A stretch of 44,827 nt of DNA from a virus: positions 1-44,827 of the IMG/VR virus record IMGVR_UViG_3300047157_000151. The stretch is one strand, 5' to 3'. Below the pieces are notes generated by a model. It saw only the letters and a program-made list of their open reading frames with translations. It was not told the DNA's origin and searched no databases. This document shows positions 1 through 44,827 of this stretch, piece by piece (the stretch's first letter is position 1; every line of letters starts with the position of its first letter). The position numbers and the translations under genes were made by a program.

Positions 1-1
1 T

Positions 2-310
2 AAACATGGAATAAAAGATCCAGTATACATTGAATATGGAAGTAAAGCTTACGGAGATGTTTTAAAAATTATTGTAGGTAATAATAGAGTAGAGATAGCA
101 CGCCAATTAGGTATTAAAGAAATACCTTGTATAATTAAAAACTGTAAAGCAGATACCTATCACATTGAAGGACTTGTTTTAAATACAGATGAAGAAATTA
201 AAAAATATTTTCATCTTCCTGATCAATTACAAATAAGAAGAGATGAAGATAACAACATTGATCAGATTATGCCGCCGTGGTATATAAAGGTAATGAATGA
301 ATATGTTTAA
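2..310 (+). CDS. ParB-like nuclease-domain protein, C-terminal part (5' end outside window)
   Basis: An open frame runs from the window edge to TAA at 308-310 (102 residues visible). It contains the ParB/sulfiredoxin-fold signature: a KDPVYIEYG strand, then VGNNRVEIARQLGIKEIPCI, which matches the GxxRxxAAxxLG...IP core of ParB N-terminal domains. ParB-fold proteins bind DNA or CTP, and phage versions are often uncharacterised nuclease or regulatory proteins. No partner ParA is visible, so a partition role is not supported. The stop overlaps the ATG of the next gene at 303. The beginning of the gene is missing because the window starts inside it. Confidence 0.72.
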   Translation, partial: KHGIKDPVYIEYGSKAYGDVLKIIVGNNRVEIARQLGIKEIPCIIKNCKADTYHIEGLVLNTDEEIKKYFHLPDQLQIRRDEDNNIDQIMPPWYIKVMNEYV

Positions 311-500
311 AGATAATAAATATCAAGTAATCAAAGAGCGCTTTATCATATGAGCTAGCTAACTTTGCTTTAAATTATTTACTACTTAAAAGAGATGCAA
401 GTAGATTATATGTATGAACATAACATACACTCACAGTCCCCGATCCTTGGAACATGGACCGATCAACAGATACCTAATACATTCTCTTGTTATGGTGATT
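303..500 (+). pseudogene. 2OG-Fe(II) oxygenase-like gene, N-terminal remnant, frameshifted and truncated
   Basis: ATG at 303 overlaps the previous stop. After frame corrections near 350 and 410 the product reads MFKDNKYQVIKE, then ELANF...NYLLLKRDA, then SPILGTWTDQQIPNTFSCYGD. This resembles the start of the prolyl-hydroxylase-like oxygenases common in marine phages. Those enzymes need a later HxD...H iron site and a 2-oxoglutarate-binding Arg, and none of that region is present. The reading breaks off at the codons for CYGD (about 497) and the tail gene starts at 502. The family call is from recognition of the N-terminus only. Confidence 0.55.
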
Positions 501-501
501 T

Positions 502-2671
502 ATGCTACAAAAGATAGGATTTCAACCAGGTATCAATAAACAATTACAGACACCTACAGCAGAAGGTCAATGGGTTGATGTGATAATGTAAGATTTAGAT
601 ATGGTACACCTGAAAAAATAGGTGGTTGGAAACAATTAGGTGCTGACGAAACTTACAGGTGCAGCAAGAGGCTTACATCATTTTGTAAATAGTAAATCTA
701 GGAAAAATATTCAATCATAGGTACAAACAGAATTTTATATGCTTATTCAGGTGGTGTGTTTTATGACATACATCCTATTAAAACTACAACAACTTTACAA
801 ATGCATTTAGCACAACAAATGGATCAGCATTGTTACAATAACTTTTTCTGGTGATCATGGTATTCAAGCAAAAGATATTATTCTTTTAGATAATTTTACA
901 GCAATTACTAATTCTAATTTTCAGCATCAGATTTTGATGATAAAAAATTTATGGTAACAACTGTACCAACTCAACAACGATTACTATTACAATGCCATCA
1001 AATGAACAGGATCTGGTGCAACAACATCAGGTGGTATTAGAGTTCAACATTATTATAATGTAGGACCAGCAGAACAAGCACCAAGGTTTTGGTTGGTTTA
1101 GGATCTTGGGGTGGAAAGTATCAGGAGAAGCTACTACAACTTTAAATGGTGGTATTAATGCTGTAACAACAACTATTGTATTAACAGATGCATCTCAGTT
1201 TCCATCATCAGGTACAAACTTTATTCAAATAGGAACAGAAGAAATATCATACACAGGTATATCTGGTAATACTTTAACAGGTGTTACAAGAGCAGTTAGA
1301 AATACAACAGCAGCAGCTCACTAGTGATGGAGCAACAGTTACAAACTCTTCAGATTATGTTGCATGGGGTGAAGCAGCATCAGGTGATTTAGTTCTTGAT
1401 CCTGGTATGTGGTCATTAGATAATTTTGGTGACAAAGCTATTTGTTTAATTCATGAAGTGCAAGTATTTGAATGGGATTCAAATGCAACAAATGCAACAT
1501 CAACAAGAGCAACTATTATATCTGGTGCACCAACAGCATCAAGACATATGTTAGTATCTACACCTGATAGACACTTAGTATTTTTGGAACAGAAACAACT
1601 ATTGGAGACACATCAACACAAGATGATATGTTTATTAGATTCTCGGATCAAGAAGATATAAATACTTATACACCTACAGCAACCAATACAGCTGGTACAC
1701 AGAGACTGGCTGACGGATCACAGATCATGGGAGCAATTAGAGGTAGAGATGCAATTTATGTTTGGACAGATACTGCATTATTTACACAACGTTTTGTTGG
1801 TCAACCATTTACTTTTGGTTTTGCACAAGTTGGAACTAACTGTGGACTTGATTGGACAGAACGCATGTGTTGAAGTTGATGGTGCTGCTTATTGGATGTC
1901 AGAAAATGGTTTCTTTAGATACTGCTGGTAATTAGAATCATATTTGTTTAGTAGAAGATTTTGTTTTTGATGATATAAATTTACAATCTGGTAATCAATG
2001 ATATAATGCAGGATTAAATAATTTGTTTGGTGAAGTTACTTGGTTTTATCCAACAACAGGATCATCTGTTGTTAATAGACAAGTTACTTATAATTATTTT
2101 GATTCATCACCACAAAGACCTGTATGGACAGTTGGATCTTTAGCTAGAACAATGTGGGAAGATTCTGCTGTATTTGGTTTACCTCATGCAACAGAATATG
2201 ATGCAAGCACTGATACATCTTTTGATGTTGTAGGTAATACTGAAGGTAGAACAATATACTATGAACACGAAACAGGAACTGATCAAGTTAAAATGGTAGC
2301 AATTACAGCAATTACTGCTAATATTGAATCAGGAGATTTTGATATTACACAAAGAGTTGTCATCAAGGTCAACAAACAGGTATTGCAACATTTAAAGGAG
2401 ATGGTGAATTTCTTATGAAGATAAGAAGATTTATACCTGACTTTTTATCTCAAACAGGAATACACAAGTTACATTACAATTAAGAAATTATCCAAATATT
2501 CACAAGCAAGTTCACCACTTGGACCCTTTACAATTACATCATCTACTGACTAAAGTAGATACACGTGCAAGAGCTAGAGCTATTGCTTTAAAAGTAGCAA
2601 ATACAGCAACTAATCAAAGTTGGAAATTAGGAACTTTTAGATTAGATATACAACCAGACGGAAGAAGATAA
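502..2671 (+). CDS. Tail / packaged-DNA stabilisation-like structural protein (several frameshifts)
   Basis: ATG at 502 starts MLQKIGFQPGINKQ, followed in shifted frames by EGQWVD..NVRFRYGTPEKIGGWKQL. This opening is typical of podovirus-like tail or DNA-stabilisation proteins. Further pieces are an inserted beta-rich segment at 1126-1318 (TTTLNGGINAVTTTIVLTD...), a WMSENGFFRY region near 1890, and a C-terminus ending in RLDIQPDGRR and TAA at 2669-2671. About 720 residues are expected. At least six single-base shifts are needed, near 590, 650, 930-1000, 1320, 1595, 1855 and 2360-2500. Overall identity is preserved, so these look like sequencing errors. The exact virion position is inferred from family style. 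Confidence 0.7.
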
Positions 2672-2681
2672 TGGCAAAATA

Positions 2682-2865
2682 ATGGCAAAGATAACAGTAG
2701 TATTTACAAGACCAATAAAGAATACAGAATACACAACAAGATGCTGATTCTTTAGTTAGAGATTTAGACGGATTGATTGAAAAATTAAACTCAACTTTCC
2801 AACAAGATTTAAGAGATGAGCAATCAAGGTTTACTTGGTTCATGAGCAGTGGAAGTGAAGCATAA
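2682..2865 (+). CDS. Small virion-associated protein, one frameshift
   Basis: ATG at 2682 reads MAKITVVFTRPIKNTEYTT. After one shift near 2738 it continues QDADSLVRDLDGLIEKLNST and FQQDLRDEQSRFTWFMSSGSEA, with TAA at 2863-2865. About 60 residues, with a charged central helix likely to form a coiled coil. It lies between the stabilisation-like protein and a beta-rich structural protein and its stop overlaps the next ATG (TAATG). This spacing suggests co-translation with structural genes. No function is recognised. Confidence 0.6.
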
Positions 2866-3194
2866 TGGCTAATAGATATAAGAATGCACAGTTTGATTTA
2901 ACTACAACAGATGCTACAGATATTTATACTGTACCATCTGAGTCTAGAGCAATCATACAAAACATTCATACAGCTAATGTTGGATCAGGTAACGTTGAGA
3001 TTAAAGCTTTTGTATATGATACCTCTGCAGGTAGAGCTTATCAATTTGCAGAACACACTGTAAACTCAGGTAATTCTAAGTCTATATCTGATGGTACAAT
3101 TATATTAGAAGAAAGTGACAAGTTACAATTACAAGCAGCGACAGCTGATATATTTGAAGGCACAGTATCAATACTAGAATTTGATAGAACATAG
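2865..3194 (+). CDS. Beta-rich conserved virion protein
   Basis: Intact 109-residue frame starting MANRYKNAQFDLT, with alternating hydrophobic strands (AIIQNIHTANVG, VEIKAFVYDT, KLQLQAATAD, VSILEFDRT) and no signal peptide or membrane segment. The composition and position among tail genes suggest a small beta-sandwich head or tail structural protein, as found in marine phage genomes of this type. A GGAGGAAA sequence after its stop is the ribosome-binding site of the following gene. Function is inference; the coding call is secure because the frame is uninterrupted and overlaps the preceding stop by one base. Confidence 0.8.
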   Translation: MANRYKNAQFDLTTTDATDIYTVPSESRAIIQNIHTANVGSGNVEIKAFVYDTSAGRAYQFAEHTVNSGNSKSISDGTIILEESDKLQLQAATADIFEGTVSILEFDRT

Positions 3195-3202
3195 GAGGAA
3201 AA

Positions 3203-3372
3203 ATGCAAGTTATAAAACCAGAAAAGATAATAGAAAAAATAACTAACCTTAAAACAGGCGAGGAATATAAGGACGATAACGAATGGAAATCAAAAGGTAT
3301 ACCTGAGAAGACATTCGAAGAGATATAAAAGTTCTTATGCCAAGCCTTGATATTTTTGGAAAAACAAAATAA
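3203..3372 (+). CDS. Small conserved protein, one frameshift
   Basis: ATG at 3203 follows GGAGG by 5 bases. The frame gives MQVIKPEKIIEKITNLKTG and EEYKDDNEWKSKGIPEKT. A shift near 3310 then continues IRRDIKVLMPSLDIFGKTK with TAA at 3370-3372. About 57 residues. Without correction it stops at 3328 as a 41-residue product. No domain is recognised. The strong ribosome-binding site and position between two structural genes argue that it is real and belongs to the virion-assembly set. Confidence 0.6.
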
Positions 3373-3384
3373 GATAGATAAACT

Positions 3385-4425
3385 ATGGCAATTTCAAGAT
3401 CAGATATGAATAGACAACTCTACGATAAAGGTGGAATTATTACTTTAGATCAAGCTAAAGAAATGGCTCCTCCAGGAGAATCACTAGCTTATATTAATCC
3501 AGAAGAAGCTGCACTTTTAAAATCATTAGGTGGAGCAGGGGAAGATATTAATGGAACAGGAATTAAGTCATATTTCTTTAAGAAAATTTTTAAAAAAGCA
3601 AAGAATGCTGTAAAGAAAGTTATTAAAAGTCCTATAGGTAAAATAGGTTTAGGTGCTGCTCTTTTAGGAGGAATGGGTGGTTTTGGAGGCGGTGGCCTTG
3701 GAAAATTATTAGGTGGTATTAAAAATATGGGACTTGGAAAACAGTTAGGTCTTATTGGTGGTATATCAGGTATTGGTGGTTTATTAGCTGCTAAAGAAGA
3801 AGAGGAAGAACCAGATTTTTCAAATCTTGATAGAGGTGAAGGAATGAATTTTGATCAAATTCAAAGAGACATTGCAGCATATAGAGGTGGTGGACAAGAC
3901 GCATCACAAATGGCTGCTAAAGGATATAGATTTTTAACACCAAAAAGATTTGCACTTGCAGAAGGTGGAGACATAGAAGGTAGAAAAATGATGCTCGATA
4001 ATTTAGAAGTAGAAGTAATGCCAGATGAATCTGAAGAAAGAGCTATGCTAGATGCTATGATGAATGACATTGATGAAGTAATGCCTGAAGATAGAAAAAT
4101 GGAATTTTATAAATTAATAATACCTCAACTTAGAAGATCAGGTGAAATGTCTGATTCAGAATATAAGGGATTAATGGGTGAATTATTTGGTGAAGGTAAA
4201 GCTGAAGGAGGAATCATGAACCTTGGAGGTAATGAAATGGACCTTAGAGGTGGTGGTTTTGTACCATTAGGAGCTAAAGAAAAAGCAGATGATGTACCAG
4301 CAAGACTATCTAAAAATGAGTTTGTAATGACCGCTGATGCTGTTAGAGCAGCAGGTGGAGGAAGTGTTGATAAAGGCGCAGATAAGATGTATAGTATGAT
4401 GAAAAATTTGGAGTCTCAAGTATAA
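3385..4425 (+). CDS. Gly-rich virion-assembly / tail structural protein
   Basis: Intact 346-residue frame. Residues 1-60 are soluble. Residues 65-90 are Lys-rich (KKIFKKAKNAVKKVIK). Residues 92-140 are a Gly/Leu-rich, potentially membrane-active stretch (GLGAALLGGMGGFGGGGLG). The middle is acidic, and the C-terminus carries DDVPARLSKNEFVMTADAVR, a motif seen in many marine phage structural proteins. The hydrophobic Gly-rich centre could insert into membranes during ejection, but this is inference. ATG at 3385; its stop overlaps the next start (TAATG). Confidence 0.75.
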   Translation: MAISRSDMNRQLYDKGGIITLDQAKEMAPPGESLAYINPEEAALLKSLGGAGEDINGTGIKSYFFKKIFKKAKNAVKKVIKSPIGKIGLGAALLGGMGGFGGGGLGKLLGGIKNMGLGKQLGLIGGISGIGGLLAAKEEEEEPDFSNLDRGEGMNFDQIQRDIAAYRGGGQDASQMAAKGYRFLTPKRFALAEGGDIEGRKMMLDNLEVEVMPDESEERAMLDAMMNDIDEVMPEDRKMEFYKLIIPQLRRSGEMSDSEYKGLMGELFGEGKAEGGIMNLGGNEMDLRGGGFVPLGAKEKADDVPARLSKNEFVMTADAVRAAGGGSVDKGADKMYSMMKNLESQV

Positions 4426-5351
4426 TGGCAATAACAGAAACTAGATCATTACCCGCACAGTTTATAGAAGATCTTGGAAAAGATTATGCAAAACAATTAA
4501 CAGCAGCCACTGCTATTCCTGTTGATACTTCTAAGTTTGCACCAACAGTTGCAGGTCAAGATGTATTACAACAAAGAGCTGCAACATTAGCAGGTTCAGG
4601 TGTTGGATCTTTTCAACCATTTATAGATCAAGCAAAAGCACAAGGCAACAGCTGCTGGTCAAACAGTAGGAGATGTTGGAACTACATTAAGTGGTATTGC
4701 TGGTTTAACTGGAGCACCAACTTCAACTCAAATGCAACAGTACATGTCACCTTATCAATCACAAGTAATTGATACAACTCTATCAGAGTTTGATAGACAA
4801 AAAGCTATACAAGAAAAATCTATTGCAGATCAAGCAATTGCATCAGGAGCATTTGGTGGTGGTAGAGAAGGTGTACAAAGAGCAGAGTTTGCATCTCAAT
4901 CAGGAAGAGATAGAGCAGCACTTCAAGCACAATTATTACAACAAGGTTTTGGTCAAGCACAACAAGCTAGACAACAAGATATTCAAAACAGATTTGGTTT
5001 AGGACAAGCGCAATCTGGATTAGCACAACAACAATTAGGATTAGGTCAATTCCAATCTGGACTAGCGGGTCAAGTACCACAATTACAAAGAGCAGATATA
5101 TCTACACTAGGTCAAGTAGGTGCAGCACAACAAGCACAAGACAAGCTGAATTAGATGCAGCTAGACAAGGTGCAAGAACAGCGGCCTATGAACCATTAGA
5201 GAGATTAGGATTCTTTGGTCAAGGTGTAACTGGATTAATGGGTGGTTATCCTGCACAATACAATTTCCAATCAACACCACCAGCATCACCATTACAAACT
5301 GCATTAGGATTAGGTACAGGACTAGCAGGAATATTCGGAGCTGAAGCATGA
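4425..5351 (+). CDS. Gln/Ala-rich structural or internal virion protein, frameshifted
   Basis: ATG at 4425 reads MAITETRSLPAQFIEDLGKD. After a shift near 4645 it becomes TAAGQTVGDVGTTLSGIAGL and then the long Gln-rich helix QMQQYMSPYQSQVIDTTLSE. A second shift near 5140 leads to LDAARQGARTAAYEPLERLG and ends GTGLAGIFGAEA with TGA at 5349-5351. About 308 residues. It contains repeated GLGQxQSGLAQQQ units at 5003-5075. Extended Gln/Ala helices of this kind are typical of tail or internal ejection proteins. The stop overlaps the next ATG (5348). Confidence 0.7.
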
Positions 5352-6229
5352 TGAATCGTATTTTAAAACGACCTATGTTTAGAATGGGTGGTCGAATGAC
5401 GATGGTAATGTCTGTTAGACTGGATATGATGAATACGTATTTTAAAACTTTAGGTTAGGCTTTGCAAATTTACCTATGTTTAGAATAGAACACAAGCAGG
5501 GAATTTTTAGAAGTCTGAATTTATAAAACCTATTAAAATTTTAAGCTGATGATGATGGTATACATGAACCTTCAAATGTTCCAGAACACCTATAGGAAAA
5601 AAATAAGTGCTACTGGGGGAGAAACAGGTGAACAATCAGATCAAGAATTAATTAAAAGTTATATGGATATGTTTTCAGAAGCTATGGGTGAATCTGAAGA
5701 AGATGTATCAAGACAAAGATATTTAGAACTTGCAAAATTTGGTGCAAATCTTTTAGGTCAACCTGGTGGTGATTTAGTAGGATCTATCGGAAGAGCTGCT
5801 GCTCCAAGTATTCAAGGTTTAGCAGAAGGTGCAGCTAGAAAATCAGCGGGTGATAGAGAAATTAAATTAGCTGGACTTAAAACAGCCATAGCACAAATGG
5901 ATAATCCAACGGAAGAAAAAATAAAAACATTAGCAAGAATGGCTGGTGTAGAAGAAAAAGATGTAGCTAAAATGATGTTAGATACAGACGATGGTTCTGA
6001 TTTTGAATTAGAAATAAAAGCTTTAGAAGGAAGTGTCGGGGCAGAAAATGCTTTTAAAATTGCTGAACAAATTAGTGATGCTGGTTTAAAACTTTCACAA
6101 GTTAAACCAATACCAGTTGATAAAAAAGGTAAGCCAAAAGAAGGTGCCCCAGATGGTTATTACTATGATGAAGATGCAAATATTTACAAAGTTGAAAAAG
6201 GTAAACCTTCTATCCTAAAAACTAACTAG
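5348..6229 (+). CDS. Virion structural protein upstream of large internal protein, frameshifted N-terminus
   Basis: ATG at 5348 reads MMNRILKRPMFRMGGR. Shifts between about 5393 and 5560 disrupt the next 60 codons. From 5593 the frame is clean to TAA at 6227-6229, with GGETGEQSDQELIKSYMDMF, RYLELAKFGANLLGQPGGDL and a C-terminus KGKPKEGAPDGYYYDEDANI. The FRMGG opening resembles N-termini of marine phage structural proteins. The central Ala-rich helices (residues about 90-180 of the clean part) may be coiled. It precedes the 1402-residue protein by 8 bases, so both are probably co-expressed and packaged. Confidence 0.65.
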
Positions 6230-6237
6230 GAGATTTT

Positions 6238-9200
6238 ATGGCTGTTGTTTTCGAACAAGGAGAATCTTTCGCAGATCTTCAAAAGAAAAATACCATACAA
6301 AATGAAGATGAAGATGTAGGTTTTTTTGAATCTGCATTAGCAGGTGTTGCTACAGGTTTATGGAATATACCTAAAGGTTTTGTATCATTAGGTGCTGAAC
6401 TATTTGATTTAGTTGGTGACACTGATACAGCTAGAGGTGTTGAAGAATGGTTTGATGATGTCAATCCATTTGATGATGAAGCAGAAGCTAGAACCATTGG
6501 AAAAATCACACAAGCAATAACACAAATCGCACCATTAGCAGTTTCTGGTTTTGCACTTGGTGCAAAAGCAGGTCAGAAAGTATCTAGAAGTTTAGCTAAA
6601 AGAGCACTGGCTTCAAGAAATACTCAACTAGATAAGTTAGTAAATATGGATGCAACACGTATTGCTAAAAGAGCATTAGCTGCAAAGAGAGCTGGTAAAA
6701 GTTTTAGTCTAGCTAATACAGGTAGAAAGATTATGGGTAAAACCAGTGGTGGTATTATTGGTGGTGGTATCGGAGAAGCTATTGTTGCTGATGAAGATAT
6801 TGGAACACTAGCTGATATTGCAAAAGGCACATCATTAGAACCCTATGCTTTAACTATGATGGATAAAAGCACGGATAAAGAAGGTAGAGATGAAGCATTT
6901 AGAAGATTAAAGAATAGATTAAAGTTTGGAACAGAAGGTGCATTATTTAATTTAGCTTTAATAGGTGCAGGTAAAGGAGTTCAAAAAATAAGAAAAGTTG
7001 ATCCAGAAGGTGTTAATGAATATGCTCCAGGATTTATTGCAAGAGCAGTTCAAAAAGTTAGATTAGGATTATCTCCTCAAGGTGGAGGAAGTAGGTTTAC
7101 ATTAGAAACTTTAAAAGGATCGGACGATACAATTAAAGCAATAGAGTTTGCGACTTTAGAATCTGCAAAAGAAGTAGATAAGTTAAGTAAAGAAATGATT
7201 GATCCTATAAATAATTTTTTACAAAAACAATCTGTTGATAAAAAATTTACACCTGTTACTCAAAGCAAAGTTTTAGAAACCATACAAAATTCTTTGGAAG
7301 GTAAAGTAAATAAAAAATTTGTTGGTCCAATGCCAGAAAATAAAAAAGATTTATTACTAAGAGGAGATAGAGCAGAACAAGCTTTAGCTAAAATTAAAAT
7401 TAGTAAGGGACAACAACAGTTATTATCTAAAGTTCCTGAAATACAAAATTCAATAAAACTTATTGATGATGAATTAAAAGAAATAAGATTAGCTTCAACC
7501 GATAGATTAGATCAATTAAATAATTTACCTAGAAGACAAAAATTAATTAAAGATAGGGCTGTATTAAGTAATCAGTTAAAATCTATTAATCAAAATTTAG
7601 TAGGTTCAACAAGAATAAAAAGAAATATCTTTAAAAGAAGTGATTATCAAATTAACGAATCTCTAAAACGTTTAACCAATACTATGGCTGATGCTGGTAT
7701 TGATAGTAAAACAATTGATAAATTAAAAGACAGTGTTATTAACATGCGTCTTGGAATTGATAATCTATCGGGTGTTCTTATGCAGGGAGGAAAACTTACT
7801 GATGATCAGTTTAAAACTTTTGGTGGTGAGATAGGTGGCTATATAAATTATAGATTTAAAGCGTTTGATAAATTACCTCTTTTACAGAAATATAAAGTAA
7901 CTAGTCAAATTAGAAAAAAATCTTTTGATTCATTAAAAGCAGATAAATTTAAAGCTTATGCTTTAGATGAAAATAATTATTTTACAGCGGGCCCTAACAA
8001 AGGCAAATTAATTCCTGTAAAAGATGATGTTTTTAATGAAGGAATTAATAAACAACTAGATGATTTTATACAAAAACAAGGATTAGATGTTGAAGATGTT
8101 ATGAACTCTAATTTTAAAAATGGTGTTCAATCAGTAACAGAAAAAGCTGCAACAAAAGCAGAGATAGAAGCAGTATCTTTAAGTCCAGATATCTTAACAA
8201 AAAGAATAGCCGAGCCATGGCAGAGAGAATTATTGGGTGTTGTTAAAGATCCTACATATACATTTCATGCAACTACAAGTAGACAAGCGAGACTAGCTTT
8301 TGGTTTAAAATATATGGATGATTTAAATAAAGCATTTAGTTCAGGGCCAAGTAAAAAAATATTTAGTGGAGCTGATGATTTAGTAAAATCAGGAGAGGCT
8401 AGAAATATAAATGAAGCAGAACAAATATTAAGTGATCCAAATAAATTTAAAAAAGTCGAAGTTGAAACAAGACCAGAGTTAAGTGGTATGTCTGCATTAG
8501 AAGGTAAATATGTTAGAGCACCAGAATATGATGCAATGTTTGATGTAACTAGCAACTGGTTAAATAATACAGATATTGGAGCTGCATACAGATACATGCT
8601 TTTAGTCCCTAAAGGTGCATCTCAAGTTGCTAAAACAATTCTATCTCCAATAACACACGTAAGAAACTTTATAAGTGCTGGAGCATTTGCAGCTGCAAAT
8701 GGTGCAATACTTCCAAACCTAACAGATATACAAACACTAGCTCCTAAAGCTTTAGGAGGTAAAGGTGTTTTAGGTGATGCTTATAAATTAACTGCGGGAA
8801 GAGTTTTTGGAACTTTACCTGAAGAAAAAGCAAGACAATTTGCAAGGTATCAAAGACTAGGTATTGTTGGAACACAGGTTGAAGCAGGGGAGATAGCAAG
8901 ATTAACTAGAGATATTGCAGGTGGAGCATCAGGTGCAAAAGCATTAGATAAACTAGAAAAATTACCAACTGGTCTTAGAAAAACTTTTGATAAACTTCAA
9001 GAAGCATATATTGCTGAGGATGATTTTTGGAAAATTACTACATTTGAATTAGAGAGAAATAGACACTCTAGTATTTTAACTCAACTAGGTATTAATAAAG
9101 CTAACTATAAATCTGTACTAGAAGAAAATTCACCTAAAGGAAATTATTTTAGAAATAAAATTGCAAGAAAAGAAATAGCAGAAGAATCTTATGAAGGATT

Positions 9201-10446
9201 TTTAGATGAGTTATCAGCAAACATTGTAAGAAATCAAGTACCTAACTATGAGTATATTGGTCGAACGGCTAAAGCTTTAAGACAATCTCCATTTGGAAAC
9301 TTTATAGCATTTCCATTAGAAATTATGAGAACAGGTAATAATATAATTACTCAATCAATAGATGAAATTACTAGTGGTATTCCAGAAATAAAAGCTTTAG
9401 GTTTAAGACGATTGTTTGGTTTTGGTACAACAGTTGGTGGTATTCCGTATGGATTATCAGAAGTATTTAAAGCAAAGAATGATGTATCCGATGAAGAAAT
9501 GAAAGCACTAAGAAGATTTGTACCTGAGTGGTCAAAAAATTCTACTCTTCTTCCAACAGGAAGAGATGAAAAAGGTAATCTAAAATACATAGATTTTAGT
9601 TATTCAAATGCATATGATTTTTTAACAAGACCTTACAGAGCAGTTACTAATGCTTTAGCACAAACAGATGGATCTAATGAATCTTTAAAAGAAGCTTTAG
9701 CAAAAGGTATGGGTGATGGCATGACTGAATTAATGGACCCATTTGCTAGTGAATCTATATTTATAGAAGGTTTAATTGATAGTACAATTAGAAGAGGCAT
9801 AGGTAAAGATGGTAGAAGAGTATGGTCTCAGGCTGATGATCCTATGGTTAAAATTGGAAAAGGAGTTTTACATATTGGTGAAACACTAACACCTGGATCA
9901 ATATCTCAATTAAAAAGATTAGGTCAAGCAGCTACAGGAAAGACAGATAAGTATGGTAACCTTCATAATTTAAGTGATGAACTACCAGGTCTTTTTGGTT
10001 TTAGATCTGTTAACTCTGATCCTTCTAGAGCATTAACATTTATGACAACTTCATTTGTAAGAGATTTAAAAAATGCAGATAACTTATTAAGTGCTCCATT
10101 ATTAAGAGGCGGAAGAGTAACTAAAGAAGATATTATTAATGGATATAAATATTCTCAAGCTCAAAGATTTTCAACCCTAAAAGAAATGTATAAAAATATA
10201 GATGCTGCTAGAACTTTAGGTATTTCAAATGCAGTGTTGACTAGAAAAGTTAAAAGAAAAGGTGTTAAGAAAGAAGTCTTTGATCAATTGATGAGAGGTA
10301 AGTTTACACCAACTAGACCAAGTGATTTCTTTATTAAAAGACTTGGTGAAATTACTAGAGATTTAATGATAAACAAAATTAAAAGTTTGGGCGGTGTGAT
10401 AGGTCTATCCTATCGGGTTTCTATTGTAGCGGGGGTTACAATATAA
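6238..10446 (+). CDS. Very large internal virion / DNA-ejection-like protein (1402 aa)
   Basis: Uninterrupted 4.2-kb frame with an AGGAG site just before ATG 6238. The N-terminus is acidic, with a hydrophobic stretch at residues 30-60 (FESALAGVATGLWNIPKGFV) and another at 92-110. Long Lys-rich helices fill 250-700. Near residue 800 there is a conserved THVRNFISAGAFAAANGAIL segment. The C-terminal third has Gly/Arg-rich loops. Size, position just before lysis genes and mixed helical/membrane-active character match the T7 gp16 class of ejection proteins or large polyvalent phage proteins. No transglycosylase catalytic motif was identified with confidence. The last 15 residues (GLSYRVSIVAGVTI) look unlike the rest and may follow a frameshift. 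Confidence 0.75.
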   Translation: MAVVFEQGESFADLQKKNTIQNEDEDVGFFESALAGVATGLWNIPKGFVSLGAELFDLVGDTDTARGVEEWFDDVNPFDDEAEARTIGKITQAITQIAPLAVSGFALGAKAGQKVSRSLAKRALASRNTQLDKLVNMDATRIAKRALAAKRAGKSFSLANTGRKIMGKTSGGIIGGGIGEAIVADEDIGTLADIAKGTSLEPYALTMMDKSTDKEGRDEAFRRLKNRLKFGTEGALFNLALIGAGKGVQKIRKVDPEGVNEYAPGFIARAVQKVRLGLSPQGGGSRFTLETLKGSDDTIKAIEFATLESAKEVDKLSKEMIDPINNFLQKQSVDKKFTPVTQSKVLETIQNSLEGKVNKKFVGPMPENKKDLLLRGDRAEQALAKIKISKGQQQLLSKVPEIQNSIKLIDDELKEIRLASTDRLDQLNNLPRRQKLIKDRAVLSNQLKSINQNLVGSTRIKRNIFKRSDYQINESLKRLTNTMADAGIDSKTIDKLKDSVINMRLGIDNLSGVLMQGGKLTDDQFKTFGGEIGGYINYRFKAFDKLPLLQKYKVTSQIRKKSFDSLKADKFKAYALDENNYFTAGPNKGKLIPVKDDVFNEGINKQLDDFIQKQGLDVEDVMNSNFKNGVQSVTEKAATKAEIEAVSLSPDILTKRIAEPWQRELLGVVKDPTYTFHATTSRQARLAFGLKYMDDLNKAFSSGPSKKIFSGADDLVKSGEARNINEAEQILSDPNKFKKVEVETRPELSGMSALEGKYVRAPEYDAMFDVTSNWLNNTDIGAAYRYMLLVPKGASQVAKTILSPITHVRNFISAGAFAAANGAILPNLTDIQTLAPKALGGKGVLGDAYKLTAGRVFGTLPEEKARQFARYQRLGIVGTQVEAGEIARLTRDIAGGASGAKALDKLEKLPTGLRKTFDKLQEAYIAEDDFWKITTFELERNRHSSILTQLGINKANYKSVLEENSPKGNYFRNKIARKEIAEESYEGFLDELSANIVRNQVPNYEYIGRTAKALRQSPFGNFIAFPLEIMRTGNNIITQSIDEITSGIPEIKALGLRRLFGFGTTVGGIPYGLSEVFKAKNDVSDEEMKALRRFVPEWSKNSTLLPTGRDEKGNLKYIDFSYSNAYDFLTRPYRAVTNALAQTDGSNESLKEALAKGMGDGMTELMDPFASESIFIEGLIDSTIRRGIGKDGRRVWSQADDPMVKIGKGVLHIGETLTPGSISQLKRLGQAATGKTDKYGNLHNLSDELPGLFGFRSVNSDPSRALTFMTTSFVRDLKNADNLLSAPLLRGGRVTKEDIINGYKYSQAQRFSTLKEMYKNIDAARTLGISNAVLTRKVKRKGVKKEVFDQLMRGKFTPTRPSDFFIKRLGEITRDLMINKIKSLGGVIGLSYRVSIVAGVTI

Positions 10447-10625
10447 TGGCTAAAAAATCTGCACTACAAAAAATAGAGGACCATGAAAAGCTTTGCAGAA
10501 TTATGCAGAAACAAACTTTTGATCAAATCAAAGAAGTTAAAGAACGACTTGAGCGTATGGAGAAGATGATAATAGGTGGAGCATTTGGAATAGTAGTTGC
10601 TCTCTTATTAAACATGCTTAAATAA
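10446..10625 (+). CDS. Holin-like small membrane protein (XhlA-type)
   Basis: ATG at 10446 overlaps the preceding TAA. The 59-residue product has an N-terminal charged amphipathic helix (KKSALQKIEDHEKL, then FDQIKEVKERLERMEKM) followed by one C-terminal membrane segment (IIGGAFGIVVALLLNML). This helix-plus-single-TM layout is typical of XhlA/haemolysin-like phage holin partners. It lies two bases upstream of an M15-peptidase endolysin, forming a classic lysis pair. The holin role is inferred from topology and context, not from a catalytic motif. Confidence 0.72.
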   Translation: MAKKSALQKIEDHEKLCRIMQKQTFDQIKEVKERLERMEKMIIGGAFGIVVALLLNMLK

Positions 10626-10627
10626 AA

Positions 10628-11086
10628 ATGGAACTTACACGTAATTTTACTCTTCAAGAATTAATTAAATCAGATACTGCGATACGTAAAGGTATCAATA
10701 ATAATCCTAACGCAGAACAAATAGAAAAATTAAAAACACTTTGCGAAAAAATTTTACAACCAGTAAGAGACCATTTCGGTAGAGTTAAAGTCACATCAGG
10801 GTTCCGTTCTCCTCAGCTTTGCCAAGCCATCGGTAGTTCGATCAACAGCCAGCACTCGCGTGCAGAAGCGGCGGACTTCGAATGTGTAGGAGTTGACAAT
10901 GCTGAACTTGCAGATTGGATACATAGAGAGCTTGACTGGGATCAACTGATCGTCGAGTACTATGTTCCTGGAGAACCTAACTCGGGATGGATACACTGTA
11001 GTGTAACAGAAGGTACACCTAGAAAACAATTTCTACATGCATATAGAGAAGAAAATAAAACTAAATACAAACCTATTCTTAGGTAA
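10628..11086 (+). CDS. Endolysin, peptidase M15A-type (L,D-/D-Ala carboxypeptidase fold)
   Basis: 152 residues beginning MELTRNFTLQELIKSDTAIR. Metal-site motifs are clear: SQH at residues 74-76, AAD ending at D83, and WIH with H123, giving the H...D...H zinc triad of M15_3 peptidases. VTSGFRS at 55-61 is the usual preceding loop. Family members often have SQHxxGxAAD; here the Gly is replaced by Ala (SRAEAAD). No signal peptide is present, so export depends on the holin encoded immediately upstream. The middle of the gene (10800-10960) is visibly richer in G+C than its flanks. Confidence 0.88.
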   Translation: MELTRNFTLQELIKSDTAIRKGINNNPNAEQIEKLKTLCEKILQPVRDHFGRVKVTSGFRSPQLCQAIGSSINSQHSRAEAADFECVGVDNAELADWIHRELDWDQLIVEYYVPGEPNSGWIHCSVTEGTPRKQFLHAYREENKTKYKPILR

Positions 11087-11143
11087 AGCAAAAGATCTTT
11101 TAAAATAGGTGGCAGTTGTTGATTTAACGGCAATGAATACCCA

Positions 11144-11220
11144 GGGGCCCAATGCTCCGAACCAACTCTGTTCGTTAGAACAAGATGCTACCACTCACCT
11201 CAAGGTTACTCATCGGCCCC
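11144..11220. other. 77-nt G+C-rich element closed by GGGGCC/GGCCCC; candidate structured RNA or bidirectional terminator
   Basis: Positions 11144-11149 (GGGGCC) pair perfectly with 11215-11220 (GGCCCC). Inside, TGTTC/GAACA around 11168-11182 makes a hairpin with a 4-nt loop, and GATG/CATC near 11184-11214 encloses an ACC/GGT helix. The element sits between the convergent endolysin and SNF2 genes and is far richer in G+C than its surroundings. Size and closing stem recall a tRNA, but no canonical D, anticodon or T arm fits on either strand. A short minus-strand frame starting MGPMSNLEVSGSILF also crosses it. Orientation and function are unknown. Confidence 0.45.
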
Positions 11221-11231
11221 ATTCTTAAAAC

Positions 11232-12662
11232 TTATATCCAATCTCTTAATTCCTCTCCTAAAACTTCTGATGCAATGTTAATCTTTTTACGTAAAGCTTT
11301 AACTATCTTTTCATCAACAGTTTCTTCTGAGATTAAATCAACATAGGTTACAGATTTTTTCTGACCTATACTATGTGCTCTATCTTCTGATTGTAATCTT
11401 TTCTCAAGATCATAACCATTAGAATAATATATCAACAGTGTTTGCTTGAGTTAAGTGTAATACCATAACCACCTGTTTGAGGTGTACCAATAAAAAATCT
11501 ACACTCAGGATCTTCTTGAAAACGTTTGATGTTAGGTTGTCTATTTTCTTGTGGAGTGAGTCCGTAATAATCGACCACGGATCCTTCACCATATTCTTTT
11601 TCAATAGCCTTTTTAATTTCAGACATATCTTTTTGATAGTTAGCCCATATAATAGCTTTGCCTTCTACCTCTTCTAAGACATTCATTAGTTCATTTATTC
11701 TATTACTTTTTATGTTTTGAGTGCTACCATCATCAGCAGTAAAGTGACCACAAGTAATTTGATGTAGTCTCATTAGCTGAGTTAATACAGTAACTGTAGT
11801 TGTTTGCTTACCATTTAATATAGCAAGAGCCATAGTTTTCATCTGTTTATATGCTTAGATTGTTCTTCAGTAACAACAACATTTCTTTTAACATAAATTT
11901 TATCAGGTAAATCTAGACAATCTTCTTTTAATACACGATAAGAAAACCCTTTTATTTTTCTGATAACTCACCAATATTTTTAAAAAAGTTTACAACTTGT
12001 ACAGATCTACCTTGTGCATGAATAGTTTTCATTTCAGCATATCTATTTCTAAAAGCATAGTAAGATGCAAAGTCCAATAACCATGGACTTAAAAATTCAC
12101 ATTGACTATATAAGGTCTAATGGTTTTTAGTTATAGGAGAACCTGTCATATTCTTCTATACTTAGCTGAGCTTAGCAAGCTTTAAAATATTTTTAGTTCT
12201 TTTAGCTGAAGAATTTTTTATAGTAGTAGATTCATCTATAGCCATAATAGTATTATGAGTTCTAAGAAAAGACTCTGCAAAGTCTGTACCTTTAGATGTA
12301 CTAAAGCTTCAACATTCATAATTAAAATATGTAAGTCTTATCACTACTCTTTAGTAATTCATTTAGTTTTTCTTGTTGACCTTTTGTAATATTTGCTTGC
12401 CACAAACAGACACATTCTCTATATGATCAGGTAAGTGTGTTGGAATTTCTTGATTATGCCAAGTACCAATAACACCTTTAGGTGCAATAATTAAAGCACC
12501 ATCTATTTTACCTTTGTCATAAAGCATAGACATATTATCAATTAATACTTTAGTTTTACCTGTACCCATCTCCATAAAATAAGCATAACTTTCTTTATCC
12601 CATGATTTTTCTAACGCAGTTAATTGATGCGCGTACGGCTTTGTTTTAAATTTATAATTCAT
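11232..12662 (-). CDS. SNF2-family DEAD-like helicase/ATPase, several frameshifts
   Basis: Read on the minus strand from ATG at 12662: MNYKFKTKPYAHQLTALEKS, Walker A MGTGKT (12543-12560), a motif Ia region (LIIAPKGVIGTW), motif II DEST with IKNSSAKRTKN near 12220-12250, TGSPITKNP near 12140, then the RecA2 half (KAIIWANYQKDMSEI; FFIGTPQTGGYGITL) and motif VI QSEDRAHSIGQ near 11370. It ends at 11232. SNF2-type ATPases move on double-stranded DNA and commonly sit beside phage replication genes. Motif VI has Ser where the family usually has the second Arg (AHRIGQ). Shifts near 12370, 12305, 12180, 12120, 11960, 11845 and 11435 break the frame. Confidence 0.8.
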
Positions 12663-12684
12663 AAATATTTTTCTTCTTTCTGTA

Positions 12685-12712
12685 TTGACTTCTATATAAT
12701 CGATGTTATATC
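12685..12712 (+). promoter_or_regulatory. Sigma70-like promoter for the replication block
   Basis: TTGACT at 12685-12690, 16-bp spacer, TATATC at 12707-12712. It points to the gene at 12740, giving a leader of about 20 bases. It interlocks with the leftward promoter at 12693-12721, so RNA polymerase can occupy only one at a time. Matched by eye to the sigma70 consensus. Confidence 0.5.
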
Positions 12713-12721
12713 TTTTGTCAA
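12693..12721 (-). promoter_or_regulatory. Sigma70-like promoter for the SNF2 gene
   Basis: On the minus strand TTGACA (complement of 12716-12721), 17-bp spacer, TATATA (complement of 12693-12698). This is close to consensus and lies about 30 bases upstream of the SNF2 ATG at 12662. It overlaps the rightward promoter at 12685-12712 over nearly its full length. Confidence 0.55.
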
Positions 12722-12739
12722 TGTCAGAAAGTATAGAGT

Positions 12740-13098
12740 ATGAAAATTATTTACATACCAATGTTATTCAGGAAATTCCTGGTACACAGTCAGGCAACAC
12801 CTAAAATAAATATTATGGGTGCGTCTAACTATGGACAGTTTAAATTTTTGTTACCAGAATTTTCTCAAATGATTTTTTCTCCTGGTCCATTAATTTTTAA
12901 ATTAAGAAAAGGTTTAAAAAATTTTAAACCTGAAGATTATTTATTACTTACAGGTGATCCTGCAATCATTGGTGTTGCATGTTCTATTGTATCTGATATT
13001 ACAAACGGTAAATACAAGTATCAAATGGGACAAACAAGAAAGAAAATACTATCCTATTAGAAATTAACTTATACGAGAAAGGAGAAATAGATGAATAA
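12740..13098 (+). CDS. Conserved early protein of unknown function, frameshifted C-terminus
   Basis: The frame from ATG 12740 (MKIIYIPMLFRKF) includes SNYGQFKFLLPEF and the motif DYLLLTGDPAIIGVACSIVS. A shift near 13022 gives IKWDKQERKYYPIR, and a second near 13063 gives INLYEKGEIDE with TAA at 13096-13098, overlapping the next gene by 8 bases. WDxQERKYYP is a recurring ending in small marine phage early proteins. No enzymatic motif is seen. It is the first gene after the early promoter, so it is probably expressed immediately. The uncorrected reading stops at 13060. Confidence 0.6.
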
Positions 13099-13645
13099 TA
13101 TAAACTTTGAGCAAGACAAGACAGATATATTAGATAAGAGTGAAAATATAAAATCACTATCTAATGAAGTTCAAAAGATGGAATCTTTAGTAAAAGAAAT
13201 AGAGGACATTGAAAAGAACTTAAAGGATAAGAAAAAAGATTTAGACGTTATATCAGCAGAGGTAATTCCTACTATGATGTCTGAGATGGGTTTATCCCAA
13301 CTCAAACTAATGGATGGTTCTATGATTGATGTCAAGCCGTTCTACAATGCTACCATTACAGTAGCCAATAGAGAATCGGCTTTTAACTGGCTTCGACAAA
13401 ATGGTCTGGGAGACATTATCAAAAACGAAATGGTAGTATCTTTTGGCCGTGGAGAAGACAACAAGGCAGCAGAATATGCTGAACTTGCAAAGAGTCAGGG
13501 TCTTCAACCTGCGCAGAAATTAAAGGTTGAACCCATGACTCTAAAAGCGTTGGTCCGTCAGCGTATTGAGGCAGGTCAAGAAATGCCTACGGAGATTTTC
13601 AGCATATTTGTTGGAAATAAAACTACAATAAAAAGGAAAAAATAA
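13091..13645 (+). CDS. Conserved replication-region protein with N-terminal coiled coil
   Basis: Intact 184 residues with AAAGGAGA 6 bases before the ATG. Residues 10-60 are a coiled coil (SNEVQKMESLVKEIEDIEKN). The rest is a conserved module with AEVIPTMMSEMGLSQLKLMDG, NWLRQNGLGDIIKN and VSFGRGEDNKAAEYAELAKS. Proteins with this module occur beside the ssDNA-binding-like protein in podovirus-type genomes, and a role in DNA metabolism is likely. I do not recognise a named family. The next gene starts 2 bases downstream of its stop. Confidence 0.75.
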   Translation: MNNINFEQDKTDILDKSENIKSLSNEVQKMESLVKEIEDIEKNLKDKKKDLDVISAEVIPTMMSEMGLSQLKLMDGSMIDVKPFYNATITVANRESAFNWLRQNGLGDIIKNEMVVSFGRGEDNKAAEYAELAKSQGLQPAQKLKVEPMTLKALVRQRIEAGQEMPTEIFSIFVGNKTTIKRKK

Positions 13646-13647
13646 TC

Positions 13648-14415
13648 ATGACAAAAGAAACAAACCTTACGAAAAAAACAGAAGGTGCATTGGCTACAAA
13701 TATGTTTGAAGCTGATGCTAACGCAGGAGCACAGAATATTGGTCAGGACGATGTTGCCTTACCCTTTCTTAAAGTCTTAGGACAGTTATCTCCAGAGATA
13801 AATAAGAGAGATGGTAAATACGTTGAAGGCGCAGAACCTGGGATGATATTAAACTCTGTCACTAAAGAATTATTCAATGGTGAAAAAGGCGTTAATGTAA
13901 TCCCTGCTTTCTATAATAGAAAATTTCTAGAATGGAAAGATAGAGGAGAAGGCGGTGGTCTTGTAAAGATGTATTCAATAGACGATCCTATTGTTAAAAC
14001 ATCTACAAGAGACCAGATGAATAGAGACAGGCTACCTAATGGTAACTATCTTGAGAACACAGCAAATCATTTTGTTGTGACTTTAGGATCAGTACCATCT
14101 ACTGCGTTATTGTCTATGACAAGAACACAGTTGAAAGTAAGTAGAACTTGGAACTCTATGATGATGTCTATAAAGATGCAGGGTAAAAACGGTTTATTTA
14201 CTCCACCAACATTTAGCCACGTTTATAATCTAAAGTCAGTTCAAATGACTAATGATAAAGGAACATGGTTTGGTTGGGATGTAACTAAAGTTGGACCTGT
14301 ATCAGACGCTAGTGTTTATAATATCGCCAAAGACTTTGCTGAAAAAGTTGGCAAAGGTGAGGTTGAAATTAAACACGACTCTGAAACTGAGACAACAGAA
14401 AAGTCACCATACTAA
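13648..14415 (+). CDS. Putative single-stranded-DNA-binding / replication accessory protein
   Basis: Intact 255 residues. The core includes DDVALPFLKVLGQLSPEINK, YVEGAEPGMILNSVT and NVIPAFYNRKFLEWKDRG, a pattern found in phage proteins encoded next to primase and polymerase. The C-terminus is acidic (KHDSETETTEKSPY), as in many phage and bacterial SSBs, whose acidic tails recruit replication partners. The 2-base spacing from the preceding gene and position before the primase support a replication role. The SSB assignment is inference from context and tail chemistry. Confidence 0.6.
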   Translation: MTKETNLTKKTEGALATNMFEADANAGAQNIGQDDVALPFLKVLGQLSPEINKRDGKYVEGAEPGMILNSVTKELFNGEKGVNVIPAFYNRKFLEWKDRGEGGGLVKMYSIDDPIVKTSTRDQMNRDRLPNGNYLENTANHFVVTLGSVPSTALLSMTRTQLKVSRTWNSMMMSIKMQGKNGLFTPPTFSHVYNLKSVQMTNDKGTWFGWDVTKVGPVSDASVYNIAKDFAEKVGKGEVEIKHDSETETTEKSPY

Positions 14416-14430
14416 ATAGTATCCTAGGTA

Positions 14431-14462
14431 GTGGGCGGTGAAGCGAGAGTGGACCCGCCCGC
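14431..14462. promoter_or_regulatory. 8-bp G+C-rich stem-loop before the primase
   Basis: GTGGGCGG (14431-14438) pairs with CCGCCCGC (14455-14462), with one G-T pair and a 16-nt loop. It lies between the stop at 14415 and the primase ATG at 14477. No T-tract follows, so it is a weak terminator candidate. It more plausibly sets mRNA stability or primase translation. Confidence 0.5.
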
Positions 14463-14476
14463 TTAAAGATATAATT

Positions 14477-15997
14477 ATGGAAAAGTTTAAAGAGATATTC
14501 TCAGGCTTAGAACGTGCGTATGGTATGACATACGTAGATAAGAAAGGTGCCGACGGTCAAAAGATCAAAGGTAAATCTTTCGTACAAAGAGGTATGGTCA
14601 CAGATAGTATGTGGCAAGACCATTTAAACGGTGCAGAACCTAGTCTAGGTATCATACCGATTAATGAAGATAATACTTGTAAATGGGGTTGTGTTGATAT
14701 CGATTCTTATGCAGGTTTTGATCACAAAAAATTAATAGATAAAATTAAAAGTTTAGATTTACCTTTACTAGTATTTAGATCTAAGAGTGGAGGTGCACAT
14801 GTATTTTGTTTTACAACAGTTCCTGTTGAAGCAAAACTAATGAGAGATAAGTTAGTATCAGTTAGTGCAGTGTTAGGTTACGGTGGATCAGAAGTATTTC
14901 CAAAACAAATAGAATTAAAATCCAAAGATGATACAGGAAACTTTCTAAATTTACCATACTTTAATGGTGATAAAACAACAAGATATTGCTTCAATGATCA
15001 AGGTGAAGCTGTTAATCTGGAACGTTTTTATTTACTACATGATTTATATAAACTTACTCCAGAACAATTAGAAGTATTAATAATCAAAAGACCTGACTCA
15101 GAATTTAGTGATGGTCCACCTTGTTTAGAATCATTAACACAAACAGAAATCAAAGATGGTAGAGATAGAATTATCTATCAATACATTCAGTATGCAAAAA
15201 GAAAATGGCCAGATAGTTGGCAAGCAAAAATCAATGCATTCAATTATAAATACTTTGAGAAACATCCTTCAGGACCTTTGGAAGATAGAATCGTTCAAGG
15301 TAAAATAAAATTTAATGATGGTAAAGATTTAGGTTTTAAATGTAATGAAGATCCAATGTGTAATCACTGTGATAAAAAATTATGTAGAACAAGAAAATAT
15401 GGTATTGGTGGAGACGCAGTGTTTCCAATACTATCTGATCTACAAAAAGTAGAACTAGATGAACCTTATTACTGGGTCAATGTAGATGGAGATAGAGTAA
15501 AGCTAGACAACATCGATTGTTTAATGGAACAAAGATTGTTTAGAAGAACTGTTGTAAAACAAATCAATAAAAAACCACCACGAATCACGGTCAAAGAATT
15601 TGAAAAGTATACTGATATGTTGCTTCAAGGTATTGAATTAATTAAAGCACCAGTAGGTTCTTCAATGATAGATCAGTTAAAAGAACATCTAGAAGAGTTT
15701 TGTACCAACAGAACTGCAGCAGAAACTACTAAGAAAGATATTCTAAATGGAAACGTCTACACAGAAGAAGGTAAACATAAATTTATATTTCATAAATTTT
15801 ATCATGGACATTTGCTTAGAAAAAAATGGCCAGAGAAACCACAAGTTACACAACAAATGCTAAAAGAATATTGCGAGTGTAGTGATGATCGAATTGTAAT
15901 TGGTAAGAAGAGACCAACAATTATGGTAGTAGATGCATTTGAGAAACCAGATAAAACTCATACACCTAAGACCTTAAAAGAAAAGGATCCTTATTAA
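14477..15997 (+). CDS. Archaeo-eukaryotic-type (AEP, TOTE-like) DNA primase
   Basis: 506 residues from ATG 14477; an in-frame ATG at 14438 lies inside the upstream stem-loop and is less likely. AEP catalytic features: CVDIDSYAG with D74 and D76 as the metal-binding pair, then RSKSGGAHVFCF at 101-111 containing the conserved SGGxH. A cysteine cluster near residues 285-310 (CNEDPMCNHCDKKLC) probably binds zinc. AEPs synthesise primers for DNA replication, and the TOTE class is known from conflict systems and phages. The product replaces the T7-type TOPRIM primase. Its TAA overlaps the ATG of the helicase gene. Confidence 0.78.
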   Translation: MEKFKEIFSGLERAYGMTYVDKKGADGQKIKGKSFVQRGMVTDSMWQDHLNGAEPSLGIIPINEDNTCKWGCVDIDSYAGFDHKKLIDKIKSLDLPLLVFRSKSGGAHVFCFTTVPVEAKLMRDKLVSVSAVLGYGGSEVFPKQIELKSKDDTGNFLNLPYFNGDKTTRYCFNDQGEAVNLERFYLLHDLYKLTPEQLEVLIIKRPDSEFSDGPPCLESLTQTEIKDGRDRIIYQYIQYAKRKWPDSWQAKINAFNYKYFEKHPSGPLEDRIVQGKIKFNDGKDLGFKCNEDPMCNHCDKKLCRTRKYGIGGDAVFPILSDLQKVELDEPYYWVNVDGDRVKLDNIDCLMEQRLFRRTVVKQINKKPPRITVKEFEKYTDMLLQGIELIKAPVGSSMIDQLKEHLEEFCTNRTAAETTKKDILNGNVYTEEGKHKFIFHKFYHGHLLRKKWPEKPQVTQQMLKEYCECSDDRIVIGKKRPTIMVVDAFEKPDKTHTPKTLKEKDPY

Positions 15998-17499
15998 TGA
16001 AGACAATTGTATTCGGCCCACCAGGTACAGGAAAGACACATACATTGTTAGAAAAGGTAGATGAATATCTAAAGACAACAAACCCAGATCGAATTGGTTA
16101 CTTTGCTTTTACAAAGAAAGCTGCGAACGAAGCTAAAGAAAGAGCAATGAAAAAATTTAATTTAGAAGAAGATGATCTTCCATATTTTAGAACACTACAT
16201 TCATTAGCTTTTAAATCACTAGGCTTGAAAAAAAATCAAGTAATGCAGAAAAGACACTACGAAGATTTGGGAAGAAAAGAACATTTGTTTCTAGACTACA
16301 ATGATTATGATGAAGAAGAGACTGGATTATTTTCTACTAAAAGTGATTATCTTAGAATAATTAATCTAGCTAAACTTAGAAACATTACAATAGATGAACA
16401 GTATAATTTAAAAGAACATAATCAAGATGTTGAATACTCAACTCTAATTCATTTAAGTGAACAACTAGTACAATATAAAAAAGATTATAATCTTATTGAC
16501 TACAACGATATGATTTTAAATTTTATCAAAGAAGAAAAATCACCAAACTTTGATGTAGTATTTATTGATGAAGCTCAAGATCTATCTTTAATGCAATGGG
16601 ATATGGTTAAACATATTACTGATAAAACAGTTGATTCTTTTATTGCAGGGGATGATGACCAGGCTGTATTTAGATGGGCTGGTGCAGATGTTGATTCATT
16701 CATTGCACAAAAAGGAAAGATTATTGAACTCAAAGAATCTAGAAGAGTTCCAAGAAAGATACATGAACTAGCAAACTCAATTATTGGTAGAGTTAATAAT
16801 AGAGTAGAGAAGAGTTGGAATCCTAAACAACACGAAGGAAAGCTAAGTTCTTACGATCACTTTGAAGATGTAGATATGTCAACAGGTAAATGGTTAGTAT
16901 TAACTAGAACACGATCAATGTTGGATGCACTAGAAGAAACATTAAGAGACAAAGGGTTTTATTATGAGAATAGATTTAAAAAACTTTATGAAAAAGATAT
17001 TCAAATCGCTGCAACTAATTGGGAGTATTTAATTAAAGGACAGATGCTTGATTCAAAACAAATAGAAAATATTTCAAAGTACATCAGCAAAGAAAAATGG
17101 AACAAGGATAAATTAAAATCAATGGTGAAGAATGGATTGTATAGTTATGACCAATTACATAATGACTATGGACTTCAAACTAATGAGATTTGGTATGAAG
17201 CTTTCGATCAAGCTGGAGAGAAAAGAATTACTTATATAAGACGTATGAAACGTAATGGAGAGATGTTGAATCAAGAACCACGGATCAAACTATCAACCAT
17301 TCATAGTGCTAAAGGTGGAGAAGAAGACAACGTAGTCTTACTTACTGACCTTACATACAATACTAAAAAATCATACGACAAGAATCAAGATGATGAAACA
17401 AGATTATTTTACGTAGGTGCAACTAGAACAAAGGAACACTTACATATCATAAGACCAAAAGACGATAGTAAATGTTACCCAATGGAGGAAATTATATGA
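15997..17499 (+). CDS. UvrD/Rep-like superfamily I DNA helicase
   Basis: Intact 500 residues. Walker A GPPGTGKT at residues 7-14, motif Ia YFAFTKKAANEAKERA, motif II DEAQD near 191-195, motif III GDDDQAVFRWAGAD near 219, motif IV SRRVPRKIHELAN, motif V STIHSAKGGEEDNVVL and motif VI TRLFYVGATRTKEHL near 468. All SF1A motifs are present, so an active 3'-5' ATP-dependent helicase is expected. It overlaps the primase stop by one base and shares ATGA with the DUF3310 gene, indicating translational coupling in a replication operon. Confidence 0.92.
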   Translation: MKTIVFGPPGTGKTHTLLEKVDEYLKTTNPDRIGYFAFTKKAANEAKERAMKKFNLEEDDLPYFRTLHSLAFKSLGLKKNQVMQKRHYEDLGRKEHLFLDYNDYDEEETGLFSTKSDYLRIINLAKLRNITIDEQYNLKEHNQDVEYSTLIHLSEQLVQYKKDYNLIDYNDMILNFIKEEKSPNFDVVFIDEAQDLSLMQWDMVKHITDKTVDSFIAGDDDQAVFRWAGADVDSFIAQKGKIIELKESRRVPRKIHELANSIIGRVNNRVEKSWNPKQHEGKLSSYDHFEDVDMSTGKWLVLTRTRSMLDALEETLRDKGFYYENRFKKLYEKDIQIAATNWEYLIKGQMLDSKQIENISKYISKEKWNKDKLKSMVKNGLYSYDQLHNDYGLQTNEIWYEAFDQAGEKRITYIRRMKRNGEMLNQEPRIKLSTIHSAKGGEEDNVVLLTDLTYNTKKSYDKNQDDETRLFYVGATRTKEHLHIIRPKDDSKCYPMEEII

Positions 17500-17735
17500 C
17501 AAGTAAAGGCGTACTAGATGAGGCGTTCCCACAAGATAAACAAATTGGAGGATCTCATTATAAAAAATTTAAGATTCAACCCTATGAATTTATATCAAAG
17601 AATGATCTTTCATTCTTTCAAGGCAACGTAATTAAATACGTTTGCAGATATAAAAACAAAGCAGGGATACAGGACCTTGAGAAAATAAAACACTATTGTG
17701 ATTTAGAAATACTAAAATTAAAAGATGACAAATGA
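17496..17735 (+). CDS. DUF3310 protein
   Basis: 79 residues from ATG 17496, with GGAGG at 17484-17488 and a 4-base overlap with the helicase stop. The motifs IGGSHYKKFKIQPYEFI, FFQGNVIKYVCRYKNK and GIQDLEKIKHYCDLEI match the small DUF3310 family widespread in phages. Biochemical function is not established; members are sometimes annotated as nucleotide-kinase-like. The full family length is present. The stop overlaps the next ATG. Confidence 0.9.
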   Translation: MTSKGVLDEAFPQDKQIGGSHYKKFKIQPYEFISKNDLSFFQGNVIKYVCRYKNKAGIQDLEKIKHYCDLEILKLKDDK

Positions 17736-17908
17736 GTATAGCAAAAAATTGGGAGTTACATTACAGAAAAAAATATGAGCCACAGATTAAAAGATTAACT
17801 GAAAGATATAATAAAATATATGACGAAAATCAAAAGATGAAAAGAAGACTAAAAAAATATGAAGGAAGTTTAAGAATGATTTGTTACTACAACAAAAAGG
17901 AGCAATAA
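17732..17908 (+). CDS. Small basic coiled-coil protein
   Basis: 58 residues from ATG 17732 (overlapping TGA 17733-17735) to TAA 17906-17908, which overlaps the next ATG. Content: MSIAKNWELHYRKKYEPQIK, then a Lys/Arg/Tyr-rich helix ending YYNKKEQ. Heptad-like spacing suggests a short coiled coil. It is clean and tightly packed in the operon, so it is probably real. Function unknown. Confidence 0.65.
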   Translation: MSIAKNWELHYRKKYEPQIKRLTERYNKIYDENQKMKRRLKKYEGSLRMICYYNKKEQ

Positions 17909-18115
17909 TGAGTTGGCAAGAATATAGAGCAAGAGCAAAAATAATAGAACAAAACTTTGCAAAGAATCTAAAAGATCCTACATGGGCAAATGACTATCAA
18001 GATATGCAAGAGCATTGGGATGTAAAAGGTACTTTAGATAATGAACTTTTAAAGTTTGATGTCAAAGGTATGAAGAAAGTAAATCGTTGGGATAATAAAA
18101 AGCAAGATGATATAA
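17908..18115 (+). CDS. Small conserved protein before DNA polymerase (3' end blurred by frameshift)
   Basis: ATG 17908 reads MSWQEYRARAKIIEQNFAKN, LKDPTWANDYQDMQEHWDVK and VNRWDNKK. In the sequence as given the frame runs on to 18177 by entering the polymerase region in the wrong frame. The natural end is probably close to 18115, where the polymerase begins. Trp-, Asp- and Lys-rich, with no recognised domain. AAGGAG precedes the ATG. Alternatively it is the N-terminus of the polymerase itself. Confidence 0.5.
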
Positions 18116-19941
18116 TATTTCAAACCACAAACAGAGTGGCTACCACCAGAATCTTTTCCAGACTTATCAAAGTATGATGAGATTGCAATTGACTTAGAAA
18201 CTAAAGACCCAGATTTAAAATCAACAGGTTCAGGATCTGTATTGGTAATGGTAAAGTTGTAGGTATAGCTGTTGCTGTAGAAGGTTGGTCTGGATATTAT
18301 CCTATCGCACATGAAGGTGGTGGTAACATGGATAAGAATATGGTTATAAAATGGTTTAAGATGTACTAAATACACCTGCAATTAAGATATTTCACAATGC
18401 AATGTACGATGTATGTTGGATTAGGTCTATGGGCCTTAAAATACAGGGTAAGATAGTAGATACCATGATTGCTGGCTCTCTCGTGACGAGAATCGCTTTC
18501 GATATGATTTAGGTAGTTTGGGTCGTGATTACGTCGGAATAGGCAAAAATGAGGCTGTATTAAAGGAAACTGCAGCGCATTGGGGCATAGATCCTAAAGT
18601 CAGAGATGTATAAACTACCTGCAATGTATGTTGGAGAATATGCAGAGCAAGATGCAGTGTTGACTCTAAAATTATGGCAAGAAATGAAAAAAGAAATACT
18701 AATGAAGATGTACAATCTATCTTTGATCTTGAAACAGAACTATTTCCTTGCCTTGTTGATATGAGATTCTTAGGAGTACGTGTAGATGTAGAAGCAGCAC
18801 ACCAATTAAAAAAAAATTAGTTGCAGAGAAAAAAAGTTTACAAGAAGTTAAAAAAGAAACAGGAATAGATGTCAGATATGGGCTGCAAGATCAATTGCCA
18901 AAGTATTTGATAAATTAAAATTACCTTATGACGTAACTTTAAAAACTGAAGCACCAAGCTTTACTAAAAATTTTTTACAAGAACCATCCACATCCTGTTC
19001 AAAAGATTGCACATGCAAGAGAGATTAATAAATCACACACAACTTTTATAGATACCATATTAAAACATTCACATAAAGGTAGAATCCATGCAGAGATCAA
19101 TCAATTAGATCCGATCAAGGTGGTACAGTAACCGGTAGGTTTCAGTTACAACAATCCAAACTTACAGCAAATTCCTGCACGTAACAAGGAACTTGGACCT
19201 ATGATCAGAGTTTGTTTATACCAGAAGAAGGTTGTACTTGGGGTTGCTTTGACTACTCACAACAAGAACCTAGTCTTGTTACACACTATGCAGTCTTGAT
19301 GGACTTTATGGTGTTGATGAAGTTTTAGATGCATACAACGATGAACCAGATACAGACTTTCATACAATTGTAGCTGACATGGCTAACATACCAAGATCAC
19401 AAGCTAAGACAATTAACCTTGGTTTGTTTTATGGTATGGGTAAAAATAAATTACAAGCAGAGCTAGGTGTATCTAAAGAAAATGCTGAAGATTTATTTAG
19501 AACGTATCATGACAAAGTACCTTTTGTTAAAATGTTAATGGAAAGTGTAATGCGTAGAGCACAGACAAAGGTCAGAGTTAGAACTTTACTTGGACGTAGA
19601 TGTAGGTTTAATTTATGGGAGCCTAACAGTTTGGTATACATAAAGCTTGACTCACGAAGATGCGTTCACGGAACATGGACCAGGGATCAAAAGAGCTTTT
19701 ACATACAAAGCATTAAATAAATTAATACAAGGATCAGCAGCTGATATGACTAAAAAAGCTATGGTTGATTATACAAAGAAGGTATCATACCGCATATACA
19801 AGTACATGATGAACTTGATATATCGGTCAAGATGATGGTAATGCAGATAAAGATAAAAGAAATTATGGAGTCTGCAGTTGAACTAGAAGTACCTAACAAA
19901 GTGGACTATGAATCTGTCCTAATTGGGGTAATATAAAATGA
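18107..19941 (+). CDS. Family A (Pol I-type) DNA polymerase with 3'-5' exonuclease, many frameshifts
   Basis: About 600 residues after frame correction. The exonuclease domain is first: EIAIDLETKDPD (Exo I, D and E), FHNAMYDVCW (Exo II) and YVGEYAEQDAVLTLKL (Exo III). The polymerase domain carries motif A FDYSQQEPRL near 19250, motif B RSQAKTINLGLFYGMG at 19393-19440, an RTLLGRRCRFN thumb/fingers segment, LNKLIQGSAADMTKKAM, and motif C VHDELD near 19808. All catalytic Asp/Glu residues are retained. At least ten single-base shifts break it and the likely start codon is followed by an in-frame TAA, so the start at 18107 is tentative. It ends at TGA 19939-19941. Confidence 0.88.
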
Positions 19942-19950
19942 GGATAAATT

Positions 19951-20601
19951 ATGGCTTATTTAAATGCAAACATACCAGCAACCTATGCACAAATAAGAAG
20001 AGAGTATTTATATGATTGTAAAAAACATCATGGAGAAGTTGAAGACTGCATTATCTTTGGTCTTAGCGCTCTTACAGGTCGTGCTATATTATTTCATGCT
20101 ATTATGGAAAACGGTGCAATATTTTATCGCTTACCAATTAGCGCGTTTATTCAAAAGGGATTTGAACCATCCGGAGTGCCCACAAGACGACTTGATGAAC
20201 TACAGCTCTGGAATTGTTTTTCTTATTATCCTTCTGTCCATCGTTGGGATATTTTAGACGGACAAGCCGGTAAGTATATCGGAAAAGATAAAAAATGGCA
20301 CCCAGGTAAATATTTATTTACAGTTGACTTTGCACATCCAGACAGTAATATACTTGACACTGATCATTCAGAGATTCCGCACGAACATAAGTGCGCTCAC
20401 ATAATTGCCTTAGATGATGGTAATTTTGCAGCACAACCTAACAATAGATGTATATGGGACCTACCTTCTTTTACAGTGAAAGATAGTACTCCTGACTGGA
20501 AAGTGCAGACTTCTGAATGGAATGTAGAAGATAGTAGAGCTTGGCGTACAGAAGATACCGACAAGTTCTTCTATGAAATCGAGGAGAAAAAAAATGATTG
20601 A
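19951..20601 (+). CDS. Conserved early-region protein, 216 aa, unknown function
   Basis: Intact frame beginning MAYLNANIPATYAQIRREYL. It contains GLSALTGRAILFHAIMENGA, YRLPISAFIQKGFEP, WNCFSYYPSVHRWDILDG and KWHPGKYLFTVDFAHPD, rich in aromatic residues and His. No membrane segment. Such His/Asp/Trp-rich soluble proteins follow the DNA polymerase in several marine phage genomes, but I know no assigned activity. ATG is preceded by AGGATAAATT. Its end overlaps the next small membrane gene (AATGATTGA). Confidence 0.8.
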   Translation: MAYLNANIPATYAQIRREYLYDCKKHHGEVEDCIIFGLSALTGRAILFHAIMENGAIFYRLPISAFIQKGFEPSGVPTRRLDELQLWNCFSYYPSVHRWDILDGQAGKYIGKDKKWHPGKYLFTVDFAHPDSNILDTDHSEIPHEHKCAHIIALDDGNFAAQPNNRCIWDLPSFTVKDSTPDWKVQTSEWNVEDSRAWRTEDTDKFFYEIEEKKND

Positions 20602-20694
20602 TAAAATGAAAAGTAAAGCTATGCATTACTGGTCAGACCACAAGATTGAATGTCTTGTAGTTGCAGTTTTGTTATAGCTTACATTGTTAAGTAA
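20594..20694 (+). CDS. Small single-pass membrane protein, one frameshift
   Basis: ATG 20594 reads MIDKMKSKAMHYWSDHKIEC, then LVVAVL. A shift near 20671 gives VIAYIVK with TAA at 20692-20694. About 33 residues: positively charged N-terminus and one C-terminal membrane helix. It starts inside the preceding gene's last codons and ends on the ATG of the next. It opens a series of five membrane-associated products. Confidence 0.5.
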
Positions 20695-21005
20695 TGAATT
20701 TAGTAGATTTATTAAAAAAGAATATAGTAATGGTTCCGGTTGTGGCGTCAGTCCTAGTCGGAACTTTTACTGGTGTTCGTTACATTGTAAATCTTACTGA
20801 CACTATTAATCAAAACGAATTAAGACTTACTAATCTTGAAAGAGATGTAGGTGTATTAGAAAAAAATATTACAGATATTAATACAAGACTATCTTCTGCT
20901 GAAGCAACATGGCAGATGGCAGAAAATTTATATAGACAATTAGCTGATCAAGTTAGAGAACACAGTTATGATATCAAAGATCTTAACAGAGAAATAAATT
21001 ATTAA
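20694..21005 (+). CDS. Membrane-anchored coiled-coil protein
   Basis: 103 residues. Residues 12-33 form a membrane segment (VMVPVVASVLVGTFTGVRYI). The rest is a continuous coiled coil (NELRLTNLERDVGVLEKNIT; EATWQMAENLYRQLADQVRE). Layout resembles spanin-like or superinfection-exclusion proteins, but no lipobox is present and the lysis pair is 10 kb away. An early-region membrane role is inferred. The start codon overlaps the previous stop. Confidence 0.65.
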   Translation: MNLVDLLKKNIVMVPVVASVLVGTFTGVRYIVNLTDTINQNELRLTNLERDVGVLEKNITDINTRLSSAEATWQMAENLYRQLADQVREHSYDIKDLNREINY

Positions 21006-21013
21006 GGTGACCT

Positions 21014-21544
21014 ATGGAGATAGCCAGGATGAATTATTATTTTACAGGTGCATTAATTGTTTTATTTGTGTTGTTATGTTTTATAAAACCTGCACACAGT
21101 AGAAATGAGTATCTCAATAATGGTACTAATACTTGTAGCACTGGTGATCTTAGCTTATCAATCGAACAAAGGGACTCGGAGTCTAGGTATAGACACTTTA
21201 ATCCTGACAATAATTATAATAGCCCTTCTGATGATAGGTCCTTACGTTTAACTTATAGAAAATATTTAGGTTCAGCCTGCACTGATGAATTTAAAGCTGT
21301 TCAACAAGAAAATATGGAGTTAAAACAACAGTTAGAACTCATGAAAATGTGTGGAAAAGTCAATAAAAACCCTACTTTAAGCAACAATCCTAACTTCAAA
21401 TTGTTAGTTTCTAAATGTTCTGGTATAGTTATTCCCGATGATAAGATTATTAAACCTGATGGAAGCTATTGGGATTCAATTAAAGATGATTATAAAAAAG
21501 AAAACCCTGACATCAAACTTATGGGTGATAAAATTATAAGATGA
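21014..21544 (+). CDS. Secreted or periplasmic protein with signal peptide
   Basis: 176 residues. An N-terminal hydrophobic stretch (YYFTGALIVLFVLLCF) is followed by IKPAHS, a plausible signal-peptidase site before RNEYL. The mature part has several Cys (NTCSTGDLS; GSACTDEFKA; LMKMCGKV; VSKCSG) that could form disulphides in the periplasm, and a helix QENMELKQQLELMK. No enzyme motif is recognised. A GGTGACC-like ribosome-binding site precedes the ATG. The end overlaps the next start by 4 bases. Confidence 0.7.
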   Translation: MEIARMNYYFTGALIVLFVLLCFIKPAHSRNEYLNNGTNTCSTGDLSLSIEQRDSESRYRHFNPDNNYNSPSDDRSLRLTYRKYLGSACTDEFKAVQQENMELKQQLELMKMCGKVNKNPTLSNNPNFKLLVSKCSGIVIPDDKIIKPDGSYWDSIKDDYKKENPDIKLMGDKIIR

Positions 21545-21931
21545 GCCAAAAGATGAGTAACAAACCATTAAATATCGGAGAAGAGGCAAGAGTGCAGATG
21601 CCGATGAAAACGGTTGCTAGCCTGATCGTGCTCGTCGCAATGGGCGTGTTCGCATACACAGAGCTGACGGCGAGGTTGGTATCGTTAGAGACATCACGTG
21701 AGTTGTTTGAAAATGATTTACTTAAAAAAATCTGAACAAGTGCCCACGGACCAGGAGCAACATTTTTTAATTGAGGATTTGTACAAGACCGTCGAGAAGA
21801 TGGAAGAGACTCAAGAGATGAACATGACTAACAAAGTTAATATAGAATTTTTAAGAGAACAATTAGATAAAGCATTAGAAGATATTGAAGGATTAAAAGA
21901 TAAGGTAAGAGAAAACGGTAAGGCTTACTAA
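21541..21931 (+). CDS. Membrane-anchored coiled-coil protein, one frameshift
   Basis: ATG 21541. Residues 20-45 include a membrane segment (TVASLIVLVAMGVFAYTELT). A run of seven A near 21722 carries one extra base. Removing it continues ENDLLKKSEQVPTDQEQHFL and IEDLYKTVEKMEETQ to a C-terminal coiled coil ending VRENGKAY (TAA 21929-21931). About 130 residues. The first 130 bases are unusually G+C-rich for this genome. Same topology as the protein at 20694, suggesting related roles. Confidence 0.65.
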
Positions 21932-22143
21932 TGACAGAGTTAATTGTAGCTTTACTTATGATTGTACACGGAGAGATTAAGGAAGCACGTATACAACCAA
22001 CAATGTCAGATTGTTTAAAAGGTAAACGTGTCGCAAAACGTGAATCTAAGTCACACATAAAATATCAATGTATTAAATCAAAAGCAGAATTAGAGAAAAA
22101 TATAGATGGATCTTTGTCGATAAAAAAGTTAATATTAGAGTAA
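21931..22143 (+). CDS. Small exported or membrane protein
   Basis: 70 residues from ATG 21931 (overlapping TAA). A short N-terminal hydrophobic stretch (ELIVALLMIVHGEIKE) is followed by a soluble domain with two Cys (TMSDCLKGKRVAKRES; IKYQCIKSKAEL). It may be a signal peptide or weak anchor with a disulphide in the product. It closes the membrane-protein series. Function unknown. Confidence 0.65.
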   Translation: MTELIVALLMIVHGEIKEARIQPTMSDCLKGKRVAKRESKSHIKYQCIKSKAELEKNIDGSLSIKKLILE

Positions 22144-22348
22144 TGAAAGTACAGCAGAAATAGTAAATGGTAAATGTCCAACATGTGATGAGTTCACTAT
22201 GTTAGTTGGACTTACTAATGAATTATATAGATGTATGAATTGTGGTTCTGATTTAGAACAACACGTCAATGGTAAGATAAGTTATCTACCTCACATAACA
22301 AGACCAAAAGATGCAGATCCTTTTGTAAAAGAATGGAAGAATGGCTAG
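22143..22348 (+). CDS. Small zinc-ribbon protein, frameshifted near start
   Basis: ATG 22143 overlaps the previous TAA. After a one-base shift in the first codons it reads STAEIVNGKCPTCDEFTMLV, then ELYRCMNCGSDLEQHVNGKI, ending KEWKNG and TAG at 22346-22348. Two CxxC pairs 20-25 residues apart make a zinc ribbon, a fold used for nucleic-acid or protein binding. About 66 residues. The stop overlaps the next gene's ATG. Confidence 0.65.
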
Positions 22349-22493
22349 ACAAAGTTTTAAGTTCTTTACACCTCGTGATAAACCCAAGAAAAGAGGACCA
22401 CGTCAACATAAAAAAAATAAAAATAAGCAGAAAAACGTCAAAAAAACAGACTCGATACAAAGGCCAGGGTTGACAAATATCCAAGAAAATTAA
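22341..22493 (+). CDS. Small highly basic protein
   Basis: ATG 22341 reads MARQSFKFFTPRDKPKKRGP, then RQHKKNKNKQKNVKKT, a strongly Lys/Arg-rich tail suggesting nucleic-acid binding. The frame as given ends at 22493. A one-base shift near 22438 would instead end ...RYKGQG at TGA 22472, which looks more like related small basic phage proteins. Function unknown. Confidence 0.55.
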   Translation: MARQSFKFFTPRDKPKKRGPRQHKKNKNKQKNVKKTDSIQRPGLTNIQEN

Positions 22494-22535
22494 TATCCTA
22501 AGGTTAATGGTGAGAAGATCTAACCTCTATCAACA

Positions 22536-22754
22536 TTAAATAATCTTGTCAACCTTACAAGAAAATTTTGTATAAGCTTTAATACTATTGGTCCATTCTG
22601 GATCAAAGCTGGCCATCAATTTATGAGAATAATCATAGCCGTAGACTATACAAGAACTATAGTCATCAAATAATATCTGAGGTGTAGGTATAACCTTGCA
22701 TTGATGAGACGCAAGTTCACTACACAAAACCATTAATAAAACCATTTTTGTCAT
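22536..22754 (-). CDS. Small exported Cys-containing protein on the opposite strand
   Basis: Minus-strand frame starting ATG at 22754: MTKMVLLMVLCSELASHQCK looks like a short signal peptide, followed by VIPTPQILFDDYSSCIVYGY and TNSIKAYTKFSCKVDKII. Four Cys in the mature part suggest disulphides. The upstream TTG at 22760 is an alternative start. It is a lone leftward gene inside the rightward replication block and its start codon lies beside the -35 box of the rightward promoter at 22754. The pattern fits small secreted marine phage proteins of unknown function. Confidence 0.6.
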   Translation of the reverse strand: MTKMVLLMVLCSELASHQCKVIPTPQILFDDYSSCIVYGYDYSHKLMASFDPEWTNSIKAYTKFSCKVDKII

Positions 22755-22781
22755 TGACAATCCTACAAATTATTCTATATT
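22754..22781 (+). promoter_or_regulatory. Sigma70-like promoter for the regulator/zinc/alpha-CTD gene group
   Basis: TTGACA at 22754-22759, 16-bp spacer, TATATT at 22776-22781, about 25 bases before ATG 22807. This would serve the group of small regulatory genes running to 25088 independently of the promoter at 12.7 kb. Confidence 0.55.
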
Positions 22782-22806
22782 AAAAAAATAATGAAAGGTA
22801 TTATAC

Positions 22807-22981
22807 ATGACTGATATGAGTAAATACAGAAATGTTTCACTGTCTAAAGAAACATACAAAGTCTTAGAAAAGCTATCAAAGATTAATACTTCCCGATGCA
22901 AAACTAAGCGTATCAAAAACAATAGAAGCAATAGCAAACGAGAAAGCGAAAAAATACAATGGCCAATTCAAAAAAGATTAA
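22807..22981 (+). CDS. Ribbon-helix-helix-like small DNA-binding protein, one frameshift
   Basis: ATG 22807 reads MTDMSKYRNVSLSKETYKVL and EKLSK. A shift near 22890 continues PDAKLSVSKTIEAIANEKAK, ending FKKD with TAA at 22979-22981. The pattern of a short beta strand (YRNVSLS) followed by two helices with LSxSKTIEAIA matches Arc/CopG/MetJ ribbon-helix-helix repressors, which bind operators as dimers. About 57 residues. A strong promoter lies directly upstream. It is a candidate regulator for one of the palindromic operators in this genome; that link is inference. Confidence 0.6.
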
Positions 22982-23156
22982 ACGAGTTTATATTTGTCCT
23001 ACCTGTAAAGGTAATGGGTATTTAAAATTTAATACTGTATTAGGGCCAGAAGAATTTGTAGAACAGTGTCATGATTGTGATTCACAGGGAGAAATTTATG
23101 ACTATGAAGATAATTGGGATTTTGGTATTGATCATCCTGCTCACTCAGTGCACTAG
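22959..23156 (+). CDS. DnaJ-type zinc-finger small protein
   Basis: 65 residues from ATG 22959, overlapping the end of the RHH gene. CPTCKGNGY at residues 13-21 and CHDCDSQGE near 38-46 are two CxxCxGxG-like knuckles giving one zinc site as in the DnaJ cysteine-rich domain. No J domain is present. Such mini-proteins are frequent in phages and may bind host chaperones or nucleic acid; the specific role is unknown. Confidence 0.75.
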   Translation: MANSKKIKRVYICPTCKGNGYLKFNTVLGPEEFVEQCHDCDSQGEIYDYEDNWDFGIDHPAHSVH

Positions 23157-23206
23157 AGATTTGAGTCCTAATCCATACACAACTGTGTTGAGATTGGTGG
23201 TACAAA

Positions 23207-23641
23207 ATGGTCAGTGAACTAGATAGAGCCTATATTGCAGGGCTTTTTGATGGAGAAGGAACTATACATTTTAAACGTGGAATGGAGAAGAAAAAGAAAC
23301 ATAAGAATAAACCTGGGTATAGATACTCAAATAGTTTGAGATTAAGTATGGAGATTGCAATGACTGATGAATCAGTTTTAAGGTGGTTACATCAGACTTT
23401 AGGGATTGGAACTTTAAATAAAAAACCTCGTAAAGGTTTGCGTAAAGATGGTACACCTTACTTGATGCAGTATAGATGGAGAGCAACCTTTAGAGATGCT
23501 TATTTAGTCTGTCTATATTTATGGCCCTTTGCTCATACAAAGTTGCCGAAGATACAACAAATAATAGAACACTATGCTAAACAAAAATTAGATTGTGAAG
23601 TAATAGATTTAAATGGATATAAAACAATGAAAGGCATATGA
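23207..23641 (+). CDS. LAGLIDADG-type homing endonuclease-like protein
   Basis: 144 residues. YIAGLFDGEGTI at residues 9-20 is a clear LAGLIDADG motif with the catalytic acidic residue, followed by a typical beta-sheet region (SLRLSMEIAMTDESVLRWLH) and TLGIGTLNKKPRKG. Only one motif is seen, so it would act as a homodimer. No intron or intein was found around it, so it is free-standing. Its stop overlaps the next gene's ATG (ATGA). Confidence 0.82.
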   Translation: MVSELDRAYIAGLFDGEGTIHFKRGMEKKKKHKNKPGYRYSNSLRLSMEIAMTDESVLRWLHQTLGIGTLNKKPRKGLRKDGTPYLMQYRWRATFRDAYLVCLYLWPFAHTKLPKIQQIIEHYAKQKLDCEVIDLNGYKTMKGI

Positions 23642-23989
23642 ATGACATAGAAAAATATAAAAGACTACAATCTTTTTGATTTTGTAAAAGAAGAAATAAA
23701 ATTAGTAGAGGATAAGCTAGTAGACCGTGCCTTAATGAAACGCGTCAGTGATTTAGAACTTTCCATAAGGTCTATGAATACATTACTAAATTTAGAATTA
23801 AAATATTTAAAAGATTTAGTAGTCTTATCTGAAGGAGATCTACTTAGAGTTCCAAACTTTGGTAGAAAATCTTTGAATGAAGTTAGGGAAGTATTAGCTG
23901 AGTTAAATTTAAAATTAAATATGAATCGAGAAGATCTTTTAAATAAAGTTCAAGTTGATTTAGGTGTTAATACAGATAATTATGTTTGA
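23638..23989 (+). CDS. Free-standing RNA polymerase alpha C-terminal-domain-like protein
   Basis: After removing one T from the T5 run at 23676-23680 the gene encodes about 116 residues: a charged helix, then a domain matching bacterial RpoA alpha-CTD. Corrected residues D38 and E40 correspond to E. coli D259/E261 (sigma-contacting 261 determinant). R44, N47, G75, K77, S78 and E81 correspond to R265, N268, G296, K298, S299 and E302 (DNA-binding 265 determinant), with identical spacing; C269 is Thr. RVPNFGRKSLNEV is the helix-hairpin-helix signature. No alpha N-terminal dimerisation domain is present. It probably binds promoter DNA and/or sigma to redirect host RNA polymerase. An alternative start is ATG 23735 (84 aa, intact as given). 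Confidence 0.85.
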
Positions 23990-24142
23990 TAGAATAGTAT
24001 ATAATAGTCTTCATTTTATAATGAAGTATGCAGGTCAACTTAACTCTTGGGCATGGAGAAAACACACTAAGACTTAAGAACTAAACAACAAATTGAGAAC
24101 GTAACCAAGAATATGTTAAGAGAATTAAAAAAGAAGTTATGA
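23982..24142 (+). CDS. Small basic protein, one frameshift
   Basis: ATG 23982 overlaps the alpha-CTD gene's end. MFDRIVYNSLHFIMKYAGQL and NSWAWRKHTK are followed, after a shift near 24070, by DLRTKQQIENVTKNMLRELK and TGA at 24140-24142. About 53 residues. The conserved-looking YAGxxxxWAWRK core recurs in small marine phage proteins. Function unknown. The stop is inside the ATGATG start of the next gene. Confidence 0.55.
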
Positions 24143-24909
24143 TGAACGATAAAGATTGTGAAGAGTACGATAACATTGGACGTAAGATCCCTCTTAAAGA
24201 AAGGTTCCAATACGTTAGTGGTAAACAAATAACAGATGGTGATACTGGAAAAAGGGTTTACGAGATAAGTAATTATAGACTTCCGTCTGTGACTACTATA
24301 TTAGGAGCCACCAAAAACACAGATTTTTTAAAGAAATGGAAGGCTAAAGTTGGAGAATCAGAGGCGGAACGAATCAAAATTCATAGTAGTTCTAGGGGGA
24401 CAGCTATGCACAAATTCCTCGAATCTTATGTGGAAGGAGTTGGGTACGATGATCTTACAGGGATTGGACAGGAGGCGCGTCCCATGGCCAAAAAAATTAT
24501 TGAGAAGGGTTTATCGAATGTTACGGAATATTACGGCTCGGAAGTCACGTTGTTTTATCCTGGGTTGTACGCTGGGAGCACTGATCTCGTTTGTAACCAC
24601 AATGGTATGGAGACTATTGTAGACTTTAAACAATCTAATAGACCCAAGAAAGAAGAATGGATTGAAGACTATTACCTTCAAATTGCAGCATATGCCATGG
24701 CTCATGATTATGTATACAAGAGTAATATTCGTCAAGGATTGATAATGGTATGTACTCCTGACTTATTTTATCAGGAATTTCGGATCACGGATCATGAATT
24801 AAGGGCCTGGAAACATAAGTTCTTGAAGAGATTGGACATGTATCATGACCTAATAAATGATGAGAAGGAGAAGGCAAAAGTTAATATAACAGAGGAGGAT
24901 TTTAAATGA
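24139..24909 (+). CDS. PD-(D/E)XK nuclease, RecB/Cas4-like exonuclease family
   Basis: Intact 256 residues. SSSRGTAMHKFLESY near 85-99 provides the conserved His, YGSEVTLFYPGLYAGSTDLV near 129-148 the Glu and Asp, ETIVDFKQSNRPKKEEW near 155-171 the D-x-K, and DYYLQIAAYAMAHDY the QxxxY motif. All core residues of RecB-like nucleases are present. Such phage nucleases process recombination or replication ends or degrade host DNA. The stretch 24470-24600 is richer in G+C than flanking genes. It overlaps the next gene by 4 bases (ATGA). Confidence 0.88.
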   Translation: MMNDKDCEEYDNIGRKIPLKERFQYVSGKQITDGDTGKRVYEISNYRLPSVTTILGATKNTDFLKKWKAKVGESEAERIKIHSSSRGTAMHKFLESYVEGVGYDDLTGIGQEARPMAKKIIEKGLSNVTEYYGSEVTLFYPGLYAGSTDLVCNHNGMETIVDFKQSNRPKKEEWIEDYYLQIAAYAMAHDYVYKSNIRQGLIMVCTPDLFYQEFRITDHELRAWKHKFLKRLDMYHDLINDEKEKAKVNITEEDFK

Positions 24910-25088
24910 ACTGTTGGCACTGTGGAACTGAATTGATATGGGGTGGTGATCACGACACCGAAGACAATGAGGATTATGATATAGTTAGTAACTTATCGTG
25001 TCCCAACTGCCATTCAGCAGTAGATGTGTGGCATCCATCAGAGAAATTAATAGAAGAATACAAAGAATACGATAAGAAATCAAAATAA
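24906..25088 (+). CDS. Small zinc-ribbon protein
   Basis: 60 residues with CWHCGTELIW at 3-12 and CPNCHSAVDVW at 33-43, two CxxC knuckles of a zinc ribbon separated by an acidic linker, then an acidic/Lys helix. GAGGAGG precedes the ATG within the nuclease gene. It ends the rightward block. It may be a nucleic-acid-binding partner of the nuclease; function is not established. Confidence 0.75.
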   Translation: MNCWHCGTELIWGGDHDTEDNEDYDIVSNLSCPNCHSAVDVWHPSEKLIEEYKEYDKKSK

Positions 25089-25134
25089 CTTAGAATCATT
25101 CTAAACTAATCAAGTCTAAACTGTGTTGTAAATA

Positions 25135-25333
25135 TGTCACAAATAAGACACAAGTGTTGCATAAATACCACAAGAATATACATAAGAGATGTCACAGATA
25201 AATGAGAGACGTTTAAAAAAAACATGAAAAAAAAGTGTCAAAGTGTCAGAATGAGCTATTAGTGTTGGTATACAACAATAATACGTGACAAAATTAGTGA
25301 CAGAAACTGTTTTAGTGACATAAATTTATGTCA
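25135..25333. promoter_or_regulatory. Array of eight TGACA/TGTCA words; candidate operator cluster or replication origin
   Basis: The 371-bp non-coding stretch 25089-25459 contains TGTCA at 25135, 25190, 25236, 25244 and 25329, and TGACA at 25286, 25298 and 25316 (first bases). The first four face one way and the next three the other, a switch near 25265. Several are extended as GTGACA or TGTCAC. The flanking sequence is A-rich (25213-25234). Such a directional cluster suggests a repeated protein-binding site. The rest of the interval, 25334-25459, holds only a possible 17-codon frame at 25400-25453 with no sign of conservation. Confidence 0.6.
25316..25333. promoter_or_regulatory. Perfect 18-bp palindrome (operator candidate)
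   Basis: TGACATAAATTTATGTCA is its own reverse complement over 18 bp with no loop, and joins the last two members of the TGACA array. This is the form expected for a dimeric repressor site rather than an RNA hairpin. Confidence 0.7.
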
Positions 25334-25459
25334 TTTAGACCTCTTTTTAGTAAAAGGTTAGTCCAAACTGAGTACAGGAGTGCCAGCCAGGGCAAATAAA
25401 TGGAAAATTTGTTAAGTGATTTATCTGGTACATCTCTTATAGGGGTGATATAGGGAGAT

Positions 25460-25747
25460 ATGCCTAGGAAAAGACGTAAAGCTATCAACACTATAACAAC
25501 TCCTGATATACCTTTTCAAAAAGTCAGAGTGGAGTGGGTCGACTGTGTCAGTGACTCGGCTTGGGCTACCGATAAAGACTTTAATAAGATGAAACTAGCA
25601 ACTCCTGTCAATGAAGGTTGGCTGTATTCTAAAGATAAAAACTCTATTAAATTATTTGCCTCTTATGATAAGGATGAAGAAGGTATTACTTTTGGGGATC
25701 GAACGATGATTCCTCTTCCTTGGGTGAAGAAGATTCAGAAGATATAA
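25460..25747 (+). CDS. Conserved small protein, 95 aa
   Basis: Begins MPRKRRKAINTITTPDIPFQ with a basic N-terminus, then VRVEWVDCVSDSAWATDKDF, EGWLYSKDKNSIKLFASYDK and FGDRTMIPLPWVKKIQKI: a small beta-rich fold. AGGGAGAT lies before the ATG. Similar 90-100-residue proteins occur upstream of packaging genes in phages. Its last 62 bases overlap, antisense, the end of the terminase-small-subunit-like gene. Function unknown. Confidence 0.75.
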   Translation: MPRKRRKAINTITTPDIPFQKVRVEWVDCVSDSAWATDKDFNKMKLATPVNEGWLYSKDKNSIKLFASYDKDEEGITFGDRTMIPLPWVKKIQKI

Positions 25748-26222
25748 CTTCACCATCTATTTGTTTTGCATTTAAAATTGGTGCATAGTCTTCTAGTATT
25801 TGTTTCATTTTGTTTTCTAATTCTTGCTCAGATAGATCTTCTAACTTACCTGTCTTAATAATTTTTCTATCTATATATAATCCTGCCGCTTTACCTCTAG
25901 CTATCTCCATATTACCTGCGGTTGAAAAGGATCCCTTCTTCAATGCTTTTTCTTTGATACGATCTAATTCTGCCAGGTGTCCATCAAATGTCACCATAAA
26001 CTTTTGTATTTTTTCTTCTCTTAATTTACCTATGTATTCTACAACTAGTGGATGATATTTGGGGTTGGTTAACTCGTATCCTTCTTGACTTAATCTATTC
26101 TCACTAAAGCCTGCTAATTTTGCCGCCTCAGTTTTTGTCACTGGTTTACCGTCCTTGTCACCAAAGACTAGTATCTCAGCAAATTTACGTTGTAGTTCTG
26201 TTAATCTTTTTGGTACACCCAT
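25686..26222 (-). CDS. Terminase small subunit-like protein
   Basis: 178 residues from ATG 26222 (TTG at 26231 is an upstream alternative). MGVPKRLTELQRKFAEILVF, then KTEAAKLAGFSENRLSQEGY and NPKYHPLVVEYIGKLREEKI form the helix-turn-helix region typical of terminase small subunits, which recognise packaging sites. The middle is a coiled coil (ELDRIKEKALKKG) and the tail is Ser/Glu-rich. It lies 5 kb from the large subunit and on the opposite strand, which is unusual. The family call rests on the N-terminal pattern. Confidence 0.7.
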   Translation of the reverse strand: MGVPKRLTELQRKFAEILVFGDKDGKPVTKTEAAKLAGFSENRLSQEGYELTNPKYHPLVVEYIGKLREEKIQKFMVTFDGHLAELDRIKEKALKKGSFSTAGNMEIARGKAAGLYIDRKIIKTGKLEDLSEQELENKMKQILEDYAPILNAKQIDGEVISSESSSPKEEESSFDPQK

Positions 26223-26224
26223 AT

Positions 26225-26253
26225 TTGACAATTTAAGTTAATTATCCTATAAA
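26225..26253 (+). promoter_or_regulatory. Rightward sigma70-like promoter
   Basis: TTGACA at 26225-26230, 17-bp spacer, TATAAA at 26248-26253: near consensus. It points to ATG 26261; the leader would be only a few bases, so transcription may be nearly leaderless or initiation may favour a downstream ATG. Interlocked with a leftward promoter. Confidence 0.55.
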
Positions 26254-26258
26254 GTCAA
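26230..26258 (-). promoter_or_regulatory. Leftward sigma70-like promoter for the TerS-like gene
   Basis: On the minus strand TTGACT (complement of 26253-26258), 17-bp spacer, TAAATT (complement of 26230-26235). It lies just upstream of the TerS-like start and shares nearly all its DNA with the rightward promoter. Confidence 0.45.
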
Positions 26259-26260
26259 TA

Positions 26261-26551
26261 ATGAAAGAGAAGCGTACATACACACATTTAAAAGAACACG
26301 GGGAAGACATGACCCATGAGAATGAGTTTAAAATAGATATACCTGAAGATAGAGGTACTTTAGATTTAAGTAGACAGATTGATGAACTTAGACAAACTAT
26401 CAAAGGTTATGAGTTTCTTCTTGATGCTTTAAAAAAAGAAGTCTTTGAGTTTAAAAAAATATCATCTGAGAATGAATCAAATAAAAATCTCTTGCAAGGT
26501 TATAAAAAAGTGATAGAGGATCTGTCTAATAAGTTAAGACAAAAAGATTAA
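26261..26551 (+). CDS. Coiled-coil protein, 96 aa
   Basis: MKEKRTYTHLKEHGEDMTHE is followed by IDIPEDRGTLDLSRQIDELR and a long coiled coil (TIKGYEFLLDALKKEVFEFK; NKNLLQGYKKVIEDLSNKLR). No membrane segment. An internal ATG at 26309 (MTHENEF) is an alternative start because the promoter leaves little room for a leader. Its stop overlaps the next ATG. Function unknown. Confidence 0.7.
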   Translation: MKEKRTYTHLKEHGEDMTHENEFKIDIPEDRGTLDLSRQIDELRQTIKGYEFLLDALKKEVFEFKKISSENESNKNLLQGYKKVIEDLSNKLRQKD

Positions 26552-26790
26552 TGAGAGTACAAGATCTACAGCTATTTCTCAGCAACTTTACAAAAGGTAG
26601 TGACGCAGTTAAAAATGCTGTCATCTATGTAGAGATAAAAGGAAAGCTACATGCTATTAGAAGAATGGAAGTACATGAAAATGCAGTTCCAATTTTAGGT
26701 CAGCCAGGTCATAGTGCACACAGATTAGTTTTAAAAACTGAAAAACCTTCGAGTCTTATCTTACCAGATAAACTTCAGAAGGATTATTAA
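26551..26790 (+). CDS. Conserved small protein, 79 aa
   Basis: MRVQDLQLFLSNFTKGSDAV, then VIYVEIKGKLHAIRRMEVHE and HRLVLKTEKPSSLILPDKLQ. A mixed alpha/beta fold with alternating strands and no Cys or membrane segment. It overlaps the preceding stop by one base and sits just before the nuclease gene. I do not recognise a named family. Confidence 0.7.
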   Translation: MRVQDLQLFLSNFTKGSDAVKNAVIYVEIKGKLHAIRRMEVHENAVPILGQPGHSAHRLVLKTEKPSSLILPDKLQKDY

Positions 26791-26797
26791 TGCAATT

Positions 26798-27163
26798 GTG
26801 GGCCCAGAAACTAAACTATATAAAAAACTTAAAACTGCCTCAAAAGATATCATTTGGACTAGGTTGGAAAACCTTAGCCTACTTGGTACTCCCGATCTAT
26901 TGGGCTATAATAATCATTGGCACTTTTTCACTGTAGAATTAAAAGTTGCAAGTGGTAACAAGGCTCGCCTGTCCCCTCATCAAGTATCGTTTCACGCCCG
27001 CCATCCTAAGAATTCTTTTGTGCTTGTGGAGTGGAAGGATAAGCATTTATTGTTTGAGGGTAAGCAATCGCTTGCGCTTGTGGATTCATCGTTGTCATCG
27101 CTTGAGCCTGTAGCTTCTTCGCTTGAGGATTCAGTATCTTTTTTGTCATCGCTAGGTGCTTGA
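26798..27163 (+). CDS. VRR-NUC-like nuclease with a repeat-derived C-terminal tail
   Basis: Start at GTG 26798. MGPETKLYKKLKTASK, WTRLENLSLLGTPDLLGY and FFTVELKVASGNKARLSPHQ contain the VRR-NUC core: GTPD with the catalytic Asp and the E-L-K pair, followed by SPHQ. VRR-NUC enzymes are PD-(D/E)XK nucleases used in DNA processing. After residue 88 the normal domain gives way to a Ser/Leu-rich tail (LALVDSSLSSLEPVASSLED) encoded by repeated CGCTTG-type DNA words at 27065-27160. The tail looks like a repeat expansion rather than part of the fold. Confidence 0.75.
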   Translation: MGPETKLYKKLKTASKDIIWTRLENLSLLGTPDLLGYNNHWHFFTVELKVASGNKARLSPHQVSFHARHPKNSFVLVEWKDKHLLFEGKQSLALVDSSLSSLEPVASSLEDSVSFLSSLGA

Positions 27164-27213
27164 TTCTTTTTAAGTTGTTTGTAGTAGTTTGGATGTCTGA
27201 ATATATGGGTCAC

Positions 27214-27396
27214 TTAATCTTCCATACAACTTTGTACTTTTTTATAAGCAACAACTTTAAAATCATAACCAACTGTATCTCTATCAATTTTTAATTTTAA
27301 TGCCTCTTGCCATTCAATTAAAGGATTGCCCTTACAATCAAAGTCAATACCTATAAATTTAGGTTCCTTAAAACCTATCCATTTTTGTTTTTTCAT
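27214..27396 (-). CDS. Small conserved protein, 60 aa, last gene of the leftward operon
   Basis: ATG at 27396 (TAATG overlap with the upstream gene): MKKQKWIGFKEPKFIGIDFD, then GNPLIEWQEALKLKIDRDTV and FKVVAYKKVQSCMED. Compact alpha/beta composition, no membrane segment. A longer frame extends upstream to 27450 but overlaps the preceding gene and is not needed. Function unknown. Confidence 0.65.
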   Translation of the reverse strand: MKKQKWIGFKEPKFIGIDFDCKGNPLIEWQEALKLKIDRDTVGYDFKVVAYKKVQSCMED

Positions 27397-27581
27397 TATT
27401 CTATCTCCTCTATATCTTCTATTGTAAAATCTCCCGCTGAATTTGACCAATCACTGCTCAAATAATCAGAGGCGCATGTTTCCAATGCAATCTTCCTAGC
27501 TTGTTTTTCATTTTTTGCTTCTATTTCTGTTTCATAGATAGCGTATATAGTTTCTTCTGCTCTTACTTTATATTTTTTCAT
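27396..27581 (-). CDS. Small conserved protein, 61 aa
   Basis: MKKYKVRAEETIYAIYETEI, EAKNEKQARKIALETCASDY and FTIEDIEEIE form a beta-alpha-beta pattern seen in small phage proteins of the MKKYKVxxxxTxxxxYExEIEAKNEExAxxxA type. Function is unestablished. The start overlaps the previous gene's TGA by 4 bases, indicating coupled translation. Confidence 0.7.
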   Translation of the reverse strand: MKKYKVRAEETIYAIYETEIEAKNEKQARKIALETCASDYLSSDWSNSAGDFTIEDIEEIE

Positions 27582-27778
27582 TTGCCCCTCTTAAAGTATC
27601 CTATTTTTTCTAAATATTCATAAGCGTCATCCATAGTCGATCTAAAATGTTCAGTTCTATATTCGCTTGGCGTGTCTTCATCTGCTTGACAACACATATT
27701 CGCTAAATGATGTGATAATGTTTTAACTTTATTCTCTAAATCTTCTATTTGTTTTATGTTTTCTAGTCCTTCGTTCAT
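27578..27778 (-). CDS. Small acidic helical protein, 66 aa
   Basis: Starts at ATG 27778 behind GAAGGGATAAT. MNEGLENIKQIEDLENKVKT is a coiled-coil segment, then LSHHLANMCCQADEDTPSEY and DDAYEYLEKIGYFKRGK. No recognised domain. One base separates it from the upstream gene's stop. Confidence 0.65.
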   Translation of the reverse strand: MNEGLENIKQIEDLENKVKTLSHHLANMCCQADEDTPSEYRTEHFRSTMDDAYEYLEKIGYFKRGK

Positions 27779-27779
27779 A

Positions 27780-27992
27780 TTATCCCTTCGCTTGTTCGTT
27801 ATTATAATAATGCTCGTATCCCGCGTAGTCTTCTACAACCTTGCCCGTGTCTACATCTTCTCTATACACTTCCATATACTTACAATTAAGACACTCTAAA
27901 ATATAACCTTCTTCGGTATCTTTAAAAGTTTCTTGGAATCCTTTACCTTCTTTACATTGGGTACAATCCCAATCTTGAACTAATCCGCTCAC
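27780..27992 (-). CDS. Small zinc-ribbon protein, 70 aa
   Basis: GTG start at 27992 (GTGA overlap with the preceding stop). CTQCKEGKG near residues 10-18 and CLNCKYMEVY near 34-43 are two CxxC knuckles of a zinc ribbon. The C-terminal NNEQAKG ends in the same EQ(A/K)KG-type tail as neighbouring genes, encoded by the CGCTTG word at 27787. Function unknown. Confidence 0.65.
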   Translation of the reverse strand: MSGLVQDWDCTQCKEGKGFQETFKDTEEGYILECLNCKYMEVYREDVDTGKVVEDYAGYEHYYNNEQAKG

Positions 27993-28165
27993 TCGTCCCC
28001 CTCTTCCTCTTCATCATCCTCGTGCCAAAAAACAATATTATTTTCAATAGTGTGATCTGCTTTTTTTAACTCTTCTTTTGTATAGGTATCTAAATACCCC
28101 CAATTTGAATGACCGTAATTGTCTCTACAATAATCGTCTATATATTCGCTGTGATCTCTTGCCAT
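27989..28165 (-). CDS. Small acidic protein, 58 aa
   Basis: ATG at 28165 preceded by GAAGGGATAAT. MARDHSEYIDDYCRDNYGHS, NWGYLDTYTKEELKKADHTI and an extremely acidic end (FWHEDDEEEEGDE). The acidic tail could mimic nucleic acid or bind a basic partner; that is inference. Stop TGA overlaps the downstream GTG start. Confidence 0.65.
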   Translation of the reverse strand: MARDHSEYIDDYCRDNYGHSNWGYLDTYTKEELKKADHTIENNIVFWHEDDEEEEGDE

Positions 28166-28166
28166 A

Positions 28167-28388
28167 TTATCCCTTCTGCTCGCTCGCTTGTTGTTTTAAT
28201 TCTATTCCGTCTTGTTCTAAATGGTCTAATAAATTTAAACTTTTTGCCATATCTTCTGCTGTTTTTGGACAAATACAAAAAGCTACGGTATTAATTTTAC
28301 CATTTTGTAAATCATATTTAACAGCAACATCATCTGAAAAATAATTACCTTCAAAGTCTTCATCGTGTATCATATCATTTGTTATCAT
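28167..28388 (-). CDS. Small protein, 73 aa, with QASEQKG tail
   Basis: ATG at 28388 behind GAAGGGATGAT. MITNDMIHDEDFEGNYFSDD, VAVKYDLQNGKINTVAFCIC and AKSLNLLDHLEQDGIELKQQ, ending ASEQKG. A longer frame extends upstream to 28481 through the low-complexity region, but the conserved start context favours 28388. The tail repeats that of the upstream gene and comes from the CGCTTG-type DNA words. Confidence 0.6.
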   Translation of the reverse strand: MITNDMIHDEDFEGNYFSDDVAVKYDLQNGKINTVAFCICPKTAEDMAKSLNLLDHLEQDGIELKQQASEQKG

Positions 28389-28389
28389 A

Positions 28390-28554
28390 TCATCCCTTCT
28401 GCTCGCTTGTCGCTTGAGCTTGTCGCTTGTTAGTTTTACAACAGACGTTCGCTTGCGCTTGCGCCTGTTGGTTGGCGTCACTCTTTATAGAGGCGTACAC
28501 GCTCACAAATCGACCTCTATTTATGCAATATTTAAACATCTTGCACAAATCCAT
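28390..28554 (-). CDS. Small protein with QAQAQ / EQKG low-complexity tail, 54 aa
   Basis: Likely ATG 28554: MDLCKMFKYCINRGRFVSVY, ASIKSDANQQAQAQANVCCK and TNKRQAQATSEQKG. The second half is encoded by CGCTTG repeats at 28401-28467. It starts 20 bases inside the upstream 38-residue gene. Coding status of the repeat half is uncertain. Confidence 0.45.
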   Translation of the reverse strand: MDLCKMFKYCINRGRFVSVYASIKSDANQQAQAQANVCCKTNKRQAQATSEQKG

Positions 28555-28648
28555 TAAAATTTTTGATTGCTCGACCCTTAGCAATTAAACCTACTACAAC
28601 TTTTTTCGGGTCTAAGTGTCTTAAATCATGCTTATCACCGTTTATCAC
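28532..28648 (-). CDS. Very small protein, 38 aa
   Basis: GTG at 28648, one base after the GP88-like stop at 28650. MINGDKHDLRHLDPKKVVVG and LIAKGRAIKNFNGFVQDV, TAA at 28532-28534. Compact, clean and spaced like its operon neighbours, overlapping the next gene by 23 bases. No recognised family. The start depends on GTG. Confidence 0.45.
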   Translation of the reverse strand: MINGDKHDLRHLDPKKVVVGLIAKGRAIKNFNGFVQDV

Positions 28649-28649
28649 T

Positions 28650-29249
28650 TTACGGCCCTAACCATTTTTTAGGAAGTTTTTTTCTAAATACTGTTGCTAT
28701 ATTGTATTTAGTTTTTAATATTTTCTTTACATCATCTAAATTATTCTCAGCTTGTGAATAAGTTAGATCATAATTTTTAGGTATTTTATTCTTTTTATCT
28801 AATCTATTTGTCACTTTTGTATAATCGACAAATTGCACGTGTGGGTTGTTGTCCATTAAATTTTTGCCGTTCTCTAATCTATAACGCTCAAAAGGAAGAT
28901 CACTAGTACCATTTAATCTAACAGTATATTTTAATTTTTTTCTTTTTGCCCGCTCATAACTTAATTTAATCTCTTTATCTAAATGATTTAAAAATTTAAG
29001 CCTATCAGCTAAGAAATAGAATTTTTTATTTAATCTTGATTTTTGCACGGTTGTCATTTGACCCCGCCCGCTAGTGTTTAAACACAATTTTATACACTCG
29101 GGGCTAGCGTGAGAGCATATATTAACGCCCCCAATATCAGCGGGCGCCAGGTGTAATATTTCACTTAAATATTTATATCCTTTTGATTTTTGCATTTTAA
29201 AGGTTGAAGACCCTAAAAGCTTTTTTTGTGGTTTATATGTATATTTCAT
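28650..29249 (-). CDS. GP88-like phage protein
   Basis: 199 residues from ATG 29249. The signature is GGVNICSHASPECIKLCLNT, followed by SGRGQMTTVQKSRLNKKFYF and DRLKFLNHLDKEIKLSYERA, then TVRLNGTSDLPFERYRLENG. The Cys cluster (CSHASPECIKLC) and downstream order match the 'gene product 88' family first described in mycobacteriophages, of unknown function and possibly metal-binding. It is the first gene of the leftward operon and its promoter lies at 29338-29366. Confidence 0.82.
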   Translation of the reverse strand: MKYTYKPQKKLLGSSTFKMQKSKGYKYLSEILHLAPADIGGVNICSHASPECIKLCLNTSGRGQMTTVQKSRLNKKFYFLADRLKFLNHLDKEIKLSYERAKRKKLKYTVRLNGTSDLPFERYRLENGKNLMDNNPHVQFVDYTKVTNRLDKKNKIPKNYDLTYSQAENNLDDVKKILKTKYNIATVFRKKLPKKWLGP

Positions 29250-29283
29250 AATTATTTGTCCATTGTTAGTTATTTCTTTATTC

Positions 29284-29331
29284 TGTTATTGTCCCGCTAT
29301 CCCATAAATAGCGGGTGTTAGGACAATAACA
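29284..29331. promoter_or_regulatory. Nested stem-loop at the predicted 5' end of the leftward operon mRNA
   Basis: Outer arms TGTTATTGTCC (29284-29294) and GGACAATAACA (29321-29331) pair over 11 bp. An inner stem CCCGCTAT (29293-29300) / ATAGCGGG (29308-29315) pairs over 8 bp around a 7-nt loop. The leftward -10 box at 29338-29343 puts transcription start close to 29331, so the leader would begin with this structure. It could protect mRNA or control translation. Confidence 0.6.
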
Positions 29332-29337
29332 TTTTTA

Positions 29338-29366
29338 TATATAATGGCTTGACTTCTATTTGTCAA
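29338..29366 (-). promoter_or_regulatory. Leftward sigma70-like promoter for the GP88 operon
   Basis: On the minus strand TTGACA (complement of 29361-29366), 17-bp spacer, TATATA (complement of 29338-29343), close to consensus. Back-to-back with the rightward promoter; the two -35 boxes form a CTTGAC/GTCAAG dyad at 29348-29367. Confidence 0.6.
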
Positions 29367-29376
29367 GGACTATAAA
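29349..29376 (+). promoter_or_regulatory. Rightward sigma70-like promoter
   Basis: TTGACT at 29349-29354, 16-bp spacer, TATAAA at 29371-29376, serving ATG 29415 through a leader containing AAAAAGGATAAT. It shares TTGACTTCTAT with the 12685 promoter, suggesting co-regulation. Confidence 0.55.
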
Positions 29377-29414
29377 GGATAATATATTAACAATAACAAA
29401 AAGGATAATATAAA

Positions 29415-30026
29415 ATGAGTACTACAAAAAAAGCGGTTATTTTTTCAGACGGCAAGATTAAAAGATTTGAAAAAATAGTTAAGCAACAGACAGAAGAAAA
29501 AAAACAAGAGTTAAATAGAACGCTAGACAATAAAGTTGATGAAGTATTTGACAAAAAATTTCAGCAATTTTTAAAAGAGTTTAAAGTTAAAAAAGAACTT
29601 GAAGACTTAAAAAAAGCTAGTGATCAATTAGAAGATTTTGAGCGTCAATTAGAAGATAAAAAAAGAACTTTAAAAGACGCTGTAAAATTACACTCTAAAA
29701 AAGTTGAAACTATTTGTGAGCGTCAATCTAAAATAAACGGATATGAGCATCGTATCCATTGGGGCGGTTATGATACCGATTATAATGATTATAGAACTAA
29801 ATTAGAAAACATTTGTCGTGAAGAGTTGACAAAGCAATTCAGAAAATCAACTAAAGAGGGCCAGGAATTAGATAAAATTGACAATAAAGTTAATAATCTA
29901 TTAATGACTTTGTCTTATCCAAACTTAGTTGCCGAAGAGGTTGACTTAAACAAAGCATTAGAAGACGGCTCAAGTATGTTGTCTATAGCTTTAAACCCTA
30001 ACACCTTAAAACAAATAAGTAATTAA
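29415..30026 (+). CDS. Coiled-coil early protein, 203 aa
   Basis: MSTTKKAVIFSDGKIKRFEK, then a long Lys/Glu-rich coiled coil over about residues 20-110 (KQQTEEKKQELNRTLDNKVD; LEDFERQLEDKKRTLKDAVK), followed by a conserved-looking YEHRIHWGGYDTDYNDYRTK and helices to the end. The own strong promoter at 29349 and a leader free of other genes suggest early high expression. I recognise no named family. It may be a structural or host-takeover scaffold protein. Confidence 0.7.
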   Translation: MSTTKKAVIFSDGKIKRFEKIVKQQTEEKKQELNRTLDNKVDEVFDKKFQQFLKEFKVKKELEDLKKASDQLEDFERQLEDKKRTLKDAVKLHSKKVETICERQSKINGYEHRIHWGGYDTDYNDYRTKLENICREELTKQFRKSTKEGQELDKIDNKVNNLLMTLSYPNLVAEEVDLNKALEDGSSMLSIALNPNTLKQISN

Positions 30027-30029
30027 CAC

Positions 30030-30066
30030 TTGACACAATAGGGGATAATAAACTATTATCCCCTAT
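30030..30066 (+). promoter_or_regulatory. Promoter with an embedded 13-bp palindrome
   Basis: TTGACA at 30030-30035, 18-bp spacer, TATTAT at 30054-30059. A perfect inverted repeat (arms GGGGATAATA and TATTATCCCC, extended by ATA/TAT, 3-nt loop AAC) covers 30038-30066, so the -10 box is inside the palindrome. This could be an operator or, if transcribed from upstream, a hairpin. No T-tract follows. Confidence 0.6.
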
Positions 30067-30095
30067 ATAAAGAAATAAATTAATAAAAGGATAAT

Positions 30096-30299
30096 ATGAC
30101 AGATAAAAACTTAGAACAATTATTATATATAACGGGCCAATCTCATGCTAACACTAGCGCAATGTCTTCTAGTTTTGGTAAATTAGCATTATTAAGAGAA
30201 TTAGTTAGCGAGATTGAAGACTTAAATTTAGATAATGCTAGCCGAATTAAAATTAGATTATGGCTAGATAAACACCAAAACAAAATAAAGGTTGAATAA
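30096..30299 (+). CDS. Small helical protein, 67 aa
   Basis: MTDKNLEQLLYITGQSHANT, SAMSSSFGKLALLRELVSEI and EDLNLDNASRIKIRLWLDKH: an all-helical small protein behind AAAAGGATAAT. It belongs to a recurrent type in marine phages; function unknown. Its stop overlaps the ATG of the next gene (TAATG). Confidence 0.7.
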   Translation: MTDKNLEQLLYITGQSHANTSAMSSSFGKLALLRELVSEIEDLNLDNASRIKIRLWLDKHQNKIKVE

Positions 30300-30466
30300 T
30301 GGCTGTTGATTTTGAGGCATTAGATCATGTTAGGGCAAAAAATAAGGCTCGAGTACATGAAGAGCGCAAACAAATGAGAACTGAATTAGCTGAATACATA
30401 GACAAATGCGACAGTTATGAATTGTCAAGATTATATGATGAGTACAAAAGACTTAGAAAAAAATAG
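30299..30466 (+). CDS. Small charged helical protein, 55 aa
   Basis: ATG 30299 overlaps the preceding TAA. MAVDFEALDHVRAKNKARVH, EERKQMRTELAEYIDKCDSY and ELSRLYDEYKRLRKK, almost entirely helical with high Arg/Glu content. TAG at 30464-30466. Tight spacing on both sides supports coding. Function unknown. Confidence 0.6.
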   Translation: MAVDFEALDHVRAKNKARVHEERKQMRTELAEYIDKCDSYELSRLYDEYKRLRKK

Positions 30467-30692
30467 ACTATTAACTAAAAAAGATTTTATAGCAATTATA
30501 GATCGTGACCCCGATTTATACAAGTCTATTGAGTATATAAGAAAATGGAAAGTTAAAGATTTAAGAGAATTTTTTAAATTTACACATGAAATAAAAGGAC
30601 AATATAAAGATATGAGCGGTCACTGTTATAAGTGTTTAACACCTTTAAGGGCTGATTATACACACCATGAAAACTATTGTATGGACTGTTAA
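30435..30692 (+). CDS. Small zinc-binding protein, about 85 aa
   Basis: Starts at ATG 30435 or 30438, 30 bases inside the previous gene (an in-frame ATG at 30417 overlaps further). MMSTKDLEKNRLLTKKDFIA, SIEYIRKWKVKDLREFFKFT, then CYKCLTPL and CMDC at the end form a zinc knuckle. Likely nucleic-acid or protein binding. It closes the rightward group. Confidence 0.65.
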   Translation: MMSTKDLEKNRLLTKKDFIAIIDRDPDLYKSIEYIRKWKVKDLREFFKFTHEIKGQYKDMSGHCYKCLTPLRADYTHHENYCMDC

Positions 30693-30980
30693 TAACCTTG
30701 AATTTTGACCCCTTACAAATATTAAATAAGTATTGATTAATATATATTTTCTTTAAATTTCTATTTGATTTGACCCCGTTGCGATTAAGTTATTAACTAG
30801 CAAAAACCCGAGAGCCGTTGTCCTTGCAAAACTTTTTCAAACCCGTGATCCGTGTACCATGATACCAGGGCGCTTGCGCCTTGTAATATGGAATTTTTTA
30901 GCTTGAGCGTTGTTATATGAAATTTCTAGCTTGTGCCTTGAAAAATAAAATAAAAATAAAATTCTATTTCAAATGTTTAC

Positions 30981-31035
30981 GGGGTCAGCCAAAAGTGTCT
31001 GTGTTCTTTTTCAATGCCGTCTTTTGACTGACCCC
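30981..31035. terminator. Long stem-loop between convergent genes
   Basis: GGGGTCAG (30981-30988) pairs with CTGACCCC (31028-31035). After one mismatch, CAAAAG (30990-30995) pairs with CTTTTG (31021-31026), around a 25-nt loop. Its location between convergent units suggests a bidirectional terminator, though no clear T-tract is present. Confidence 0.45.
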
Positions 31036-31040
31036 ATAAA

Positions 31041-31065
31041 CATGGCCCATGATCAATGGGCCATG
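31041..31065 (-). terminator. Perfect 10-bp hairpin after the leftward gene
   Basis: CATGGCCCAT (31041-31050) and ATGGGCCATG (31056-31065) pair perfectly around GATCA, only 12 bases past the leftward stop at 31078. On the plus strand a TTTTT run follows at 31075-31079. Best read as a terminator, possibly bidirectional. Confidence 0.5.
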
Positions 31066-31077
31066 AAACTTGAATTT

Positions 31078-31410
31078 TTAGTCTTGTTCTAGCGTCATTT
31101 TCTCCCTTGCTTTTTGGTCAACGGCCCACCAAACAAGCAAATTTTTAAAAGTGCCTTCATCGCTGACATTACGCTGCCCCGTTAAAATCACTTATTAAAA
31201 ATGGAATTGAAAACCCTTGTATCCTCGACTTAAATCGTAAAGCATATCCCAGATTTCTTTTTTGTGCTTATCGTAAAAAGCGATTGTTTCAGTGTAATAG
31301 GTCAAGCCCGATACACCACCACTACAACCATGAGTTGCAATGTCTTTGATTAAAAAACGCTCTTCTTTTTGACCTTTAAAAAGATCAGTTGTTATTGTTT
31401 CATTAAACAT
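31078..31410 (-). CDS. Conserved small phage protein, frameshifted C-terminus
   Basis: Minus strand from ATG 31410: MFNETITTDLFKGQKEERFL, then DIATHGCSGGVSGLTYYTET and IAFYDKHKKEIWDMLYDLSR. As given it stops at 31195. Shifts near 31210 and 31175 restore ISDFNGA and then NVSDEGTFKNLLVWWAVDQK, ending TLEQD at 31078. The HGCSGGVSG...FKNLLVW combination marks a small conserved family common in marine phages, function unknown. Family length of about 110 residues fits the corrected form. Confidence 0.7.
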
Positions 31411-31440
31411 ATTTATTGTCCTTTATATTTGTTTAATATC

Positions 31441-31475
31441 CTTGATTATTATTTTAAATTAGTTTAATAATCAAG
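31441..31475. promoter_or_regulatory. Symmetric bidirectional promoter palindrome
   Basis: CTTGATTATTA (31441-31451) and TAATAATCAAG (31465-31475) are perfect inverted repeats around 13 bases. On each strand this gives TTGATT, exactly 17 bp, TAATAA: a complete sigma70-like promoter in both directions on the same DNA. The rightward one serves the packaging/structural block, the leftward one the gene at 31410. Confidence 0.6.
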
Positions 31476-31509
31476 TTATATTTTAAAAAATTTTTTAAAA
31501 ATTTTTTTA

Positions 31510-32570
31510 TGAATTTGAATAATATAGATATAAGTAAGCTACCTGCAGACGTACGTAAAGACATTTAAACAACTGCAAGTATGCATGCTGAAAAAAAGAT
31601 ACAGAATAAAGCTAAAGATGACTTTCTTGTCTTTTGTCAAATGTGTGTGGCCCGATTTTGTAGAAGGCTCCCACCACAGACACATTGCAAAAAAATTTAA
31701 TAAACTTGCAACAGGTGAAATAATCGATTAATAGTAACATGCCACCAAGGCATACAAATCAGAATTTGCATCTTTCTTTTACCAGCGTGGATGGTGGGCC
31801 GTGATCCAAAGTTAAAGATCATTCAAGCAACGCACACAGGAGAACTAGCCGTAAGGTTTGGTCGTAAAGCTAAAAACTTAATTGATAGTGAAGATTATAG
31901 AAAAATTTTTAAAACAACTTTACAAGAAGACTCCAAAGCCGCTGGTAGGTGGGAAACAGCACAAGGTGGTGAATATTTTGCAGCTGGTGTTGGCGGTGCA
32001 ATCACCGGACGGGGTGCTGACCTTATTAATCATTGATGATCCACACTCGGAGCAAGATGCAATGAGTCCAACAGCATTAGAGTCTGCTTATGAATGGTAT
32101 ACATCAGGACCACGACAACGTTTACAACCTGGTGGTAAAATTATTTTAGTTATGACAAGATGGTCTAACAAAGATTTAACAGGAAAATTATTAGCGAATC
32201 AAAAAGAAGCGAAAGCTGATCAGTGGCACGTGGTCGAGTTTCCAGCAATCATGGACCACGGATCAAAGAAAGCTAAACCTGTGTGGCCTGAGTATTGGAA
32301 GCTAGATGAGTTAGAGAAAGTCCAAGCAACACTGCCCACGGGCAAATGGAACGCACAGTGGATGCAAAACCAACAGTGAAGAAGGTGCAATTCTAAAACG
32401 TGAATGGTGGAGACGTGGAAGCAGATTGGATACCACCTACATCACGTCATACAATCTTATGATACAGCATTTTTAAAAAAAGAAACAGCTGACTATTCTG
32501 CTATTACTACTTGGGGTGTATTTTATCCTGATGAAGACTCAGGTGCTAATTTAATGCTACTTGATGAAGG
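31510..32570 (+). CDS. terL: Terminase large subunit, frameshifted and lacking its C-terminal nuclease half
   Basis: ATG 31510 reads MNLNNIDISKLPADVRKDI. Frame-corrected pieces give WPDFVEGSHHRHIAKKFNKL, PPRHTKSEF (Walker A-like loop, 31741-31767), ATHTGELAVRFGRKAKNLI, Walker B LLIIDDPHSEQDAMS near 32030, coupling motif MTRWSNKDLTG near 32155, WNAQWMQNP, and the first nuclease Asp in IQSYDTAF near 32456. The ATPase motor that packages DNA is recognisable. The sequence leaves the family after GANLMLLD (about 32570), where the remaining nuclease Asp residues should follow, and joins portal sequence. Shifts lie near 31570, 31600, 31635, 31735, 32020, 32375 and 32430. Confidence 0.85.
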
Positions 32571-34896
32571 ACCTGTAGAAGTTATCCCAGAAGAAGATGG
32601 TGGCAACATTAGACTTTGAACCAGGTGCAATCAATGTACCAGGAACAGAATCACACTTTGATAACTTAGCAGATATTTTACCAGAAGATATTTTAGAACC
32701 AATTGGAAACGAAATGGTTCAAAACTACATGGACTACAAATCTTCTAGAAAAGAATGGGAACAATCTTACACACAAGGATTAGATCTTTTAGGATTTAAA
32801 TACGAAAACAGAACAGAACCTTTTCAAGGAGCTTCAGGTGCAACACACCCAGTCTTGCAGAAGCAGTTACACAGTTTCAAGCTCAAGCTTACAAAGAATT
32901 ATTACCTGCAGTGATGGACCTGTTAGAACACAAGTTATAGGAATTAAAAATCCACAAACAGAACAACAAGCACAACGTGTTAAAGATTACATGAATTATT
33001 TAATCATGGATCAAATGAAAGAATATGAATCTGAATTTGATTCTATGTTATTTCATTTACCACTAGCAGGATCTACATTTAAAAAAGTTTACTACGACGT
33101 ACCACTTGGGAGAGAGTGGTATCGAAGTTTGTACCAGCGGATGAATTAATTGTTCCGTATACAGCTACCTCATTAGACGATGCGGAAGCAGTTATTCATA
33201 CCGTGAAAATTTCAGAAAACGAATTAAGAAAACAACAAGTCAATGGTTTCTATTCTGATGTAGATTAGGTCCTCCAGGTACAGATACTAATGGAGAGTTA
33301 TCTAAAAAAGAACGTGAATTAGAAGGAACTAAAAAAACAGGTAAGAACGAACCTGTTTATACTTTGTTAGAGTGTCATGTTAATTTAGACTTAGAAGGTT
33401 TTGAAGATGTTGGATGCAGATGGTGAACCAACAGGAATAAAATTACCTTACATCGTTACAGTCGAAGAAGGTAGTAGGAAAGTTTTGTCTATTAGACGAA
33501 ACTATGCGCCCGATGATCTAAAGAAAAATAAAATCCAATATTTTGTCCACTTCAAATTTCTGCCAGGACTAGGATTTTATGGCTTTGGACTCATTCACAT
33601 GATTGGCGGATTGAGTCAGAACGGCAACGGCGGCTCTCCGTCAATTATTAGATGCAGGAACATTATCAAACCTACCAGCAGGATTTAAACAAAGAGGTGT
33701 TAGAGTTAGAGATGAAGCATCACCAATACAACCAGGTGAATTTAAAGATGTAGATGCACCAGGTGGTAATTTAAGAGATGCATTCTTTCCATTACCATAC
33801 AAAGAACCATCTCAACATTATTACAATTAATGGGTGTTGTAGTACAAGCTGGTCAAAGATTCGCGGCTATTGCTGATATGCAAGTGGGTGATGGAAACCA
33901 AGGCGCTGCAGTTGGAACTACAGTTGCACTTCTTGAACGTGGTTCACGTGTTATGTCTGCTATTCATAAAAGATGTTACGCAGCAATGAAAAATGAATTT
34001 AAATTATTATCTAAAATTAGTTTCACAATACTTACCACCAGAATATCCTTACGATGTTGTAGGTGGTGCAAGAAATATTAAACAAGCTGACTTTGATGAT
34101 AGAGTAGATGTTATTACCAGTTGCAGATCCTAATATATTTTCAATGTCTCAAAGAATTACTTTAGCTCAAACACAATTACAATTGCAACATCAAATCCAC
34201 AATTACATAACATGTATCAAATATACAGAAACATGTATAATGCGATTGGTGTAAAAGATGTTGATGCAGTTTTACCACCACCTGCACCAATGCACCGATG
34301 GATCCAAGTTTAGAACACATAAATGCTTTGGGTGGAAAACCTTTTCAAGCTTTTCCTGGTCAAGATCACAGAGCACACATCACAGCTCACTTAAATTTTA
34401 TGTCAACTAACATGGTTAGAAATAATCCTGCTGTTATGGCTGCAATACAAAAAAATATTTAGAACACATTCAATTATGGCTCAAGAACAAGTTCAATTAG
34501 AGTTTAGAGAGCAAAACAATGCAGATGCAACAGATGCAACAGATGGCTGCAATGAATCCACAGATGCAACAACAGTTACAAATGTTAACAAATCAATTGA
34601 AGCAAGAAAAGCTGTGTTGATTGCTGAAATGACTGAAGAATTTATGAAAGAAGAGAATAAAATTACTTCACAATTTGATTCAGACCCACTATTAAAACTA
34701 AAATCACGTGAAGTTGACCTAAGAGCAATGGAAAATGAACGAAAAAAAGAAGCTGATGAAACAAAAGCAAGATTTTGATAGAGCAAAATTGATGCAAGCA
34801 AGAGAATTAGCTGAAGATAAGATGGATCAGAACGAAGAATTAGCAGAATTACGAGCTGGAGTTAGTCTTGCAAAATCTGGTGTAAAAAATGTCTAA
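32571..34896 (+). CDS. Portal protein, N-terminus missing at the junction, frameshifted
   Basis: Starts abruptly within acidic EGPVEVIPEEDGG, then LDFEPGAINVPGTESHFDNL, SSRKEWEQSYTQGLDLLGFK, TEPFQGASGATHPVL, MLFHLPLAGSTFKKVYYDVP, HFKFLPGLGFYGFGLIHMIG, GNQGAAVGTTVALLERGSRV, a helix after FQAFPGQDHRAHITAHLNFM, and a Gln/Met-rich coiled C-terminus ending KSGVKNV (TAA 34894-34896). This order fits podovirus-type portals, which form the dodecameric DNA gate. No start codon or ribosome-binding site exists at the junction. At least eight single-base shifts are needed. About 50 N-terminal residues seem lost. Confidence 0.82.
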
Positions 34897-34936
34897 GTTG
34901 CTAATAATGGTATAAAGTTAACAAAAGGTAAAAATT

Positions 34937-35115
34937 ATGATGAACTATAAAAAAGCAAAACAAATGGCAGTTCCAAGTCAGAATGTAGAATAGATCCAAG
35001 ATCTAAGACTACTGCTGATGGTGCTTTCAACTATATTCCTACAGGAGACAAGGAAAAAGTTAGAGGAACTAAAAGAATGTTAGCTGAAAAGAAAAAAACA
35101 GCTACTTGGTACTAA
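34937..35115 (+). CDS. Small basic protein, one frameshift
   Basis: ATGATG at 34937: MMNYKKAKQMAVPSQ. A shift near 34985 continues VEIDPRSKTTADGAFNYIPT, GDKEKVRGTKRMLAEKKKTA, TWY, TAA 35113-35115. About 59 residues. This Lys-rich, RSKTTADGAF...VRGTKRML type occurs between portal and scaffold in related marine phages and is probably a minor virion or assembly protein. Confidence 0.6.
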
Positions 35116-35116
35116 T

Positions 35117-35504
35117 ATGTGGTTTTCGGCAATTAAATTAGCCGTTTCTGCTGGTAGTAAAATTTATGCTAACAAGCAGAAGACTAAAATGGCAATGTCA
35201 GACGCACAATTAATGCATGCGTCTCGTATGGCCGAAGGAAAAGAAGCTTACCAAGGAAAACTTTTAGAAGCCAGACAATCGGACTGGAAGGACGAGGCAG
35301 TTTTGATAATTTTAAGTTTGCCCGTGGTAATTTTGGCCTGGGCAGTCGTATCGGACGATCCAACAGCGATGGACAAGGTAAAATTGTTCTTTCGACATGT
35401 TCTCGCAGCTCCCGTCATGGTTCACAAATTTATGGATCCTTGTCGTGGCGAGCATTTATGGTATAAAGGGTACACAAATTTTTAAAAACGGAGGAAAAAA
35501 ATAA
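35117..35504 (+). CDS. Membrane protein between portal and scaffold genes, one frameshift
   Basis: MWFSAIKLAVSAGSKIYANK, a helical soluble part (DAQLMHASRMAEGKEAYQGK), then a membrane segment (EAVLIILSLPVVILAWAVV). A shift near 35391 restores FDMFSQLPSWFTNLWILVVA, a second hydrophobic segment, and IYGIKGTQIFKNGGKK with TAA at 35502-35504. About 128 residues, two membrane helices: could be a holin-like or virion membrane protein. The uncorrected reading ends 35485. Confidence 0.6.
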
Positions 35505-35542
35505 TATTATAGGAAAAGATCGTAAACTTAGAGATCCAAAAG

Positions 35543-35666
35543 ATGCCTAAAAAAATGGGTGGTTCATTAAAATCTGTCCCTGCTGGAGTAACAAAGGTTT
35601 AAAAAAATTACCTACTGAAGTTAGAAACAAAATGGGATATTCATGAAAAAAGGTGAAATAGTTTAG
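35543..35666 (+). CDS. Small Lys-rich protein, copy A of a duplicated gene, frameshifted
   Basis: MPKKMGGSLKSVPAG, then in shifted frames NKGLKKLPTEVRNKMGY and MKKGEIV ending TAG 35664-35666. Its DNA repeats about 200 bases downstream as copy B with scattered extra bases. About 40 residues, very basic. Extra trinucleotide-like insertions (att, gt, ctg, at) relative to copy B could be errors. Function unknown. Confidence 0.4.
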
Positions 35667-35848
35667 AACTAAGCAAAAAACAATTCAAAAGCAAATCAAG
35701 CTGGACAAAAAGCAATATAATAAAAAAGGTATGAAGTGTTGCTAAAAAAATGGGTGGTTCAAAATCTGTCCCTGCTGGAAACAAAGGTTTAAAAAAATTA
35801 CCTAAAGTTAGAAACAAAATGGGCTTCATGAAAAAAGGAGAAAAATAA
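35667..35848 (+). CDS. Small Lys-rich protein, copy B of a duplicated gene, frameshifted
   Basis: Frame pieces KTIQKQIKLDKKQYNKKGMK, then (shift near 35738) KKMGGSKSVPAGNKGLKKLP, KVRNKMGFMKKGEK, TAA at 35846-35848. The second half repeats copy A. Start codon not clear. The stop overlaps the ATG of the next gene. Probably a basic virion-associated protein; inferred only from composition and position. Confidence 0.4.
35745..35840 (+). repeat. Second copy of a ~95-bp direct repeat (first copy 35546-35652)
   Basis: Blocks AAAAAAATGGGTGGTTC, AAAATCTGTCCCTGCTGGA, AACAAAGGTTTAAAAAAAT and AGTTAGAAACAAAATGGG occur in the same order in both copies, differing by small insertions in copy A. Spacing is about 199 bp start to start. 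Confidence 0.8.
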
Positions 35849-36012
35849 TGGCAAATAATTTATACAATAATCAAGTTACACCTAAAGGATACAAAAGAGG
35901 TGGCGGTGTAAAGAAACCTGGTAAAGTCAGATCTTTAATTGGAAAAATTAGAAAAAAAATTGCACCAACTTTTGGCGAACAATTTGGTAAAGCAAAAAAA
36001 TCTGGAAATTAA
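35848..36012 (+). CDS. Small basic protein, 54 aa
   Basis: ATG 35848 (TAATG overlap): MANNLYNNQVTPKGYKRGGG, VKKPGKVRSLIGKIRKKIAP, TFGEQFGKAKKSGN, TAA 36010-36012. Strongly basic (Lys/Arg/Gly), possibly DNA- or head-associated. AAAGGAG lies before the start. Another frame at 35939-36196 on this strand is an artefact of the next gene's composition. Confidence 0.6.
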   Translation: MANNLYNNQVTPKGYKRGGGVKKPGKVRSLIGKIRKKIAPTFGEQFGKAKKSGN

Positions 36013-36016
36013 GAAA

Positions 36017-36236
36017 ATGGGTAGCGGAGAAATGGGTAGACATTGGAGCACCGAAGAAAGACGGCAAGTATCAACCATGCGGGAGAAGCAAAGGCTCAAA
36101 GAGGAAATATCCAAAATGCGTCCCACTTGCAAAAGCCACACGGATGTCAAAAGGGCAAAAGGCGAGTGCTGTCAAACGAAAACGAGCAGCAGGTAATCCT
36201 GGCGGTAAACCAACTAACGTAAAAACATTTGCATAA
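36017..36236 (+). CDS. Small Cys-containing basic protein, frameshifted start
   Basis: The conserved frame from about 36033 reads WVDIGAPKKDGKYQPCGRSK, GSKRKYPKCVPLAKATRMSK and GQKASAVKRKRAAGNPGGKP, TNVKTFA, TAA 36234-36236. The YQPCGR...YPKCVPLAKA...KRAAGNPGGKP pattern marks a small basic protein family common in T7-like and marine phages, probably zinc-binding and virion-associated. A shift between ATG 36017 and 36033 is needed. Its G+C content is above that of neighbours. Confidence 0.65.
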
Positions 36237-36239
36237 AAA

Positions 36240-36561
36240 AAAGAAAGCACAAGAAAGACTCATAGACCTAGAGCAGAGAAATAAAAAAAACTTTAGATGC
36301 ACAAAATCTGGAGCAGGTATGACTAATTATAGAACAAAATCTGGAGCTGGAATGACAGCTAAAGGTGTAAGAGCTTACAAGCAAACCCTGGAAGTAAATT
36401 AAAAACAGCCGTGACTGGTAAAGTGAAGCCAGGATCAAAAGCTGCTAATCGACGTAAGTCGTACTGTGCAAGAAGCGCAGGACAATTAAAAATTTCAGCA
36501 AAAACTGCGTAACGATCCTAATTCTCGAATAAGACAGGCACGGAGAAGATGGAAATGTTAA
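36240..36561 (+). CDS. DUF6321-like small basic protein, frameshifted
   Basis: Start unclear near 36240. Frame-corrected content: RCTKSGAGMTNYRTKSGAGM (a tandem KSGAGMT unit), TAKGVRAY, NPGSKLKTAVTGKVKPGSKA, ANRRKSYCARSAGQLK, DPNSRIRQARRRWKC, TAA 36559-36561. The SYCARSAGQ...RRRWKC ending is characteristic of this small phage family of unknown function. Shifts near 36290, 36380 and 36495. Confidence 0.6.
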
Positions 36562-36786
36562 ATGCAATTAGAAACAGTAATAAATAAAACTTTAAGATTC
36601 CTAGATTCAAGAATAGAACAATTGTCAATTTCAGTAACGTCCGGTGGGGTTGACAATATGGAAAATTACAAGTATATAATAGGACAAATCAATGCACTGG
36701 AATCAGTGCGTCAGGAAATCTCTAACCTGCTAAACGATAAGGAGCACAATGAAGGAACAGTCATCGATATTAACACCAAACAATGA
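36562..36786 (+). CDS. Small helical protein, 74 aa
   Basis: MQLETVINKTLRFLDSRIEQ, LSISVTSGGVDNMENYKYII and GQINALESVRQEISNLLNDK. It begins directly after the previous stop and overlaps the GroES-like gene. The pattern (helical hairpin around VTSGGVDNMENYKYIIGQIxAL) recurs just before capsid genes in marine phages. Head-assembly role is inferred from position. Confidence 0.7.
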   Translation: MQLETVINKTLRFLDSRIEQLSISVTSGGVDNMENYKYIIGQINALESVRQEISNLLNDKEHNEGTVIDINTKQ

Positions 36787-37163
36787 TCTTGTTGGTGTAA
36801 AAAAATCAGAGAAAAAAGAAGAGAAAGAACCTAAATTACCAAAACCTACTGGGTTGGAGGATGATAGTTTTACCTTTCAAGATGAAAGAAAAAACTAAAG
36901 GTGGATTAGTATTAGCTGAAACAACTTTAGAGAGGCAACAAGTTGCATCTCAAGTTGGTTTAGTTTTAGCTATGGGTCCACAATGTTATAAGGATAAAGA
37001 GAGATATCCTGAAGGTCCGTGGTGCAAGGTCAATGATTGGGTAATGTTTGCACGTTATGCCGGATCACGGATCAAGATAGATGGTGGGGAAATGCGTCTG
37101 CTAAACGACGATGAAGTGTTAGCAACAATTGATAGTCCAGAGGACATCTTGCATGAGTTTTAA
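36749..37163 (+). CDS. GroES-like co-chaperonin (Cpn10), one frameshift
   Basis: ATG 36749 (behind AAGGAGCACA) reads MKEQSSILTPNNDLVGVKKS and KLPKPTG. Removing one G from GGG at 36851-36853 gives WRMIVLPFKMKEKTKGGLVL, AETTLERQQVASQVGLVLAM, GPWCKVNDWVMFARYAGSRI and LLNDDEVLATI. The WR(M/I)IVLPF opening, mobile loop KEKTKGGLVLA and VNDWVMF...RLLNDDEVLA ending match GroES/Cpn10. Phage co-chaperonins such as T4 gp31 adapt host GroEL for capsid folding; placement right before scaffold and capsid genes fits that job. Confidence 0.85.
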
Positions 37164-37181
37164 TCATAGGAAGGAGTAACT

Positions 37182-38130
37182 ATGCCAGACGAAGAAAAAA
37201 AACAGTGATATAGATACATCAGGACCTGATGCTAAATAGATATTGAAGAAGCAAAAGACGAAGCGAGTTGTATTGAAACGGAAAACACTGAACAAAACAA
37301 GGAACAGATAAATCATTTGAAAATGAAAGAGAAACAAAGTTAGAAGAAAAAAAATCAGACGAAAAATTAGAAGACTACAGTAAAGGTGTACAATCTCGTA
37401 TTGCGAAACTAACTCGTAAGATGAGAGAAGCAGAAAGAAGAGAACAAGCTGCTTTAGATTATGCAAAGGTGTAGAAGAAAAAAGACAGACATTAGAAAAA
37501 AGGTTTGAAAAAACTGATTCTGATTATGTTAAAAAATTTGAGACAAGTATTAGTTCAGGTTTAGAAGCTGCACAAAAAGAATTAGCTGCAGCTATTGAAT
37601 CTGGTGATGCAAAAGCTCAAGTTGAAGCTAATAAAAGAATTGCAAACTCGCTTTTGAGAATGCAAAACTAGAACAAGCTAAAGAAGGTAGAGAAGAACAA
37701 CAGGCTGAGAAACCTGTACAATTATCTCAACCACCCGTTCAAACACAACAAATGGATGAACCAATTAATCCAGATCCTAAAGCTGAAGCATGGGCTTCTA
37801 AAAACTCATGGTTTGGTACTGATAGAGCAATGACTTATACTGCTTTTGAAATACATAAGGATTTAACGGAAAAAGAAGGTTATGATCCTAACTCAAATGA
37901 GTATTATGCAGAAGTTGATAGAAGAATTAAAGTTGACTTTCCGCATAAATTTGGTAATACTGAAATAAGCAAACGACCGCCCTGTTCAGACAGTTGCTTC
38001 TGCTACAAGAAGCGTAAAGCCTGGTCGCAAAACTGTGAGACTCACATCTTCACAGGTAGCAATAGCTAAAAAATTAGGTGTGCCACTCGAAGAGTACGCA
38101 AAACAATTAAAAAACACGGAAGGAGCGTAA
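37182..38130 (+). CDS. Scaffold / head-assembly protein, frameshifted
   Basis: ATG 37182 behind AAGGAG. Acidic N-terminus (MPDEEK... EEAKDEAS), long coiled coil (LEDYSKGVQSRIAKLTRKMR; EAERREQAALDYAK; ISSGLEAAQKELAAAIESGD), a conserved middle EAWASKNSWFGTDRAMTYTA and basic C-terminus (VKPGRKTVRLTSSQVAIAKK; LGVPLEEYAKQL), TAA 38128-38130. Acidic/coiled-coil scaffold with a basic capsid-binding tail is typical. Shifts near 37200, 37240, 37290, 37470, 37650, 37965. Confidence 0.78.
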
Positions 38131-38131
38131 A

Positions 38132-38595
38132 ATGGAAAAAGAAAATAAAAATACTTCTCGTGCGAACCAAACACGGTCAAAGTCTGAAAGACCTAAAGTG
38201 TGGGTTCCACCATCTTCTCTAGATGCACCCCCTGCACCTGATGGATTCAGGTATAGATGGATAAGAGCAGAAGCGTAGGCTTTCAAGATACTAAAAACAT
38301 AACTGGAAGAATTAAGAGAAGGTTATGAATTAGTTAGATCTGAAGAAGTCGAAAATGCATCTGATTATCCAGTCCTCGAAGAGGGCAAATACAAGGGAGT
38401 GATTGGGGTTGGTGGCCTTCTACTTGCGAAGGTACCTGAAGAGATCGCGCAAGCAACGTCAAGAGTATATGTCTAATAGACATAAAGAACGTAGACGAAG
38501 CCGTAAACAACGATCTTATGAAGGAGCAGGATAGTAGAATGCCGATCAATGTTGATAGGCAATCTCGTGTAACCTTCGGTGGTACGAAAAAGTAA
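38132..38595 (+). CDS. Conserved head-region protein, frameshifted
   Basis: ATG 38132: MEKENKNTSRANQTRSKSER, PKVWVPPSSLDAPPAPDGFR, YRWIRAEA; shifts near 38275-38310, 38450 and 38535 give GFQDTKNITGRI, EGYELVRSEEVENASDYPVL, GVIGVGGLLLAKVPEEIA, YMSNRHKERR and MPINVDRQSRVTFGGTKK, TAA 38593-38595. The WVPPS.LDAP..PxGFRYRWIRAE...SRVTFGG layout is widespread just upstream of phage capsid genes; function unknown but virion assembly is likely. Confidence 0.72.
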
Positions 38596-38623
38596 TTTTT
38601 TAAATCACTGAATTTAATAAACC

Positions 38624-38650
38624 GTACTGGAGGCCCTTCGGGGCAGGTAC
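38624..38650 (+). promoter_or_regulatory. UUCG-tetraloop hairpin ahead of the decoration-like gene
   Basis: GCCC (38633-38636), TTCG loop, GGGC (38641-38644), flanked by GTAC (38624-38627) and GTAC (38647-38650), which also pair. AAGGAGAAAC then precedes ATG 38667. A stable leader hairpin may mark an mRNA processing or stability site for the abundant capsid proteins. Confidence 0.6.
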
Positions 38651-38666
38651 ATAAGGAGAAACAACT

Positions 38667-39227
38667 ATGGCAAATAGAAACACACAAGGTTTTGGTTTGA
38701 TTGCTGCAGGAACGCTTGGTTCAACTCCAGCGACTTCTGGTCAAGGCAAATACAAAATCGATGCGGGTTATGCAACTACTATATTTCATGGTGGTGCTGT
38801 TGCTTCTGCTGCTGGTTACATTGTTGAAGGACAAGGAACTGATGCTCCTATCCTAGGCGTACTAAACGGAATATTCTATAACGCGGCTACAACTTTGAAG
38901 CCGACGTTTGCGAATCATTACGTTCAAGTAACACCAGCAAACTCAGAAGATATCGATGCATTTGTATTCGATAACCCACAACAACAATATGTAGTAGCAA
39001 CTGATGCTGCAGTAGCACAAGCTGGATATTTAGAAACGTATGACATGAACACTTCTGCTGGTAGTACAACTACTGGTAAGTCTTCAGCTACTTTAGATAT
39101 CGGCGACACAAGTGCTGATGCAGCTTCATGGAGATTATTAAGATCTGCTGAAGATCCTGAAAACGATGAAAATGCGGCTTTCAGATCTGTAGTAGTAGTT
39201 GCTAATCTAATTGAGCTACAATCGTAA
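38667..39227 (+). CDS. Head decoration-like or minor capsid protein
   Basis: Intact 186 residues: MANRNTQGFGLIAAGTLGST, YKIDAGYATTIFHGGAVASA, GVLNGIFYNAATTLKPTFAN, AFVFDNPQQQYVVATDAAVA and a beta-rich C-terminus. Gly/Ala/Thr-rich with alternating strands, placed 21 bases before the major capsid gene and behind a strong ribosome-binding site. Decoration or accessory capsid role is inferred from position and composition. Confidence 0.75.
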   Translation: MANRNTQGFGLIAAGTLGSTPATSGQGKYKIDAGYATTIFHGGAVASAAGYIVEGQGTDAPILGVLNGIFYNAATTLKPTFANHYVQVTPANSEDIDAFVFDNPQQQYVVATDAAVAQAGYLETYDMNTSAGSTTTGKSSATLDIGDTSADAASWRLLRSAEDPENDENAAFRSVVVVANLIELQS

Positions 39228-39248
39228 AGCTAGAATAGGAGATAAATT

Positions 39249-40155
39249 ATGGCTATATCACGATCACAACTAGTTAAAGAACTAGAGCCAGGTTTGAATG
39301 CACTATTCGGCCTGGAATATAAACGGTATGAAAATCAGCATGCTGAAATTTATAACTGAGGAATCATCTGACAGAGCTTTTGAAGAAGAAGTTATGTTAT
39401 CTGGTTTCGCAAACGCACAAGTAAAAGGTGAAGGTTCTGGAGTTTCATTTGATGAAGCACAAGAAACTTTCACAGCTAGATACACTCACGAGACTGTAGC
39501 TTTAGCGTTCGCAATCACTGAAGAAGCGATTGAGGACAACTTGTATGATAGACTTGCGTCTAGATATACAAAAGCTTTAGCAAGATCTATGAGTAATGCT
39601 AAACAAGTAAAAGCAGTTGAACCATTAATTCAATGGTTTCAATAACTTTCACTTCTGGTGACGGTGTTGCTTTATTTAACTACATCTCACCCAACAGTAG
39701 CTGGAACTTTGCTAAACATTAGCAACTCAGCTGACTTAACGAAACTTCATTAGAGCAATCAATGATTGACATTGCTGCAAATGACTGATGAAAGAGGTTT
39801 AAGAATTGCTGCAAGAGGAGTAAAAATGATTATTCCTTCTGAGCTACAATTCACAGCTGAAAGACTTATGAAGTCTCAAGGTAGAACTGGAACAGCTGAT
39901 AATGATATCAATGCAATCGTATCTATGGGTATGGTTCCTCAAGGTTATAGAGTGAACAACTACTTAACTGATACAGATGCGTTCTATATCTTAACAGACG
40001 TGCCTAATGGTATGAAAATGTTCAACAGAGCACCATTGACAACTGCAATGGAAGGCGACTTCGATACTGGAAACGTAAGATACAAAGCTAGAGAAAGATA
40101 CTCTATTTGGAGTATCTGACCCTAGAGGTATCTTTTGCGTTCACCAGGAGCGTAA
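39249..40155 (+). CDS. Major capsid protein, frameshifted
   Basis: ATG 39249: MAISRSQLVKELEPGLNALF, GLEYKRYENQHAEIY, EESSDRAFEEEVMLSGFANA, ARYTHETVALAFAITEEAIE, DNLYDRLASRYTKALARSMS, SHPTVAGTLLN, IPSELQFTAERLMKSQGRTG, TADNDINAIVSMGMVPQGYR, VNNYLTDTDAFYILTDVPNG and FDTGNVRYKARERYSFGVSD, TAA 40153-40155. About 300 residues of HK97-fold-type capsid sequence. Position after scaffold and decoration genes supports it. Shifts near 39320, 39350, 39645, 39675, 39740-39775 and 40110. Confidence 0.88.
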
Positions 40156-40214
40156 TCAATAATTTTTTGTGGCGGGACATAGTTCGCCACAATTACAAAT
40201 AGAAAGACAAAACC

Positions 40215-40474
40215 ATGAAAAAATTTATAGTAAACATTTGGGCGTATACGATCATCACGCTAAATTTGAAGTAGAATCAGAAGATTCCCCAACTTTCCTT
40301 GAACAATCTATCCTTGACAAACTTGGAGAAAACAGTATAGTTTGGGAAAACCTTGGAAATAGTTATAATGACAAGGTAAATAGAATAACCTATGAGGAGG
40401 TTATAGATGATACAAGACCTATACAAAGCAAAAAGGTCCTTGGAGTTGAAGTGGGAACAGGAGCATCTATCTAA
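40215..40474 (+). CDS. Small conserved protein after the capsid gene, frameshifted
   Basis: ATG 40215 gives MKKFIVNIWAY. A shift near 40250 continues DHHAKFEVESEDSPTFLEQS, ILDKLGENSIVWENLGNSYN, and runs to 40474. The natural end may lie nearer 40405, because the next gene starts at 40407 behind GAGGAGG. A longer reading from 40169 lacks a good start. Small alpha/beta protein, unknown function. Confidence 0.55.
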
Positions 40475-40615
40475 TAATAGATATACTCTTGAAATGGTCA
40501 GAATTGATGACAAAGTTAAACAAATCATCACTGACATTAAGCTGGAAGAAGCAGCAATTGCCCACAGACAGAAACAATAGAAGGTTCTGCTCCACAAGTT
40601 TCAGTAGCTACTTAA
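40407..40615 (+). CDS. Small coiled-coil protein, one frameshift at the end
   Basis: ATG 40407, GAGGAGG 9 bases upstream: MIQDLYKAKRSLELKWEQEH, LSNNRYTLEMVRIDDKVKQI, ITDIKLEEAAIAHRQ. As given it ends KQ at TAG 40578-40580. A shift near 40572 would add TETIEGSAPQVSVAT, TAA 40613-40615. A helical protein between capsid and adaptor genes. From 40616 to 40707 I see no clear gene, though KATSLEKIHSTLQALLHSTK could be a further fragment. Confidence 0.6.
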
Positions 40616-40707
40616 TCAAAAGCTACATCGTTGGAAAAAATCCACTCCACACTACAGGCTCTCTTGCACTCTACTAAAAACTAGTATATAAAAAATTAGG
40701 AGGCTAA

Positions 40708-41457
40708 ATGGCTAATACTACTTCGGGAACTACAACGTTCGATAAAACTTTTTCTATTGATGAAATATAGAAGAAGCTTTTGAACGTATTGGATTACAAC
40801 AAGTTGCAGGTTATCAATTAAAATCAGCAAGAAGATCTCTTAATATCTTATTTCAAGAATGGGGTAATAGAGGTATTCACTATTGGGAAATAGGAGAACT
40901 TGATCTTGATTTAATTGAAGGACAAGCTGAATATAAATTTTTTAGAGCAGCTGCAGATGGTACAAGTGCTACTTCAAATCCAAATGGTGTATATGGAATG
41001 TCCGATGTCCTTGAAGCACAATTAAGATCTAATAGAACAGCAACAACTCAATCAGATAGTCCAATGACTAAAGTTGATAGATCAACTTATGCAGGTTTTT
41101 CAAATAAACTTTCTAAAGGAACACCTAATCAATATTGGGTACAAAGATTTATTGATCATGTTAGTATTAGTGTTTATCCTACACCTGATTCAACTAATGC
41201 ATCTAAAGATATGCATTTTTATTATATAAAAAGAATTCAAGATGTAGGAGATTATACAAATGCAACAGATATACCATTTAGATTTGTACCTTGTATGGTT
41301 TCAGGTTTAGCTTTTTATTTTGCACAAAAATATCAACCACAATTAGTTCAACAAATGAAATTATATTATGAAGATGAATTAGCAAAGAGCATTAGCAGAA
41401 GATGGTTCAGCTTCAAGTACATTTATTACACCAAAAGCTTATTACCCAGGAACATAA
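40708..41457 (+). CDS. Head-tail adaptor / tail tubular A-like protein, two frameshifts
   Basis: ATG 40708 behind AGGAGG: MANTTSGTTTFDKTFSIDE, shift near 40768, then IEEAFERIGLQQVAGYQLKS, ARRSLNILFQEWGNRGIHYW, YWVQRFIDHVSISVYPTPDS, FRFVPCMVSGLAFYFAQKYQ, PQLVQQMKLYYEDELA, shift near 41388, RALAEDGSASSTFITPKAYY, PGT, TAA 41455-41457. The helical N-terminus followed by aromatic beta segments and AxxYYEDELxRAxxED ending fit gp11/connector-type adaptors. About 247 residues. Confidence 0.75.
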
Positions 41458-42068
41458 TGTCTAAGTACGCAACAGGAAAACATTCAAAAGCAATTTCAGA
41501 TAGATCAGGTATGGAATTTCCATATAGAGAAATGGTTAGAGAATGGAATGGTTCGTTTGTACATTATACAGAGTTTGAACCTAAACAACCACAACTTGAA
41601 CCAAAACCAATGGTGGTGATGGTGTTGCATTATTAAATGTTAGACCAGATAGAACAGAACCAATTACAACTGTAATGATACCAGAAAATGGTTTTGAAAC
41701 TTATGCTGCAGGATCAGGAATTATAAATGTATTTTCACCTGGACATGGTTTAACAAATGGTACAACATATTTATTTAGAGGACCACCAACAATTTCACCT
41801 GGAACAGGAACTTCAACTAATCCTGTTTTTGCTTATGCAACTATTCCTAATTTTGATGGAATTACAGGAGCACAAATAGGACAAGGATCAGGATATGCTA
41901 TTACAACAGGAAAATATTTATGATACAGGAATGGGTGGAAGAGTTACAACTGATTATGCTTTATCTAATTTCTTCTTCTTTACAGTTAATTCAGATACTG
42001 CTACAACAGGAAATATAAAAGGAGGAGGCTACGGTTGTTCCGTTGGACCTATAACAATAGAAGCATGA
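41457..42068 (+). CDS. Conserved tail-region structural protein, two frameshifts
   Basis: ATG 41457 overlaps the previous TAA. MSKYATGKHSKAISDRSGME, FPYREMVREWNGSFVHYTEF, EPKQPQLEPKP; shift near 41612 continues GGDGVALLNVRPDRTEPITT and GIINVFSPGHGLTNGTTYLF; shift near 41917 gives YDTGMGGRVTTDYALSNFFF and ends VGPITIEA, TGA 42066-42068. The SDRSG.EFPYxEMVxEWNG opening is a recognisable marine phage virion protein, probably in the neck or tail. Confidence 0.72.
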
Positions 42069-42202
42069 TAAATAAAATTTGGAATTGGATAAAAAATATA
42101 TTTAAACCTGAAAGACAAGATCCTCATCTTGAAATGTATGAAGAAACTAGAACAGATAAACAAAAAAAATACGTAGAAAACATAAAGGAAATAATGGCTG
42201 GA
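42065..42202 (+). CDS. Small protein before a neck gene, 3' end uncertain
   Basis: ATG 42065 (ATGA overlap): MINKIWNWIKNIFKPERQDP, HLEMYEETRTDKQKKYVENI. Without a stop here the frame enters the next gene and ends at 42235; a frameshift in the A8 run at 42161-42168 or nearby probably hides the true end near 42202. An amphipathic N-terminal helix (IWNWIKNIF) suggests membrane or virion surface binding. Function unknown. Confidence 0.45.
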
Positions 42203-42915
42203 TTTACATACGCAACATTAGTTACAGCAAATTAGAAATTATACTGAAACAGATTCTAATGTTTTAACTACTACTATTTTAGAAAATATTATTCTTAATT
42301 CTCAATATAGAATTTTGAGAGATGTACCTATTGATGCAGATAGAAAACAACAATTAGGTAATTTAGTTACAGGACAAGAATCTATTAAATGTCCTGCAGG
42401 AACTTTATTTATAAGAGGTATACAAGTTTATGATTCAACAGGATCTGCTATTACAGGAGCTAATACTTGGTTAGAAAAAAAAGATAAACTTATTTACAAG
42501 AATATCAAGATATAACAGAACGTCAGCAGCTCAAGGTCAAAACCAAAATACTATGCTATGTTTGGTGGAGCAACAGGAGTAACAGATACTACTTCAGGAA
42601 GAATATTTTTAGCTCCAACACCAAATACAACTTATAGATTTAGAGTACATTACAATAAAATGCCAATACTATTAGAGTCAAATACTACAACTTATATTAG
42701 TCAATACTTTCCAAATGGATTATTATATGCTTGTTTAGTCAGAAGCATTATTCTTTTTAAAAGGTCCGATAGATATGTTGACACTATATGAAAATAAGTA
42801 TAAACAAGAGGTACAGAAGTTTGCTAAGAGCAAGTTGGTAGACGACGAAGAGACGACTACACAGACGGTACAGTTCGAATACCAGTTAACTCAGCGTCAC
42901 CGTAATAGGAGATAA
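42194..42915 (+). CDS. Neck / tail-completion-like structural protein, frameshifted
   Basis: ATG 42194 behind AAGGAAAT: MAGFTYATLVTA, shift near 42233, IRNYTETDSNVLTTTILENI, ILNSQYRILRDVPIDADRKQ, PAGTLFIRGIQVYDSTGSAI, then in shifted frames YLQEYQDITER, YYAMFGGATGVTDTTSGRIF, YRFRVHYNKMPILLESNTTT, SQYFPNGLLYACLVEAYSFL, GPIDMLTLYENKYKQEVQKF and QLTQRHRNRR, TAA 42913-42915. The PIDMLxxYExxYKxExxxF ending is typical of phage adaptor/neck proteins. About 239 residues. Confidence 0.7.
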
Positions 42916-42918
42916 ATT

Positions 42919-43376
42919 ATGGCAATAACATCGGCAATATGTTCAAGTTTTAAACAAGAACTTTTACAAGGTAAACACAATTTTCAAACATCATCTGGTG
43001 GTGATACTTTTAAAATAGCATTATTTACAAGTTCATGCTTCTTTAGGTGCAGCAACAACAGATTATTCAACTTCAGAAGAAATTACAAATACATCAGGAT
43101 CAGCATATACAGCTGGAGGTGCAACTCTTACAAGATCAGGAGTTGGTTTAACAGGAACAACAGCATTCACAGATTTTTCTGATGTTACATATTACATCAG
43201 CTTCTTTCACTGCAAATGGTGCAATGATTTATAATACAACTACAGGAATGGTGGTTCAAGTACAACTGACTCTGTAGTATTATTGCTTTCGGTGGTGACA
43301 AAACAGCAAGTAACGGAACTTTTAAAATTGAGTTTCCTGCAAACGACGCACAGCAGCAATAATCAGATTAGCATAG
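42919..43376 (+). CDS. Conserved beta-rich virion protein, frameshifted
   Basis: ATG 42919: MAITSAICSSFKQELLQGKH, GGDTFKIALFTSS. A shift near 43036 gives ASLGAATTDYSTSEEITNTS, GSAYTAGGATLTRSGVGLTG, TTAFTDFSDVTY and later NGAMIYNTT, VIIAFGGDKTASNGTFKIEF, ending IIRLA, TAG 43374-43376. The K.ELL.G.HNF....G..F.IALY pattern is a small virion family frequent near tail fibres. Shifts near 43190, 43245 and 43285. About 150 residues. Confidence 0.68.
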
Positions 43377-43386
43377 GAGGTCGACC

Positions 43387-44330
43387 ATGTCGGTAAACTT
43401 CAGGATGGGGCAGGTTAACCTGGGGCCAAGCTGAATGGAATGAGGACTACAACTTTAAAACAGGTTGGGGTGCTTGGGGTGAAGATGAATGGGGTCAACT
43501 TTCAGATGCGGTTGCTCAACCAACTGGATTATCAATTACTTCAAGCGTAGGTTCTGTAACAATTTCAGGAATGCAACTGTAACTCTTTCAGGTGTTTCAT
43601 TTAATTCTACACTTGGAACAATTTCAAATGTTATAAGTGTAACAGTTGAACCAAATGGTTTTACAATTAATGATATACAAGGATATGCACTTCCTGTTAT
43701 TGATGTTGCACCAACTATTACAGGTTTATCAGCTACAGCAGCTATTGGTGTTATAGATCCAAAAGATCAAGTTGTTGGAGCACCTACACTTACAGTTACA
43801 TCACAACAAGGAACAGCATTTGCACCTAACGAAGATGTATCGGTTACAGGTTTATCAATTACATCACACTTAGGAACACCTACTGCAGTTAATGCTGTTG
43901 AAATTCTTTTACCAACATTTGAAGTTACATCACAACAAGGATCCGTGGTTGTTCCAAATGATGCAGTAGCACCAACTGGATTATCAATACATCTTCTGTA
44001 GGTTTTGTTGAAGGAACAGGATCAGTAGTTGTACCAACAACAGGTATATCTATGAGTGCTTCTATAGGAACAATTGTAGATGTTCCTGATCAAATAATGG
44101 GATTAACAGGAGTATCATTTAGTTCTGCTATTGGTAGTATAGATCCTAAAGATCAAGTAGTTGGATTACCAACATTTACAATGACAGCAAGTTGGAGAAC
44201 CATTTATTATACATTATCAAGATGTTGACACTGGTTCAAATACGTCTTATAGTGCACTTTCAACAGGATCAAATAGTATTATTCTAATGTTGCAACTGGA
44301 TCAAATACAAGTTATAGTGACGCTGCATAG
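43387..44330 (+). CDS. Repeat-containing tail surface protein, frameshifted
   Basis: ATG 43387 behind AGGAGG. N-terminus with Trp repeats (GWGRLTWGQAEWNEDYNF; GWGAWGEDEWGQ), then at least eight repeats of about 22-28 residues around TGLSITSSxGSV and TVTSQQGTAFAPNEDVSV, ending VGLPTFTMTAS, DVDTGSNTSYSAL, TSYSDAA, TAG 44328-44330. Repeats of short beta strands are typical of receptor-binding or fibre shafts. Shifts near 43405, 43420, 43570, 43990, 44190 and 44280. About 310 residues. Confidence 0.68.
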
Positions 44331-44342
44331 GAGATAAAATTT

Positions 44343-44827
44343 ATGGCATCAACATATACACCTCTCGGTATAGAAAAAATGGCTACTGGCGAAAACGCTG
44401 GTACATGGGGAACAAAAACAAACGCAAACTTAGATCTTATAGAACAAGTTCTTGGTGGATATAAAGCAGTATCAATTGCTGGTGGTGCACAAACAACTGC
44501 TTTAACAGTTGCAGATGGTGCATTAACTGGAACAGCTCAAGCTAGAATGATTGAGTTTACAGGTTCAATTACAGGAAATCAAATTGTAACAATTCCTTTA
44601 GATGTAGAAAATTTTTACATTTTAAAAATACAACATCAGGTGCTTACACAGTTCAATTTAAATATGCATCAGGAAGTGGTGATACATTTACTTTTGCAAC
44701 AACTAATAAAGGAACAGCAATTTTATTTGCAACAGCAAATGATGGAACTAATCCAGATATTATTCAAATTCAAACAGGTGGAGATGTTGTAGATGATACA
44801 TCACCTCAACTTGGTGGTAACTTAGAT
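44343..44827 (+). CDS. Tail-fibre-like protein, N-terminal part, runs off the window
   Basis: ATG 44343 behind AGGAGATAAAATTT: MASTYTPLGIEKMATGENAG, TWGTKTNANLDLIEQVLGGY, KAVSIAGGAQTTALTVADGA, ARMIEFTGSITGNQIVTIPL; a shift near 44630 continues NTTSGAYTVQFKYASGSGDT and GGDVVDDTSPQLGGNLD to the window edge. The GENAGTWGTKTNANLDLIEQ motif is a hallmark of marine phage tail fibres. The receptor-binding end is outside the window. Confidence 0.78.

Follow-up and report, generated by a model that had tools for sequence, protein, structure and literature searches.

A freestanding RNA polymerase alpha-CTD in a phage genome and its possible action at host promoters

Why would a phage encode the C-terminal domain of the RNA polymerase alpha subunit (alpha-CTD) as a separate gene, and what could this domain do once detached from the enzyme? 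The question is raised by an IMG/VR record of a marine phage, 44.8 kb long with a G+C content of 34%, hereafter the window, that is, the whole stretch of 44,827 nucleotides that was analysed. Genes for primase, helicase, DNA polymerase and terminase are present, and the terminase, DNA polymerase and primase identify it as a bona fide phage genome. The features of the locus are collected in Table 1.

Table 1. Features at and around the alpha-CTD gene, in window coordinates
Feature	Position	Strand	Basis or remark
Best sigma70-like promoter (TTGACA-16-TATATT) in a scan of 5.6 kb around the gene	22754..22781	+	Consensus match only
LAGLIDADG-type free-standing endonuclease	23207..23641	+	PF00961 E 2.4e-6; phrog_5046 E 1.7e-17
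Complete alpha-CTD gene (relatives: 117 aa)	23638..23989	+	Frame broken in the window record, 2 nt being missing near 23668
N-terminal region, a single long helix (residues 3-33), charged, candidate coiled coil	23638..23734	+	AlphaFold; heptads
Alpha-CTD core (PF03118)	23735..23923	+	R265/N268/G296/K298/S299/E302 and D259/E261 equivalents
Short helical C-terminal tail, model confidence low at the extreme end	23924..23989	+	AlphaFold
PD-(D/E)XK phage exonuclease, adjoins the alpha-CTD gene	24139..24909	+	phrog_298 E 1.8e-49

On the combined reading of profile, alignment and model, positions 23735-23989 are judged to encode a genuine RNA polymerase alpha-CTD. The 84-aa ORF found there matches Pfam RNA_pol_A_CTD (PF03118) with an E value of 3.9e-17 and 62.2 bits, and the full-length protein of a related contig (L002) reaches 64.5 bits, the cut-off being 23.8. 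This match is specific: HHH_5 gave no score, so that a reading as a generic helix-hairpin-helix fails. The significant PDB sequence matches are all RpoA chains, the best being the Caulobacter alpha-CTD (1.1e-17), and when the protein is aligned without gaps to the RpoA of Caulobacter and of E. coli, the residues R265, N268, G296, K298, S299, E302, D259 and E261 (E. coli numbering) are all matched, the DNA-contact set being R45, N48, G76, K78, S79 and E82 in the phage protein. Other positions depart from E. coli (Ser for D258, Thr for C269 and Gly for V287), and the 287 surface, which contacts activators, is unlike that of E. coli, with G at 287 and N at 317.

The AlphaFold model, built from an alignment of 46 phage sequences described below (the single-sequence model was poor), has a mean pLDDT of 89 and consists of a helix over residues 3-33 and a compact alpha-CTD. 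Foldseek superposes it at 0.8 A over 67 columns, with 54% identity, on 9zum, a Caulobacter alpha-CTD on AT-rich DNA, and at 0.7-0.9 A over 65-68 columns on 3n97, which holds E. coli alpha-CTD with sigma region 4, UP-DNA and -35 DNA; the alpha-CTD fold is thus predicted together with the geometry of its DNA-contact helix. A previous sequence-only reading had proposed a detached alpha-CTD with both its DNA-contact and its sigma-contact residues intact, and profile, alignment and model bear this out. The protein is not a full RpoA, as the N-terminal assembly and dimerisation domain (PF01193 and its insert) is absent from the 117-aa ORF; moreover, alpha-NTD (PF01193) found no match in the record (controls matched in 13 of 14).

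How far does the gene extend? Intact 117-aa orthologues are found in three other contigs (L002 5968-6321, L003 2424-2777 and L004 774-1127), and in all of them the ATG overlaps the stop codon of the endonuclease gene, the overlap reading ATGA in the window. Translation from the window ATG at 23638 reaches a TGA after 13 codons, the window being 2 nt short relative to the three contigs about 30 nt 3' of the start (CTAC--AATC against CTACAGAATC). The gene had earlier been set at 23638-23989: its start is right in the relatives, with their 117-aa ORF, but in the window the reading frame over this interval is interrupted. Since further window indels relative to L003 disrupt two more small neighbouring ORFs, the deletion probably reflects an error in the reads or the assembly, a programmed frameshift being less likely. 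A programmed +1 frameshift at TTT TGA near 23677 was considered and ruled out, given that the relatives have the two extra bases and a single intact frame and that other indels break frames in the window.

The record as a whole seems to carry frequent indel errors. The DNA polymerase, terminase and putative portal and capsid regions are broken into short ORFs, the DNA polymerase frame is longer in L002 than in the window, and short-ORF or indel sites occur, for example, at 19075-19940, 22878, 23668, 24072-24121, 31882-33149 and 39298-40119.

The earlier view of one unusual phage feature turns out to be too narrow, since freestanding phage alpha-CTD proteins form a broad class that databases already name, and of which this gene is one more case. 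A scan of IMG/VR with the 62-aa core recovered 60 contigs, from which 46 non-redundant proteins (L005 included) were aligned; all 46 match PF03118, and no full RpoA is among them. When the E. coli core served as the query of a second scan, 23 contigs were obtained; one had been found before, and the remaining 22 likewise have freestanding proteins, several being near-identical copies. About 65 distinct IMG/VR phage contigs carry such a domain. Among cultured phages, Bacillus phage Goe8 c00050, Ruegeria phage V16_23 and Microbacterium phage Mazun gp26 pass PF03118, and several other phage proteins are already called alpha-CTD in BFVD or UniProt. A lack of homologues in related phages would have refuted the sequence-only reading, but homologues exist in related and in unrelated phages. 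In the open-licence literature searched, no functional study of a freestanding phage alpha-CTD was found.

Several candidates fell outside this class. Erythrobacter phage vB_EliS-L02 ORF40 (OL955261; L009 31543-32064), which PMC9127768 annotates as an alpha-CTD, was rejected as a precedent, as it has no PF03118 match and its label is a probable misannotation. In INPHARED, two faecal "phage" records are whole or part RpoA on translation, and those of Salmonella and Acinetobacter are labelled rpoA where they have an annotation, none of them being a freestanding domain.

The architectures of the family are diverse: the alpha-CTD lies C-terminal to unrelated N-terminal parts, or is N-terminal with a helical extension, or is fused to other domains, namely Sigma70_r4 (L055), HTH_3 (L030), HTH_23 (L029, L053), Mor-like (L051) and RHH (L052), the HTH_23, Mor and RHH matches being under the Pfam cut-off. 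In L055 (5566-6186) a sigma-region-4 domain, by Pfam match, and the alpha-CTD share a single chain, and in L229 (3524-4216) the alpha-CTD follows an N-terminal stretch that resembles sigma region 4 by eye and has no Pfam match. These fusions, together with the stretch in L229, point to transcription. The protein of Ruegeria phage V16_23 (L253 3932-4798) joins an alpha-CTD to a C-terminal part called "pyrophosphatase" in RefSeq and MazG-like by eye, and a related phage alpha-CTD in L161 (1019-1450) has Met in place of K298 (NFGRMSLKE), a naturally occurring change in the DNA surface.

Could the gene be a non-functional remnant, or a host fragment that the phage happened to acquire? The frameshifted window copy and the sporadic carriage described below would fit this reading, but it is highly improbable and already largely refuted by intact, conserved orthologues. 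The three other contigs carry the gene intact with a dN/dS of about 0.15 (L002/L003 against L004), that is, under purifying selection, and R265 is invariant in all 46 highly divergent phage proteins. It is the sole invariant column outside the block N294-S299, whose conservation is inflated because the block is part of the search string NFGRKSLN, which recovered most of the proteins; R265 lies outside that string. In the same alignment N268 is kept in 33 rows and E302 in 42, and acidic residues occupy position 259 in 31 rows and position 261 in 30. A high-identity patch that spans the whole gene also speaks against a remnant. Between L003 and L004 the alpha-CTD gene is 96% identical (dS 0.12), against 73% (dS 1.0) for the upstream endonuclease and 83% (dS 0.64) for the exonuclease, and the patch of 87-98% identity, at L003 2340-2818, comprises only the alpha-CTD gene and short flanks within surroundings at 43-73%. 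By these comparisons, it looks as if the gene has recently been exchanged as a unit between related phages.

The genomic context gives no support to the suggested takeover locus: the gene is sporadic and sits in a replication and recombination module beside the exonuclease. Nor is it conserved at this position. An apparent synteny with the exonuclease in the alpha-CTD set was lost when searched from the exonuclease side, where an alpha-CTD lies within 4 kb of the phrog_298 exonuclease in only 1 of 80 exonuclease-bearing contigs (1 of 38 among the contigs that extend 2 kb or more to each side); the gene is thus accessory and sporadic in the window's phage group. Regarding the neighbours named earlier, the homing endonuclease holds by its LAGLIDADG match (Table 1), and Pfam finds no RHH domain in the supposed RHH regulator, the intact version included. 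The zinc protein has a DnaJ-like match (E 3.5e-6), but its score is under the curated cut-off of that family. The element at 22754-22781 is a possible, putative promoter of the 22807-23989 gene run.

This setting gives rise to another reading, in which the protein would be a recombination or replication accessory, a minor-groove DNA-binding module for the exonuclease or annealing machinery with no promoter role. It would account for the position beside a PD-(D/E)XK exonuclease, for the overlap of the alpha-CTD gene with the exonuclease stop codon in L012 and L016, and for neighbours that, across the family, include exonucleases, ssDNA-annealing genes, Sak4, RecE, Erf and SSB, besides terminase genes. 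We take it as a serious rival but consider it unlikely: the exonuclease does not need an alpha-CTD, since 1 of 80 exonuclease relatives carries one, roughly two thirds of the family retain the acidic residues that face sigma, and the fusion partners are transcription-factor domains. Furthermore, phage regulators are often located in early operons of the recombination type.

The N-terminal part had been described as a charged helix of about 33 residues in place of the dimerisation domain, and the model agrees, with a helix at 3-33 (block pLDDT 86-95) and no alpha-NTD. Its heptad a/d positions are occupied by Y7, L10, F14, V17, I21, V24 and L28 (p = 0.016 against shuffles), and the heptads are weaker in two divergent relatives of like architecture (p = 0.06 and 0.12). 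We infer dimerisation from heptads that are clean in the window-type helix and weaker in those two relatives. Five relatives (L011, L013, L022, L026 and L028), three of them in the window's syntenic phage group, have an N-terminal alpha-CTD with a helical-looking C-terminal extension and no N-terminal helix.

What, then, could such a protein do? As previously proposed, the phage appears to lack an RNA polymerase of its own: no single-subunit enzyme (with T7 as positive control), beta subunit, alpha-NTD or sigma region 4 was detected in the record, which may be incomplete and whose indels can hide genes, and the phage therefore probably uses the host enzyme. We favour a promoter role, on the strength of DNA-facing and sigma-facing surfaces that appear intact, of the transcription-factor-domain fusions found elsewhere and of the T4 and phiKMV-like precedents discussed below. 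Against it stand the accessory status of the gene, its recombination neighbours, the different 287 surface and the lack of UP enrichment. UP elements had been expected at A/T-rich phage promoters; the six best sigma70-like sites have an upstream A+T content of 60-84%, where the genome averages 66%, and thus show no distinct UP-element signal. A lone alpha-CTD is also generally understood to be a weak DNA binder without its tether to RNA polymerase.

The best explanation, in which from sequence and model our confidence is evenly balanced, is that the detached alpha-CTD, probably as a dimer, works in trans at the promoters of host RNA polymerase. Expressed from the replication and recombination operon, two copies would be paired by the N-terminal helix into a mini-alpha dimer showing two alpha-CTDs, and at promoters the dimer would contact the minor groove of A/T-rich upstream DNA, beside sigma70 region 4, and so influence in trans the polymerase of the host, on which the phage relies. 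The position of the host alpha-CTD would thereby be occupied or displaced, and the set of favoured promoters altered. Competition with the host domain and recruitment to phage promoters appear about equally likely.

The competition branch of this explanation, taken alone, amounts to a dominant-negative decoy that would titrate activators or UP elements off host RNA polymerase and shut host genes off, with no use at phage promoters. A free domain would compete without any tether. In addition, the alpha-CTD is a known phage target, as T4 ADP-ribosylates Arg265 of host alpha and Rac of phiKMV-like phages cuts the domain off (PMC2988021, PMC7552054), the host domain being disabled in both cases. 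On the other hand, the 287 surface is unlike its E. coli counterpart, and we hold a pure decoy to be rather unlikely. Hosts of the SAR11 type, moreover, have few activators.

Such a host is plausible here, on the basis of a distant kinship with pelagiphages (one window structural protein is 34% identical to its counterpart in Pelagibacter phage HTVC027P, in which no alpha-CTD was found) and of Pelagibacteraceae rpoA sequences, which are the nearest bacterial rows by path in a 64-column tree. As most forks of that tree are unresolved, a Pelagibacteraceae origin is only a lead.

A wider proposal, possible although doubtful, is that the alpha-CTD has repeatedly been adopted by phages as a portable module: in this pelagiphage-like lineage a coiled coil would replace alpha-NTD, the mini-alpha dimer would act in trans at host RNA polymerase promoters, takeover would proceed by replacing the host domain instead of modifying or cleaving it, and the cassette would be swapped between phages. 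Should the protein behave as its residues imply, one of the polymerase's own domains, in copy, would serve phages to reprogram the host enzyme. The breadth of the family (dozens of divergent phages, fusions to sigma region 4 and HTH domains, an invariant R265) makes a cheap general test feasible in E. coli or Bacillus, for which the cultured phages Goe8, V16 and Mazun are usable, and the natural alpha-CTD variants are a potential source for promoter engineering.

Among known systems, the RpoA of Pelagibacteraceae and Caulobacter shares with the phage protein the fold, the DNA-contact residues, D259/E261 and the FGRKSLNE motif, at 53-60% identity, whereas the phage gene is separate, without alpha-NTD or linker, and has an N-terminal helix of its own. 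With the four SAR11 RpoA sequences examined it shares the string RSMN, with Met at 267, where the other alphaproteobacteria compared have Ala (RSAN). Other freestanding phage alpha-CTDs are alike in that the domain resides in a phage and alpha-NTD is not seen, but they have other accompanying parts and are 15-33% identical in structure alignments. T4 AsiA and MotA, whose folds are unrelated to alpha-CTD, are likewise small phage proteins that redirect host RNA polymerase at the face formed by sigma region 4 and upstream DNA, but no sign of sigma remodelling was seen for the window protein. Finally, T4 Alt/ModA and the Rac of phiKMV-like phages represent strategies aimed at host alpha-CTD function (PMC2988021, PMC7552054), but they modify or remove the host domain, whereas the phage described here encodes a copy of it.
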